From contig JALSMA010000042.1 in the NCBI GenBank assembly GCA_026988015.1, positions 1 to 47,354 of the forward strand: a DNA stretch of 47,354 nt, written 5' to 3'. Under the pieces are notes generated by a model. The model saw only the letters and a program-made list of their open reading frames with translations, was not told the DNA's origin and ran no database searches. The stretch comes from Desulfobulbaceae bacterium. Lineage in GTDB: Bacteria; Desulfobacterota; Desulfobulbia; Desulfobulbales; Desulfocapsaceae. Both the position numbers and the translations under genes were made by a program. Shown one piece after another: positions 1 to 47,354 of this stretch (positions within the stretch are counted from its first letter, which is position 1; every line of letters begins with the position of its first letter).

Positions 1-1
1 C

Positions 2-109
2 TTGAGTATCACAGTATTTGAAAAAACTCCATTAGTTCAGGCTGTTACTGGATCAGCTTACAAAAAAGAGAAACCTCCTAGCGGTATCCAGCTGAAATTA
101 TTTGATTAA
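2..109 (+). CDS. IS4-like transposase, C-terminal fragment (cut by window edge)
   Basis: The open frame running in from the left edge encodes about 35 residues ending TVFEKTPLVQ...GIQLKLFD before TAA. The pairing of an FEKTP motif with a terminal QLxLFD is typical of DDE transposases of the IS4 superfamily, in the subgroup whose proteins end QLNLFD. Only the C-terminal tail is present, so the catalytic DDE residues cannot be seen. The element continues to the left of the window. Its right inverted repeat should lie in the next few tens of bases (about 110-150), but I could not define it because no left end is available for comparison. The family call rests on recognising the tail motif alone. 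Confidence 0.7.
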   Translation: MSITVFEKTPLVQAVTGSAYKKEKPPSGIQLKLFD

Positions 110-112
110 ACG

Positions 113-140
113 TTGGGACACTAGTGAGGTATGGTATTAT
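113..140 (+). promoter_or_regulatory. possible promoter at IS end
   Basis: TTGGGA at 113-118 and TATTAT at 135-140, 16 bases apart, resemble a sigma-70 promoter (4/6 and 5/6 matches) pointing toward the solute-binding protein gene at 207. It lies just beyond the transposase stop, so it could be an outward promoter at the IS end or a hybrid made at the junction. The evidence is weak and consists only of a consensus match. Confidence 0.25.
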
Positions 141-206
141 TATGCAGGCCTGATAACCTTATAAAGGTATCATTTTTCCAGAAACATCGAAGCAGAGGCG
201 TGATAA

Positions 207-953
207 ATGGAAAAGTCTTTACAAAACCTTGGAATTACACTTTTGGGGTTTTGTCTGGTTTGGACTGTCAGTTGCCGGAACGTGGAAGCGCAGACAGTAA
301 TCAAGGTTGTGGGCAATCATGCGCCTCCTTACCGGATAATCAAAGGTGGTGATTTTTCAGGGATTTATATTGATACTATGAGAGAGTTGGCAAAAAGAAT
401 GGGCGTTGAGGTGTCTTTTGCTAGTGTTCCTTTTGCAAGGGCCCTAATCATGATGAAACAGGGACAGAACGCAGATATTATGTTGGGTCCAAACAGAAAT
501 TCGCAAAGGGAAGCCTATATGGTTTACACCCAGGCCACTTTCTCACAGGAAAACAAAGCTTTTTACGTACATCCAGATTCTCCAGGGATTACAAGGTATG
601 AAGATCTCATAGGAAAAAAGATCTCTGTGCATATAGGGAAGATCTATTTTTCTCAGTTTGATCAGGACTCGTCTCTGACAAAAGAACCCATCAGTGATTA
701 TATAATTGGAATCAGGAAAGTAAGAAAAAAACGTAATGATGTTATAATTATGCCCGAAAGAGAGGGCGATCGGTTGTTAAAGGAACACAATATAAAGTTA
801 AAAAAATCTCCTTATATTGTTAAAGGGAAAATTTCATATATTACTATTTCAAAAAAATCATCAGCGCTTACTCTTCAAAAGAGGCTTGAAGAGACTATGG
901 AAGAGATCAAAAAAGATGGAACCATGGATGCGATTCTAGATCGCTATAAATAG
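207..953 (+). CDS. periplasmic solute-binding protein (SBP_bac_3 family)
   Basis: This 248-residue protein has a hydrophobic N-terminal signal. Cleavage is likely after VEA near residue 29. A Cys at about residue 23 (TVSC) makes a lipoprotein possible but a poor lipobox. The mature part follows the extracellular solute-binding protein family 3 pattern: an early APPYR...G.YID...A.R.G segment, a central DIM.GP.R...R.AY segment and a YEDLIGKKISVHIG hinge-type segment. The family binds polar amino acids or similar small ligands for ABC importers or sensor proteins. No permease or ATPase gene is adjacent, so it is an orphan here and its ligand is unknown. The start is supported by AGAGG 8 bases upstream of the ATG. 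It runs convergently toward the PilZ gene. Confidence 0.8.
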   Translation: MEKSLQNLGITLLGFCLVWTVSCRNVEAQTVIKVVGNHAPPYRIIKGGDFSGIYIDTMRELAKRMGVEVSFASVPFARALIMMKQGQNADIMLGPNRNSQREAYMVYTQATFSQENKAFYVHPDSPGITRYEDLIGKKISVHIGKIYFSQFDQDSSLTKEPISDYIIGIRKVRKKRNDVIIMPEREGDRLLKEHNIKLKKSPYIVKGKISYITISKKSSALTLQKRLEETMEEIKKDGTMDAILDRYK

Positions 954-1098
954 TGCTGGACTCGAAAAAAAACTCATTACCAGCGAACACTTACAGACCC
1001 ATGTTGAAATAAAAGAAACCTTCATCAGGAAGTCTTTCGGCTTTTGGCGTCCTTGTAGCTGTTGCAGTGGTGAGATTTCAATACAATATGGAGAAAAT

Positions 1099-1410
1099 TT
1101 ATTCAGCGTGTTCTTCAATAAACTGGTAGTATGTTGAGTTCACTTTTAAAAAGAGAAGCCCAACGCCGCCGTCACTATTATGGCAGATAGTACCATATGT
1201 TTCAGTGGTTATATTTTCACTTCCATCAGCAAGGGCAAGAGAAACAGAGCATTCTGTGCCATCCGTCAGGTCGATATTCGGTTCACATTCTATAAAAATC
1301 CCGCCCATACTCATGTCCCGTGTTTCTCCCTCAATAGTTGCACCATTTGCAAGCTTAAGGATGGCAAATTTTCTGATAAGAAGTCGTTCATAATCGCGAC
1401 GATCCGACAT
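1099..1410 (-). CDS. PilZ-domain protein
   Basis: This 103-residue single-domain protein opens with MSDRRDYERLLIRKF. Its RR...R pattern fits the arginine motif of c-di-GMP-binding PilZ domains. A second motif follows as RDMSMGGIFIE, matching the family (D/N)xSxxG. The residues therefore support c-di-GMP binding. There is no other output domain, so it would act by partner contact, for example on motility or exopolysaccharide machinery. I chose the ATG at 1410 because AACGGAGG lies 7 bases upstream of it; longer frames would need TTG or would place the start on top of that ribosome-binding site. The gene has its own promoter and is separated from the tatA genes by a terminator. Confidence 0.85.
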   Translation of the reverse strand: MSDRRDYERLLIRKFAILKLANGATIEGETRDMSMGGIFIECEPNIDLTDGTECSVSLALADGSENITTETYGTICHNSDGGVGLLFLKVNSTYYQFIEEHAE

Positions 1411-1467
1411 AGACATACCTCCGTTGAGTGGCAAAACAATTACCTGAATGTGGGTTACTCTGCTTTA

Positions 1468-1497
1468 AGAATATGTCAAACTGATGAGATTTGTCAA
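1468..1497 (-). promoter_or_regulatory. sigma-70 promoter of the PilZ gene
   Basis: On the minus strand a perfect -35 TTGACA (1497-1492) is followed after 18 bases by TATTCT (1473-1468, 4/6). It lies about 60 bases upstream of the PilZ start and just downstream of the tatA terminator, which is where an independent promoter is expected. Confidence 0.55.
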
Positions 1498-1513
1498 GGA
1501 GGGGGGCAGGAAC

Positions 1514-1542
1514 AAAAAAAGGAGAACCCTTTCGGGGTCTCC
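1514..1542 (-). terminator. intrinsic terminator after the tatA pair
   Basis: On the minus strand a hairpin of about nine pairs, GGAGACCCC-GAAA-GGGTTCTCC (one mismatch/wobble region), carries a GNRA-type loop and is followed directly by seven T residues. It lies about 30 bases after the stop of the downstream TatA gene and before the PilZ promoter. Confidence 0.85.
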
Positions 1543-1572
1543 CTGATATGACAGTTTGAGAAGAACTTTTTA

Positions 1573-1818
1573 CTACTTGAGGATATTTCCCATGTTTTTA
1601 ACGGCATCGACCTTATCTTTCACTGCAGCCACCTCTTTAACGCCAGGGACGTCTGAAAGAATCTCCTTACCGCTGTTTTCAACATCACTGATACCGTTCT
1701 TGAAAGACGAGATCGCCTTTCCCAGCCCTGAGCCAATTTCCGGCAGCTTTTTTCCACCAAAAACGAGCACAGCAATTCCAAGGATAACGATTAATTCAGG
1801 GGTTCCAAGTCCAAACAT
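1573..1818 (-). CDS. tatA: TatA/E-like twin-arginine translocase subunit, longer paralogue
   Basis: This 81-residue protein begins MFGLGTPELIVILGIAVLVFGGKKLPEIG. It has a short N-out membrane segment (about residues 4-21), the FG hinge and a K/L-rich amphipathic helix (GSGLGKAISSFKNG), the hallmarks of TatA-class proteins that form the pore for folded, twin-arginine-signalled proteins. A second charged, valine- and lysine-rich helix follows to the C-terminus. It lies 40 bases downstream of another tatA gene and has its own TGGAGA ribosome-binding site. No tatC is present in the window. It could be TatB-like in role, but the N-terminal FGLG..E pattern is more TatA-like. Confidence 0.85.
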   Translation of the reverse strand: MFGLGTPELIVILGIAVLVFGGKKLPEIGSGLGKAISSFKNGISDVENSGKEILSDVPGVKEVAAVKDKVDAVKNMGNILK

Positions 1819-1858
1819 GGTATTCTCCAGTAAAGATGATGATGCTGAATATCTTCTC

Positions 1859-2044
1859 TCAGCTCTGTGAATCGCCTTTTGTTTCGTCGTCTATAGTCTT
1901 TGTTTCTTCTTTTTTAGTTGCGTCTTTAAAGTTTTTTATGCCTTTTCCGATCCCTGATCCTATTTCCGGAAGTTTGCCGGCACCAAAAATAATCACAATG
2001 ATGACAAGAATAACAATCAGTTCCGGCATGCCTAGTCCAAACAT
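1859..2044 (-). CDS. tatA: TatA twin-arginine translocase subunit
   Basis: This 61-residue protein begins [29 protein letters not shown]. It consists of one membrane helix, the FG hinge, an amphipathic helix ([14 protein letters not shown]) and a short acidic/polar tail, which is the usual TatA size and architecture. It acts in the cytoplasmic membrane with TatC, encoded elsewhere, to export folded redox enzymes. An AGAGGGCG ribosome-binding site precedes the ATG. The downstream paralogue at 1573-1818 shares the first 30 residues almost exactly, so the pair probably arose by tandem duplication and is cotranscribed up to the terminator at 1514-1542. Confidence 0.9.
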
Positions 2045-2127
2045 AATACGCCCTCTATATGTGTAAAATCATAGTTAACAGTTCTTTCTCTAAGAATTTC
2101 TAAATGTAGAGCAGTAATCCCAGAATG

Positions 2128-3456
2128 TCAATCCTTTCCATGTCTCGTGATGTTTTGGCCAATAATACGCATCTGATCCAGAATTTTATTTTCATCGAGG
2201 CTTTGCAGTGTTTTGTTTTCCATAAGAATGCGTCCATTAATAACTGAGTGGAGGACATCGGCCCCCCGTGCAGCGTAGACGAGGTGTGATGGGATGTTGT
2301 AGAGTGGCGTGAGATGGGGTTGGTTCATGTTCAGAACTATCAAGTCCGCTTTTTTTCCAGTAACAAGGTTGCCCGTTTTGTGCTGGTGTCCCAGGGCCTG
2401 TGCACCACCAAGGCTTGCTGCGTAAAGGGTTTGCTCGGCATTCATGGCTGTTGCGTCCATCCTGTCAACTTTATGGATTTTGGCAACAGTGTTCATTTCT
2501 CCAAACATATCAACATCATTGTTTGATGCAGCGCCATCGGTGCCAATACTTACAGTAATCCCGGCTTGCAGCATTCTGACAACGGGTGCGGTCCCGGAGG
2601 CAAGTTTCATGTTGGATTCCTGGCAGTGAGCAACCTTCACCTGCTGTTCTGCCAGGGTCTCAATGTCCTTGTCAGACAACACTACACAGTGAGCAGCCAG
2701 GGTCTGTGGGCCAAGTAGCCCTAGTTTGTCAAGGTGTTCAACCGGACTGCACCCGAAGCGGTCTTTGCAGGTGTTGAGCTCTGCCAGATTCTCAGAGAGG
2801 TGGATGCTGTAGAGACTGCCGTGGTCTTCTGCGACCCTGCCAAGTCTTGTTAAGAGCTCCGGAGCACAAGTGTAAACTGAATGTGGTGTGGCTGTGATGC
2901 TGATGAGGGGGTGATCCTGGTATTGGTCAAAGAGATCATCCACATAGGAAAAGCCGTTTTCCAGGTCTCCGTAGCAGGGAGACGGAAAATCATAGAGTAC
3001 TTCACCTATCAATGCTCGCATTCCGGACTCTGCAGCTGCCCGGGCAACCTCTTTTGAGAAAAGGTACATGTCGCAGAAACTGGTGGTTCCCGATTTAATC
3101 ATTTCTGCAATGGAGAGGAGGGTGGACTGGTAAACCATATCCGGAGTGAGACTGGCCTCAACGGGAAAGATGTGCTCCTCCAGCCAGGTCATCAGTGGCA
3201 GGTCGTCTGCCAGGCCACGGAAACAGGCCATGGGGGCATGAGTATGAGTATTTATCAAGCCTGGCATGATCAGCCCGTGATCGGTATGCAGGTGTTTGTC
3301 AGTACTGTATTGTTCAAGAATGGTGGAACTTTTCCCAAGTGCCGCAATGGTGTCACCAGCTATGGCCACAGCGCCATTTTTAATAAGACTCTGTTGCGAG
3401 GCCTCCGGTAGCAGATAGTCGCCAGAGACGATCAGATCAACATGGGATTTTGTCAT
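2128..3456 (-). CDS. mtaD: 5-methylthioadenosine/S-adenosylhomocysteine/adenosine deaminase family amidohydrolase
   Basis: This 442-residue metal-dependent amidohydrolase belongs to the TRZ/ATZ branch. Visible metal and catalytic motifs are NTHTHAPM (HxH, about residue 70), YSIHLSEN, VAHCQESN and the TDGAASNN aspartate, in the usual order, with a terminal GKKADLIVLN composite-domain segment. Family members deaminate the 6-amino group of MTA, SAH or adenosine. The start overlaps the stop of the upstream purine nucleoside phosphorylase by 4 bases, which implies translational coupling. That neighbour makes an MTA to MTI (or adenosine to inosine) and then phosphorolysis route plausible. Substrate choice within the family cannot be read from sequence alone. 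Confidence 0.85.
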   Translation of the reverse strand: MTKSHVDLIVSGDYLLPEASQQSLIKNGAVAIAGDTIAALGKSSTILEQYSTDKHLHTDHGLIMPGLINTHTHAPMACFRGLADDLPLMTWLEEHIFPVEASLTPDMVYQSTLLSIAEMIKSGTTSFCDMYLFSKEVARAAAESGMRALIGEVLYDFPSPCYGDLENGFSYVDDLFDQYQDHPLISITATPHSVYTCAPELLTRLGRVAEDHGSLYSIHLSENLAELNTCKDRFGCSPVEHLDKLGLLGPQTLAAHCVVLSDKDIETLAEQQVKVAHCQESNMKLASGTAPVVRMLQAGITVSIGTDGAASNNDVDMFGEMNTVAKIHKVDRMDATAMNAEQTLYAASLGGAQALGHQHKTGNLVTGKKADLIVLNMNQPHLTPLYNIPSHLVYAARGADVLHSVINGRILMENKTLQSLDENKILDQMRIIGQNITRHGKD

Positions 3457-4295
3457 ATCTGAATCCGTCTTGTTATTTCAACAAGTAGCTTTTCCAGTTT
3501 CGGTTCCATCGCTTCTGCCGTTTTGATGATGTCTTCGAGAATAATCGGCTCAAAATTGTCTGGGTCATTGACGTTGGATACCAAAGAAAGCCCTAAAACG
3601 TCCATGCCACCGTGTTTTGCGACGATTACTTCGGGAATGGATGACATTCCGACCGCATCAGCACCGCATTCCCGGAGCCACCTGGTCTCTGCTGGTGTTT
3701 CCAGGCTGGGACCAGGGATGCAGACGTATATTCCACTGATAACATTGTTGATTTTACAGTTACTGGCACTATCCAGGGCAGTTTTGATGAGACCAGGATG
3801 GTAGGGAGTGGAAAAATCGGGAAAACGCGGACCCCATGCATCAATGTTTGGGCCTCGTAAGGGGTTTTCGCCAAGGAAGTTTAAGTGATCCCGGAACACC
3901 ATGATAGAACCTGCGTTGTATAGCGGGTTCAGGCCGCCTGCAGCATTTGTAAGAATAAGGGTTTTAGCACCAAGCAGCGACAGCACCCGGATGGGGAAGG
4001 CCACCTCCTTTGTTGAGTATCCTTCATAGTAGTGAAAACGTCCCTGGAGCACAGCAATTTTTTTCCCTCCAAGGTAACCGAGGATCAGGTTACCGCTGTG
4101 GCTGGCAACGGTGGAATCCGGGAAATGCGGGATATCACAATAGGCCAGGTTCAGTTCGCTGTTAATCTTTTCTGCAAAATTACCAAGGCCTGTACCTAAT
4201 TGAATAATGATGTCCGGCATGAAGGGGAGTGTTTTTCTGAGGAAGTTAACACATTCTTCAACCTGGCTCTGGTGTTCCCCTTTTTCCTGTATCAC
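3453..4295 (-). CDS. purine nucleoside phosphorylase, trimeric class (6-oxopurine type)
   Basis: This 280-residue protein matches the PNP/MTAP trimeric family. Phosphate-binding elements are GTGLGNF, VASHSGN and QGRFHYYEG; base and ribose contacts are TNAAGGLNP, IPGPSLETPAE and VGMSSIPEVIVAKH. It splits (deoxy)nucleosides with phosphate into base and pentose-1-phosphate. Two residues that set 6-oxopurine preference in mammalian PNP, the Glu of the xETxAE motif and the Asn of the SL(I/V)xN motif, are both kept (LETPAE, SLVSNVND). This points to inosine, guanosine or methylthioinosine rather than adenosine. It is tightly coupled with the deaminase gene downstream (4-base overlap) and lies 12 bases after thrC. 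Confidence 0.88.
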   Translation of the reverse strand: MIQEKGEHQSQVEECVNFLRKTLPFMPDIIIQLGTGLGNFAEKINSELNLAYCDIPHFPDSTVASHSGNLILGYLGGKKIAVLQGRFHYYEGYSTKEVAFPIRVLSLLGAKTLILTNAAGGLNPLYNAGSIMVFRDHLNFLGENPLRGPNIDAWGPRFPDFSTPYHPGLIKTALDSASNCKINNVISGIYVCIPGPSLETPAETRWLRECGADAVGMSSIPEVIVAKHGGMDVLGLSLVSNVNDPDNFEPIILEDIIKTAEAMEPKLEKLLVEITRRIQI

Positions 4296-4307
4296 AGCAG
4301 AGTCCTG

Positions 4308-5711
4308 TCAGATCTTTTTGGCGTGGGCTTTGACGTATTCCTGAATCAAATTCCTGTCAGCGTCCATGAGTTCACAGCGAGATTCACGACCGGGAGCCAG
4401 AAGATCTGTGATGTTTTGTGGCAGTTCAATCTCTTTATGGATACTTTTTTCCACAACGTCACTAAATTTACCGGGATGGGCGGTGGCCAGACAGCAGACA
4501 GGGATGCCTTTTTTCTGATGTTTCAAAGCGCAGTGTATACCAACAGCAGTGTGGGGGTCTATGATGTAGCCGTGGTCCCTGTAAAAATCGGAAATGGTTG
4601 TCGCAACATCGGCTTCGCTCGCCTTTTCAGTGGTGAAATCTCTTTGTATTTGAACCTGAAAGTCACTGAGGTCTATTGTTCCGTTTTCTGCGAAATGATC
4701 CATCGCCTGTCTGGTTCGGTCCGGCTCTTCGTCAAGTAGATAATAAAGGTAGCGCTCAAAGTTGGACGCCGACTGGATATCCATGGAAGGGCTTGAGGTT
4801 GCAACAACCTCTCCCAGGGAGTAGTCGCCGTCACTCACCATTCTGGAGAGGATATCGTTTGAGTTGGTGGCCAGTAAAAGTTTTCTGATGGTTCCCTCGG
4901 GGAGCAGGCGTTTAGCGATGTAACCGGCAAAAATATCGCCGAAATTCCCGGTTGGGACTGAAAAATCTGTTGCCTTGTCGGCTTCGTGGCTGGATATATG
5001 GAGGCAGGCGTGGACATAATAGACTACCTGGGCCAGCACTCTGGCCCAGTTGATGGAGTTGATCGCGCCAAGATTTTGCTGCTCCTTGAAGTCAAGATCA
5101 TTGAAGATTTCCTTTACTATGGCCTGGCCGTCATCAAAGGTACCATGAATGGCAATGTTGAACACATTGTCATCCATCACCGTGGTCATCTGTTTTTCCT
5201 GGACTTTGCTTACCCGTCCCTTGGGGTGGAGGATAAAAATATTAATTCGTTCTTTGCCTCGAACGCCGCAAATGGCAGCGCTGCCGGTATCTCCGGATGT
5301 GGCGCCAAGGATGTTCATGATGGAGTCATTTTTCTCCAGCAGATACTCAAAGATATTTCCGAGAAACTGCAGGGCGATGTCCTTGAAGGCAAGAGTGGGT
5401 CCGTGAAAGAGCTCCATAATATGGAGAGACCCCTGGTGTACAATGGGAACCACCTGTTCTGTATCAAATGTGGAGTAGGAGCGGTTGATGATTTCACGTA
5501 AATCGGCTTCTGGGATGTCATCGATGAAGCGTGACATTATTTCAAAAGCCAGCTCCGGATAGGAGAGTTGTTTCCACTCTTCGTACGTGTCACTTCCAAT
5601 TCTCGGGATGGCTCTTGGGAGGAGGAGACCGCCGTCATCGGCTAGTCCCATCATCACAGCTTTGGTAAAGGAGACGGAGTCGATACTGCCTCGGGTACTG
5701 ATATATTGCAT
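4308..5711 (-). CDS. thrC: threonine synthase
   Basis: This 467-residue PLP enzyme converts O-phosphohomoserine to threonine. It matches the longer threonine synthase class found in E. coli and yeast: the STRG...F..A...GLA.DGGL opening, and HGPTLAFKDIALQF containing the PLP lysine (Lys110). GATSGDTGSAA is the substrate and phosphate loop, PTGNFGDIFAGY is the PLP phosphate-binding segment, and the C-terminus carries ATAHPGKF. Length and motif order are complete. It starts 3 bases after the rsfS stop and is followed by the phosphorylase after 12 bases, so it is in the middle of the topB-rsfS-thrC-pnp-deaminase transcription unit. Confidence 0.95.
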   Translation of the reverse strand: MQYISTRGSIDSVSFTKAVMMGLADDGGLLLPRAIPRIGSDTYEEWKQLSYPELAFEIMSRFIDDIPEADLREIINRSYSTFDTEQVVPIVHQGSLHIMELFHGPTLAFKDIALQFLGNIFEYLLEKNDSIMNILGATSGDTGSAAICGVRGKERINIFILHPKGRVSKVQEKQMTTVMDDNVFNIAIHGTFDDGQAIVKEIFNDLDFKEQQNLGAINSINWARVLAQVVYYVHACLHISSHEADKATDFSVPTGNFGDIFAGYIAKRLLPEGTIRKLLLATNSNDILSRMVSDGDYSLGEVVATSSPSMDIQSASNFERYLYYLLDEEPDRTRQAMDHFAENGTIDLSDFQVQIQRDFTTEKASEADVATTISDFYRDHGYIIDPHTAVGIHCALKHQKKGIPVCCLATAHPGKFSDVVEKSIHKEIELPQNITDLLAPGRESRCELMDADRNLIQEYVKAHAKKI

Positions 5712-5714
5712 GCC

Positions 5715-6092
5715 TTAGCTCTCGTTTATTTCCACTCTTGGGGCGTCATGCCACAGCCCTTCCAGATCGTAAAAAGATCGCTGTTCATGGTAGAAAATAT
5801 GAACTACTACATCACCAAAGTCAAGAAGAACCCACATTCCGTCCTGAATTCCCTCGGCTTTCGCGGCGCTGATACGCTTGGACCTCATTGCACTTTCCAT
5901 TGCCTCAGCAAGCCCCTGCACGTGACGGCTGGAACGTCCACTCATGATAACAAAGTAGTCGGTAAAAGAAGAGAGTCCCTGGACATCGAGAACAATTAAG
6001 TCTTCGGCCTTTGTGTCCAGTGCTGCCTGGGCGCAGATGGTGGCGAGTTCAAGGCCGCTCTTGTCCTGCAGTTCTTTTTTGAGTTTTTTCAT
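5715..6092 (-). CDS. rsfS: ribosome silencing factor RsfS (Iojap/YbeB)
   Basis: This 125-residue protein has the Iojap/RsfS core: an LDVQGLSSFTDYFVIMSGRS segment, VQGLAEA, the (E)GIQDGMWVLLDFGDVVVHIF segment, and R.FYDLEGLW near the C-terminus. RsfS binds ribosomal protein uL14 on the 50S subunit and blocks subunit joining during starvation. The frame extends upstream into topB, but I place the start at the ATG at 6092, because the upstream residues overlap topB and are not family-like. The Shine-Dalgarno for this ATG is poor (an AGGAG lies about 18 bases away), so expression may depend on coupling with topB. thrC starts 3 bases after its stop. Confidence 0.9.
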   Translation of the reverse strand: MKKLKKELQDKSGLELATICAQAALDTKAEDLIVLDVQGLSSFTDYFVIMSGRSSRHVQGLAEAMESAMRSKRISAAKAEGIQDGMWVLLDFGDVVVHIFYHEQRSFYDLEGLWHDAPRVEINES

Positions 6093-6114
6093 AATAATTT
6101 TGAGGCTGTGTCTC

Positions 6115-8580
6115 CTAGTTATTGCTTTTAGCCTTGGCTTTCCGCTTTCGTGGGGGAAACTCAAAGCTTATTTTCCCTGCCTTATTCATGAGAAGATAGG
6201 CATCAAAGGGCCTTTTTTTCTTGGAAATAAATTTGGTTATCAGTTCCGTTTTGCCATCGGTAAGTAACTGCCTTATGTGGTCTCCGGTGATGGCACGATC
6301 GAGGATGAATTTTGAAACCTGCAACCCCTTTTCTTTGTCGCCATCAAGCTTTGATGCTGACATATATGCTGCTGGAGTTTCAAATACCGGGGTGTCATCA
6401 ATGGGGGAAAATCCCAGGGGGGCAGTTTTCTTAATGGCTTCCACGTCAAGGTCGTCAATGGAATCGGCAAAGAGAAATTCGATTTTGTTATTGTTTAGAC
6501 GAACGGATGCTGTGAATAGTTTACCGCGTTTGCTCCTGAAATCGCTATACGGCCCCAGGGTCTTTCCCTTGATGAGACTGACAATTTCTTCCTGAGACAT
6601 GATCCGTCCGCCCAGTATTTTCCTCAGGGTGATCTTTTCGTCTTCCGAAATATAGGCAGTGGGGGTTTCCAAAAAGCGAGTCTCACCCACAGGGCTGAAG
6701 GGTGCTTCTGCCATTGGCGGTGATTTCTCAAATTCGCGAACCTGGGCAATGATATGCCTGGTCAGTTCCCGGATCTCCTCCATAAACTGTTTTCGGGTAA
6801 ATTTACCCTGGAGAATCTGGTTAAGTTTAAGCTCCCATTCCCCTGTCATCTGTGGTGAGGCAAGAACTTCAATTTTTAAAGCCTCCAGCAGTGACAGCAG
6901 TTCAAATGCCTTGCCGGTTGGGGTGAGCTCCCTGCCTTCACGCACAATGTATTTTTCTTTAAGCAGCTTCTCAATAATCGCAGCCCGGGTGGCAGGTGTA
7001 CCCAAGCCACTCTCCTTCATCGCCTCGGCGAGTTCCTCATCATCTACAAACTTCCCGGAATGCTCCATGGCAGAGAGGAGTGTTGCCTCATTGAATCGTG
7101 GTGGTGGTTTGGTCGCCGATTTCTCTTTAGAAACATCCCTGCAATGTACATCACTTCCCTCAGGGATCTCAGCTAGCAGTTTGTCGTTTTCCTGCTGGCC
7201 GTTTCCTTGGTAGATGATCTTCCAGCCTGGATCTGTCTGGATTTTACCTTCTGTGAGGAAAGTTTCCTTTTTTACTATGGAGATCCTTTTGGTGTTGAGA
7301 TAGCGGGCCGGCGGGAAAAAGACAGCGAGGAAACGCTGTACCACCATGGTGTAAATTTTTAGTTCTGCTTCACTCAGGGAGACTGGTATAAGGGTCGTAG
7401 GAATAATGGCGTGATGATCCGAAATTTTTTTGTTGTTGAAGATAATTTTGTTTTTTTTTAAGTATCCCTTGTCCAGTGCGGTACGGGCATGTGTTGACAG
7501 CTTCCAGTCCAGTTGCTGTTTGACGGTTTTTTTGACATTTCCCAGGTAATCTTCAGGAAGGTGTCGACTGTCGGTACGGGGATAGGTCAGAACCTTGTGT
7601 CGTTCGTAGAGCGCCTGGGCGATAGAAAGAGTGTTCTTTGCGGAAAATCCGAAACGGCCATTGGCCTCCCGTTGCAGAGATGTTAGGTCATAAAGAGCCG
7701 GGGCGCGCTGTGAAGACTTTTTGCTGGTGTCAGTCACCGCTGCTGGTTGATTAGTACATTTTTCAAGGAGTTTGTCTGCTTCCTTTTCCTGCCAGATTCT
7801 GTCTGCTCTGGCATGCTCGTTTTCGGGGTCTTTTTTGAAATCAGGATTGATCCATTTGCCGCTGTATGTCACCTGGTCAAAGGAGAAGGTCGCCTGGATG
7901 GTGAAGTAACTACGTGGCTCAAAGGCTAGACGAACCTGCTCTCTTTTAACAAGCAGGGAAAGGGTGGGGGTTTGAACCCTGCCACAAGGGGTGAGGAAAA
8001 AACCTCCCTTTCTCGAGTTGAATCCGGTGAGGGCGCGGGTTGCGTTGAGACCAATGAGCCAGTCGGATTCGGACCGGCACAGTGCAGCATCTTCCAGGGC
8101 ATGCATTTCTTCGTTGTCGCGAAGATTAGCAAAAGCCTCTTTGATCGATTCGCGGGTCATGGATTGCAACCAGAGTCTCTTGAAACTCTTTTTGGCAACT
8201 GACTTGTTCCAGACATAACGCAGGATGTACTTGAAGATGAGCTCACCTTCACGTCCAGCATCACAGCCATTTATGATTTCTGTGACATCTTTCCGGCGGA
8301 TCAGCTTCTGCAGTGCGTTTAACTGGCCTTTTGTTCCCTGTAATTCTTTTAAGGGGAATTCTTCGGGAATGATGGGGAGGTTATCCAAGGACCAGTTTTT
8401 GTATTTCGGATCTATCTCTTCCGGATACTGAATGGCAACCAGGTGACCGATGGCGTAGGAGACTATATGGGAGTCACTTTCGTAATGGGTCTTGGTCTTC
8501 TTGAATTTCCCGGGCAGAACCTTTGCAAGATCGCCGGCCACACTGGGTTTTTCTGCAATGATGAGCGTTTTGTAGGTCAT
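6115..8580 (-). CDS. topB: DNA topoisomerase III (type IA) with C-terminal repeats
   Basis: This 821-residue type IA topoisomerase opens with a Toprim domain (TLIIAEKPSVAGDLAKVL; later the acidic NGCDAGREGELIF). TPCGRVQTPTLSLLVKRE is typical of the TopB subfamily. The nucleophile is Tyr333 in LTYPRTDSRHL, and SDHHAIIPT follows. The enzyme passes single strands to decatenate and relax DNA. After the core there are two copies of the short topoisomerase C-terminal repeat (about residues 660-720 and 755-815, each with a LGxxISxEEIxxLIKGKT-like block then KRGKxFxAxLxLNxxGKIxFxF), where zinc fingers often sit in TopA. It heads the operon leading into rsfS and thrC. No good Shine-Dalgarno is seen before the ATG. 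Confidence 0.9.
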   Translation of the reverse strand: MTYKTLIIAEKPSVAGDLAKVLPGKFKKTKTHYESDSHIVSYAIGHLVAIQYPEEIDPKYKNWSLDNLPIIPEEFPLKELQGTKGQLNALQKLIRRKDVTEIINGCDAGREGELIFKYILRYVWNKSVAKKSFKRLWLQSMTRESIKEAFANLRDNEEMHALEDAALCRSESDWLIGLNATRALTGFNSRKGGFFLTPCGRVQTPTLSLLVKREQVRLAFEPRSYFTIQATFSFDQVTYSGKWINPDFKKDPENEHARADRIWQEKEADKLLEKCTNQPAAVTDTSKKSSQRAPALYDLTSLQREANGRFGFSAKNTLSIAQALYERHKVLTYPRTDSRHLPEDYLGNVKKTVKQQLDWKLSTHARTALDKGYLKKNKIIFNNKKISDHHAIIPTTLIPVSLSEAELKIYTMVVQRFLAVFFPPARYLNTKRISIVKKETFLTEGKIQTDPGWKIIYQGNGQQENDKLLAEIPEGSDVHCRDVSKEKSATKPPPRFNEATLLSAMEHSGKFVDDEELAEAMKESGLGTPATRAAIIEKLLKEKYIVREGRELTPTGKAFELLSLLEALKIEVLASPQMTGEWELKLNQILQGKFTRKQFMEEIRELTRHIIAQVREFEKSPPMAEAPFSPVGETRFLETPTAYISEDEKITLRKILGGRIMSQEEIVSLIKGKTLGPYSDFRSKRGKLFTASVRLNNNKIEFLFADSIDDLDVEAIKKTAPLGFSPIDDTPVFETPAAYMSASKLDGDKEKGLQVSKFILDRAITGDHIRQLLTDGKTELITKFISKKKRPFDAYLLMNKAGKISFEFPPRKRKAKAKSNN

Positions 8581-8677
8581 TTCGTTTCTATATTGAGTGC
8601 TTGTAGCAAGCAGGTTCAGTTATGGGCCGATATGGTCCGATTCAGAGAATGTCACTTTTCTTTTGCGACAGGCCTGG

Positions 8678-9277
8678 TTATCCGGTTACGGTTTTGACAA
8701 AATCAACAAGTGACTTGTGCCAGAGTTCGGGTTGCTCGAGGTAGCAGGGATGATTAGCACCTGCAAAGACCACAAGCTCTGAACCAGCTATCTCGCTTTT
8801 CAACAGTACACCGTTTGCTGGGTCTGAAATCTGATCATTTTCTCCCCATAATATGAGAGTTTTTGCGGGAAGATCTTGTAAGCGCTCCCGGTTTTCTGTC
8901 ACCCCCACAGATCCGACAAGGACTAGTCCGGCAACTTTATCCTGATTCTCCAGAGTATATTCAATGGCGTGTTTCCCTCCCATGGAAGGACCAACCAGGA
9001 TGGCCTTTTTGATATCCAGGGATTCAAGTATTCCGTTAATCACTTTTCCAGGGATAATCTCCGCCTCAGGGCTTTTACCGAATCCTGGAAGATCCAGCGC
9101 CACAAAGGGAATGCCCGCTGTGCTGACTGCATCCAGAGTGCCGAGTTCTTGCCAGGTTGCGGCTTGAAATGCCTTGCCATGAAGAAAAACAAGAGAAGTG
9201 GTTGCGGGTACCTTACTTTGGAGAATATTAATGGAACATCCGTCAATAGTAATGGTGGCGTTTTGAATTATTGTCAT
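8678..9277 (-). CDS. alpha/beta hydrolase, ABHD14/CIB-like
   Basis: This small 199-residue alpha/beta hydrolase has a complete triad pattern: the nucleophile elbow GPSMGG (GxSxG), an acid in WGENDQISD and a histidine in GANHPCYLEQPELWH. The oxyanion strand is VFLHGKAF. The combination F.ATWQELGTL, ALDLPGFGKS and G.NHPCYL..PE.WH.SL.DF closely recalls the ABHD14/CIB family known best from animals, where ABHD14B has been reported to act on acetyl-lysine. Bacterial function is not established. The gene is upstream of topB on the same strand, but a gap of about 100 bases separates them, so co-transcription is uncertain. Confidence 0.75.
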   Translation of the reverse strand: MTIIQNATITIDGCSINILQSKVPATTSLVFLHGKAFQAATWQELGTLDAVSTAGIPFVALDLPGFGKSPEAEIIPGKVINGILESLDIKKAILVGPSMGGKHAIEYTLENQDKVAGLVLVGSVGVTENRERLQDLPAKTLILWGENDQISDPANGVLLKSEIAGSELVVFAGANHPCYLEQPELWHKSLVDFVKTVTG

Positions 9278-9685
9278 CTATGTTTGTCAGGCTATGCTGG
9301 TTTATAGCTTTTATAGTTTATGTTCATGTATAGACTGAATCCTTGAGCAGTCGGGATCTATTTTTGCCACCGCAGCTGTTTTTTACGTCAAAGTTGCAGA
9401 TGTTGTATTAATCCCTTATCGGTTTGTCAATCGCTATTTGCAGGTTTTCGGGAAGCGGGTCTTGTGAAAAGAGTGGTTCTGTTGAGGTTGTCATTCTTAT
9501 TATGATACCGTAAATACAAGTTTAAATGAGAGCTTCCGTGTGGACTGTTTTATTTTTTACGGCTGGCTTTTGTTTTGCACGCAGTTTTGTGAGGTTTTTA
9601 GTGGGGATGCTTTTTTTGATAGTTAAGCAGAAGGATGGGATGGGGGCAGCGCCATGGGATGGCTTCCTCGGGTATCTGCAATTTC
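9278..9685. other. intergenic, no gene seen
   Basis: This stretch of about 400 bases between the divergent hydrolase gene and the tRNA promoter has no credible reading frame or strong hairpin. The start region of the hydrolase (minus strand) has no clear Shine-Dalgarno or consensus promoter. The base composition is T-rich on the plus strand near 9540-9620. Confidence 0.5.
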
Positions 9686-9714
9686 TTGACAGTGTGTGAA
9701 ATTTATGTTCTATT
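9686..9714 (+). promoter_or_regulatory. sigma-70 promoter of tRNA-Gly / rimP-nusA-infB operon
   Basis: A perfect TTGACA (9686-9691) is followed after 17 bases by TCTATT (9709-9714, 4/6). The predicted start near 9721 would leave a 5' leader of about 16 bases before the mature tRNA at 9737, as is normal for a tRNA transcript. Confidence 0.65.
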
Positions 9715-9736
9715 CCCTGATTGGAACGGGATATGA

Positions 9737-9812
9737 GCGGGTGTAGCTCAGTTGGTAGAGTACAAGCTTCCCAAGCTTGGGGTCGCGAGTTCAAACCTCG
9801 TCGCCCGCTCCA
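9737..9812 (+). tRNA. tRNA-Gly (anticodon CCC)
   Basis: This 76-base cloverleaf folds by eye. The acceptor stem is GCGGGTG/CGCCCGC (one T-G wobble), then a T discriminator and an encoded CCA. The D arm is GCTC/GAGT, the anticodon arm is CAAGC-TTCCCAA-GCTTG with anticodon CCC, the variable loop is GGGTC, and the T arm is GCGAG-TTCAAAC-CTCGT. Anticodon CCC reads the glycine codon GGG. The acceptor sequence and discriminator U73 fit glycine identity. The tRNA is the first gene of the rimP-nusA-infB transcription unit, the place held by metY in E. coli. Confidence 0.95.
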
Positions 9813-9880
9813 GTGTTGATGGGTATGGTGTTGCCAGCCCATTGATGCCATACCGCCCTCTGAGGAGGCAGCGGCTATGA

Positions 9881-9905
9881 AAGTGGGCTCTGCCCGCTTT
9901 TTTTT
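9881..9905 (+). terminator. intrinsic terminator/attenuator between tRNA-Gly and rimP
   Basis: An eight-pair hairpin AAGTGGGC-TCT-GCCCGCTT is followed by an uninterrupted run of eight T residues. It sits 70 bases after the tRNA and 45 before rimP. An additional stem GGTATGG/CCATACC (9822-9828 with 9848-9854) precedes it. Because no second promoter is obvious before rimP, it probably terminates only part of the transcription and so separates high tRNA output from lower operon output. Confidence 0.8.
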
Positions 9906-9948
9906 ATGCCTTATTTAATGAGGCAGGAGCAAAATCGGACAGGGTAGT

Positions 9949-10404
9949 ATGAGTGACTATGTTATAGAAAAGATTCAGGAGTTTGTGGGGAGCCTTCTGC
10001 CTTCCATGAATCTTGAGCTTGTTGAAATACAGTATCGTCAGGAAGGTGAGGGCTGGGTGCTCCGGTTGTTCATCGACGGTCCTGATGGCATCGGAATTGA
10101 TCAGTGCACAAAAGTGAGCCGGGAATTGAGCTTTTTTCTCGATGTTGAGGACCTGATTCCTCATGCATTTAATCTGGAAGTATCATCTCCTGGACTTGAG
10201 CGGCCCTTGCGTGAACTGAAGGACTTTAAACGTTTTACTGGAAAGAAGGCCCGGATAAAACTTCGTCATCCCATTGATGGACAAAAAGTGTTTGTAGGGC
10301 TGATTGGAGAGTGTGGTGAGCACGGTTTTGATCTGCTCTCTGAAGATGGAAGCAGGGCCCACTACCTGATGGACCAGGTTAGGAAGGCACGGCTGACCTT
10401 GTGA
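9949..10404 (+). CDS. rimP: ribosome maturation factor RimP
   Basis: This 151-residue protein has the RimP/YhbC/DUF150 hallmarks: an N-terminal alpha/beta domain with LELVEIQYR...GWVLRLFIDGPDGIGIDQCTKVSREL, the DVEDLIPHAFNLEVSSPGLERPL signature and a C-terminal SH3-like domain starting about residue 95. RimP is needed for 30S maturation and binds uS12 and the 16S rRNA. Length is normal for the family. An AGGG Shine-Dalgarno lies just upstream of the ATG. It is the first protein gene of the operon. Confidence 0.95.
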   Translation: MSDYVIEKIQEFVGSLLPSMNLELVEIQYRQEGEGWVLRLFIDGPDGIGIDQCTKVSRELSFFLDVEDLIPHAFNLEVSSPGLERPLRELKDFKRFTGKKARIKLRHPIDGQKVFVGLIGECGEHGFDLLSEDGSRAHYLMDQVRKARLTL

Positions 10405-10494
10405 TTGGAGCTGGCGTGCCACCTGACATAAGTAATAACAGATGAAAATAGCTCTTGGAAAGAGAAACAGAAAATATATAAGATAACAACAATC

Positions 10495-10595
10495 TCAGGG
10501 AAACCTGAAATTTCGAATTGTCAGTAACAACGGCTTCTGCTTTGGGAAACCCGATAGCAGGAATTGCTATACTGCAATGAAAGATTGTTTTTTTT
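10495..10595 (+). promoter_or_regulatory. structured leader before nusA, attenuator-like
   Basis: The 203-base gap between rimP and nusA contains TCAGG-GAAA-CCTGA (10495-10508, GNRA loop). Three short, mutually exclusive stems follow: ATAGCA/TGCTAT (about 10555-10570), ATTGC/GCAAT (10563-10567 with 10574-10578) and CAAT/ATTG (10575-10578 with 10584-10587). The last is directly followed by T8 and then by the nusA ribosome-binding site. The arrangement resembles an attenuator, but the stems are short and the function is unproven. Confidence 0.35.
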
Positions 10596-10607
10596 GTGGG
10601 GAATAAC

Positions 10608-12017
10608 ATGCTATCGGATTTAAAACGCATCATTGACCAGATCTGCAGAGATCGGGGTTTTGATAAAAAGCTTCTGATTGAGGCCATTGAGGAAGCTGTA
10701 GAGTCAGCAGCCAAGAAAAAACTGGGCTCCAGGCGTGATATTGAAGTCCGCTTCAATGAGGAGTTTGGTGAGGTTGAGGTCTTTCAATTCCGTACAGTTG
10801 TGGCGGAAGTTGAAGATGAGCAGACTGAAATTGCACTTGATGAAGCGCGCATACTGGACCCTGAAGTGCAGCTTGAAGATGAGCTGGGCGAGAAGATGGA
10901 AAACATTGAGGATCTTGGTCGTATTGCTGCTCAATCTGCAAAGCAGGTTATCATTCATAAGATGAAGGATGCGGAACGTGAAGTTATTTACGAGATGTTC
11001 AAAGATCGCAAGGGAGAGGTTGTCAGCGGTATTGTACAGCGTTTTGAGCGTGGCAATATGATAGTAAACCTTGGGCGTACCGATGCTATTCTACCCCGTG
11101 ATCAGCAGATTCCCAAACGTTCTTTTAAGCAGGGCGACCGTATCAGGGCATACCTTGATGATGTGCGGCAAAATGCCAGAGACTCCCAGCTTATTCTGTC
11201 ACGAACCTGTAATGATTTCCTGGCTAAGCTGTTCACCATGGAAGTTCCTGAGATTGCAGAGGGAATTGTCGAGATCATGGGTGTGAGTCGTGAACCTGGC
11301 TTTCGGGCTAAGATTGCAGTAAGTTCCCTGGAAACTGATGTGGATCCGGTTGGTGCTTGTGTTGGTATGAAGGGTTCCCGGGTTCAGAATGTGGTTCAGG
11401 AGTTGCAGGGAGAGCGCATAGATATCGTTCCCTGGAGCCCGGATCCTGCAAAATATGTCTACAATGCATTGGCTCCTGCCCATGTGTCTATGGTCATGGC
11501 CGATGAGGAGGCAAAGACTCTACTTGTCGTAGTGCCAAATGATCAGCTCTCCCTGGCCATTGGTCGTCAGGGGCAAAATGTCCGCCTGGCTTCCAGATTG
11601 CTTGGGTGGCGTATCGATGTGAAGAGTGAACAACGCTACGCAAACCTTGAAGATCCTGGATACCAAGGCCTTCTTTCCATTGATGGTATTGAAGAACCAC
11701 TGGCCGACCAGCTTCTAGGGCGTGGTATTTTCTCCATAGAAAAACTTGCTGAAGCAGCGGTTGATGATCTTATTGTTATTCGTTCACTTGACGAGGAGCA
11801 GGCACAGCAACTCATCGAGACTGCTGCAAGAATGGTTGCGGATGGACTGGGGACTGTTGTTCCGGAGGCCGACACGGAAGAGGCTGGTACAGAGGAGGTT
11901 GGTACAGAAGAAGATAACACGGAAGCAGCTGATATCGATGAAAATGGTGAGAAAGCGGTTGCCCAGGTGGAAGTAGACGAAATGGAAAGTCAGCCTGCAG
12001 AGGATGAACAGAAATAA
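10608..12017 (+). CDS. nusA: transcription termination/antitermination factor NusA
   Basis: This 469-residue protein contains the N-terminal RNAP-binding domain (about 1-125), then S1 (GEVVSGIVQRFERGNMIVNLGRTDAILP, about 130-200). KH1 has its GxxG loop in VGMKGSRVQNV and KH2 in IGRQGQNVRLA. One helix-hairpin-helix (AR-like) repeat lies around residues 350-410. A Glu/Asp-rich tail of about 60 residues closes the protein. It binds the RNA polymerase flap and nascent RNA to control pausing, termination and antitermination. I place the start at the ATG at 10608, 5 bases after GGGGA, rather than the GTG at 10596 that lies within the ribosome-binding site. The 3' end overlaps the next gene by 14 bases. 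Confidence 0.96.
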   Translation: MLSDLKRIIDQICRDRGFDKKLLIEAIEEAVESAAKKKLGSRRDIEVRFNEEFGEVEVFQFRTVVAEVEDEQTEIALDEARILDPEVQLEDELGEKMENIEDLGRIAAQSAKQVIIHKMKDAEREVIYEMFKDRKGEVVSGIVQRFERGNMIVNLGRTDAILPRDQQIPKRSFKQGDRIRAYLDDVRQNARDSQLILSRTCNDFLAKLFTMEVPEIAEGIVEIMGVSREPGFRAKIAVSSLETDVDPVGACVGMKGSRVQNVVQELQGERIDIVPWSPDPAKYVYNALAPAHVSMVMADEEAKTLLVVVPNDQLSLAIGRQGQNVRLASRLLGWRIDVKSEQRYANLEDPGYQGLLSIDGIEEPLADQLLGRGIFSIEKLAEAAVDDLIVIRSLDEEQAQQLIETAARMVADGLGTVVPEADTEEAGTEEVGTEEDNTEAADIDENGEKAVAQVEVDEMESQPAEDEQK

Positions 12018-12234
12018 AAGAGCTCAGCCGCTCCGAACCTGTGTCGTTTGCCGCAAGCGGAGCGCTAAAAAATTGTTGCAGCGATATGTGTGGGACAAAG
12101 ATACGGCTGATGTGGTCTTGGATCAGCAGCAGATATTGACTGGAAGAGGGGCATATTGCTGCCTGGACGGGACCTGTCGAGATCGTTTTCTCGGCAGGAA
12201 ACAGGGGTGGAAGAGGGCTTTTCGATTGAATTGA
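12004..12234 (+). CDS. rnpM: YlxR/RnpM-family RNA-binding protein
   Basis: This 76-residue protein has the YlxR (DUF448) core: the RTCVVCRKR opening, a conserved ...L.RYVWD segment, and the GRGAYCCLDGTCRDR signature. Family members are small basic RNA-binding proteins. The Bacillus protein (RnpM) was described as a modulator of RNase P. Position between nusA and infB is the standard one. The start codon overlaps the end of nusA by 14 bases, and the only nearby purine-rich stretch (GAGG) abuts the ATG, so translation is probably coupled to nusA. Four cysteines (CVVC and CCLDGTC) could bind metal. Confidence 0.88.
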   Translation: MNRNKRAQPLRTCVVCRKRSAKKLLQRYVWDKDTADVVLDQQQILTGRGAYCCLDGTCRDRFLGRKQGWKRAFRLN

Positions 12235-12298
12235 ATTTTTGTAGAGTTGTAAAAAATATTGATGTTTCTTAATGGAACGGGAATGACAGGAGTAGGGA

Positions 12299-15025
12299 AT
12301 GAGCAGGGTTAGGATTTATGAGTTGGCCAAAGAGGCCGGTATGGCCAGTAAAGCACTGGCTGAGAAACTGATTGGGCTTGGTTATGATGTTAAGGGCCAT
12401 AGCTCAACAGTTGATGAAGAGACTGCTTTGAAGATCCGTAAAGAAGTGCTGCAGAGTTCTGATTCTGAATTGGTCGAAAAACGAATTGAAGCTGACACCG
12501 GTGGAACCACGGTGATACGTCGTCGTGCGACCGTCATTCGCAGGCGTCCCAAGAAAGTTGTTGAGGAAGCTGAAGAGGCTGATGGTGTTGAGGATGTTGT
12601 TGACACTCCCGACGTTACGGAGCTTGAATCTGAAGTTCACGCAGAAAAAAAGCAGGATCCTGAAGAGGCTTCTGTGACAGATACAGTTGCTGAGACAGCG
12701 GCCGATCCGGTTGTTGATGAGACTGTTGGGAAGGAGCCTGCTGTCGAACCTGCGCCAGTTGAAGAAGAAGTCGTTCCCGTTGAAGCTGCAAAGGAGACTC
12801 CAGTCATTGAAGAGAAGCCAGTAGCGGTAGAGGCCAAAATCCCTTCAAAGACTGGAATCGCAAAGGTTGTTGGTACAATTGAGCTTCCAAAAGAAGAGCC
12901 CAAAAGTTCTACTCCCCGCCGAAAGAGCAGTAGGCCCCCTGCAAGACGACCCGCCCCGAGACCACAAGATAGCCAAGCTCCAGCAGATCCAGCTTCAGTC
13001 AGCCGTGGTAAAAAGAAAGGTAAGAAAGGTGGTGCTTCGCAAGGGGAGGATGAATCGCGCAAAGGCGGAAAAGGTGCCTGGAAGAGTGCCAAGAAGGGTC
13101 GTAAAAACATGAAAGTTACCCGTTTTGGTTATGAGGGGGATCGTTACGGAAAGCGTGGTAAAAAAGGTAAAAATAAGGCAAGAAGTGCTTCTCAGCAGCC
13201 CGCTGCTGAAATGAAGGCTTCGAAGAAAAAGATCAAAGTTTACGAGACCATCAGCGTTGGCGATCTTGCCCATCGTATGCGTGTTAAAGCCAATGAAATC
13301 ATAGCCAAACTGATGGGTCTTGGTGTTATGGCAACTGTGAACCAGGCACTGGACGTTGATACCGCAGTCCTTGTAGCCTCAGATTTTGGTTATGAGGTCG
13401 AACAGGCCATGACCGAAGAGATAGGGATTGAGGAGCTTGGTAAACGTGAAGGTGGTGGGGATGCTGTATCACGCTCCCCGGTTATCACTGTTATGGGCCA
13501 CGTTGACCATGGTAAAACCTCCATTCTTGATGCCATCAGGAAAACTGATGTGGCAGATGGTGAAGCTGGAGGTATTACACAGCATATCGGTGCATATCAT
13601 GTACAGTCCGAAGCTGGTGATGTCACTTTTGTTGATACTCCCGGTCATGCCGCTTTTACAGAGATGCGTTCCCGTGGTGCCCAGATCACAGATCTGGTAA
13701 TTCTCGTGGTTGCTGCAGATGACGGTGTCATGGATCAGACCCGTGAGGCTATACACCATGCCCAGGCAGCTGAAGTGCCTCTGCTTGTTGCCGTGAATAA
13801 AATTGATAAGGATAATGCTGATCCGGAACGGGTTAAGCGTGAACTTGCCGAGTTGAATCTTGCCCCCGAAGAGTGGGGTGGTGAGACTATCTTTGTGGAG
13901 ATGTCAGCTAAAAATAATATTGGTATCGATACGCTCATGGAAAACATTGAGCTGATGGCTGAGATGATGGAACTGAAGGCCGATCCCAATAGAAAGGCGA
14001 GGGGGCGTGTTGTTGAGGCTAAGCTTGATAAGGGACGCGGTGCAGTTGCCACTGTTCTTATCCAGGAGGGAACTTTGAAGGCTGGTGATCATTTTGTTGT
14101 TGGTCAGTACTCCGGAAAGGTTCGGGCCCTTCTCAATGATAAGAGTAAGCCTATCAAGAGTGCAGGGCCTTCTATTCCTGTTGAAGTGCAGGGTATTACC
14201 GGGGTTCCTTCTGCTGGTGATGAGTTTGTTGTGGTAACCGACGAGAAGATGGCTAAAAATGTCTCTCAGGTCAGAACGCTGAAGGCCCGTGAAAGTGAGC
14301 TTGCAGCTGGTTCCAAGGTCTCACTTGACTCCCTCTTTGAGAAATTGAGTGAAGGAGACGTGCAGGAGCTGAGAATTGTTCTGCGTGCTGATGTTCAGGG
14401 TACCCTTGAGGCTTTTGGCAAGGCTGCAGAGAAGCTGTCCACAGATGAAGTCAAGGTGAAGATCCTCCACGAGGGGACTGGAACCATGACTGATTCCGAC
14501 GTGCTCCTTGCTTCGGCTTCTGAGGCAATTATCATCGGATTTAATGTCCGGCCGTCTGGTAAGGTCAAAGAACTTGCCAGCAAAGAGAATGTCGATATGC
14601 GTTCCTATGATGTCATATATCATGCCCTTGATGACATTACTCAGGCCATGGTGGGCATGCTCGCACCTGATTTTATTGAAGATGTTATTGGAAATGCGGA
14701 AGTTCGGGAGACATTTAATGCTCCTAAGGTTGGAACCATTGCTGGTTGTTCCGTGACCGACGGGAAGATAACCCGTAATGCATTGGTCCATGTCCTACGT
14801 GACGGTGTAGTTGTGTATACTGGGAAAATTGAATCGTTACGAAGGTTTAGAGACGATGCTAAAGAGGTTCTGTCCGGTTACGAATGTGGTATTTCCATCG
14901 AGAATTTCAATGATATTAAGGTCGGTGATAATCTTGAGGCCTTTGTTATGAAGGAAGTTGCTGCAAAGCTCGGTTCGACTCAGCAGGAAAAAGATGCCGA
15001 AAAAGAGGCTCAAGGTGATGAGTAG
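12299..15025 (+). CDS. infB: translation initiation factor IF-2
   Basis: This 908-residue GTPase starts with an IF2_N motif (MSRVRIYELAKEAG, residues 1-50). A long low-complexity linker follows, first Glu/Val/Ala/Pro-rich and then Lys/Arg/Gly-rich. A second IF2_N-like domain begins at IKVYETISVGDLA (about 312). The G domain then begins, with G1 GHVDHGKTS (about 399), DTPGH (about 446) and NKID (about 499). Domains II-IV run to the end, including VRPSGKVK...DVRSYDVIY-type and Y.CGI.I..F.DIK.GD motifs. It positions initiator tRNA on the 30S and promotes subunit joining. ACAGGAGTAGGGA precedes the ATG. Confidence 0.97.
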   Translation: MSRVRIYELAKEAGMASKALAEKLIGLGYDVKGHSSTVDEETALKIRKEVLQSSDSELVEKRIEADTGGTTVIRRRATVIRRRPKKVVEEAEEADGVEDVVDTPDVTELESEVHAEKKQDPEEASVTDTVAETAADPVVDETVGKEPAVEPAPVEEEVVPVEAAKETPVIEEKPVAVEAKIPSKTGIAKVVGTIELPKEEPKSSTPRRKSSRPPARRPAPRPQDSQAPADPASVSRGKKKGKKGGASQGEDESRKGGKGAWKSAKKGRKNMKVTRFGYEGDRYGKRGKKGKNKARSASQQPAAEMKASKKKIKVYETISVGDLAHRMRVKANEIIAKLMGLGVMATVNQALDVDTAVLVASDFGYEVEQAMTEEIGIEELGKREGGGDAVSRSPVITVMGHVDHGKTSILDAIRKTDVADGEAGGITQHIGAYHVQSEAGDVTFVDTPGHAAFTEMRSRGAQITDLVILVVAADDGVMDQTREAIHHAQAAEVPLLVAVNKIDKDNADPERVKRELAELNLAPEEWGGETIFVEMSAKNNIGIDTLMENIELMAEMMELKADPNRKARGRVVEAKLDKGRGAVATVLIQEGTLKAGDHFVVGQYSGKVRALLNDKSKPIKSAGPSIPVEVQGITGVPSAGDEFVVVTDEKMAKNVSQVRTLKARESELAAGSKVSLDSLFEKLSEGDVQELRIVLRADVQGTLEAFGKAAEKLSTDEVKVKILHEGTGTMTDSDVLLASASEAIIIGFNVRPSGKVKELASKENVDMRSYDVIYHALDDITQAMVGMLAPDFIEDVIGNAEVRETFNAPKVGTIAGCSVTDGKITRNALVHVLRDGVVVYTGKIESLRRFRDDAKEVLSGYECGISIENFNDIKVGDNLEAFVMKEVAAKLGSTQQEKDAEKEAQGDE

Positions 15026-15078
15026 CGGTACTTGTGCTGAGTTGCCGTCAGCAACAGCGGTATTGCCCTGAGATTATT

Positions 15079-15492
15079 ATGTGGGATCCTAAAGAAACTA
15101 TAGAATCCGTTGGTCTTGGCAAAAGGGAACGGAAACGCTCCACCCGGGTGGCGGAAGTTATTCAGATGGAGTTGTCTCTCTTTTTTCTGCAAAAAGTACG
15201 AGATCAGAAGTTGAGTGACGTGACCATCAGCCGAGTTGAAGTCTCGGATGATTTGAAAAATGCACGTATTTTTTACACTGTTTCCAGTGGAGACAGAGGA
15301 CGTAAGAAAGCCGCTTCTGCATTGAAAAACGCCACAGGTTTTGTCCGTAGTCACCTGGCTAAAATCTTAAACCTACGCTACACCCCTGCACTGAGATTTA
15401 TCTTTGATGTAAAGGCTGAAAAAGTGCAGGAAATTGAAGCACTTCTTGATCAGATCGCCTCGGAAAGGAGCACCAAAGAAGGTGATAGCTGA
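15079..15492 (+). CDS. rbfA: 30S ribosome-binding factor RbfA
   Basis: This protein of 137 residues (from the ATG at 15079) has the RbfA KH-like fold pattern: KRSTRVAEVIQMELS opening, VTISRVEVSDDLKNARIFYTV, and the closing LAKILNLRYTPALRFIFD. It binds 16S rRNA helices for cold-tolerant 30S maturation. The frame opens earlier, at a GTG at 15034, but those 15 residues are not family-like and lie against the infB stop. Neither start has a strong Shine-Dalgarno, so the exact N-terminus is uncertain. The 3' end overlaps the next gene by 11 bases. Confidence 0.92.
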   Translation: MWDPKETIESVGLGKRERKRSTRVAEVIQMELSLFFLQKVRDQKLSDVTISRVEVSDDLKNARIFYTVSSGDRGRKKAASALKNATGFVRSHLAKILNLRYTPALRFIFDVKAEKVQEIEALLDQIASERSTKEGDS

Positions 15493-16471
15493 ACCCATAG
15501 TGCCCCTTTTAAGGGATGCCAGTCATATTGTTCTTGCAACACACGTTCATCCCGATGGTGATGCGCTCGGCTCATTGTTTGGGCTTGCTGATATTCTGGA
15601 AACTCTAGGGAAGCAAGTCTTCTGCTACCTTGAAGAGCCCATTTCACATCTCTATGATTTTCTCCCCACTATCAGCTGTGCAAGTTCAGATCTTGAAGCT
15701 GCGCTGCGGTTTGCCAAGCACGCAAAGGCATCAGGTAATAGTGTTGTTGCCGTTGCACTTGACTGTGGGGATTCGGATCGGCTTGGGGCTGCTAAAGAAC
15801 AACTCCTGTCAATTACACCCTTTATTGTAATTGATCATCATCGTGGCCATCGGCAATTCGGGGATCACCTCTGGCTTGAGAGTGGTTGCTCTTCCACTGG
15901 TGAAATGGTGTATGAGCTTGCCATGGAGCTTGGTGCAAAGCTCTCTGTTGACGCTGCATTTTGTCTCTATGTCGCGCTGGTGACGGATACTGGATCTTTT
16001 CGTTATGAAAGTACCAGTCCACGAACTCTGCGAGTAGCAGCCGATCTTGTGGAAACTGGAGTGAAGCCGGACGAGGTCGCTGAGAGGGTCTATGATAATT
16101 ATACCCTTGCCAGATTGCGTCTTATGGAGCTGGTTCTTGCAACGCTCGCAGTATATGCAGGTGGGCGAATTGCCTTGATCAGTGTGACAGTTGATATGTT
16201 TGAACGTTGTGGCGCCAGCAGTGATGATGTGGAAGGTTTTATCAATTATCCGCGCTCCCTTGCCTCAGTGCAGGTAGCCGGGTTTATAAAAGAGACCGGA
16301 AAGGGTACTGTTTCTGTTAGCCTCAGGGCCAAAGGGAAGGTTGATGTTGCTGCTGTTGCTGCAGACTTTGGCGGCGGAGGACACAAAAATGCTGCCGGAT
16401 TTCGCTTTGCTGGGAAGTCTGTTGCTGAGGTGCAGAATCTGGTACTTGATGCCCTGAAGCGGGTTATCTGA
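15482..16471 (+). CDS. nrnA: DHH/DHHA1 phosphoesterase, NrnA-like oligoribonuclease/pAp phosphatase
   Basis: This protein of about 329 residues has all DHH-family metal motifs: THVHPDGDALGS (motif I), VALDCGDSDR (motif II), the name-giving IDHH (motif III) and VTDTGSFRY (motif IV). A C-terminal DHHA1 domain follows with FGGGGHKNAAGF. NrnA degrades 2-5 nt RNAs and dephosphorylates 3'-phosphoadenosine 5'-phosphate, a by-product of sulfonation. I prefer the GTG at 15482 with GGAAAGGAG 11 bases upstream; the frame also extends to a TTG at 15434 inside rbfA. It lies between rbfA and truB, a usual place for this gene outside enterobacteria. Confidence 0.9.
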   Translation: MIAEPIVPLLRDASHIVLATHVHPDGDALGSLFGLADILETLGKQVFCYLEEPISHLYDFLPTISCASSDLEAALRFAKHAKASGNSVVAVALDCGDSDRLGAAKEQLLSITPFIVIDHHRGHRQFGDHLWLESGCSSTGEMVYELAMELGAKLSVDAAFCLYVALVTDTGSFRYESTSPRTLRVAADLVETGVKPDEVAERVYDNYTLARLRLMELVLATLAVYAGGRIALISVTVDMFERCGASSDDVEGFINYPRSLASVQVAGFIKETGKGTVSVSLRAKGKVDVAAVAADFGGGGHKNAAGFRFAGKSVAEVQNLVLDALKRVI

Positions 16472-16493
16472 ACTTTGGCCGATATTACAACGG

Positions 16494-17234
16494 ATGGAAT
16501 CTGAATTTGAAGCTGGCGTTTTTTTGGTGGATAAACCTGAGGGTGCCAGTTCCTTTTATATAGTGCGTAAGGTTCGCAAGGCCCTTGGCATGAAAAAGGT
16601 TGGTCATGCCGGAACCCTCGATCCATTTGCCACTGGTCTGCTGGTGATCTGTGCAGGACGTCCTGCTACAAAGATGATTAGTCAGATCATGGAGGGCGAA
16701 AAGGAGTACTTTGCTACTCTGCGTCTTGGAATTGAGACTACCACCCAGGACCCTGAAGGTGAAGTTGTTGCTGAGCGTAGTGTTGGGTCACTATCAGTGG
16801 AAAGGGTTGAAAGCTGTCTGGCACAATTTCGTGGGGAACAGTTACAGGTCCCGCCCATTTTCTCAGCCTTGAAACATAAGGGTAAACCTCTCTATCACTA
16901 TGCCAGGAAAGGTATAGCCATAGAGAAACCACCACGAAATATTACCATACACAGACTTGAACGAACAAATGCTGGTGCTGAAGTCAACGATTCTTCGCCA
17001 TGGATTACCATACGAGTGGTGTGCAGTAAAGGAACCTATATTCGCACGTTAGGTGCTGATATTGGCGCTGCCCTCGGGTGTGGCGCGTACCTGACTGCCT
17101 TGCGGCGTGTCCGGAGCGGCTTGTTTGATATAAATAACAGTGTTCCGGGTAAATGCCTGATACAGGATGATGCCCGTGACAGGCTTTTGAAAAGCGTCTT
17201 ATCTGTTGCTGATGTATGTAATCTGTTGCAATAA
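16494..17234 (+). CDS. truB: tRNA pseudouridine-55 synthase TruB
   Basis: This 246-residue protein has the TruB motif I (LVDKPEGASSF), motif II with catalytic aspartate (VGHAGTLDPFATGLL), Y.ATLRLGIETTTQDPEGE, PP.FSALKHKGKPLYHYARKG, and the C-terminal VVCSKGTYIRTLGADIG and AYLTALRRVRSG blocks. It isomerises U55 in the T loop of nearly all tRNAs. Length is at the short end of the family and no separate C-terminal PUA domain is evident. It starts 22 bases after nrnA without a good Shine-Dalgarno. A gap of about 118 bases with a hairpin then precedes rpsO. Confidence 0.95.
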   Translation: MESEFEAGVFLVDKPEGASSFYIVRKVRKALGMKKVGHAGTLDPFATGLLVICAGRPATKMISQIMEGEKEYFATLRLGIETTTQDPEGEVVAERSVGSLSVERVESCLAQFRGEQLQVPPIFSALKHKGKPLYHYARKGIAIEKPPRNITIHRLERTNAGAEVNDSSPWITIRVVCSKGTYIRTLGADIGAALGCGAYLTALRRVRSGLFDINNSVPGKCLIQDDARDRLLKSVLSVADVCNLLQ

Positions 17235-17278
17235 TTCTGTGACGTGGTACATGGTATGAATAGATTAATGTTTGAACT

Positions 17279-17295
17279 GTCCCCGCCACCGGGAC
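17279..17295 (+). promoter_or_regulatory. hairpin in the rpsO leader, possible S15 autoregulatory element
   Basis: GTCCC-CGCCACC-GGGAC forms a five-pair stem about 58 bases before the rpsO start, within an otherwise AT-rich leader of 118 bases. Ribosomal protein S15 represses its own mRNA through leader structures in several bacteria. The position suggests this, but the known S15-binding motifs were not recognised here. Confidence 0.25.
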
Positions 17296-17352
17296 CTGGT
17301 AGGAATAAAAAAAATAAAATAGTTTTGCATATACAGAAACAGGAGGTTTGTC

Positions 17353-17622
17353 TTGGCACAATCAGCAGTTAAAAAAAATGAGATTATCGAGAAATTTAAG
17401 CTTCACCCTAATGATACCGGTTCTTCCGAGGTGCAGATTGCACTTATCACTGATAGAATTCAGTATCTCACCGACCATTTTAAAACCCACAAAAAAGATC
17501 ATCATTCCCGTCAGGGGCTCTTGAAACTTGTTGGTCAGCGAAGAAGTCTTCTTGATTATCTAAAGAAAAAAGATGTAAGCAAATATCGTGATCTTATTCA
17601 GGCACTTGGTATCAGAAAATAG
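17353..17622 (+). CDS. rpsO: 30S ribosomal protein S15 (uS15)
   Basis: This protein is 89 residues, exactly the family length, with the S15 signature [21 protein letters not shown]...[26 protein letters not shown]. It binds the 16S central domain early in 30S assembly. Translation starts at TTG: AGGAGG at 17341-17346 lies 6 bases upstream, and the usual N-terminus (A-Q-S/..) follows directly. The alternative would delete conserved residues. A TTG start on such a highly expressed gene may help limit output. Confidence 0.97.
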
Positions 17623-17666
17623 TTTTTATCTAAGAGATGCATTTGGCATTTCTTTATTGTAAATAT

Positions 17667-17684
17667 GGCGCTAAACCTGGCGCC
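17667..17684 (+). repeat. small inverted repeat after rpsO
   Basis: GGCGC-TAAACCTG-GCGCC forms a GC-rich five-pair stem 45 bases past the rpsO stop, just upstream of the long rpsO-pnp hairpin. It could protect the rpsO 3' end or help in RNase processing. Confidence 0.4.
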
Positions 17685-17695
17685 GATTGGTCATT

Positions 17696-17742
17696 CAGGT
17701 GTGTCATTGCTGCGATGTGGCAATGATACACCTGTTTTTTTT
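17696..17742 (+). terminator. rpsO-pnp intergenic terminator with long stem
   Basis: A stem of about 15 pairs (CAGGTGTGTCATTGC with GCAATGATACACCTG, one G-T wobble) is followed directly by eight T residues. It works as an intrinsic terminator after rpsO. Because pnp follows at 17787 and the stem is long, it could also be the RNase III-type processing site that controls pnp in enterobacteria. Confidence 0.85.
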
Positions 17743-17786
17743 GATCAATCAACCATGCTGCAATAAGGCAGCTGGAGAAAATAGTT

Positions 17787-19859
17787 ATGTTTAAGAAAGT
17801 TGAAGTTGTTGTAGGTGGAAAAACCATTTCGGTAGAAACCGGAAAGGTTGCCAAACAGGCAGATGGTTCAGTTATTCTGCAGTATGGTGATACAGTTGTG
17901 CTGGTTACCGCAGTAGCTGGAAAAGAGAATAAACCAGAACTTGGTTTCCTGCCACTCACCATTGAGTATCAGGAACGTATGGCCGCGGTTGGCCGGATTC
18001 CCGGTAACTATTTCCGTCGTGAAATAGGACGTCCAAGTGATCAGGAGGTTCTTACCTGCCGTATCATTGATCGGCCGCTGCGCCCTCTGTTCGCAGATGG
18101 GTATTTTTCAGAAACCCAGATTATTGCCACCGTACTTTCAGCTGATCAGCAGAATGACCCGGATATCCTTGCATTGAACGGCGCATCCTGTGCCCTCAGT
18201 ATCTCTGATATTCCTTTTGAGGGTCCCATTGCCGGTGCCCGTGTAGGTTACATAGATGGTGAATATGTCCTGAATCCAACCAAGGATGAGCTTGAAAATT
18301 CCCGTATGGATGTGATAGTGGCCTGTACAGACAAGGCTGTGACAATGGTTGAAGGAAAGGTTGATACCATGAGCGAAGAAGAGGTGTTGGATGCCATCTT
18401 CTATGTTTTCGACGAAGTTCAGCCTCTCATTGATATGCAGAAAGACCTGCAGGGATCAAACGGAAAAGAAAAACGCGTTGTTGAGCCCCTCCCTGTTAAT
18501 GAGGATCTTCTGGCAAAGGTCCAGAAAATCGCAGCAGCAGGAATGGAAAAAGTAATATCCACCGCTGATAAAATGGAACGTGGGCGGGTTTACGATGAAC
18601 TCAAGAAAAGTGTTATTGCAGAACTTGATTCTGAGGGTGACAGTGCCAAAGAGATCGGCAACCTGCTCTCCGGATACAAAAAGAAGACCATGCGTGCCAA
18701 AATTGTGGATGAAGCTGTTCGCCTGGATGGTCGTGCCTTTGATGAGGTTCGCCCCATTAGCAGTGAAGTAACCTATCTTCCTCAGGCCCATGGTTCAGCA
18801 CTGTTTACCCGAGGTGAAACTCAGGCAATGGTTACAGCTACACTTGGCAGTCAACGAGATGCTCAGCGTGTTGAGACCCTGCAGGGTGAAGATAATCGCC
18901 GCTTTATGGTCCACTATAACTTTCCTCCATACTGTGTTGGTGAGGCCCGTTTTCTCCGTGGACCATCCCGTCGTGATATCGGTCATGGAACCTTAGCTCT
19001 GCGTGGACTCTCAGCGGTGCTTCCTGATGAAGAAGATTTTCCTTACTCCATTCGTGTGGTTTCTGAGATCATGGAATCAAACGGATCATCATCAATGGCC
19101 ACCGTCTGTGGTGGAAGCATGGCTATGATGGATGCTGGTGTTCCGCTGAAAGCACCTGTGTCAGGTATTGCCATGGGCCTCATCAAAGAAAACGATAAGG
19201 TTGTTATTCTTTCAGATATTCTTGGTGATGAAGATCACCTTGGAGACATGGATTTTAAAGTTGTTGGAACGGAAGATGGAATCACCTCGTTGCAGATGGA
19301 CATTAAAATTGATGGTGTTGATCGTGAGATCATGGGGAATGCCCTTGCTCAGGCTAAGGAAGGTCGTATTCATATCCTTGCTGAGATGGCTAAAGGTATT
19401 GAAGCTTCAAGAACTGAAGTTGCAGAGCATGCTCCAAAATACTTTAGTTACAAGATCAATACTGACAAGATTCGTGATATCATCGGACCTGGCGGAAAGA
19501 TCATTAAAGAGATGTCTGCCTTCTATGATGCCACCATTGAAGTTGACGATTCCGGTCTTGTGAAAATGTTCACCAAGGATGGTAGCAAAGCTGATGCACT
19601 CTTGAATAAAATCAAGGAAATGACTGCCACAGCCGAGATCGGTAAGGTTTATAAGGGTACTGTGAAGACCATTAAGGACTTTGGTGCCTTTGTTGAGATT
19701 CTGCCCGGAACCGATGGTTTGGTTCATATTTCAGAGCTTGCCAACGAGCGTGTTGCCAAGGTTACTGATGTTTTGAAAGAGGGTCAGGAGCTAGAAGTTA
19801 AGGTCCTTGAGGTTGATTCCCGGGGTCGTATCCGTCTGAGCCGTAAAGCACTGCTGTAA
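17787..19859 (+). CDS. pnp: polyribonucleotide nucleotidyltransferase (PNPase)
   Basis: This 690-residue protein has the standard PNPase order: a first RNase PH domain (YGDTVVLVTAVAGKE; E.R.A.VGRIPGNYFRREIGRPS), an all-alpha linker and a second catalytic RNase PH domain (RLDGRAFDEVRPI, HGSALFTRGETQAMVTATLG, ESNGSSSMATVCGGSMAMMDAGVP). KH (IGPGGKIIKEM) and S1 (GKVYKGTVKTIKDFGAFVEILPG) domains follow, and the protein ends right after S1. It degrades RNA 3' to 5' by phosphorolysis and can add tails. The ATG is preceded by TGGAG. It is last in the operon, with its own terminator. Confidence 0.97.
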   Translation: MFKKVEVVVGGKTISVETGKVAKQADGSVILQYGDTVVLVTAVAGKENKPELGFLPLTIEYQERMAAVGRIPGNYFRREIGRPSDQEVLTCRIIDRPLRPLFADGYFSETQIIATVLSADQQNDPDILALNGASCALSISDIPFEGPIAGARVGYIDGEYVLNPTKDELENSRMDVIVACTDKAVTMVEGKVDTMSEEEVLDAIFYVFDEVQPLIDMQKDLQGSNGKEKRVVEPLPVNEDLLAKVQKIAAAGMEKVISTADKMERGRVYDELKKSVIAELDSEGDSAKEIGNLLSGYKKKTMRAKIVDEAVRLDGRAFDEVRPISSEVTYLPQAHGSALFTRGETQAMVTATLGSQRDAQRVETLQGEDNRRFMVHYNFPPYCVGEARFLRGPSRRDIGHGTLALRGLSAVLPDEEDFPYSIRVVSEIMESNGSSSMATVCGGSMAMMDAGVPLKAPVSGIAMGLIKENDKVVILSDILGDEDHLGDMDFKVVGTEDGITSLQMDIKIDGVDREIMGNALAQAKEGRIHILAEMAKGIEASRTEVAEHAPKYFSYKINTDKIRDIIGPGGKIIKEMSAFYDATIEVDDSGLVKMFTKDGSKADALLNKIKEMTATAEIGKVYKGTVKTIKDFGAFVEILPGTDGLVHISELANERVAKVTDVLKEGQELEVKVLEVDSRGRIRLSRKALL

Positions 19860-19890
19860 TAAATTTCGGTAAAGAGCTTGATAGTCCGAG

Positions 19891-19923
19891 GGCTGTTCCA
19901 AGTATTTTGGAACAGCCTTTTCT
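19891..19923 (+). terminator. intrinsic terminator of pnp
   Basis: GGCTGTTCCAA-GTATT-TTGGAACAGCC forms an 11-pair stem followed by TTTTCTTATT, 32 bases after the pnp stop. The opposite strand lacks a T run here, so it serves pnp rather than the convergent pseudouridine synthase gene. Confidence 0.9.
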
Positions 19924-19971
19924 TATTAATCACTGCGTTGTTTTTAGGGGGTAAGCAAGTATCACAGTCTC

Positions 19972-20853
19972 TTAGAAAACTGTAAGTCGGTCATAAAAAA
20001 CACTAGGTACAGGTAGAGAGAAATCGATCTTCAGCGCGGGGACAGCTAGATGCTGTGAAAAGAGAAACATCTGTTGTTCTTTTACTCCCTCCTTCTTACC
20101 ATATTTTCTGTCTCCCACAATGGGATTACCGTATTCTGCTAGTTGAACACGGAGCTGATGTGTCCTTCCGGTGTGCAACTTGGCCTGCAGTAATGTTCGT
20201 TTTTTTCCATGCTTCAGCACTATAAATTCACTGATAGCCTCTTTTGCACCATTCTTGTCATTCGGGTGAACCCGCACCCTGTTTACTTCTTTCTTCAGGA
20301 AGTTTTTGAGAATAAATTGCTCTTTCCGTATGCTTCCTTCGACAAGCACAATGTATTCCTTTTCAACGGCATGTTGTCGAATCAGAGCCGATAGTTTTCG
20401 TGCTGTCATTTGATTCTTGGCTCCCATAACAACACCTGATGTCATTTTGTCGATTCGATGCACAAAACTGAATTGCGGATTTTTGGTGTGGCTGATGATA
20501 AGTTCCAAGAGTCCATATTTATGGCTGCTGCCACTGTGCATCACCATACCAGCAGGCTTATTGCAGAGGATTATGTTATCGTCTTGGTAAATGATTACCT
20601 GCTCCATCAGTTTTTGTTGTTGAAAAGAGAGTTGGGCAATTTCTTTGGTTGCGGATGGAGGCGAGGCTTCCCATACCCTGACAATATCACCTTCCTGCAG
20701 CCTGTAGTTCTGTTTTTTTTTCTTCCGGTTTACTTTGACATTTCCTTTACGTATCATTTTGAAGATGCCTGGCAAAGGGATTTCCCGGTACGTTTTTTTG
20801 AGGAACCTGTCGAGTCTGACGTTATGATAATCCTGGTTTATGGTAAATTCCAT
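19972..20853 (-). CDS. RluA-family 23S rRNA pseudouridine synthase
   Basis: This 293-residue protein has an N-terminal S4 RNA-binding segment (VRLDRFLKKTYREIPLPGIFKMIRKGNVKVN...L..GD.VRV). The RluA catalytic domain follows, with the aspartate in FVHRIDKMTSGVVM (HR(I/L)D motif) and the other blocks DDNIILCNKPAGMVMH, ..KEYIVLVEG, LHTGRTHQLRVQLAEYGNPIVGD.KYG. S4-containing RluA members such as RluC and RluD modify 23S rRNA; which site is targeted cannot be told from sequence alone. It is divergent from dut. Confidence 0.9.
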   Translation of the reverse strand: MEFTINQDYHNVRLDRFLKKTYREIPLPGIFKMIRKGNVKVNRKKKKQNYRLQEGDIVRVWEASPPSATKEIAQLSFQQQKLMEQVIIYQDDNIILCNKPAGMVMHSGSSHKYGLLELIISHTKNPQFSFVHRIDKMTSGVVMGAKNQMTARKLSALIRQHAVEKEYIVLVEGSIRKEQFILKNFLKKEVNRVRVHPNDKNGAKEAISEFIVLKHGKKRTLLQAKLHTGRTHQLRVQLAEYGNPIVGDRKYGKKEGVKEQQMFLFSQHLAVPALKIDFSLPVPSVFYDRLTVF

Positions 20854-20972
20854 GAAGAAGTCCGCTTGAGTTTTCGGAGAAAAATATTGCAGATGGCTGA
20901 TTTGTACCTTTTGAGAGGATTATTGGCAATGGTTTTTATGGCCTCATCCCTGATGATCAGGTATGGTGTGGC

Positions 20973-21443
20973 ATGGATCAAAAAAAGATAACTGTCAATA
21001 TAAGCTGGTTGAATCCCGAGGAGAGCAAGGATCTTTCGCTGCCTGCATACCAGTCCCCAATGGCAGCAGGAATGGACATTTCTGCTGCTGTTAAGGAACC
21101 TTATGTTCTCGACCCAGGCGAGATCTATCTGTTCCCCAGTGGTTTTTGTGTTGCTATCCCATCTGGTTATGAAATTCAGGTACGACCAAGAAGTGGTCTT
21201 GCGGTGAAGCATGGAGTCACCGTAATAAACAGCCCTGGAACCATTGATGCTGATTACAGGGGAGAACTGCGGGTGGCACTCATTAATCTTGGGAAAGCTG
21301 CTTTTACTGTAAATCGTGGTGACCGTATTGCTCAGATGATTCTATCCCCTGTGGTACAGGTGCAGTTGAAAGTTACTTTAAGCCTTGATGAGACAGAACG
21401 TGGCAATGGTGGTTTTGGGCACACAGGGATCAGAGGGAAATAA
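20973..21443 (+). CDS. dut: deoxyuridine 5'-triphosphate nucleotidohydrolase (dUTPase)
   Basis: This 156-residue protein contains the five trimeric dUTPase motifs: AAGMDISA (1), VRPRSGLAVKHG (2), NSPGTIDADYRGEL with the catalytic Asp (3), RGDRIAQMIL (4) and ERGNGGFGHTG (5, the closing P-loop-like lid). It removes dUTP to keep uracil out of DNA and supplies dUMP for dTMP synthesis. The length is standard. It is followed 7 bases later by the metallo-hydrolase gene, so the two are probably cotranscribed. Confidence 0.97.
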   Translation: MDQKKITVNISWLNPEESKDLSLPAYQSPMAAGMDISAAVKEPYVLDPGEIYLFPSGFCVAIPSGYEIQVRPRSGLAVKHGVTVINSPGTIDADYRGELRVALINLGKAAFTVNRGDRIAQMILSPVVQVQLKVTLSLDETERGNGGFGHTGIRGK

Positions 21444-21450
21444 ATAAACC

Positions 21451-22221
21451 ATGTATTTTTCAGTTCTTGGTTCCGGTAGTAAAGGGAACTCCCTCTATAT
21501 CGAATCAGGTAGTACCTCCATTCTTATCGATGCTGGCTTTTCCGGTAAAGAAATATCAAAAAGAATGGCCGTCCATGGAAAGGTTCTTGAAAATCTCGCA
21601 GGGATTTTTCTCACCCATGAGCACGGAGACCACATTTCAGGTGCAGGAGTCATTTCCAGGCGTTGCAGAATTCCCGTTCATGCCAATGAAGGAACCTTTC
21701 GTGGCAGTGATAAAAAAGTAGGAAAGCTTCACAAGAGAATAGAGTTTGAAACCGGGAAAGCTGTGGTGCTGCAGGATCTTGAAGTAAGATCATTCAGGAT
21801 TTCCCATGACACCAGAGATCCTGTGGGATTTCTGGTCAGCGACGGTCATGTCCGCCTTGCTCTGTGTACAGACACAGGAAAAGTGTCACAGCTTGTTGCC
21901 AACAGACTGAGTGGTTGTGATGCTGTGATTCTGGAGTTTAATCATGATCCTTTGATGTTGAAACAGGGGCCTTATCCACTTTCGCTGCAGCAGCGGGTTC
22001 GTTCCAGCCAGGGACATCTTGCTAATGAAGATGCAGCATCCTTTTTGCAAACCCTTCTGCATGACAGAATTCAGCATATCATTCTTGCCCACTTAAGTGA
22101 AACAAACAATACCCGGAATCTTGCGCTGAAGAGTGCTGAATCTGTGATCCATCCGGAGCATCGCAGGGGACTTCATGTTGCTGGCCAGTCAAATCCCACT
22201 GAGCTATTTGAGCTTTCTTGA
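21451..22221 (+). CDS. MBL-fold metallo-hydrolase, WalJ/YycJ-like
   Basis: This 256-residue metallo-beta-lactamase-fold protein opens SVLGSGSKGNSLYI, then ILIDAGFSGKEI, and has the zinc motif THEHGDH (about residue 57) with further ligands in FRISHDT, LCTDTG and the C-terminal LAHLSETNNT. This combination, including SSGKGN/GSKGNS at the start and HLS.TNN near the end, is typical of the WalJ/YycJ family, which is thought to act in DNA processing in Firmicutes. Its substrate is unknown in Proteobacteria-like genomes. It starts 7 bases after dut. Confidence 0.88.
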   Translation: MYFSVLGSGSKGNSLYIESGSTSILIDAGFSGKEISKRMAVHGKVLENLAGIFLTHEHGDHISGAGVISRRCRIPVHANEGTFRGSDKKVGKLHKRIEFETGKAVVLQDLEVRSFRISHDTRDPVGFLVSDGHVRLALCTDTGKVSQLVANRLSGCDAVILEFNHDPLMLKQGPYPLSLQQRVRSSQGHLANEDAASFLQTLLHDRIQHIILAHLSETNNTRNLALKSAESVIHPEHRRGLHVAGQSNPTELFELS

Positions 22222-22453
22222 TTGTATTTAGTTTGTTGAAACCAAACAGAAAATACGCGTTTTGCAGAGTAAATTTTCCGGAGTCTATACCTGACTGCAT
22301 ATTCATCTGACTTCCGGCATTTTTGAGAGTTCATCATAATTAACCTCTGTTTGCATATATACTTATCATGTCAACAGAAATTATTATTACAATCAGCATT
22401 CTGGCAAGAAATTTTGGTCTCCTTCTTTTTACTAAACTGTCGGCGGGGACAGC

Positions 22454-22795
22454 TCATGCGGGAAGTCTGAGCTGCTTTTCTTTGTCAAGTTTGGGGTTCT
22501 TTTTATAGAGCAGAATGGTTTTTCCAATGATTTGGACCAGGCTGCTTTCACTACCGATTGAGAGTGTAGTAGCTGTCTCCTGCCTGGAGACAGGACTACT
22601 CTTTCCGACTTTCACTTTGATCAGTTCGTGGCGGCCCAGCTCAAGTATTGTTGCGGTGATGATCTTCTCGCCGAGTCCTTCCTTTCCAACGGAGACGACG
22701 GGGCTCAGGTTGTGGCCCAGGCCTTTGAGGAATTTTTTCTGTTTGGATGTCAGTTGTGGACCGGCTTTTTTTTCGTCTGTATTTTGTTTGTTCAT
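22454..22795 (-). CDS. yhbY: YhbY-like CRM-domain RNA-binding protein
   Basis: This 113-residue protein carries one CRM domain: LTSKQKKFLKGLGHNLSPVVSVGKEGL, then E...HELIKVKVG and a C-terminal ...IGKTILLYKKNP. YhbY associates with pre-50S particles and takes part in large-subunit assembly. The CRM GxxG-type loop lies within VGKEGLGEK. The gene lies alone between the dut-walJ pair (opposite strand) and the TraB-like gene. It carries short charged extensions at both ends. Confidence 0.92.
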   Translation of the reverse strand: MNKQNTDEKKAGPQLTSKQKKFLKGLGHNLSPVVSVGKEGLGEKIITATILELGRHELIKVKVGKSSPVSRQETATTLSIGSESSLVQIIGKTILLYKKNPKLDKEKQLRLPA

Positions 22796-22828
22796 GTTCG
22801 TTTATTGTATTTTATGTTGATTTAAATA

Positions 22829-22868
22829 AACAATCCTGAACCCGTGACGGCTTCAGAATTGTTTTTTT
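22829..22868. terminator. probable bidirectional terminator between yhbY and the TraB-like gene
   Basis: AACAAT-C-CTGAA and TTCAG-A-ATTGTT pair with one mismatch around a GC-rich loop. The plus strand continues into TTTTTTT. The minus strand, which would end the TraB-like transcript, has a weaker TTTATTT tail. Confidence 0.5.
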
Positions 22869-22885
22869 GAACCCACTGATATGGC

Positions 22886-22901
22886 CATTATTATAATAAT
22901 G
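22886..22901. repeat. perfect 16-base AT palindrome
   Basis: CATTATTATAATAATG is an exact palindrome, flanked by ACCCA (22871-22875) and TGGGT (22904-22908), which also pair. It sits about 60 bases past the TraB-like gene stop. It may extend the neighbouring terminator structure or be a binding site for a dimeric regulator. Confidence 0.5.
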
Positions 22902-22960
22902 AATGGGTGATTTTTTCTTGTGCCATGATGTTGAGAAAAGTTCTCATTACAGGAAGGACA

Positions 22961-24157
22961 CTAGCTGATAAGATTTTTTATGATTTCGTAACCTCCAACA
23001 TAGGTTCCGATGGAAGAACCAAATCCTGTGAAGAGAAAGACCAGAAAAAGTCGTAATAGCTTGTTTTTCCACCATCCTTTTATGGTTCCCATGTCCTCCC
23101 CAACGGTTTCAAACTCGCGAACTACGGGTGGAGTCCGCATTACCTGGATAAATGCGGCAACGTACCCGGCACCTATAACAGGTGTAAGACTTGTTACAGG
23201 GGCCGCAGCAAAAGCACCAATGACTGTTAAAGGGTTGGCAAAAGCAAGTATGCCGCCAATTGCTGATGGTATACCATTGGCCATAATCCAGTAGAGTAAA
23301 TTGGCGCCGGCATCAGTTATTCCCTTCTGTACTCCAATGGTGACCAGCGAGCCAATGATAAGGAGGGGGATGGACCAGCCAAGAAGTTTCCAGATTTTTG
23401 AGATAGGTGGAATGGTATTGATAGCTTCGAGTTCACTGCTGTGGTCTTCATTAAACAGTTTTTTGATACCTTTCACGTGACCTGCCCCAACCACGGCAAC
23501 CAGACGTTTACCTTCGGCGGCTTTTATTTTCTCAGAAAGGTAAATATCCCTTTCATCGATAAGGACTCTCTTGACATCGGGCAGTGCTTCCCCCATTTCA
23601 TCCATCAGGTCTGAGAGGACATCTTTCTGTTTCATTTCAGCCAGTTTTTCTTCACTGATCTCTGTTGAATCAAAAAGTGAGGAAAAAAGGGTGACCAAGA
23701 GGTAGCCTTTTTTGAAGAAGCCGGTGGATTTCCATGCCCGGCGCAGGGTAATTCGGACATCCCGATCACAAAGTGCGATTGGAATATCGTGGGCCTTGGC
23801 AGTTTCAGCAGCTTTGAGTAGTTCGGCTCCCGGGGTTACACCAAGTTGGTTACCAAGTTTTTTCTGGTATGAGGCCATAAGGAGATTGATCATAAGGGTG
23901 GAGAGTTGTTTGTCTTTAATGATCTGTTTCAAGTCCAGAGACTGCCATTTCTTTTTCTGAGTAAGGGCCTGATAGCGTTTTTCATCAAGTTCAATGCAGA
24001 CACAATCAGGTTTTTCCCGGCTGATGACCTCTTCCACAAGGTCAACTGACTCCTGTGATATGTGGGCAGTGCCGATGAGGAGAATGGTTTTTTCCTCATG
24101 GGTAATGGTATGGACATCTACTTGAGCTTCCGTGGGGCTTGCTTCTGGGTTTGTCAT
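22961..24157 (-). CDS. TraB/PrgY-family membrane protein
   Basis: This 398-residue protein has an N-terminal TraB/GumN/TIKI-type domain with the family motifs LLIGTAHISQESVDLVEEVI..E.PDCVCIELDE.RY, ALCDRDVRITLRRAW and VAVVGAGHVKGI. It is followed by several membrane segments (about 255-275, 300-345 and 370-395). In the family the GTAH histidine, the ExDxxR acidic group and the GAGH motif are the conserved, protease-like residues. PrgY of Enterococcus reduces pheromone activity; the function of the chromosomal bacterial homologues is unknown. It is separated from its neighbours by 143 bases or more. Confidence 0.88.
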   Translation of the reverse strand: MTNPEASPTEAQVDVHTITHEEKTILLIGTAHISQESVDLVEEVISREKPDCVCIELDEKRYQALTQKKKWQSLDLKQIIKDKQLSTLMINLLMASYQKKLGNQLGVTPGAELLKAAETAKAHDIPIALCDRDVRITLRRAWKSTGFFKKGYLLVTLFSSLFDSTEISEEKLAEMKQKDVLSDLMDEMGEALPDVKRVLIDERDIYLSEKIKAAEGKRLVAVVGAGHVKGIKKLFNEDHSSELEAINTIPPISKIWKLLGWSIPLLIIGSLVTIGVQKGITDAGANLLYWIMANGIPSAIGGILAFANPLTVIGAFAAAPVTSLTPVIGAGYVAAFIQVMRTPPVVREFETVGEDMGTIKGWWKNKLLRLFLVFLFTGFGSSIGTYVGGYEIIKNLIS

Positions 24158-24300
24158 TGTATAATAAATGTAAAATAAGGTTTTTAAGATGTTATTGCCG
24201 GAGGGCAGTCCTGTACCTGACCCACAGAGCTTTGAAAAGGGGCACCCTGATATTACGATTGGAGGAGAGTAAGTTCCTGGTCAGTAACCATCACAGCTTG

Positions 24301-26016
24301 TCAGACATTCCTGATCTTGAGTTTTATGCCGGGATGGATCCGGTTGGATTTAAGCTTGTTCCATGCTTTGAGTTGTTTGGTGGAGAGGTTGAATTTCCGG
24401 GCAATGGCCCAGAGTGAGTCTCCCTGGCGAACCTGATACCAACTGATTCTGGTAACAGACTGGGAGGTGCTGTCTGTGACAGGATATTTTTTCTGTTCAG
24501 CAAGGGTGATAATTGCTGAAAGCGTATCCGGTATAGTGGTGATCCGGGGGGCCCGATCCTTCTTTATGGTAATGGATACGGTTTTACCAGCCCCCTCAAT
24601 ATACAGAGCCAGCTGCTGGCCGGCACGAATTTTGTGAACACTCTTAAGACCGTTCCAGTTGACAATCAAGCTAACAGGGACATTGTACGCTCTTGCTATC
24701 TTTGAAAGGGTTTCCCCGGGTTGTATTGTGTGTAGGAGAAGATCATTTGCTGCAATACGCTGCTCTTCGCCTTTGTTTATCAGGCGGTATCTGGTGGTAC
24801 TGTAAGGGATCCGCAGGTGGTTACCAGCAAGGAGTTCGTTGCTGCGCAAGTTGTTGATTTTCAGGAGAGTGGTTTTGTTGATGTTGTACCGTTTGCAGAT
24901 TTTGGACAGGCTGTCTCCTTTCCTGATTATATGGGTTTTGTAACCAGTACTTACGACAGTATTCAGTCGAGGCAGATTGGCCTTGGCGAGTTCGGTGGTA
25001 CCCAGGGGAATTTGAACATTGTAGTGACTTTTGTTCAGCGGGGTTTTTCCTGTCTTTAGTTCCTGGTTGAGCTTTTTGATTGTTTTGCTGTCAACGTTGC
25101 AGATGAGAGCAACCGCATCAAGGCTGAACCCAGGTCCCACACGGAGGGTTTCATATTTCAGTGGCTCCTGGTACTTGATATCTGTAAAACCGTATTGCTC
25201 AGGATTCTTGGCGATGAGGATAGCTGCAATGAGTTTGGGGACATAACGTTTTGTCTCCAGTCGCAGATAGCGATGCTGAGCGAGGCTCCAGAAATCATCC
25301 GCCTTATAACGTTTCAGGCCACGTCTGATTTTTCCTGGACCGGCATTATATCCGGCAACAGCAAGGTGCCAGTCGCCAAAATCTGCATAAAGATCTGAGA
25401 GAAAGGAGATAGCGGCACGGGTTGATTTCTCAGCATGACGACGTTCATCAACGTATTGGTCTATTCGCAGGTTGTACTGCTTGCCGGTTCCTTTCATGAA
25501 CTGCCAGAGTCCGACTGCTTTGGCTCTGGAGTAGGCCCGCTGATTAAATCCACTTTCAATCATTGCCAGGTAGGCAAGATCTTCGGGAAGGCCGGCATCG
25601 CGCAGTTCTTTCTGGAACATGGGGAGGTATTTTCCGGAACGCTCAAGCCAGCGGTGGAAGGTCTTTTTCTGTCGGTTCTGGAATATATCCAAGTATGCTT
25701 CAACCTGTTTGTTGATGACAATCGGGAAATCATAGGTGGTTTCCTCTTCTTTGGTATTGACAACTAGTTCCCCATTGTCAGGATGCCATGTCCCTGTACG
25801 TCGCAGTATCTCGAGCTCTTCAGTCAAACACTGCTCTGTTTCCGCTTCAATTAGAAGGAGTTCCGGGTCGGTGGAAAGTGAGCTGACAGGAGAGGCAATT
25901 TCGCCGCTGGGCAGAGGGTATAAAACAGTTGTGTTCTGGTTGCCGCAAGAGGTAAGAGCCAGTAGAGTCAGACTTACCCATAAGATTTGAAACAAAATTG
26001 ATGAGATTCGGAACAT
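24301..26016 (-). CDS. mltD: MltD-like lytic murein transglycosylase lipoprotein with three LysM domains
   Basis: This 571-residue lipoprotein has an N-terminal signal ending LTSC, with Cys24 as the lipidated residue. The SLT (goose-lysozyme-like) domain has catalytic Glu154 in AMIESGFN, then KAVGLWQFM and AVAGYNAGPGKIRRGL. Three LysM repeats occupy the C-terminal part: HIIRKGDSLSKICKRYNI, HTIQPGETLSKIARAYNV and YQVRQGDSLWAIARKFNL. It cleaves glycan strands to 1,6-anhydroMurNAc products from the outer membrane. The open frame continues 38 codons further upstream, but the ATG at 26016 begins the signal peptide. No good Shine-Dalgarno is seen before it. It is divergent from the PBP gene. Confidence 0.92.
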   Translation of the reverse strand: MFRISSILFQILWVSLTLLALTSCGNQNTTVLYPLPSGEIASPVSSLSTDPELLLIEAETEQCLTEELEILRRTGTWHPDNGELVVNTKEEETTYDFPIVINKQVEAYLDIFQNRQKKTFHRWLERSGKYLPMFQKELRDAGLPEDLAYLAMIESGFNQRAYSRAKAVGLWQFMKGTGKQYNLRIDQYVDERRHAEKSTRAAISFLSDLYADFGDWHLAVAGYNAGPGKIRRGLKRYKADDFWSLAQHRYLRLETKRYVPKLIAAILIAKNPEQYGFTDIKYQEPLKYETLRVGPGFSLDAVALICNVDSKTIKKLNQELKTGKTPLNKSHYNVQIPLGTTELAKANLPRLNTVVSTGYKTHIIRKGDSLSKICKRYNINKTTLLKINNLRSNELLAGNHLRIPYSTTRYRLINKGEEQRIAANDLLLHTIQPGETLSKIARAYNVPVSLIVNWNGLKSVHKIRAGQQLALYIEGAGKTVSITIKKDRAPRITTIPDTLSAIITLAEQKKYPVTDSTSQSVTRISWYQVRQGDSLWAIARKFNLSTKQLKAWNKLKSNRIHPGIKLKIRNV

Positions 26017-26275
26017 AAAAGTAGTAGTAAGGTAAGGGGAAATTGTGAATATATGAGTATGATGCAAGTCGTTAAAAGTTACCTGACAGGGTAAATGCAT
26101 CCTTGAGGTATATGTATGAAAACGGTACAATCCCGTGAACTTTATTAGTTAAACTCGAAGCAGCTATAAATTGCAACAAAAAATAGTGCTGCCAGGTTTC
26201 AATAAACAGCCATTTTCACCGTGTTAGCAAAGGTTTATTTTCTGGAAGACTGAGGCGGTTTTACGTGTTTTTCTT

Positions 26276-29200
26276 ATGTTAAAAAAAATATTCTTCTTTT
26301 TCATTTCTTTATTTCTGTTTGTGCTTCTGGCGGTTGCAGGAGCTTTATATTACCTGGTTGTTTTGAACCCTGGCCAGGAGATAGGCATTGAAAATATTCA
26401 GAGCATTCTCGGTAAGGAAAGTCCGGTGCTCTACAGCGACGGGGTAACTCCCCTTGGTGTTTTTTTTGATGATGCTCACCGCCAGTATGTGCGATGGGAT
26501 CAGATTCCCGAGACTTTTGTAGATGCGCTTGTTGCATCTGAGGATAACAGGTTCTTTGAGCATTATGGTTTTGATGCGGTTTCCATCACCCGGGCAGCAT
26601 TAAAAAATTACCAAGCAGGGAGGGTGGTGCAGGGGGGCAGTACCCTGACCCAGCAGACGGCTAAAAATCTCTTTAAGCGCTCTGGACGATCCTATGAGGC
26701 AAAACTGAAAGAACTGTTATATGCTCTGCGCCTTGAGTACCATTATTCCAAGCAGAAGATTTTTGAGTTTTACTGCAACCAGTTTTATGTTCGGGGAAAC
26801 GGGCATGGACTTGGAGTGGCCGCACGATACTATTTTGATAAAAAAGTTGAAGACCTGACTTTGCTTGAAAGTGTTTTTATTGCAGGGAGTGTCAAACGTC
26901 CTAACTATTATAATCCCTTTAACAGGAAGTCGGCCTCTGCCAGGAAAGAAGTACGGGAACGGGTTAAAATTCGCATGGCCTACGTTTTGAAACAGATGCG
27001 GAGACTTGGTAAAATAAGCCAGAAAGAGTATGAGCAGGCACTGGCAACTGATATTTTCTTCACTGAAGGGCAGGTTGGGTATGCCCTCGATTACGTGATG
27101 GAAATGGTGAAAGATGCCGTGGCTACAGAAGAGGTGACAGATGCCCTTGAGGAACATGGCATCTCCAATCTTGCCACTGCAGGAGTTCGTGTTATTACCA
27201 GCGTTGATAAAGCCCTGCAGGAGAATACTCTCTATGCTCTGCGCCATGAATTGTCGAGGCTTGATGTGCGGCTGCGTGGTTATGATCGTGAAGAGATACA
27301 GAAGGAACTAGCCCAAACCAGTTATCGCGGGGATCAGGAAGTCAGAAAGGGCGCTTTTCTTTTCGGAACTTTGAAAGACGTCCAAGTTGACGAAACTCTT
27401 GGGCTGCCTGTTGCTCTCAGCGTTGATTTAGGTGGTGAGCGTGGTGTTGGCATAATTCAGAGAGATGGACTGGAAAGAACGCTGACTGCTTTTGTGAAAT
27501 GGCAAAAAAATCGCTGGAGCGAAGTTACTGAAACAGATCTGGCATTGCTCACGGAACAACTGCAGAGTGGTGACCGGGTATGGGTCAGCGTCAGGGAAAT
27601 TGATACGGATGGTACTGTCTTTCTAGATCTTGAGCGTTTTCCCCAGATGCAGGGTGGGGCCCTTGTTCTTCAGAATGGTATGATCAAAGCCATGGCAGGT
27701 GGTGTTGAAAATCGCTTTTTTAACAGAGCCATTTCCGCAAGAAGGAATATGGGATCGGCCTTTAAACCCTATCTTTTTGCGGCAGCTTTGCAACTGGGTT
27801 GGAATGCTGCAGATCTTCTCAGTAACAGGCGGGATGTTTTTGTCTTCCAGGGCCAGCCTTATTTTCCAAGACCAGACCACAGAATCAGCAGCGAAGAGGT
27901 CTCCATGAGTTGGGCAGGTGTAAGGTCTGAGAATCTGGCCTCTGTCTGGCTGCTCTATCACCTCTGTGACCGCCTTGCGAGTGATGAATTTAAGGAGGTC
28001 GCATCAAAGGTCGGACTTGCGCCTCGTTTTCGAAATAATAAAGAAGAGCCGTATACACGTTATAGAAACAGGATCAGGGATAAATATGGAATTATAATGA
28101 GCCGCTCTACTCTGCAGGAGGCCGCCTTCCGCAATGCTGTGCGTGACCTGGAGACAGATTTCATTTTTGAAGATCTTGTTCCTGAGTATGCTGTGCTCAA
28201 GAACCTCCATTACGGTCTGCAATTCGCCAAATTTCGAAAGGAGATTGATGAATCCCTGGCTGATCTTGAGATCAAGGAAAGCAAGACAAAAGAATTGAAA
28301 TTCAGGAAAGAGCTGCTCAGGATTAATTATCTCTCTATGGTGTTGCGGCAAGAGCAACTCAGGCAGTACAGAGAAACCTTGCAGGATCGTGAAGAAATTG
28401 ATCCTTTTGATATTGGATTTTTTTCAGAGCCAGCAGTACTCTGCTTTGATAACAGTTTGCAACAGTATGTTTTTGTGGAAAGAGAATACCTGAGTCCGGA
28501 ACAGGTGCCTGTAGATCGAAAACGCCTGAAAGAATATTTTTCCAGTATCAGCGCGGAGAGTCAGAAAAATTTCTGGGATGCAGTATGGCTTGATGGGATT
28601 ATGACATCGAGGGCTGTAGCTCTTGTCGAGAAACAGGTACGGATAGAATATCAAAGACTTGCAACACTCTCCCCATATAGCCTTGATGTTTTATCCGGAG
28701 TCAACGATTTTCGGGTTATGGTGGGTCTCAGGTATCTCGTAGAGCTTGGAAAAGAGATGGGGATTTCCAGTAAACTTGATCCTGTCCTCTCCTTTCCGCT
28801 TGGTTCCAATGTAGTGAGTTTGCTGGAAATGGTTCGCCTATATGAAGCCCTGGTAACAGGTTCTGTTTATCTTAATGGTGAAAATCCCGGAGTGAATACA
28901 GATCTGCTCACTGTGTTGGATCGGATTGAAACTGCCGATGGAGAGGTCGTGTATAAGGCAGTTCCCCGTAAAAAAGAACTGTTTGGTCCAGAACAGCGTC
29001 TTGCCCTAGGTGGAATTCTTGAGAATACTGTGAAATTCGGTACGGGCAGGTATGCTCAGGAGCATGCCCGATTGCCAGCCAAGGAAGATGCAGGTCTTGC
29101 GGAAGCAGAGGCCATGGATCTGGTTATTCCTCTTCTAGGCAAGACAGGAACTGCAAATAATTACACAAATGCCTCCTTTTTTGGTTATCTCCCTGCCGTA

Positions 29201-29632
29201 TCCACTGGGGGAACCGGAATGGTAATTGAAGGCGGCTATTCCATTGGAGTGTATGTCGGCTTTGATAATAACAGGTCCATGCGGCGAAAATCCACTCGTA
29301 TAACCGGGGCTGGGGGCGCATTACCTGCCTGGACAGACTTGGTTAATATCATACTGCGGGAAAAATCATACGCGGAACGACTGGACCCAGTAGACCTCTC
29401 TTTTTATGGTCTGACTCTGCTTCGTGAAGAGATCGGGCAGCTGAATCTAGGTGTCGATCGCAATGATGGTGGCAGGATATTGGAGCCTGTAGTTGAAGTT
29501 GATGATAATGATCGGGACACTCCGTCGATCATGACATTTGGACGACTGTACGAGACTGGAACCTTTGCGCCCAGCAGGTATTATGCGCCATTCTGGGGTG
29601 ACTCTGCTAAGTTGATAGAGAGTGATTTGTAG
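26276..29632 (+). CDS. class A penicillin-binding protein with a large transpeptidase insertion
   Basis: This 1118-residue bifunctional peptidoglycan synthase has a membrane anchor at residues 4-30 and a GT51 glycosyltransferase with catalytic Glu89 in SEDNRFFEHYG and GGSTLTQQTAKNLF. The transpeptidase has SxxK at Ser494 (SAFK), SxN at Ser551 (SEN) and KTG at 956-958. E. coli PBP1b is about 840 residues, with about 125 residues between SxN and KTG; here the gap is about 400. The extra residues (about 575-840) are highly charged, Glu/Lys/Arg- and Leu-rich and helical-looking. All catalytic motifs are present, so it is probably active. There is no clear ribosome-binding site. The gene is likely cotranscribed with, or functionally tied to, the lipoprotein gene 252 bases downstream. 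Confidence 0.9.
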   Translation: MLKKIFFFFISLFLFVLLAVAGALYYLVVLNPGQEIGIENIQSILGKESPVLYSDGVTPLGVFFDDAHRQYVRWDQIPETFVDALVASEDNRFFEHYGFDAVSITRAALKNYQAGRVVQGGSTLTQQTAKNLFKRSGRSYEAKLKELLYALRLEYHYSKQKIFEFYCNQFYVRGNGHGLGVAARYYFDKKVEDLTLLESVFIAGSVKRPNYYNPFNRKSASARKEVRERVKIRMAYVLKQMRRLGKISQKEYEQALATDIFFTEGQVGYALDYVMEMVKDAVATEEVTDALEEHGISNLATAGVRVITSVDKALQENTLYALRHELSRLDVRLRGYDREEIQKELAQTSYRGDQEVRKGAFLFGTLKDVQVDETLGLPVALSVDLGGERGVGIIQRDGLERTLTAFVKWQKNRWSEVTETDLALLTEQLQSGDRVWVSVREIDTDGTVFLDLERFPQMQGGALVLQNGMIKAMAGGVENRFFNRAISARRNMGSAFKPYLFAAALQLGWNAADLLSNRRDVFVFQGQPYFPRPDHRISSEEVSMSWAGVRSENLASVWLLYHLCDRLASDEFKEVASKVGLAPRFRNNKEEPYTRYRNRIRDKYGIIMSRSTLQEAAFRNAVRDLETDFIFEDLVPEYAVLKNLHYGLQFAKFRKEIDESLADLEIKESKTKELKFRKELLRINYLSMVLRQEQLRQYRETLQDREEIDPFDIGFFSEPAVLCFDNSLQQYVFVEREYLSPEQVPVDRKRLKEYFSSISAESQKNFWDAVWLDGIMTSRAVALVEKQVRIEYQRLATLSPYSLDVLSGVNDFRVMVGLRYLVELGKEMGISSKLDPVLSFPLGSNVVSLLEMVRLYEALVTGSVYLNGENPGVNTDLLTVLDRIETADGEVVYKAVPRKKELFGPEQRLALGGILENTVKFGTGRYAQEHARLPAKEDAGLAEAEAMDLVIPLLGKTGTANNYTNASFFGYLPAVSTGGTGMVIEGGYSIGVYVGFDNNRSMRRKSTRITGAGGALPAWTDLVNIILREKSYAERLDPVDLSFYGLTLLREEIGQLNLGVDRNDGGRILEPVVEVDDNDRDTPSIMTFGRLYETGTFAPSRYYAPFWGDSAKLIESDL

Positions 29633-29884
29633 AAATCCAGGGAACACCCTGTTGAATTCTCCACTTCTCTATGATACAACATGTCTATCTGCTTAAATGC
29701 GTGAATGCTGATGTGAAGTTGTTGTTTCTTCAACTCTGGATCCGTGAGTGTTCGCTGCCGATGCAGCTTGTTTTTTTTAAAAACATCTCTGATTACGAAG
29801 ATTGTATCTGTATTTCAATATGTTATTAAAAAAAACGATCACGAAGATGTTACGGATTCAGGTTAACTTTAAAATAATAGACCA

Positions 29885-31732
29885 ATGAAAATTCGCTACA
29901 CTACTCTGTCTCTTGCCTTGTGTTGTTCTCTGCTTGCCACTGGTTGCGCCTACGACAAGAAGAGGATAGCTTCCCCTGCCAGCACCATGACAACCTCTCC
30001 AAGACTTGAGACAACAGAAGATCCGGAGCCCAAGGCTGTGATTCAACCTCGTCCGGTTGGAGGGACCAGTCAGCAGTATATGGATGATGATTTTGAACAG
30101 GATCTTCCCGGATTCGGCGATGTGGAAGATGGAACGGTGCTCCCAGAAATTCAATACGTGAAAGATCGGATTTTTGAATATGGAAGGAAGCTTGACCGGT
30201 GGAAGGAGTTGGATAATCAGGCAGTGGTGATGGATCTCGATGAAGAAGCCTCTGAAGAGATGGTGCGTTGCTTTAGGGATTTGCAAAAAGTTCTCAATGG
30301 GTACAGCCATATCCATGAATTACTGTTGCGGCAGGATTTTCTTGATTCTGAAAGTCAGATCTCCACCAGCGAAGTGCTGAGACTTGGTCAAAGGGATGTC
30401 GCCTTCCTTGAATCAAGTTGCGGCAGGTTGTTGAAGGGAGGGGATGATACTGGTGAAGGTTGGGAGCAGCGTGGCGAACAGGCGGACTTACCTCAAATAG
30501 AGACCCTTATAGAACGTTATGCTGGAAGCAGTGAGTTTGAAGAAGTGGTGCAGGTATGGCAGCAGATTCCGGAGAATCAGCTCGACAGGGTTCATTTGAA
30601 TACACGGATTTCCTATGGCAATGCCCTGATGGCACTTCATCAGGAGGATGAGGCTGCTGCAGTGTATCAGGGAATCATCGATCTGATGTCAGCCTCTGAT
30701 GACCAGCGTACCGATATCTTGTCTTTACGGAAGATTCTGGCTGATCTTTATACTGCCTCAGGTGACTATAAAAAGGCGGAAGAGCAGTATCTCGAGATAT
30801 CAAAAGATTATAGTGACCTTGCCCGGATCGAAGATTGGGCTACACTGCAGCTTTCAATCCTTGACAGGAGTGAGGTGGGGAGTCCGGAATTGTTGGAGTA
30901 CTCATCTCTTCTCAGAAACTATCTGGGGTACAGTCCGCAGCGGGATGGTTATAAGCTGGTGTGGCAGGCTGATAAGTTTCTGGCTGAGTATCCTTATTCA
31001 CCAGTGTCATCCAATGTAGATATCATCAAGACATCTATTCTGAGTAGGGCTGATAAGTGGCTTGAAAGCTTTCTTTTTGAAGTTGACGTTCTGGCTGCTG
31101 ATGAAAAGTTTCAGGATGCTTTGATGAAACTTGAAACCATTCCTGAAGATATTCTGAGCGGGGAGAAGCTGATAGAGGTTCGGAAGAAGAGTGACGATCT
31201 TACCTTGGCTGAAGCAGTGAGTCGTGAAAAGAAGAAGATAGAAAAGATGCAGGCCCAGCAGCGTCAGTGGAACGATGCACTGCTTCTCATTGATAAGGGG
31301 CTCTTTGATGATGCCATAGAAATCCTGACCAGCATGCTTGATACTGAGTATGCCTTGAAGGCTGATGCAAAGATTGCTGAGGTGTCCCTGCTGGCGGCAA
31401 GGGCAGAACGAAGAAAGGCGGCTGATTTGTTTATCCGATTTACAAAAACCACAGATATTGAATCCAAGAAAAAACTTTTGCTGGAATCGAGAAGAAGGCT
31501 TGTGGATATTCTAACTAAGTATCCTGATGTTGGCATAACCGAAAAGGTTTTGGGTAACATCAAGCGTGTGGAAAAAGAGATGGATGCTATAGACCCCATG
31601 CTCAGATCTCAGACAGATACGATGGAGGAGGAGATAACACCTGTGCAGGACGCCTTTAGTATTCCTGTTATAACTCCGGAGATCCAGGCACCTCTTGAGA
31701 TAAAGACTATGGGTGAAGAAACCATCCGGTAG
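29885..31732 (+). CDS. large outer-envelope lipoprotein with TPR-like repeats
   Basis: This 615-residue protein begins MKIRYTTLSLALCCSLLATGC with a lipobox and lipidated Cys21. A low-complexity Thr/Pro-rich spacer of about 40 residues follows, then helical repeat sequence from about residue 190 on. That region includes segments such as NALMALHQEDEAAAVYQGIID and LYTASGDYKKAEEQYLEIS that match the TPR pattern. The C-terminal third is charged and coiled-coil-like. I do not recognise a named family. TPR lipoproteins such as LpoA work as outer-membrane activators of class A PBPs, and this gene directly follows one, so a similar role is an inference worth testing. The gene ends at a strong terminator. 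Confidence 0.7.
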   Translation: MKIRYTTLSLALCCSLLATGCAYDKKRIASPASTMTTSPRLETTEDPEPKAVIQPRPVGGTSQQYMDDDFEQDLPGFGDVEDGTVLPEIQYVKDRIFEYGRKLDRWKELDNQAVVMDLDEEASEEMVRCFRDLQKVLNGYSHIHELLLRQDFLDSESQISTSEVLRLGQRDVAFLESSCGRLLKGGDDTGEGWEQRGEQADLPQIETLIERYAGSSEFEEVVQVWQQIPENQLDRVHLNTRISYGNALMALHQEDEAAAVYQGIIDLMSASDDQRTDILSLRKILADLYTASGDYKKAEEQYLEISKDYSDLARIEDWATLQLSILDRSEVGSPELLEYSSLLRNYLGYSPQRDGYKLVWQADKFLAEYPYSPVSSNVDIIKTSILSRADKWLESFLFEVDVLAADEKFQDALMKLETIPEDILSGEKLIEVRKKSDDLTLAEAVSREKKKIEKMQAQQRQWNDALLLIDKGLFDDAIEILTSMLDTEYALKADAKIAEVSLLAARAERRKAADLFIRFTKTTDIESKKKLLLESRRRLVDILTKYPDVGITEKVLGNIKRVEKEMDAIDPMLRSQTDTMEEEITPVQDAFSIPVITPEIQAPLEIKTMGEETIR

Positions 31733-31773
31733 TTGTATCTGTAAAGAGCCTGGAAACACTTTCAGGCAGAAAC

Positions 31774-31814
31774 AAAAAAAATCCCGGTCAGATTCTTCTG
31801 ACCGGGATTTTTTT
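31774..31814. terminator. strong bidirectional intrinsic terminator
   Basis: ATCCCGGTCAGA-TTCT-TCTGACCGGGAT is a perfect 12-pair stem, preceded by an A run and followed by a T7 run. It closes the lipoprotein gene and insulates the sigma-54 regulatory region downstream. Confidence 0.95.
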
Positions 31815-31914
31815 GTTTCTGAATCCGCGAGCCCTTGCCGGGCACTCCTTATCGTTCACCCCAAGGTACCTGTAACTGCATCTCAGTCGCCAGGTTCCAT
31901 TCTGGACAATTGGT

Positions 31915-31929
31915 GTTTCATTTTGAAGC
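31915..31929. promoter_or_regulatory. upstream activator site 1 (degenerate palindrome)
   Basis: GTTTCAT-T-TTGAAGC matches the GTTTCAT-N-ATGAAAC palindrome at 12 of 14 arm positions. It lies about 235 bases upstream of the -12 element of the sigma-54 promoter. It is supported only by similarity to the two other copies. Confidence 0.5.
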
Positions 31930-31994
31930 ATCCAATTTGGGCCAACTTGTTTTTCCCATAATCTACAATAGCTACAGGATGTTTTCATGGGTTT

Positions 31995-32009
31995 GTTTCA
32001 TAATGAAAC
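31995..32009. promoter_or_regulatory. upstream activator site 2 (perfect palindrome)
   Basis: GTTTCAT-A-ATGAAAC is a perfect inverted repeat with 7-base arms, about 155 bases upstream of the -12 element. Enhancer-binding proteins of the NtrC class bind such dimeric sites 80-200 bases upstream of sigma-54 promoters. Confidence 0.7.
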
Positions 32010-32020
32010 GTGGGTTGCCG

Positions 32021-32035
32021 GTTTCATGATGAACG
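32021..32035. promoter_or_regulatory. upstream activator site 3
   Basis: GTTTCAT-G-ATGAACG repeats the palindrome with changes in the last two positions only. Its centre is 26 bases from that of site 2, so the two dimers would sit about two and a half helical turns apart, about 130 bases upstream of the -12 element. Confidence 0.65.
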
Positions 32036-32141
32036 AGGTTTTTTTTCTGAATGATTTTCTTCCTTATCGGGGAGCGTGTTTAAGTCCCCACTTTCGTGAT
32101 GTTTTTCCCGGTGTGTTTTTTTGTCTATTTAAGTAAGTTCT

Positions 32142-32158
32142 TTGGCACGCCCATTGCT
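32142..32158 (+). promoter_or_regulatory. sigma-54 (RpoN) promoter of the TauE-USP-two-component cluster
   Basis: TTGGCACGCCCATTGCT is an exact match to the core YTGGCACG-N4-TTGCW consensus, with 10 bases between the -24 GG and the -12 GC. Transcription would start near 32169, giving a leader of about 155 bases before the permease gene. Three palindromic activator sites lie upstream, and an NtrC-type activator is the last gene of the cluster. Confidence 0.92.
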
Positions 32159-32239
32159 ATAATTCCTCTGTTCCATATCAGGAGAGAGGTGTTGAGACAT
32201 AGAGATCCAGGATGAAGATTATAACAGGAGGAACGAAAT

Positions 32240-32308
32240 ATGAAGAGTGGGCAAGGGGAAGAAAAACGAATGAATTGTGCAATGATGTCAGTTGTGTTGA
32301 AGAATTAA
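32240..32308 (+). CDS. possible leader peptide, 22 residues
   Basis: The frame MKSGQGEEKRMNCAMMSVVLKN ends with TAA just before the GGAGG of the permease gene. It has the best ribosome-binding site of the region, AGGAGG at 32226-32231, 8 bases before the ATG. It lies wholly within the sigma-54 transcript leader. A competing frame (32212-32349, 45 codons, four cysteines) overlaps it and runs into the permease start but has a poor ribosome-binding site. Either could couple translation to the permease. No homology is recognised, and the ribosome-binding site is the only support. Confidence 0.35.
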   Translation: MKSGQGEEKRMNCAMMSVVLKN

Positions 32309-32324
32309 TGGAGGAAAAAATATC

Positions 32325-33263
32325 ATGTTACATATGTATTTACCAATAGCAGGAAACAGCGTCAATGTGTTCCTGATATTAGGTCTTGGCGGTTTTGTTG
32401 GGCTGTTGTCAGGTATTTTCGGAGTTGGTGGAGGGTTTTTAATGACACCCCTGCTAATGATGTTTGGTATTCCACCAACGGTGGCTGCCGCATCAGACTC
32501 TAATCAGATTGTGGGGGCTTCAACTTCCGGGACTCTGGCGCATATGCGTTTGGGAAATGTGGATGTACCCATGGGACTGATGCTTCTTATCGGTGGTGTG
32601 GGAGGTGGTACTGTTGGAGTTCAACTCATTAAGCTGCTACGTGCCATGGGCAATGCTGATTTTCTCATTGCCATCACCTATGTCATCATGCTTGGTGGTG
32701 TTGGTGGCTATATGTTTTGGGAAAGTCTTCAGGGTTTGAAAAAGGATAAGCAGGGAATTGCGGTAACGGCTCAGGTTGAAGAAAAAGAATCTGTTAAAGG
32801 TGGTAAGACGTTTTTGCAGCGTCTTCCTATGCAATATAAATTTGAGAAATCTGGTTGTGAGGTTTCCATGCTTATGCCGTTATCAATTGGAGTTCTGGTT
32901 GGTATTCTGGCGGCCATCATGGGTGTTGGAGGTGGCTTTATCATGGTTCCGGTCATGGTCTATTTACTCCGGATGCCAATGCATGTTGTGGTTGGAACGT
33001 CATTGTTTCAGATCCTTTTCACTTGCATTAACGTAACCATAATGCAGTCTTATTCCAATCATACAGTGGATTTTGTTCTCGCTGTATTGCTGCTCCTTGG
33101 GTCAACGATTGGGGCTCAGGCAGGGACGGCGGTATCAAAACGTCTTAAGGCGGATCAGCTGAAGATAATGTTGGCAAGCCTGGTGTTACTGGTTTGTGTC
33201 AAGATGACAGCAGGTCTATTGATGACACCTGCCATTATGGTTGCCCTGAAAGGAGGACATTAA
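32325..33263 (+). CDS. TauE/SafE-family anion permease
   Basis: This 312-residue multi-spanning membrane protein has the two-fold repeat of the TauE/SafE (COG0730/TSUP) family: GLLSGIFGVGGGFLMTPLLMMFGIP in the first half and GILAAIMGVGGGFIMVPVMVYLL in the second. Each repeat is followed by a conserved helix (AAASDSNQIVGAST; VVGTSLFQILFT). A cytoplasmic loop of about 50 charged residues (about 140-185) separates the halves. Characterised members export sulfite, sulfoacetate or related organosulfur anions or take up thiosulfate; the substrate here is unknown. It is the first full-size gene after the sigma-54 promoter, with an AATGGAGG ribosome-binding site. The next gene starts 1 base after its stop. 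Confidence 0.9.
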   Translation: MLHMYLPIAGNSVNVFLILGLGGFVGLLSGIFGVGGGFLMTPLLMMFGIPPTVAAASDSNQIVGASTSGTLAHMRLGNVDVPMGLMLLIGGVGGGTVGVQLIKLLRAMGNADFLIAITYVIMLGGVGGYMFWESLQGLKKDKQGIAVTAQVEEKESVKGGKTFLQRLPMQYKFEKSGCEVSMLMPLSIGVLVGILAAIMGVGGGFIMVPVMVYLLRMPMHVVVGTSLFQILFTCINVTIMQSYSNHTVDFVLAVLLLLGSTIGAQAGTAVSKRLKADQLKIMLASLVLLVCVKMTAGLLMTPAIMVALKGGH

Positions 33264-33264
33264 G

Positions 33265-34053
33265 ATGAGTTTGATGAGACTGGTCAAAATTACGATAGCA
33301 AGTTTTCTGGGGGCGTTACTGCTGGTTCCATTCTTAGAATGTTCTGCCGATGCTGCGATGGGTGACGTATCCCTTGAGCTTGCCCAGGACACCATTGAGA
33401 TCTCCACGTTCTACAATGGTACAACTCTGGAGGTGAGCGGTGATGTAGCAGTGGATGATGACGTTGTACTGCTGGTGAGTGGCCCGAGGGAAGAGGTTCA
33501 TTTGAAGGAAAAAGGTAAGGTCGCCGGTTTTCTATGGATGAATAAAAAGGATGTCATATTGGAGAACACCCCTGCCGTTTATATGGTTTACACCCCGGAA
33601 GGGAGCAGCGAGAAGTTAGTCAGTACTGATCTGGGTACCGGGTACCAGGCATTACTATCAGATATCTCCATCATGCCGGAGTCTGCCGATAAGGCTTTTA
33701 TTTTTGAGGAATATGTGAAGTTGATGGAACAGTCTGGTGTCTATGCTGTTCATGCTGCATCTGTTCAGTATGGCACGCCTGAAAATGGCATGAAAAGTTT
33801 TAAGGTTGTGCTTGTTATTCCTTCCAAAATGAAAGCAGGGACATACAGTGTTGAAGCTATTGCGGTGAAGGGTGGTGTTGTTATAGATCGGGCCCAGTCT
33901 GGATTGATCCTTAAACTTTCAGGGCTTCCTGCTGTTATCTCTTCCCTGGCCTACGAACGGCCCCTGCTGTTTGGTTTTATGGCAGTATTTATTGCAATTG
34001 CAACTGGTCTGCTGATCGGGGTTGTCTTCCGCGGCGGCGGTGGCGCTCATTAA
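33265..34053 (+). CDS. TIGR02186/Alph_Pro_TM-type membrane-anchored periplasmic protein
   Basis: This 262-residue protein has an N-terminal signal (about residues 1-31). It then has a beta-rich periplasmic part whose core, IEISTFYNGTTLEVSG...VVLLVSGPREEVHL.EKGKVAGFLWMN, matches what I know of the TIGR02186 (putative transmembrane, Alph_Pro_TM) family, and a single C-terminal membrane helix (about 235-255). In other proteobacteria this family is found beside TauE/SafE permeases, as it is here, so it is probably a periplasmic partner of the permease. The biochemical role is unknown. It starts 1 base after the permease stop with AGGAGG upstream, so the two are coupled. Confidence 0.82.
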   Translation: MSLMRLVKITIASFLGALLLVPFLECSADAAMGDVSLELAQDTIEISTFYNGTTLEVSGDVAVDDDVVLLVSGPREEVHLKEKGKVAGFLWMNKKDVILENTPAVYMVYTPEGSSEKLVSTDLGTGYQALLSDISIMPESADKAFIFEEYVKLMEQSGVYAVHAASVQYGTPENGMKSFKVVLVIPSKMKAGTYSVEAIAVKGGVVIDRAQSGLILKLSGLPAVISSLAYERPLLFGFMAVFIAIATGLLIGVVFRGGGGAH

Positions 34054-34084
34054 AGTGAATTCGTTACGAGGAACAGAAAAGCAC

Positions 34085-36649
34085 ATGAGAAACTTTCTGC
34101 TGCAATTTGCTGAGATTTTTGTCAAGAAAAAGCACAGCAATACACCATTCAAAGTGCTGTTTGCCGATTTTAAGAAGAGTCTGGATTTGAACAATCAGAT
34201 TCTGGATATCATAGGTGATGCCAATGATAAACTGAGCGGCGATTACATATTTGATGAGCACTATATCCACACCACCTGTGGACAACTGACGGATCTGCTA
34301 CGGGAACTAATTGTAACCATTAATCACCTCACATCTCAGAAATATACGGGACTGTTTAACAGCTTTCATCGGATAGAGGAAGATCTGGCTCTTATTCTGC
34401 GGGGAAAGGTTTTGTCTCAGGATATACCACTTACTCTGCAGTATTCTGATATCACCAGAGATCTCGTTGACGCTGTGGGAGGGAAAAACTGCCATATTGC
34501 AGAAATTGGTTCGTACCTCGGCCTGAGAATTCCCCGGGGATTTGCAATAACAACATCTGCTTTCGAGTTGTATTGGAAGGCAGGGAATCTTGATAAATCT
34601 GTCGCTCAAATTAGGGAACAGTGGCTCGATGAGCAGCTCACTTTGTCTGAGGCCTCTTCAAGAATCCAGGAGCTGATTCTTAAGACTCCTGTACCGGATA
34701 TCCTGGATAAAGCAATTCTTGCTGCAGCAGCAGAGGTTGTGGGGAAGGATGGTAGGGGAAAACCATGTTTCGCTGTCCGCTCCAGTGCCCTTGGAGAGGA
34801 TGGTGTGACTTCCTTTGCCGGGCAGTATCAGAGTTGTTTGAGTATTCCCCCGGACCAGATTACCCGGGCCTATAAGCAGGTAGTTGCAAGTCTCTACAGT
34901 CAGCAGGCCATGGAATATCGGTTGAAAAAAGATTTCCGTTCCGAAGAGGTCGTGATGGCGGTTGCCTGTCAGCTGATGGTACCTGCTAAAGCCAGTGGGG
35001 TCATGTACACCTATGACCCGTTACGACCTGAGGGAGAAACTATATTAATCAGTTCAGCCTGGGGGCTTGGAGAGCCAATTGTAGCCGGTGCAGTTGCCAC
35101 TGATCATTTTGTCCTTGAACGGAAACCACCCCATAAGGCAATTGAGATGCAGATTGTGCGAAAGGATGAGTCCATGGTTATTACGGGTTGCGGTGGGCTT
35201 AACAATGTGGCTGTCCGTGCCAGGCAGCGCACAGAACCAAGCCTGAAGGCCGGTCAGTTACATGATCTGGCTAAGACAGGTGTGTTGCTCGAGAGATACT
35301 TTAAGGCTCCTCAGGATGTTGAATTTGCCATTGATCAGGCGGAGCAGATTGTTCTCCTGCAGTCCCGACAGCTGCAGCTTCACTATGATCGTCTACCGCG
35401 GGCCTGTGACCTTTCCGGGATTGACAGAAGCTATCCTGTTCTTCTTCGGGGAAAAGGTGTTGCTGCCATGGAAGGAATTGCCTCCGGACCAGTATGGATC
35501 CTGGATGCAGAGAAAGATCTGACTGATTTTCCAATGGGCGCTGTTCTGGTGGCAAGACATGCTTCACCACAGCTTGCAAAAGTGATCCATAAGGCTGCTG
35601 GATTTATAACTGATATCGGTTCCACCACCGGGCATCTGGCAACGGTGGCCAGGGAATTTAGGGTTCCAGCTCTTCTTAATACCGGGGATGCCACCACCAT
35701 TCTGCGTGATGGCTGTGAAATCACCATGGATATAGAGTGCCTGACCATCTATGAAGGGCAGGTCCCGGAGCTGCAGCACTACAGCCTTCAGGAGGAAGCC
35801 ATTGAGGATATGTTTGAATATCGTCTGTTACGCCGGGTGCTCAGAAAGATAGAGCCCCTCAATCTTGTTGATCCTGAGAGTGATAATTTTACCCCGGAAA
35901 ATTGTAAAACCTACCATGATCTCACAAGATTTATCCATGAAAAAGCTGTGGAAACCATAATTGATATCAGTTTTTATCATGCTCATCATAGAGACACCCA
36001 GGTTGGGAAACTCCTATGGGAGTATCCTCTTGATCTTGTGCTTATTGATGTAGGTGGGGGCATAGACGGGGAGCATACTAAGGGGATCCTGGCTGAACAG
36101 ATTAGCTCTGTTCCTATGCAGGAACTGCTTCGAGGCATGTCTTGGCCAGGGGTCTGGGATATGACGCCGTCCAGGGTTGATTTTAACAGTTTTATGTCAA
36201 GTCTGACCCGGACAGAGCCAATACGAAACAGCAGCCCCGAAGATGTTGGACGTAACTTGGCTGTTATTTCGAGTGAGTATACCAATATAAATTTTCGGCT
36301 TGGATACCACTTCACCGTAATAGATGCTTATATCTCTGAAAACATTCTTGATAATCATATATATTTCAGGTTTTCCGGTGGCGTAACAGACACGGCGAGG
36401 CGTTCCCGACGAATCAAGCTCCTTGGTCGCATTTTGTCCCATTATGATTTTCTCTGTGAGGTTCACGGGGATACTGTGGTGGCCCGTTTGAAGAGAATGG
36501 ACAGGAAAAGCATACTGAAACGGCTGTTTTTACTGGGGTTGCTTGTCGCCTATACCCGACAGCTGGATGTCAAAATGATAAATGACACCAGAATAGATCA
36601 ATATTTCAAAGAAATACAAACCATAATGGAGGAGAGCAATGACAACTGA
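34085..36649 (+). CDS. PEP-synthase-like phosphotransfer protein with atypical architecture
   Basis: This 854-residue protein begins with about 125 novel helical residues. A PPDK_N ATP-grasp-like nucleotide-binding domain follows, with VGGKNCHIAEIG, RSSALGEDGVTSFAGQYQS, SSAWGLGEPIVAGAVATDHF and DVEFAID...LLQSRQ. Next is the swivelling phosphohistidine domain, with its His in GSTTGHLATVAREFRVPALL. The PEP/pyruvate-binding TIM barrel of real PEP synthase is missing. Instead the last 240 residues form an unrecognised domain (for example RLGYHFTVIDAYISE and a Lys/Arg-rich stretch). It may therefore phosphorylate a partner or nucleotide instead of pyruvate. I place the start at the ATG at 34085 (GAGGA upstream); GTG or ATG codons further 5' overlap the previous gene. 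The 3' end overlaps the receiver gene by 11 bases. Confidence 0.8.
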   Translation: MRNFLLQFAEIFVKKKHSNTPFKVLFADFKKSLDLNNQILDIIGDANDKLSGDYIFDEHYIHTTCGQLTDLLRELIVTINHLTSQKYTGLFNSFHRIEEDLALILRGKVLSQDIPLTLQYSDITRDLVDAVGGKNCHIAEIGSYLGLRIPRGFAITTSAFELYWKAGNLDKSVAQIREQWLDEQLTLSEASSRIQELILKTPVPDILDKAILAAAAEVVGKDGRGKPCFAVRSSALGEDGVTSFAGQYQSCLSIPPDQITRAYKQVVASLYSQQAMEYRLKKDFRSEEVVMAVACQLMVPAKASGVMYTYDPLRPEGETILISSAWGLGEPIVAGAVATDHFVLERKPPHKAIEMQIVRKDESMVITGCGGLNNVAVRARQRTEPSLKAGQLHDLAKTGVLLERYFKAPQDVEFAIDQAEQIVLLQSRQLQLHYDRLPRACDLSGIDRSYPVLLRGKGVAAMEGIASGPVWILDAEKDLTDFPMGAVLVARHASPQLAKVIHKAAGFITDIGSTTGHLATVAREFRVPALLNTGDATTILRDGCEITMDIECLTIYEGQVPELQHYSLQEEAIEDMFEYRLLRRVLRKIEPLNLVDPESDNFTPENCKTYHDLTRFIHEKAVETIIDISFYHAHHRDTQVGKLLWEYPLDLVLIDVGGGIDGEHTKGILAEQISSVPMQELLRGMSWPGVWDMTPSRVDFNSFMSSLTRTEPIRNSSPEDVGRNLAVISSEYTNINFRLGYHFTVIDAYISENILDNHIYFRFSGGVTDTARRSRRIKLLGRILSHYDFLCEVHGDTVVARLKRMDRKSILKRLFLLGLLVAYTRQLDVKMINDTRIDQYFKEIQTIMEESNDN

Positions 36650-37028
36650 ACAGACCAGTATTTTGATCCTGGATGATGAACCCATCGTGAGTAAGCGATT
36701 AAAACCATCTCTTGAAAAGAAAGGGTATGAAGTGGAGACTTTTACCAGGAGCGCTGATGCTTTGCAACGGGTGATGGAGAGACATTTTAATATAGTGATA
36801 ACAGATCTTAAGATGGAAGGTATGGATGGTATGCAGTTTCTCACCGAAGTCAAAGAGCGGTACCCTGATACTGAGGTGATCGTTATAACAGGATTTGCGA
36901 CCATGGCTACTGCAAAGGAATCGTATAATAAAGGGGTCTTTGACTTCCTGGCCAAGCCCTTCAAGTTAGGGGAAATATCCGAGGTTATTGCCAAGGCAGA
37001 AAAAAAAATAAAAAGACTTGAGAGGTGA
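36639..37028 (+). CDS. stand-alone response regulator receiver
   Basis: This 129-residue single CheY-like receiver domain has the acidic pair in LDDEP, phospho-acceptor Asp56 in IVITDLKMEGMDG, the Thr/Ser switch in VIVITGFA and the Lys in FLAKPFK. No output domain is present, so it acts by protein contact or as a phosphate sink. It starts inside the end of the PEP-synthase-like gene with a GGAGGAGAG ribosome-binding site. It is therefore translationally linked to it, which suggests the two proteins work together. Confidence 0.93.
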   Translation: MTTEQTSILILDDEPIVSKRLKPSLEKKGYEVETFTRSADALQRVMERHFNIVITDLKMEGMDGMQFLTEVKERYPDTEVIVITGFATMATAKESYNKGVFDFLAKPFKLGEISEVIAKAEKKIKRLER

Positions 37029-37032
37029 GGAA

Positions 37033-37848
37033 ATGCTGAAAACACTACTTTATATAAATGAAGACCTAGCGTCAAGTATTGCTCTGCGTTTTACAGATTA
37101 TCTAAGTCGTTTTGTGAACCTTTCACTCTTTGTTGCCCATGTGGAAGAGCCGGATGAAAAAGAACAGGTGGGAACGGGTTGGGTACGTCGCACCTGGGAA
37201 GATGGTGTGGCTTCCAGTGGGAAGAGGCTTGTTGATCGGATGTTACGAACCGAAAATATTAACTGTCCTTTGGCTGGCCGCCCCAAAATCTTTGTTGGTG
37301 AAATGGAAAGAGAGATGATTTTCGAGCTGCGCAACGGCCTCTATAAATTGTTTATAAAGGGGTACCTTGACTCTGCTGATCCAGAGCCGTTTTACGACCT
37401 TATCAGCTCGTCACTCTGCGAAGAAATGTCATGTCCGGTGTTAGTGGTGAAAAATCTTTCGCTGAGCAAGAGGTGTGCTCTGCTTTGTGCAGACGGCGTG
37501 GACCCAAGGACACTTGTGGAACAGTCCATGGAGATAGTTGGTGAGTCAAGCTTTGAACTCGACATCGTCTATTTTAAATTTCAGGAAAGTGATCAGGTCC
37601 AGATCCTGGACAGCCGAGAGGGGGGAAGCAATTTAAGGGAGACCGAGTCTCTCCTTGCTGCAGCTGGTAAAACTGTAGCGAACACCATCGTACTAACCGG
37701 TGTGCCGGAACAGATTGGAGATTACTTGAAAGAGTATGCACTGGTGGCTTCCACCATGCCAGGGAGAAAGAGCATGCATATGTATGTGCTGGCCCATTCA
37801 CTGGCATCGGTGCTTCTAGTACGGGACACTGCACAAAAACAACAATAA
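37033..37848 (+). CDS. universal stress protein-like protein, tandem degenerate domains (first copy)
   Basis: This 271-residue protein has two weak UspA-like halves. The first starts MLKTLLYINEDLASSIALRFTDYLSRF and ends EEMSCPVLVVKN. The second starts KRCALLCADGVDPRTLVEQSMEI and ends HSLASVLLVRD. Both ends match the beta-strand that closes USP domains (..CPVLVV/..SVLLVR). The usual G-x2-G-x9-G(S/T) ATP-binding loop is absent in both halves, so nucleotide binding is doubtful. It has GAGGTGAGGAA before the ATG at 37033, just after the receiver gene. A related protein follows at 37872. Confidence 0.65.
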   Translation: MLKTLLYINEDLASSIALRFTDYLSRFVNLSLFVAHVEEPDEKEQVGTGWVRRTWEDGVASSGKRLVDRMLRTENINCPLAGRPKIFVGEMEREMIFELRNGLYKLFIKGYLDSADPEPFYDLISSSLCEEMSCPVLVVKNLSLSKRCALLCADGVDPRTLVEQSMEIVGESSFELDIVYFKFQESDQVQILDSREGGSNLRETESLLAAAGKTVANTIVLTGVPEQIGDYLKEYALVASTMPGRKSMHMYVLAHSLASVLLVRDTAQKQQ

Positions 37849-37871
37849 ATCAGATTGAGAAGAGGATTGTA

Positions 37872-38720
37872 ATGAAAATATTAGTTGCACTGGATGGAAA
37901 ATCTTATAGCAGGGGAATTGTAAAAGAAGTGGCCCGCCTGTCTGAAGGTACTCTCGCTGATGTCGTCTTTCTTGGTATCCAGGATTCGAAAACCAAGGTG
38001 TCACAGTCGCTGCAGATGCTTCTCCATGAGTATCAGCAGGACCTGTACAGCTATTTCAGGCCGGATGAATTGCCCTATGCTGATTTTTCACTTGAGAAGT
38101 GGCAGAAGATCGCCAGTGGTGACTGGAAGGTGTCGGCAGCTGGTATGAAAGAATTCACACTTCGAATCAGAAGTGGTAGTGTGGCCAAAGCGGTGGTTGC
38201 TGTTGCCGGTGAAATGGAGTGTGATCTGGTGATTTTGGGTTGTGATCTTAAGTGTGGCTGTGAATGGGATGGTGAGATAAACGTTCCGCTACGGATAGCC
38301 GAAGATGCACCCTGTTCGGTGCTGGTTATAAAACAGAGCGGTAATACCCAGGAAATTGTATCCATTCTTGACCAGTCTGAGGTTCATCAGGAGGCCATGG
38401 AAATGATAAATCAGCTGGTAACCCTTCATAGCGCAGGTCTCAAAATTATAGGCGTTCAGGAAAAGAATGAAGACAAAAACGATATGCTGGAACAGCGTAT
38501 GGTTGAGTTGCTGAAATACTATAATGATCGGGCGGTGAGTGCGTGGGTAAAAGTGATAGATAGTGCCATGGTGACAGACTACGTGACTGAATCTTCCCGA
38601 AAGGCAATAATTGCCCTTTGGATGGGAGGTAAGCAATCTCTTCTAAAACGGTTGTTTTCCCACAGCATGGTGGATAAGCTTCTCAGTACTTCGAGCTCCT
38701 CGGTGTTTATTCTCAGGTAG
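37872..38720 (+). CDS. universal stress protein-like protein, tandem domains (second copy)
   Basis: This 282-residue protein is again built of two UspA-like halves. The first runs from MKILVALDGKSYSRGIVKEVARLS to VAGEMECDLVILGCDLKCG...IAEDAPCSVLVIKQ and is the more canonical of the four half-domains in the cluster. In place of GSHGRSG the nucleotide loop reads GCDLKCGCEWDG, with three cysteines close together. The second half ends GGKQSLLKRLFSHSMVDKLLSTSSSSVFILR. Its Cys-rich loop might bind metal or respond to redox state. It follows the first USP-like gene by 23 bases with an AGAGGA ribosome-binding site. Confidence 0.7.
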   Translation: MKILVALDGKSYSRGIVKEVARLSEGTLADVVFLGIQDSKTKVSQSLQMLLHEYQQDLYSYFRPDELPYADFSLEKWQKIASGDWKVSAAGMKEFTLRIRSGSVAKAVVAVAGEMECDLVILGCDLKCGCEWDGEINVPLRIAEDAPCSVLVIKQSGNTQEIVSILDQSEVHQEAMEMINQLVTLHSAGLKIIGVQEKNEDKNDMLEQRMVELLKYYNDRAVSAWVKVIDSAMVTDYVTESSRKAIIALWMGGKQSLLKRLFSHSMVDKLLSTSSSSVFILR

Positions 38721-38836
38721 AAGTCGGTAGTGATGAGCTTGTGGTCTAACGTTGTTTTTGTGGGGAAACACATCCATTTCCTGATCAATGGTTGTTTGTA
38801 ACTGGTTCTGATGTTTTTTCAGGGAGAGAAAACCAA

Positions 38837-40291
38837 ATGAAAATACCATGCTTTTTTAGTGCCTGTACCATCAGGAAACGTTTGATTATTATCAACTCCA
38901 TGACCATTGGTTTTGTTTTTGTCCTTATTTCCATTTATACTTTTCAGCTGATTGCGGTGGAGAATAACTTGATAATGATGGAGCAGGTTGATGACCTCTT
39001 TAGCTCCATCCTCGGTCTACGCAGGTATGAAAAAAATATCATGCTGAAGCTTGATGAGGGTAATGTTGCTAGGGCAATCAATTCAATATCAACAATTGAG
39101 ATGTACCTGAAGTCTTTGGAGCCTGAAATATTGACGGAAGAGGGGAAGGGGCTTTATACTTACCTTAAGAACGACTTCGACAGTTATGAATCCACTTTTA
39201 AGCACTGGTGTTCGGAGGGAAAATGTCTTGAACAGTTCCCGGATAGTAAAGATTTTCGCCTTATCCGTCAGCAGGGACAGAATCTGGTAGAGTCAGCTGC
39301 AGAACTTGCCAGGCTTAATCGACAAACAATAAGCCGGAGGTTCAAAACAATTCTTTTTTGGCTAACCTTTTTGCCAGCGATTGTTTTTTCAATCGGAGTG
39401 CTGCTATTTTTTTCACAGGTCAAAAATATTCTAGATCGTCTCGGCTCTCTCAAAAAAGCTACCAAGAGCCTCGCAGCTGGCAAGTTTAAACCCATCGTAA
39501 CTACTGGTTCTCCAGATGAAATAACCCAGTTAATTCGTAACTTTAACCAGATGGGAGTTGCACTTGAAGAAAAACAGGAACAGTTGATTCAGTCAAAAAA
39601 GATGGCCTCCATTGGCACCTTCTCATCGGGTATTGCTCATGAAATAAATAATCCCCTTAATAACATCTCACTTTCCACAGATACTTTACTGGAAGAAATA
39701 GATTCCATGGATTGTGAGGAGAGAAAAGAGATTCTTGATGACATTATGGCCCAGACTGAACGTGCCAGTAAGATAGTGCGGAATCTGCTGGATTTTTCAC
39801 GAGCGCAGTCATCGGAAATGCAGGTACTGTATATAGACTATATCCTTCATACCACGATGGATCTTATTGCCAATGAGTTGCAGATTCATCAGATAAAGCT
39901 GGTGAAAAATATTGCTGACAGAATGCCGGAAATAAATGGTGATTTACAACAGTTGCAGCAGGTATTCCTGAACCTGATAATTAATGCAGAACAGGCCATA
40001 GGGGAGTCCGGAGAAATAACTGTAAAATCAGGTCCTTTTGATGAAAAATATATTCGTACAGATATAATTGACAATGGTCCCGGGATCATTCAGGAGAATC
40101 TGGAGCAGATATTTGATCCATTTTTTACAACCAAGGAAGCTGGTAAAGGGACAGGACTGGGCCTATCCATAGTTTATGGTATAGTAAAAAAACATGAGGG
40201 TTATATTGAAGTGACGTCTGTTTTGGGAAAAGGTACGACATTTTCGGTGTATCTTCCAATTTGTCAAGGCGATAAGAAGGGTACAGACTGA
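38837..40291 (+). CDS. membrane sensor histidine kinase
   Basis: This 484-residue kinase has transmembrane helix 1 at about residues 13-37 and a helical periplasmic sensor of about 130 residues with a Cys pair (WCSEGKC). Transmembrane helix 2 (LFWLTFLPAIVFSIGVLLFF) precedes a HAMP-like linker. HisKA has the phospho-acceptor His268 in GIAHEINNPLNN, as in NtrB-like kinases, and the ATPase domain has N (VFLNLIINAEQAI), G1 (DNGPGI) and G2 (KGTGLGLSIVYGIVKKHEG) boxes. The start is the ATG at 38837 with CAGGGAGAG upstream. It starts 116 bases after the USP-like gene. It overlaps nothing, but the NtrC-type regulator begins 1 base after its stop and is its obvious partner. Confidence 0.95.
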   Translation: MKIPCFFSACTIRKRLIIINSMTIGFVFVLISIYTFQLIAVENNLIMMEQVDDLFSSILGLRRYEKNIMLKLDEGNVARAINSISTIEMYLKSLEPEILTEEGKGLYTYLKNDFDSYESTFKHWCSEGKCLEQFPDSKDFRLIRQQGQNLVESAAELARLNRQTISRRFKTILFWLTFLPAIVFSIGVLLFFSQVKNILDRLGSLKKATKSLAAGKFKPIVTTGSPDEITQLIRNFNQMGVALEEKQEQLIQSKKMASIGTFSSGIAHEINNPLNNISLSTDTLLEEIDSMDCEERKEILDDIMAQTERASKIVRNLLDFSRAQSSEMQVLYIDYILHTTMDLIANELQIHQIKLVKNIADRMPEINGDLQQLQQVFLNLIINAEQAIGESGEITVKSGPFDEKYIRTDIIDNGPGIIQENLEQIFDPFFTTKEAGKGTGLGLSIVYGIVKKHEGYIEVTSVLGKGTTFSVYLPICQGDKKGTD

Positions 40292-40292
40292 C

Positions 40293-41660
40293 ATGATAAG
40301 TGTTGCGGTAATAGATGACGAGGAAACAGCCAGAAAGATGACGGCTCGTATTCTTGAAAAGGCTGGTTATACGGTTGAGACCTTTGGCAGTGGTTTGCCT
40401 TTTCTTCGGAAGATGGAGGCGGAAGCTTTTGATATAGTTTTTTTGGATCTGCAGCTCCCTGACATTGGGGGATTGGAAATCCTCTCTCATGTAAAGTCTA
40501 TTCACTGCTGGACTCAGGTGATAATTGTGACAGGTCATGGCACAATTGAGAATGCTGTTAAAGCTACCCAGAAAGGAGCTTTTCAGTACCTTACCAAACC
40601 ATGTCGCAGCCATGATATCTGTCTTATGGCCGCTCGGGCAGCTGAAAAAATAGCATTACATCGTGAAAACGACCGACTTCGGTCACAGGTTGATACCCAT
40701 GGGCTGTTATCGGGTTTTATCGGTAACAGTAAGGCGATGCAGGCGATATTTACGACAATCAGAAAAGTGGCCCAAGTAAATTGCAATGTACTGCTCGAAG
40801 CAGAAACAGGGACGGGAAAACAACTGACGGCACAGGCGATTCACGATCTTGGGCCTAGAAAGAATGCCCCTTTTGTATACTTTAACTGCGGAGGTTTTAC
40901 CGAGGAGCTTATCTGCAGTGAACTTTTTGGGCATGAGAAAGGTGCCTTTACCGGAGCTGACAACTGTAAGATTGGGCTGCTTGAATCTGCTGCAGGTGGA
41001 ACAGTTCTCCTCGATGAGATCAGTGAGATGCCTCTGTCCATGCAGGTTAAATTACTCCATGTTCTCCAGGAACGGCAAGTGCTTCGTGTGGGGGGAACCA
41101 GGCCCGTAGATCTCCATATTCGTATTATTGCAGCGACAAATCGGAATCTGAAACAGTGTGTTAAGGAGGGATTGTTTCGCGAAGATCTCTATTATCGCTT
41201 AAATGTGGTATCCATTCGACTCCCACGACTCAGCGAGCGCAGGGATGACATTCCACTTCTGGTGCATCATTTTATTGGCCGGGTGAACAAGGCTTTTTCC
41301 AGAGAAATCCGGGGTATATCACCAGAGGCTTTGGAGTTGTTGATGCATTATGATTTTCCTGGAAATGTTCGGGAGCTTGAAAATATCATACAACACGCTG
41401 CGGCCTTGACTGACGAAATAAAGTTGCTGCCGGAGGATCTGCCGGCAAGACTTCGTAAGGTTCATCAATGGGATAATATCTCTACAGAACTTGTGGCCAT
41501 GGAAGAAATGGAAAAACAGTATCTGGCCCGAGTGTTGGCAAAAACCGAACACAATATAAAGGCTGCTGTCAGTATCCTGAAAATACCTAGAACCACACTC
41601 TGGAGAAAAATCAAAAAATATAACATTACGCAGACTTTCCCGTCAGGTGAAGACTCTTGA
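40293..41660 (+). CDS. NtrC-type sigma-54-dependent response regulator
   Basis: This 455-residue protein has three domains. The receiver (1-120) has Asp52 in FLDLQLPD and Lys in YLTKPC. The AAA+ domain has Walker A EAETGTGK (about 170-177; consensus GETGTGKE slightly changed), ELFGHEKGAFTGA (GAFTGA loop about 217-222, the sigma-54 contact), Walker B GGTVLLDEI, FREDLYYRLNV and the arginine finger region. The Fis-type DNA-binding helix-turn-helix is at the C-terminus (KAAVSILKIPRTTLWRKIKKY). It is 1 base after the kinase gene. It is the only sigma-54 activator in the window and the best candidate to bind the palindromes at 31915-32035 and drive the promoter at 32142, which would make the cluster autoregulated. 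Confidence 0.96.
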   Translation: MISVAVIDDEETARKMTARILEKAGYTVETFGSGLPFLRKMEAEAFDIVFLDLQLPDIGGLEILSHVKSIHCWTQVIIVTGHGTIENAVKATQKGAFQYLTKPCRSHDICLMAARAAEKIALHRENDRLRSQVDTHGLLSGFIGNSKAMQAIFTTIRKVAQVNCNVLLEAETGTGKQLTAQAIHDLGPRKNAPFVYFNCGGFTEELICSELFGHEKGAFTGADNCKIGLLESAAGGTVLLDEISEMPLSMQVKLLHVLQERQVLRVGGTRPVDLHIRIIAATNRNLKQCVKEGLFREDLYYRLNVVSIRLPRLSERRDDIPLLVHHFIGRVNKAFSREIRGISPEALELLMHYDFPGNVRELENIIQHAAALTDEIKLLPEDLPARLRKVHQWDNISTELVAMEEMEKQYLARVLAKTEHNIKAAVSILKIPRTTLWRKIKKYNITQTFPSGEDS

Positions 41661-42074
41661 CACGTCCCTTCTTCCTCAGGTGTACTTCCTTATCCTGAAT
41701 ATTTTGATCATAGACATGTTCATGTATGTTGATCTTTCCTGTCCATAAAGATGTGATTTTGAGGCCCCGTGGGATCAGACTTTTGAAGTTGCTGTAATTG
41801 TGGTAGTGTTGTAGGCTGTTTTCATTGATTTTTGGTGGAATTGGAGTGACTTATTGTTGTATGGAGCATCTGTCGACTTGGTTTCTGGGTGAGAATAAGT
41901 TGCAGGCGTTTTTTCAGGTCACTCCGAACAGTGTTTTGTGGAAGCAGGTTGGGGTGCTTCTTGTTACGGTCGTCACCTTCTCTTGCAAAGCTGATTATTA
42001 TCACTTTCTTCTGCATAACGTTCTTATTTGATTGATGATGCAGTGTGAGTATGCTGCCAACTTCCAGGATCTGA
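41661..42074. other. intergenic with a nested inverted repeat
   Basis: The 414 bases between the regulator and the helicase gene hold no convincing gene; two overlapping frames of 68 and 86 codons on opposite strands have no ribosome-binding site or recognisable features. At 41706-41734 there is a nested inverted repeat, GATCA-N3-ACATG-TT-CATGT-N4-TGATC, without a T run. It is either an operator for the helicase gene or the 3' structure of the regulator operon. Confidence 0.5.
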
Positions 42075-43373
42075 ATGGCCAACGATAGCCAGGCATTTCT
42101 GAATCGTTGCTTCCTGTTTGATATTGAAACAAACGAGAAGGGAGAGATCTATTCTCTGGGCGCGTGGTATAACGGCAAAAAATTTAACAGCCGCCAAGGT
42201 CGAAAGGTTAGGAGAGAGGAACTGGCCGAATTTGACACCTTTGTGAGTGGCGCGGAGTTTGTTCTTGGTCATAACATCCTCTCTCATGATCTTCCATGTC
42301 TGCATGAACGTGCACCGACCCTCGCCATCCTGCAGAAGCCGGTTGTTGATACCCTCTATCTCTCGCCCCTGGCCTTTCCGGAAAACCCCTATCACAGACT
42401 GGTAAAAAACTATCAAATAGTCAGAGACAGTATTAATAATCCGGCGGAAGATGCCGTACTGGCCGGTAAAGTTTTTATCGAACAGTGGGATGTGTTTTTA
42501 CAGCTGCTGGCTGGTGGGTCCGACACCCCTCTGATTTACAGAGGATTCTTTCACCAGGTTGACAGGTTTGCTGGGATTTCTGCAGCTTTTGAAGCGATGG
42601 GTGTACCGCTTGTGGCTGGAGATGACCTTTATGATGCCTTTTCCTGGTGTATTCAGAACGATGTTTGCAGAGATGCCCGCAATAGACTTATCGAACAGCT
42701 TGTTGACGGGAGAATGGAACACCCTCCATTGGCCTATGTTCTCGCCTGGTTAGTTGTTTCCGGAGGGAACTCTGTTCTGCCACCCTGGGTTCGACATCAT
42801 TTCCCGGTCGTTCCCACCATTATCCATCAGTTACGGGAACAACCCTGCACCAATCCCCACTGTGATTATTGTAAGACAAATCATAATCCCAAGTTTTTCC
42901 TGAAGAATTATTTTGGTTTTGAGGATTTTCGATCGGCACCAGCCACTGAAGATGGCCAGAGTCTGCAGGGTGTAATTGTCAGTGCTGCTGCCCGTAACGC
43001 ATCTCTTTTTGCCACCTTGCCCACAGGGGGAGGGAAGACCCTCTGCTATCTGCTTCCTGCCTTAATGAGGTATCGCCGGTGCAACAGTCTGACTATCGTT
43101 ATTTCTCCATTGCAGGCCCTGATGAAAGATCAGGTGGAAAATTTCTCGAAACAGACTGGGACCACTTTGGCTGCCGCCATTAACGGAATGCTCTCAATGC
43201 CAGAAAGGGGTGAGGTGATGGACGGGGTTCGCCTGGGAGACGTTGGTGTTTTGTATGTCTCACCGGAACAATTGCGCAATCGCTCCTTTGTTCAGACCAT
43301 CAGTCAGTGTGAGATAGGTGCCTGGGTTTTTGATGAAGCCCATTGTCTCTCTAAATGGGGTCATGATTTCTGA
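42075..43373 (+). CDS. N-terminal fragment of the split helicase: exonuclease-like domain plus RecQ motifs 0-II
   Basis: If translated alone this gives 432 residues. Residues 10-140 look like a DEDD-type 3'-5' exonuclease: FDIET (motif I), LGHNILSHDLPCL (motif II) and NNPAEDAVLAGKVF (motif III, but with Asn at the place of the usual His). A Cys cluster CTNPHCDYCK lies near residue 257. RecQ-type motifs follow: LPTGGGKTLCYLLPAL (Walker A, about 315), VISPLQALMKDQV and DEAHC (motif II). It ends just after motif II, so it would lack helicase activity by itself. Confidence 0.75.
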   Translation: MANDSQAFLNRCFLFDIETNEKGEIYSLGAWYNGKKFNSRQGRKVRREELAEFDTFVSGAEFVLGHNILSHDLPCLHERAPTLAILQKPVVDTLYLSPLAFPENPYHRLVKNYQIVRDSINNPAEDAVLAGKVFIEQWDVFLQLLAGGSDTPLIYRGFFHQVDRFAGISAAFEAMGVPLVAGDDLYDAFSWCIQNDVCRDARNRLIEQLVDGRMEHPPLAYVLAWLVVSGGNSVLPPWVRHHFPVVPTIIHQLREQPCTNPHCDYCKTNHNPKFFLKNYFGFEDFRSAPATEDGQSLQGVIVSAAARNASLFATLPTGGGKTLCYLLPALMRYRRCNSLTIVISPLQALMKDQVENFSKQTGTTLAAAINGMLSMPERGEVMDGVRLGDVGVLYVSPEQLRNRSFVQTISQCEIGAWVFDEAHCLSKWGHDF

Positions 43374-43475
43374 CCGGATTACCTCTATTCCATTCGCTTT
43401 ATACGTGAATTTGCTCAGCAGGAGAAGTGTAAAATTCCACCGGCACAGTGTTTTACTGCCACGGCAAAGAAGGAT

Positions 43476-46400
43476 GTGCAGTCTGAAATTATCGATATAA
43501 TCGGACGAGAGCTTGGGCTGCGGATCCTCACCTTCGCTGGTGGCCATGAGCGGGATAATCTGCACTACGAAGTGTGGCCGGTTGACAAGTATGAAAAGGA
43601 CCAGGAAATTCTGAACATACTGAAAAAACGCTATGACAATTCAGGTAGTGTGGTCATTTACTGCGCCACTCGTAAAAATACCGAAAATCTAACGGAGTTT
43701 CTGGTTACTGCAGGCTACAGGGTGGAGGCATTTCATGCCGGCCTTGAGCCTTTTGTCAAAAACCGCATTCAGGACGATTTTATTGCCGGTGAAGTTCCAG
43801 TCATTTGTGCCACCAACGCCTTTGGCATGGGAATCGACAAGGATGATGTGCGGCTGGTGATCCATGCAGATATTCCCGGTTCTCTGGAAAATTATCTCCA
43901 GGAGGCCGGACGTGCAGGGAGGGATCGTAATGTGGCTGAATGTATCCTTATTTTCACTGAGCAGGATGTGGAAGGTCAGTTTCGAATGAGTAGCAGCTCG
44001 AGGTTAACGCAGAGAGATATTGCCCAAATCCTGAAGGGGTTGCGTCATGCAGCAAAGGATAATGGTCAGGTAGTGTTGACCACCGGAGATATTATCAGGC
44101 TTGATCAGGTTGAGATTGATGAGGATGAATTCGGCCAGGATAGGGACACCAGAGTTAAGACAGCAGTTTCCTGGTTGGAGAGGGGAGGATTTCTCCATCG
44201 TGACGAGAATAATACTAATGTTTTTCAAGGAAAACCACTAGTTCGCAATATGGAAGAGGCTGAAGAAGAGATCGGAAAACTTGGTCTTTCCAGGAGGCAA
44301 CGTAAGCGCTGGCTGGATATCCTAACTGTTCTGATGGAAATTCCTCCTGCCAAGGGATTCAGTGCCGACGAACTTGCAGTGCTGAGCTCTTTTGCCACTA
44401 CAGACAACGACTCTGAGAAAGGAACCGAGACTCAGAGAGTGCTCCGGACCCTCGAGGATATGGCCAAACAGGGGCTTCTTTCAAAGGAGACAGTTCTGTC
44501 GACTTATATCCGCTTTAAAATCAAAAATAGTTCGGAGAAACTTCTCAAACGATTCTGCCTAGTGGAAAATGATTTTCTGAAAATTCTTGAAGAGACGGTA
44601 CCGAACGTGGTGCTGGATAAACAGCTGGTGCTAGATTTGAGACAAGTCAACCAACGCCTGATAGATATGGGGCACAGTTATTGTACACCTGGGAGTTTGG
44701 GTTTGGTGCTTCGGGGGTTGAGCCGTGACGGTAAAGGATTAGCTGGTAAGAAGGGAAGCGTTAGTGTCAAATCAAGGGGCAACAGTCAATTTTCAATAAT
44801 GATCCACCGTGACTGGAAGTCACTGCGTAAAACCGTCACCATCCGCCAGCAGGCCGCCCATGTTGCGCTTCAGATAATCCAGGCTCAACTCCCGGCAAAG
44901 ACAGGGCCAAGTGCTTCCTTGCTGGTGGAATTTACGCTGGAGAGGGTCGTTGAGGGGCTCAAGAAAGATCTGGTACTCTTTTCAGAGCTTAGGGACCCGC
45001 TGGCAGCGACGGAACGGGCTCTGACCTTTATGCACGAGCAGGGGGTGATACTGTTGCAGCAGGGATTGGCTGTCTTCAGGCAAGCCATGACTATTACCAT
45101 CGAGGAGGAGGCAAGGGGCAGGCGTTATACCAGGTCGGACTTTGAACCCCTGAAAACCCATTACTCCGAAAAAAACTTTCAGATCCACGTTATTAATGAG
45201 TATGCCCGTTGTGCAATGAAGAAAATAAGTGTGGCCATGAATTTGGTGCAATCATACTTCAATGATGAAAAGAATGAATTTGTAAAACGATTCTTTCCAG
45301 GTAAAGAGGAACTGCTTGAACGGGCTACCAGTGAACAGTCCTATCAGCGAATTGTTGAAGATCTGCACAACCGAGCTCAGGAGGGTATAGTTGCTGCATC
45401 CACCGACAGCAATATGCTCATCATGGCTGGTCCTGGAGCCGGGAAGACCAGAACGGTTGCCCATCGGGTGGCGTATCTTCTCCGGGTGAAACGGGTGAGG
45501 CCCCAGGCGATTCTGGTACTTTGTTTTAACCGCAGTGCAGCCATCGGCTTGCGGAGGAGGTTACGGGACCTGGTGGGTAAAGATATGAGCCGGGTTACAA
45601 CGTTGACCTTTCATGGACTGGCTCTAAGGCTGACAGGACGTTCTCTGGTTCGTCGTACAGGCGGTCCTGTGAGGGATGAAATTGATTTTTCCAACGTTAT
45701 TCAGGATGCCATCGTCCTGCTCAAAGGGGGGCGTGGTGTCGTTGGTTTTGGTGAGGATCAGCTAAGGGCCGCTTTGATGGCACGGTTCAGCCATATCCTG
45801 GTGGATGAGTATCAGGATATCGACGAGGAACAGTATGAGCTGGTATCTTTACTGGCCGGGCGGGCGCACACCGAAAAGGAAGAGAAACTCTGCATCCTGG
45901 CGGTGGGAGATGATGACCAGAATATTTATCACTTTCGTGGTGCAAATGTTGATTTTATCAGGCGATTCAAGGTTGATTATCAGGCAGATGTCCATTACCT
46001 GACCGAAAACTATCGGTCTACTGCCAATATTATTCAAGCTGCAAACTCCCTTATTGCACTTAACCGGAACAGGATGAAGGGCGCACATCCCATTGAGATT
46101 AACAGGGCCAGGGCAACCTTGCCGCCTGGGGGTAACTGGCAGCTTAGTGATCAGACCGCTTTCGGGAAAGTCCAATGTCTGCGGGTAAAGGATATCATTT
46201 CCCAGGGATTGATTTTGCTGGAGGAATTACTGCGCTTACAAAGTTTGAGTAGTGACTTTAATATAAACAGTTGTGCTATATTGGCAAGAGAATGGCAAGA
46301 GCTTGATATTGTACGTGGAATTTTCGAGGATTACGAAGTTGCGGTGAGTCTGAATTGGGGCAGGAGTGCTTTCCCGAGTCTGACTCGTATCCGTGAGAAT

Positions 46401-47237
46401 GAGCAGCTATTGAGTTTTCTTCATAATTACAGCGAGGAACAGATTTCGGCTGATTTGCTGTTTGAGCTTTTGCCTGTGCAAATGGAAGGGGACAATATCT
46501 GGCAGCAGAACCTGCGCTCTCTTATCCGGGAGTGGCAGAGCGAGACAAGCAACAGCCCTCAACCCATTGGGCGGGTGGAAAACTATTTTTATGAATCACT
46601 GGTAGACCAGCACCGTTCGAGAAACATGGAAAACGGAATTTTTCTCTCGACCGTTCATTCTATCAAAGGGCTGGAATTTGATCATGTCTTCATCCTTGAT
46701 GGTAACTGGCAAAAGAGAAAGGGGCTGGAATTGGAAGAAGAACGCAGGCTATATTATGTTGCAATGTCTCGAGCCCGGGAGACCCTCCAGCTTTTTGATA
46801 TAGAGGGTTCGCAGAATCCACATATAAAGCATTTACATAATGAATCTCTAATAACTCGTAGAATCTCCCCGGTTCACAGGCAGCATAGTAAGGTTCCACG
46901 CTATGAATTACTCGGAATGAAGGATCTTTTTATAGATTTTGCGGCGACCAATAAAGAGAATCACCCTGGTAACATGGCCATTAGGGAATTGACAACTGGT
47001 AGCCGATTGACAATCAGTCGAATTAAAAAGGCGCTCTATCTTCTCAATCATGATGGAATTGCTGTGGCCCGTCTTTCAAGAGCAGCGCAGGAAAGGTGGC
47101 AGTCGAGGATAGATACAATCAGAGAAATAACAGTTATTGCACTTGCCTGTCGTTATAAGACTGATATTAAAGACCAGGACTTTCAGCTACGATGTCGCAA
47201 TGATAGCTGGGAGGTCCCAGTTGTTGAGGAGTTATGA
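43476..47237 (+). CDS. C-terminal fragment of the split helicase: RecQ second half plus UvrD-type helicase
   Basis: This open region continues the same frame. The listed start is a GTG inside the gene; the sense frame itself opens at 43374. It carries the second RecA-like half of RecQ ([63 protein letters not shown]). A region of about 450 residues without a recognised domain follows. A full SF1 UvrD/PcrA-like helicase comes next: [72 protein letters not shown] and [11 protein letters not shown]. The UvrD part is complete and could fold on its own if translated. The last 130 residues are unassigned. Confidence 0.7.
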   Translation: [1253 protein letters not shown]

Positions 47238-47273
47238 TCGAAAGTGGTGTTTGAAGAAGCTATGAAAAAATAA

Positions 47274-47336
47274 ATGACGTATCCTGTTGGGATCAAACCG
47301 CTAAGATTAATTCCAACAAAAAAGAGGATACGTCAT
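47274..47336 (+). promoter_or_regulatory. hairpin hiding the ribosome-binding site and start codon of the next gene
   Basis: ATGACGTATCCT (47274-47285) pairs perfectly with AGGATACGTCAT (47325-47336). Inside it GTTGG (47286-47290) pairs with CCAAC (47313-47317), leaving a small bulge. The AGAGGA ribosome-binding site and the first two bases of the ATG at 47335 lie in the stem. This arrangement is known from IS elements (for example IS10 and IS50), where transcripts entering from outside fold so that transposase is not translated. Confidence 0.8.
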
Positions 47337-47354
47337 GAGTAAGAATAAGATTAT
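47335..47354 (+). CDS. start of a gene cut by the window edge, probably a transposase
   Basis: Only six codons are visible (MSKNKI, then two bases). The assignment rests on the ribosome-binding-site-hiding hairpin in front of it and its position at the sequence end, mirrored by the transposase tail at the other end. If both ends are copies of the same IS in direct orientation, an M-x-K-x-K start would fit IS4-type transposases. This cannot be proven here. Confidence 0.45.

Follow-up and report, generated by a model that had tools for sequence, protein, structure and literature searches.

A recurrent candidate RpoN control region upstream of a TauE/SafE permease and phosphotransfer gene cluster in Desulfobacterota

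The window, i.e., the whole stretch of 47,354 nucleotides analysed here, contains eight genes on one strand preceded by an RpoN promoter and palindromes (Table 1). Genes were assigned from open reading frames and matches to Pfam/NCBIfam profiles. The eight-gene set, promoter and palindromes described in an earlier note on this DNA were all found.

Table 1. Features of the cluster and its upstream region (window coordinates).
Feature	Position	Strand	Remarks
Distal palindrome GTTTCATTTTGAAGC	31915..31929	.	2 mismatches; matrix 19.8 bits; kept in L009
Main palindrome GTTTCATAATGAAAC	31995..32009	.	0 mismatches; 25.4 bits; 80 bp from the distal one; kept in L009
Third palindrome GTTTCATGATGAACG	32021..32035	.	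2 mismatches; weak, 10.5 bits
RpoN -24/-12 promoter TGGCACGCCCATTGCT	32143..32158	+	Perfect TGGCACN5TTGCW
TauE/SafE-family permease, 312 aa	32325..33263	+	PF01925, E 1e-48
TIGR02186/PF09608 putative transmembrane partner, 262 aa	33265..34053	+	E 2e-42
PEP-synthase-like (PPS-like) protein, 854 aa from ATG 34085	34085..36649	+	PPDK_N and PEP-utilizers domains
Lone receiver, 129 aa	36639..37028	+	ORF list and Pfam/NCBIfam
USP1, possible degenerate double universal-stress protein	ATG 37033..37848	+	No Pfam match at E 0.001
USP2, universal-stress protein, second half degenerate	37872..38720	+	Usp E 8e-10, first half only
Membrane sensor kinase (HK), ATG 38837	38837..40291	+	HAMP-HisKA-HATPase
NtrC-type activator	40293..41660	+	REC-AAA+-HTH_8 (Fis HTH), GAFTGA intact

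The promoter is consensus-perfect, as the earlier note had it. Perfect TGGCACN5TTGCW elements occur nine times in the 3.15-Mb genome against two in the reversed control, and one rpoN gene was found in this genome. Sequence hallmarks of an RpoN/NtrC-type operon are present, namely a -24/-12 promoter, an activator with REC, GAFTGA-bearing AAA+ and HTH domains, and rpoN in the genome. All three proposed palindromes are there, the first two being strong and the third weak when scored with a matrix derived from the sites of other clusters. The whole window holds 11 matches with up to three mismatches against 3.55 expected, a number reached by none of 100 shuffles, and five with up to two mismatches against 0.375 expected (40 shuffles). 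The consensus was refined to TGTTTCA-N3-TGAAACA.

The order TauE/SafE–TIGR02186–PPS-like was observed in 57 of 62 stretches from Desulfobacterota, and the receiver adjoins the PPS-like gene in 53 of these 57 (tblastn count); the set is indeed conserved together. Of 53 clusters, 45 carry the refined palindrome ahead of TauE, with 85 sites against 3.0 expected from shuffles; the motif so co-occurs with orthologous clusters. Its density is 2.11/kb upstream of TauE versus 0.094/kb elsewhere in the same stretches. A -24/-12 element scoring at least 18 is found upstream of TauE in 32/53 clusters, with 1.2 expected. At the sequence level, this recurrence across genomes gives decisive support that the palindromes are real, and the predicted control of the cluster by RpoN through them is supported. 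The palindrome is absent from eight of the 53 upstream stretches and the -24/-12 element, at the chosen cutoff, from 21. In three of the 62 stretches (L067, L068, L077) the kinase gene ends less than 80 bp before TauE, which leaves no upstream control region. The upstream count covers 53 stretches as four are without TauE (L058, L078, L080, L125) and five have too little upstream sequence (L063, L067, L068, L077, L128). The upstream limit of 900 bp was set after a look at 500 bp, and the -24/-12 weights are our own. L111 was dropped as a duplicate of L011, and G270 and G047 were passed over when 40 stretches were picked by rank. A fixed helical spacing of the palindromes was considered and is not claimed, since neighbour distances range from ~16 to more than 100 bp.

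In the genome of the window, 36 places match the palindrome with up to two mismatches, against seven in the reversed control; scaling of the window shuffles predicts ~25, so the excess is only modest. One place, at window position 42116, scores 19.5 bits in the scan of the window. The search for paired elements covered the stretches around palindrome places (L130-L162, L176) and eight of the nine perfect -24/-12 elements. Among these, sites of at least 16 bits upstream of a -24/-12 element scoring at least 18 occur only at this cluster, with no second such pair in the stretches scanned. Weaker combinations are present in L132, L140, L148, L150 and L158, and some of them (e.g., L132, L140, L148) might conceivably be further targets.

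The activator had been proposed as the reader of the palindromes, and co-conservation supports this predicted binding. Of 46 aligned activators, 44 retain the helix motif RTTLWR; one of the others (L066) carries RVTLWK at a locus devoid of the palindrome, and another (L079) is cut short. Helices resembling RTTLWR are common in the NtrC-type class. Conservation of the HTH (0.61) is not above that of other domains (AAA+, 0.75), and some relatives' activators carry GAFTGA variants. The proposal that the cluster amplifies its own expression fared less well. The window activator does lie downstream on the same strand, but this layout is shared by only eight of 53 clusters, window included, while in 34 of 53 the activator precedes the enhancers, again on the same strand. 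For this second layout, no palindrome was found upstream of the kinase genes in any of 13 readable stretches, two of which (L059, L066) have no matching activator; L045, L047, L051, L056 and L060 were left out of this count since the computed upstream coordinate was negative. In the window, a gap of 116 bp precedes the kinase gene, with only a weak terminator-like stem of five pairs at 38691-38703; in L009, the nearest relative, inspection by eye shows a perfect hairpin in the same gap, after USP2 and ahead of the kinase gene. Self-activation is the weaker part of the proposal.

The PPS-like protein consists of an N-terminal region, a PPDK_N ATP-binding domain, a His swivel domain and a C-terminal domain (~568-854). 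Residues R232, E413, Q426, R428 and H517 of the ATP site and swivel are invariant in 40 aligned sequences, in which the C-terminal domain is also rich in invariant residues. The match to PEP synthase in the PDB covers profile positions 108-567, PDB profile matches stop near 567-586, and the C-terminal domain matched no Pfam or PDB entry. The suggestion that the PEP barrel is missing held: the ATP-grasp and phosphohistidine domains of PEP synthase (EC 2.7.9.2) are present, while no PEP/pyruvate TIM-barrel family was found with Pfam/NCBIfam. A phosphorelay to a non-pyruvate target, as proposed earlier, would fit the missing barrel and the unmatched C-terminal domain. An AlphaFold2 model (4-row alignment) had a mean pLDDT of 34 and nothing was drawn from it. 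At E 1e-10, the C-terminal domain turns up in 107 of the 297 genomes sampled. PF09608 is located within 4 kb upstream in 42 of the 43 genomes holding the 44 best matches to this domain; in the 43rd (G135) the two are on different contigs. In the tree, 41 of 56 TIGR02186-linked PPS-like proteins fall into one pure clade with support 0.34, 35 of these with support 1.0, and little of the argument leans on this putative clade. A search of plasmids returned 165 records, none covering 80% of the query; among the matches listed (30), the hits were ppsA-type or unannotated.

Could the PPS-like protein instead be a metabolic dikinase for a small molecule, whose substrate or product is the cargo of the permease, with the receiver feeding back to the kinase only? 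PPDK-type enzymes with other acceptors do exist, rifamycin phosphotransferase and prodigiosin ligase being among the NCBIfam relatives, and the wealth of invariant residues in the C-terminal domain would suit such a role. The pairing with a lone receiver, nevertheless, extends to paralogous clusters: 12 other stretches contain 16 PPS-like genes, 11 of which have a lone receiver within 1.5 kb; the receiver counts of 49/85 and 11/16 are low because the greedy ORF picker hides short genes. Moreover, in the Desulfovibrio nitrate cluster, mutating the receiver has the same effect as mutating the PPDK-like gene (PMC4001038). We regard this dikinase explanation as unlikely.

In the permease, PF01925 spans residues 19-294 of 312 and profile positions 2-237 of 237, the near-full-length match that places it in the TauE/SafE (TSUP) family. 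The TauE proteins beside TIGR02186 in the tabulated clusters are 59-96% identical to it, and we know of no transported ion for this clade. The two USPs had been described as degenerate double proteins. For USP2, the first half matches USP structures and the second, with only one match at E 0.045, is degenerate; for USP1, the assignment is suggestive only. No USP structure was matched by USP1, and a scan of 14 family members, which did not include the window protein, gave Usp below E 1 in 5 (best 0.002).

Recurrent neighbours beyond the core families are limited to USPs, some antisense ORFs and small groups. USP matches occur in 31 of 57 stretches, and a USP is the leading gene in several. This linkage speaks for a general stress or envelope response as the effector of a real circuit, in which USPs and the PPS-like protein would modify a cellular target and TauE would export a toxic product, e.g., sulfite. 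A comparable set, DVU3298-3305, combines an activator, a kinase, USPs and an anion transporter; several stresses induce it, and it was termed a general stress module, according to the available text of PMC3333781. On the other hand, the USPs are less constant than the core of permease, PPS-like protein and receiver, and the related nitrate cluster affects sensitivity to nitrate, not nitrite (PMC4001038). Taken together, a stress effector appears rather unlikely, and the envelope-stress part of the original proposal found no support. The sulfur-oxyanion theme is plausible.

We somewhat favour an RpoN-controlled oxyanion-permease module of Desulfobacterota, in which the permease needs, or is controlled by, the receiver and an ATP-dependent phosphohistidine enzyme. 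Judging from gene pairing, the membrane kinase would phosphorylate the NtrC-type activator. The activator would then bind the pair of TGTTTCA-N3-TGAAACA sites, whose sequence is conserved, and open the -24/-12 promoter of the TauE–TIGR02186–PPS-like–receiver–USPs genes. TauE and its TIGR02186 partner may move an oxyanion of the sulfur type, with thiosulfate and sulfite as candidates. From its domains and invariant residues, the PPS-like protein would pass phosphate from ATP to the swivel histidine and on to an acceptor served by the C-terminal domain, not pyruvate. Their frequent pairing, and the phenotype shared in the nitrate cluster, suggest that the PPS-like protein and lone receiver might switch on or power the permease. 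A bolder and rather doubtful version holds that a new kind of transporter control operates here, a receiver-gated, ATP-driven phosphohistidine enzyme using its new-kind C-terminal domain to phosphorylate the permease, the TIGR02186 partner or the cargo. If true, phosphotransfer would power or gate the uptake of inorganic oxyanions in Desulfobacterota, much as in the sugar PTS but running on ATP rather than PEP.

The entry of sulfur oxyanions and their toxic look-alikes (nitrate, chlorate, molybdate) into sulfate reducers is poorly known. TSUP/TauE-type proteins are abundant in the genomes of these organisms and their function is not predictable, according to the available text of PMC5840216. 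A sharply delimited control region carrying a candidate binding motif can now be described across the phylum, along with an enzyme family, defined by the C-terminal domain; mutants of a likely relative of this family, in the nitrate cluster, show a strong phenotype. The signal and the phosphate acceptor can thereby each be put to the test.

Among known systems, PEP synthase and pyruvate phosphate dikinase share with the PPS-like protein the ATP-binding and phosphohistidine swivel domains with invariant key residues. The window protein differs in having no PEP/pyruvate barrel, an unmatched C-terminal domain and N-terminal region, and a receiver as neighbour. DVU0539-0545 resembles the window in its kinase and RpoN activator controlling USPs and an anion transporter, and has a molybdate phenotype; its transporter is of the PSE family, and PPS-like, lone receiver and TIGR02186 proteins are not named in the available description (PMC10102598). 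DVU3298-3305 likewise has a kinase, UspA-domain proteins, an anion transporter and an RpoN activator, which binds its own operon; it differs by a Lon-type receiver protein and a chlorate phenotype, and its available description does not name a PPS-like protein (PMC3333781, PMC10102598).

The closest system is the nitrate cluster (DVU0251-DVU0245/Dde_0597-0605), where a TauE permease, a kinase, a lone receiver and a PPDK-like protein with ATP-binding and mobile domains are joined as in the window, and where disrupting any one of the permease, receiver and PPDK-like genes by insertion confers the same resistance to nitrate (PMC4001038). Polar effects could also account for these mutants, as could a regulatory rather than a powering action on the permease. 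The phenotype belongs to that cluster; the window cluster is known from sequence alone. A PtxB-type protein and a phosphatase appear in the published table of that cluster, which shows neither TIGR02186 nor USPs nor an NtrC-type activator (PMC4001038); the window has TIGR02186, USPs and the activator in place of the PtxB-type protein. DVU0246, at 2235 bp ~110 codons shorter than the window PPS-like gene, is likened to it on the ATP-binding and mobile domains. A sampled genome (L163) has a nitrate-cluster-like order, TauE–~200-aa protein–X–HK–receiver–PPS-like, and the PPS-like protein encoded there aligns with that of the window across 840 positions, including the C-terminal domain, at 33% identity; between the two subtypes, identity is only 30% for TauE and 35% for the receivers. 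The statement that no described system joins these parts was too strong: four of them, namely TauE, HK, lone receiver and PPDK-like protein, stand together in the nitrate cluster (PMC4001038), while RpoN activators, USPs and anion transporters are combined in DVU0539-0545 and DVU3298-3305 (PMC10102598, PMC3333781).

Open-reading-frame, family and motif scans of the window recovered all eight genes with their families, the RpoN promoter and the three palindromes as the earlier note had described them. The source genome comprises 3.15 Mb in 91 contigs, the window being one of these. In order, the genes encode a TauE/SafE permease (TauE), a TIGR02186 (PF09608) protein, a PEP-synthase-like (PPS-like) protein, a lone receiver, USP1, USP2, a kinase and an NtrC-type activator; USP1 can only tentatively be called a universal-stress protein. 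Coordinates are collected in the table, where the gene starts are the most likely ones from our own reading of the frames.

Features of the window and of related stretches (L009, cluster of the nearest relative; L163 and L167, other sampled PPS-like loci)
Feature	Stretch	Position	Remark
Palindrome 1	window	31915	strong
Palindrome 2	window	31995	strong
Palindrome 3	window	32021	scores weak
RpoN -24/-12 promoter	window	32143-32158	
22-codon ORF	window	32240-32308	with ribosome-binding site, between promoter and TauE
PPS-like start	window	34085	ATG, most likely
USP1 start	window	37033	most likely
Kinase start	window	38837	most likely
Helicase-like frames	window	42075-47237	apparently one gene broken between 43373 and 43476
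Further palindrome match	window	42116	19.5 bits
Hairpin	L009	14713-14752	between USP2 and kinase gene
Nitrate-type cluster (putative)	L163	7133-15188	
PPS-like locus	L167	936-8114	

The grouping of these genes held in other genomes. The order TauE, TIGR02186, PPS-like was found in 57 of 62 stretches, namely the window, two named relatives, 40 picked nearly by rank of PPS-like similarity among 297 genomes of the phylum, and 19 by TIGR02186 similarity among 58 genomes of the order (a 20th was dropped as a duplicate). Of the 57 stretches, 53 have a receiver gene no more than 1.5 kb further on, 45 also contain kinase and activator, and 31 a USP match; in one subtype the PPS-like gene is present in two or three copies. 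As a second route, the C-terminal domain of the PPS-like protein was searched for: its 44 best-scoring matches came from 43 of the 297 genomes, and PF09608 lies just upstream on the same strand in 42 of these and on a separate contig in the 43rd. PF09608 occurs in 51 of the 297 genomes; in eight of them, and as second copies, it stands apart from this PPS-like group, in a different context and often with stronger Pfam scores. The distribution is patchy, with TIGR02186 in 28 of the 58 genomes of the order and absent from the one other congeneric genome in the sample.

Co-occurrence of the palindrome with the cluster, which the earlier note had proposed to check, was confirmed: 45 of 53 clusters have at least one match (at most three mismatches) upstream of TauE, giving 85 sites vs 3.0 expected from dinucleotide shuffles. 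Against a density of 2.11/kb in these upstream regions, the rest of the stretches has 0.094/kb, and 12 stretches carrying PPS-like paralogues have 0.10/kb. The 81 sites outside the window yield the consensus TGTTTCA-N3-TGAAACA. A -24/-12 element scoring at least 18 (ad hoc weights, perfect = 20) precedes TauE in 32 of the 53 clusters vs 1.2 expected. Both strong sites and the promoter are common to the window and L009, while much of the sequence between them differs. Because no second strong site paired with a good -24/-12 element was found among the places examined in the source genome, where weaker pairings are present, the control region looks like a local switch.

L009 also keeps the 22-codon ORF, with five residues changed; the corresponding place in several other clusters holds a genuine single-domain USP-like gene, and that of stretch L055 matches Pfam Usp. 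The L009 hairpin, perfect by eye, was not seen in the window's gap. The further palindrome match of the window, with no -24/-12 element within ~1 kb, lies inside frames that we take from their translations to be RecQ-like and UvrD-like helicases; they resemble a single broken gene.

Weaker is the earlier note's proposal that the cluster would amplify its own expression. In the window, kinase and activator lie downstream on the same strand and, since only a weak terminator-like stem precedes them, read-through is possible. However, this layout occurs in 8 of the 53 clusters; the activator lies upstream on the same strand in 34, upstream on the opposite strand in five, downstream opposite in one, and is missing from the stretch in five. 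None of 13 readable regions before upstream-lying kinase genes contains a palindrome. The RTTLWR helix of the activator is kept in 44 of 46, the HTH overall being no more conserved than its other domains. The general rule is a switch devoted to the permease operon, with autoregulation as an optional, unproven feature.

In the PPS-like protein, the ATP-site and swivel-histidine residues, whose roles we assume by analogy with PPDK, are invariant in 40 aligned sequences, and the profile matches PEP synthase structures over positions 108-567. The last 287 residues of the window protein match no Pfam family and no PDB chain, and the C-terminal parts of 16 members gave three Pfam families at chance level, one member each; yet this end has many invariant positions. 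Taken together, these features suggest that the protein should phosphorylate its own histidine from ATP and would need an acceptor other than pyruvate. Which acceptor receives this phosphate is the main interest of the cluster. In L167, the PPS-like gene and receivers lie near genes presumed from their sequences to encode an SLC13-type permease, a cytidylate-kinase-like protein and a USP, so the PPS-like/receiver pair may also accompany other anion permeases.

One of the closest known systems is the nitrate cluster of Desulfovibrio (DVU0251-DVU0245). L163 has a like gene order (104-aa protein, TauE, DUF4881, 282-aa protein, dCache kinase, receiver, PPS-like) and looks like this type; its DUF4881 protein fills the ~200-aa place, and DVU0250 might, at a guess, be a DUF4881 protein. 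In Korte 2014 (PMC4001038), D. vulgaris insertion mutants in DVU0251 (TauE), DVU0250, DVU0247 (receiver) and DVU0246 (PPDK-like) grew equally with and without 100 mM nitrate and showed no nitrite resistance, the DVU0245 mutant was still nitrate-sensitive, pooled and single-mutant data for DVU0250 conflict, and a leaky thiosulfate transporter was proposed, a reading repeated in a later paper (PMC9723548). Trotter 2023 (PMC10102598), Rajeev 2011 (PMC3333781) and Kazakov 2015 (PMC4641369) report clusters of USPs and anion transporters under RpoN control, as well as nine RpoN operons that include TSUP or PSE transporters. Our literature searches, covering few subscription papers, found no paper on TIGR02186, Alph_Pro_TM or PF09608, and no title pointing to this cluster when TauE, USP, PEP synthase/PEP-utilizing and response regulator were joined. 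The RpoN-controlled cluster, which occurs across the phylum and centres on a TauE-type permease and the receiver/PPS-like pair, is real and partly related to known clusters; that these parts are joined to TIGR02186, USPs and an activator and enhancer of the cluster's own is, as far as searched, new.
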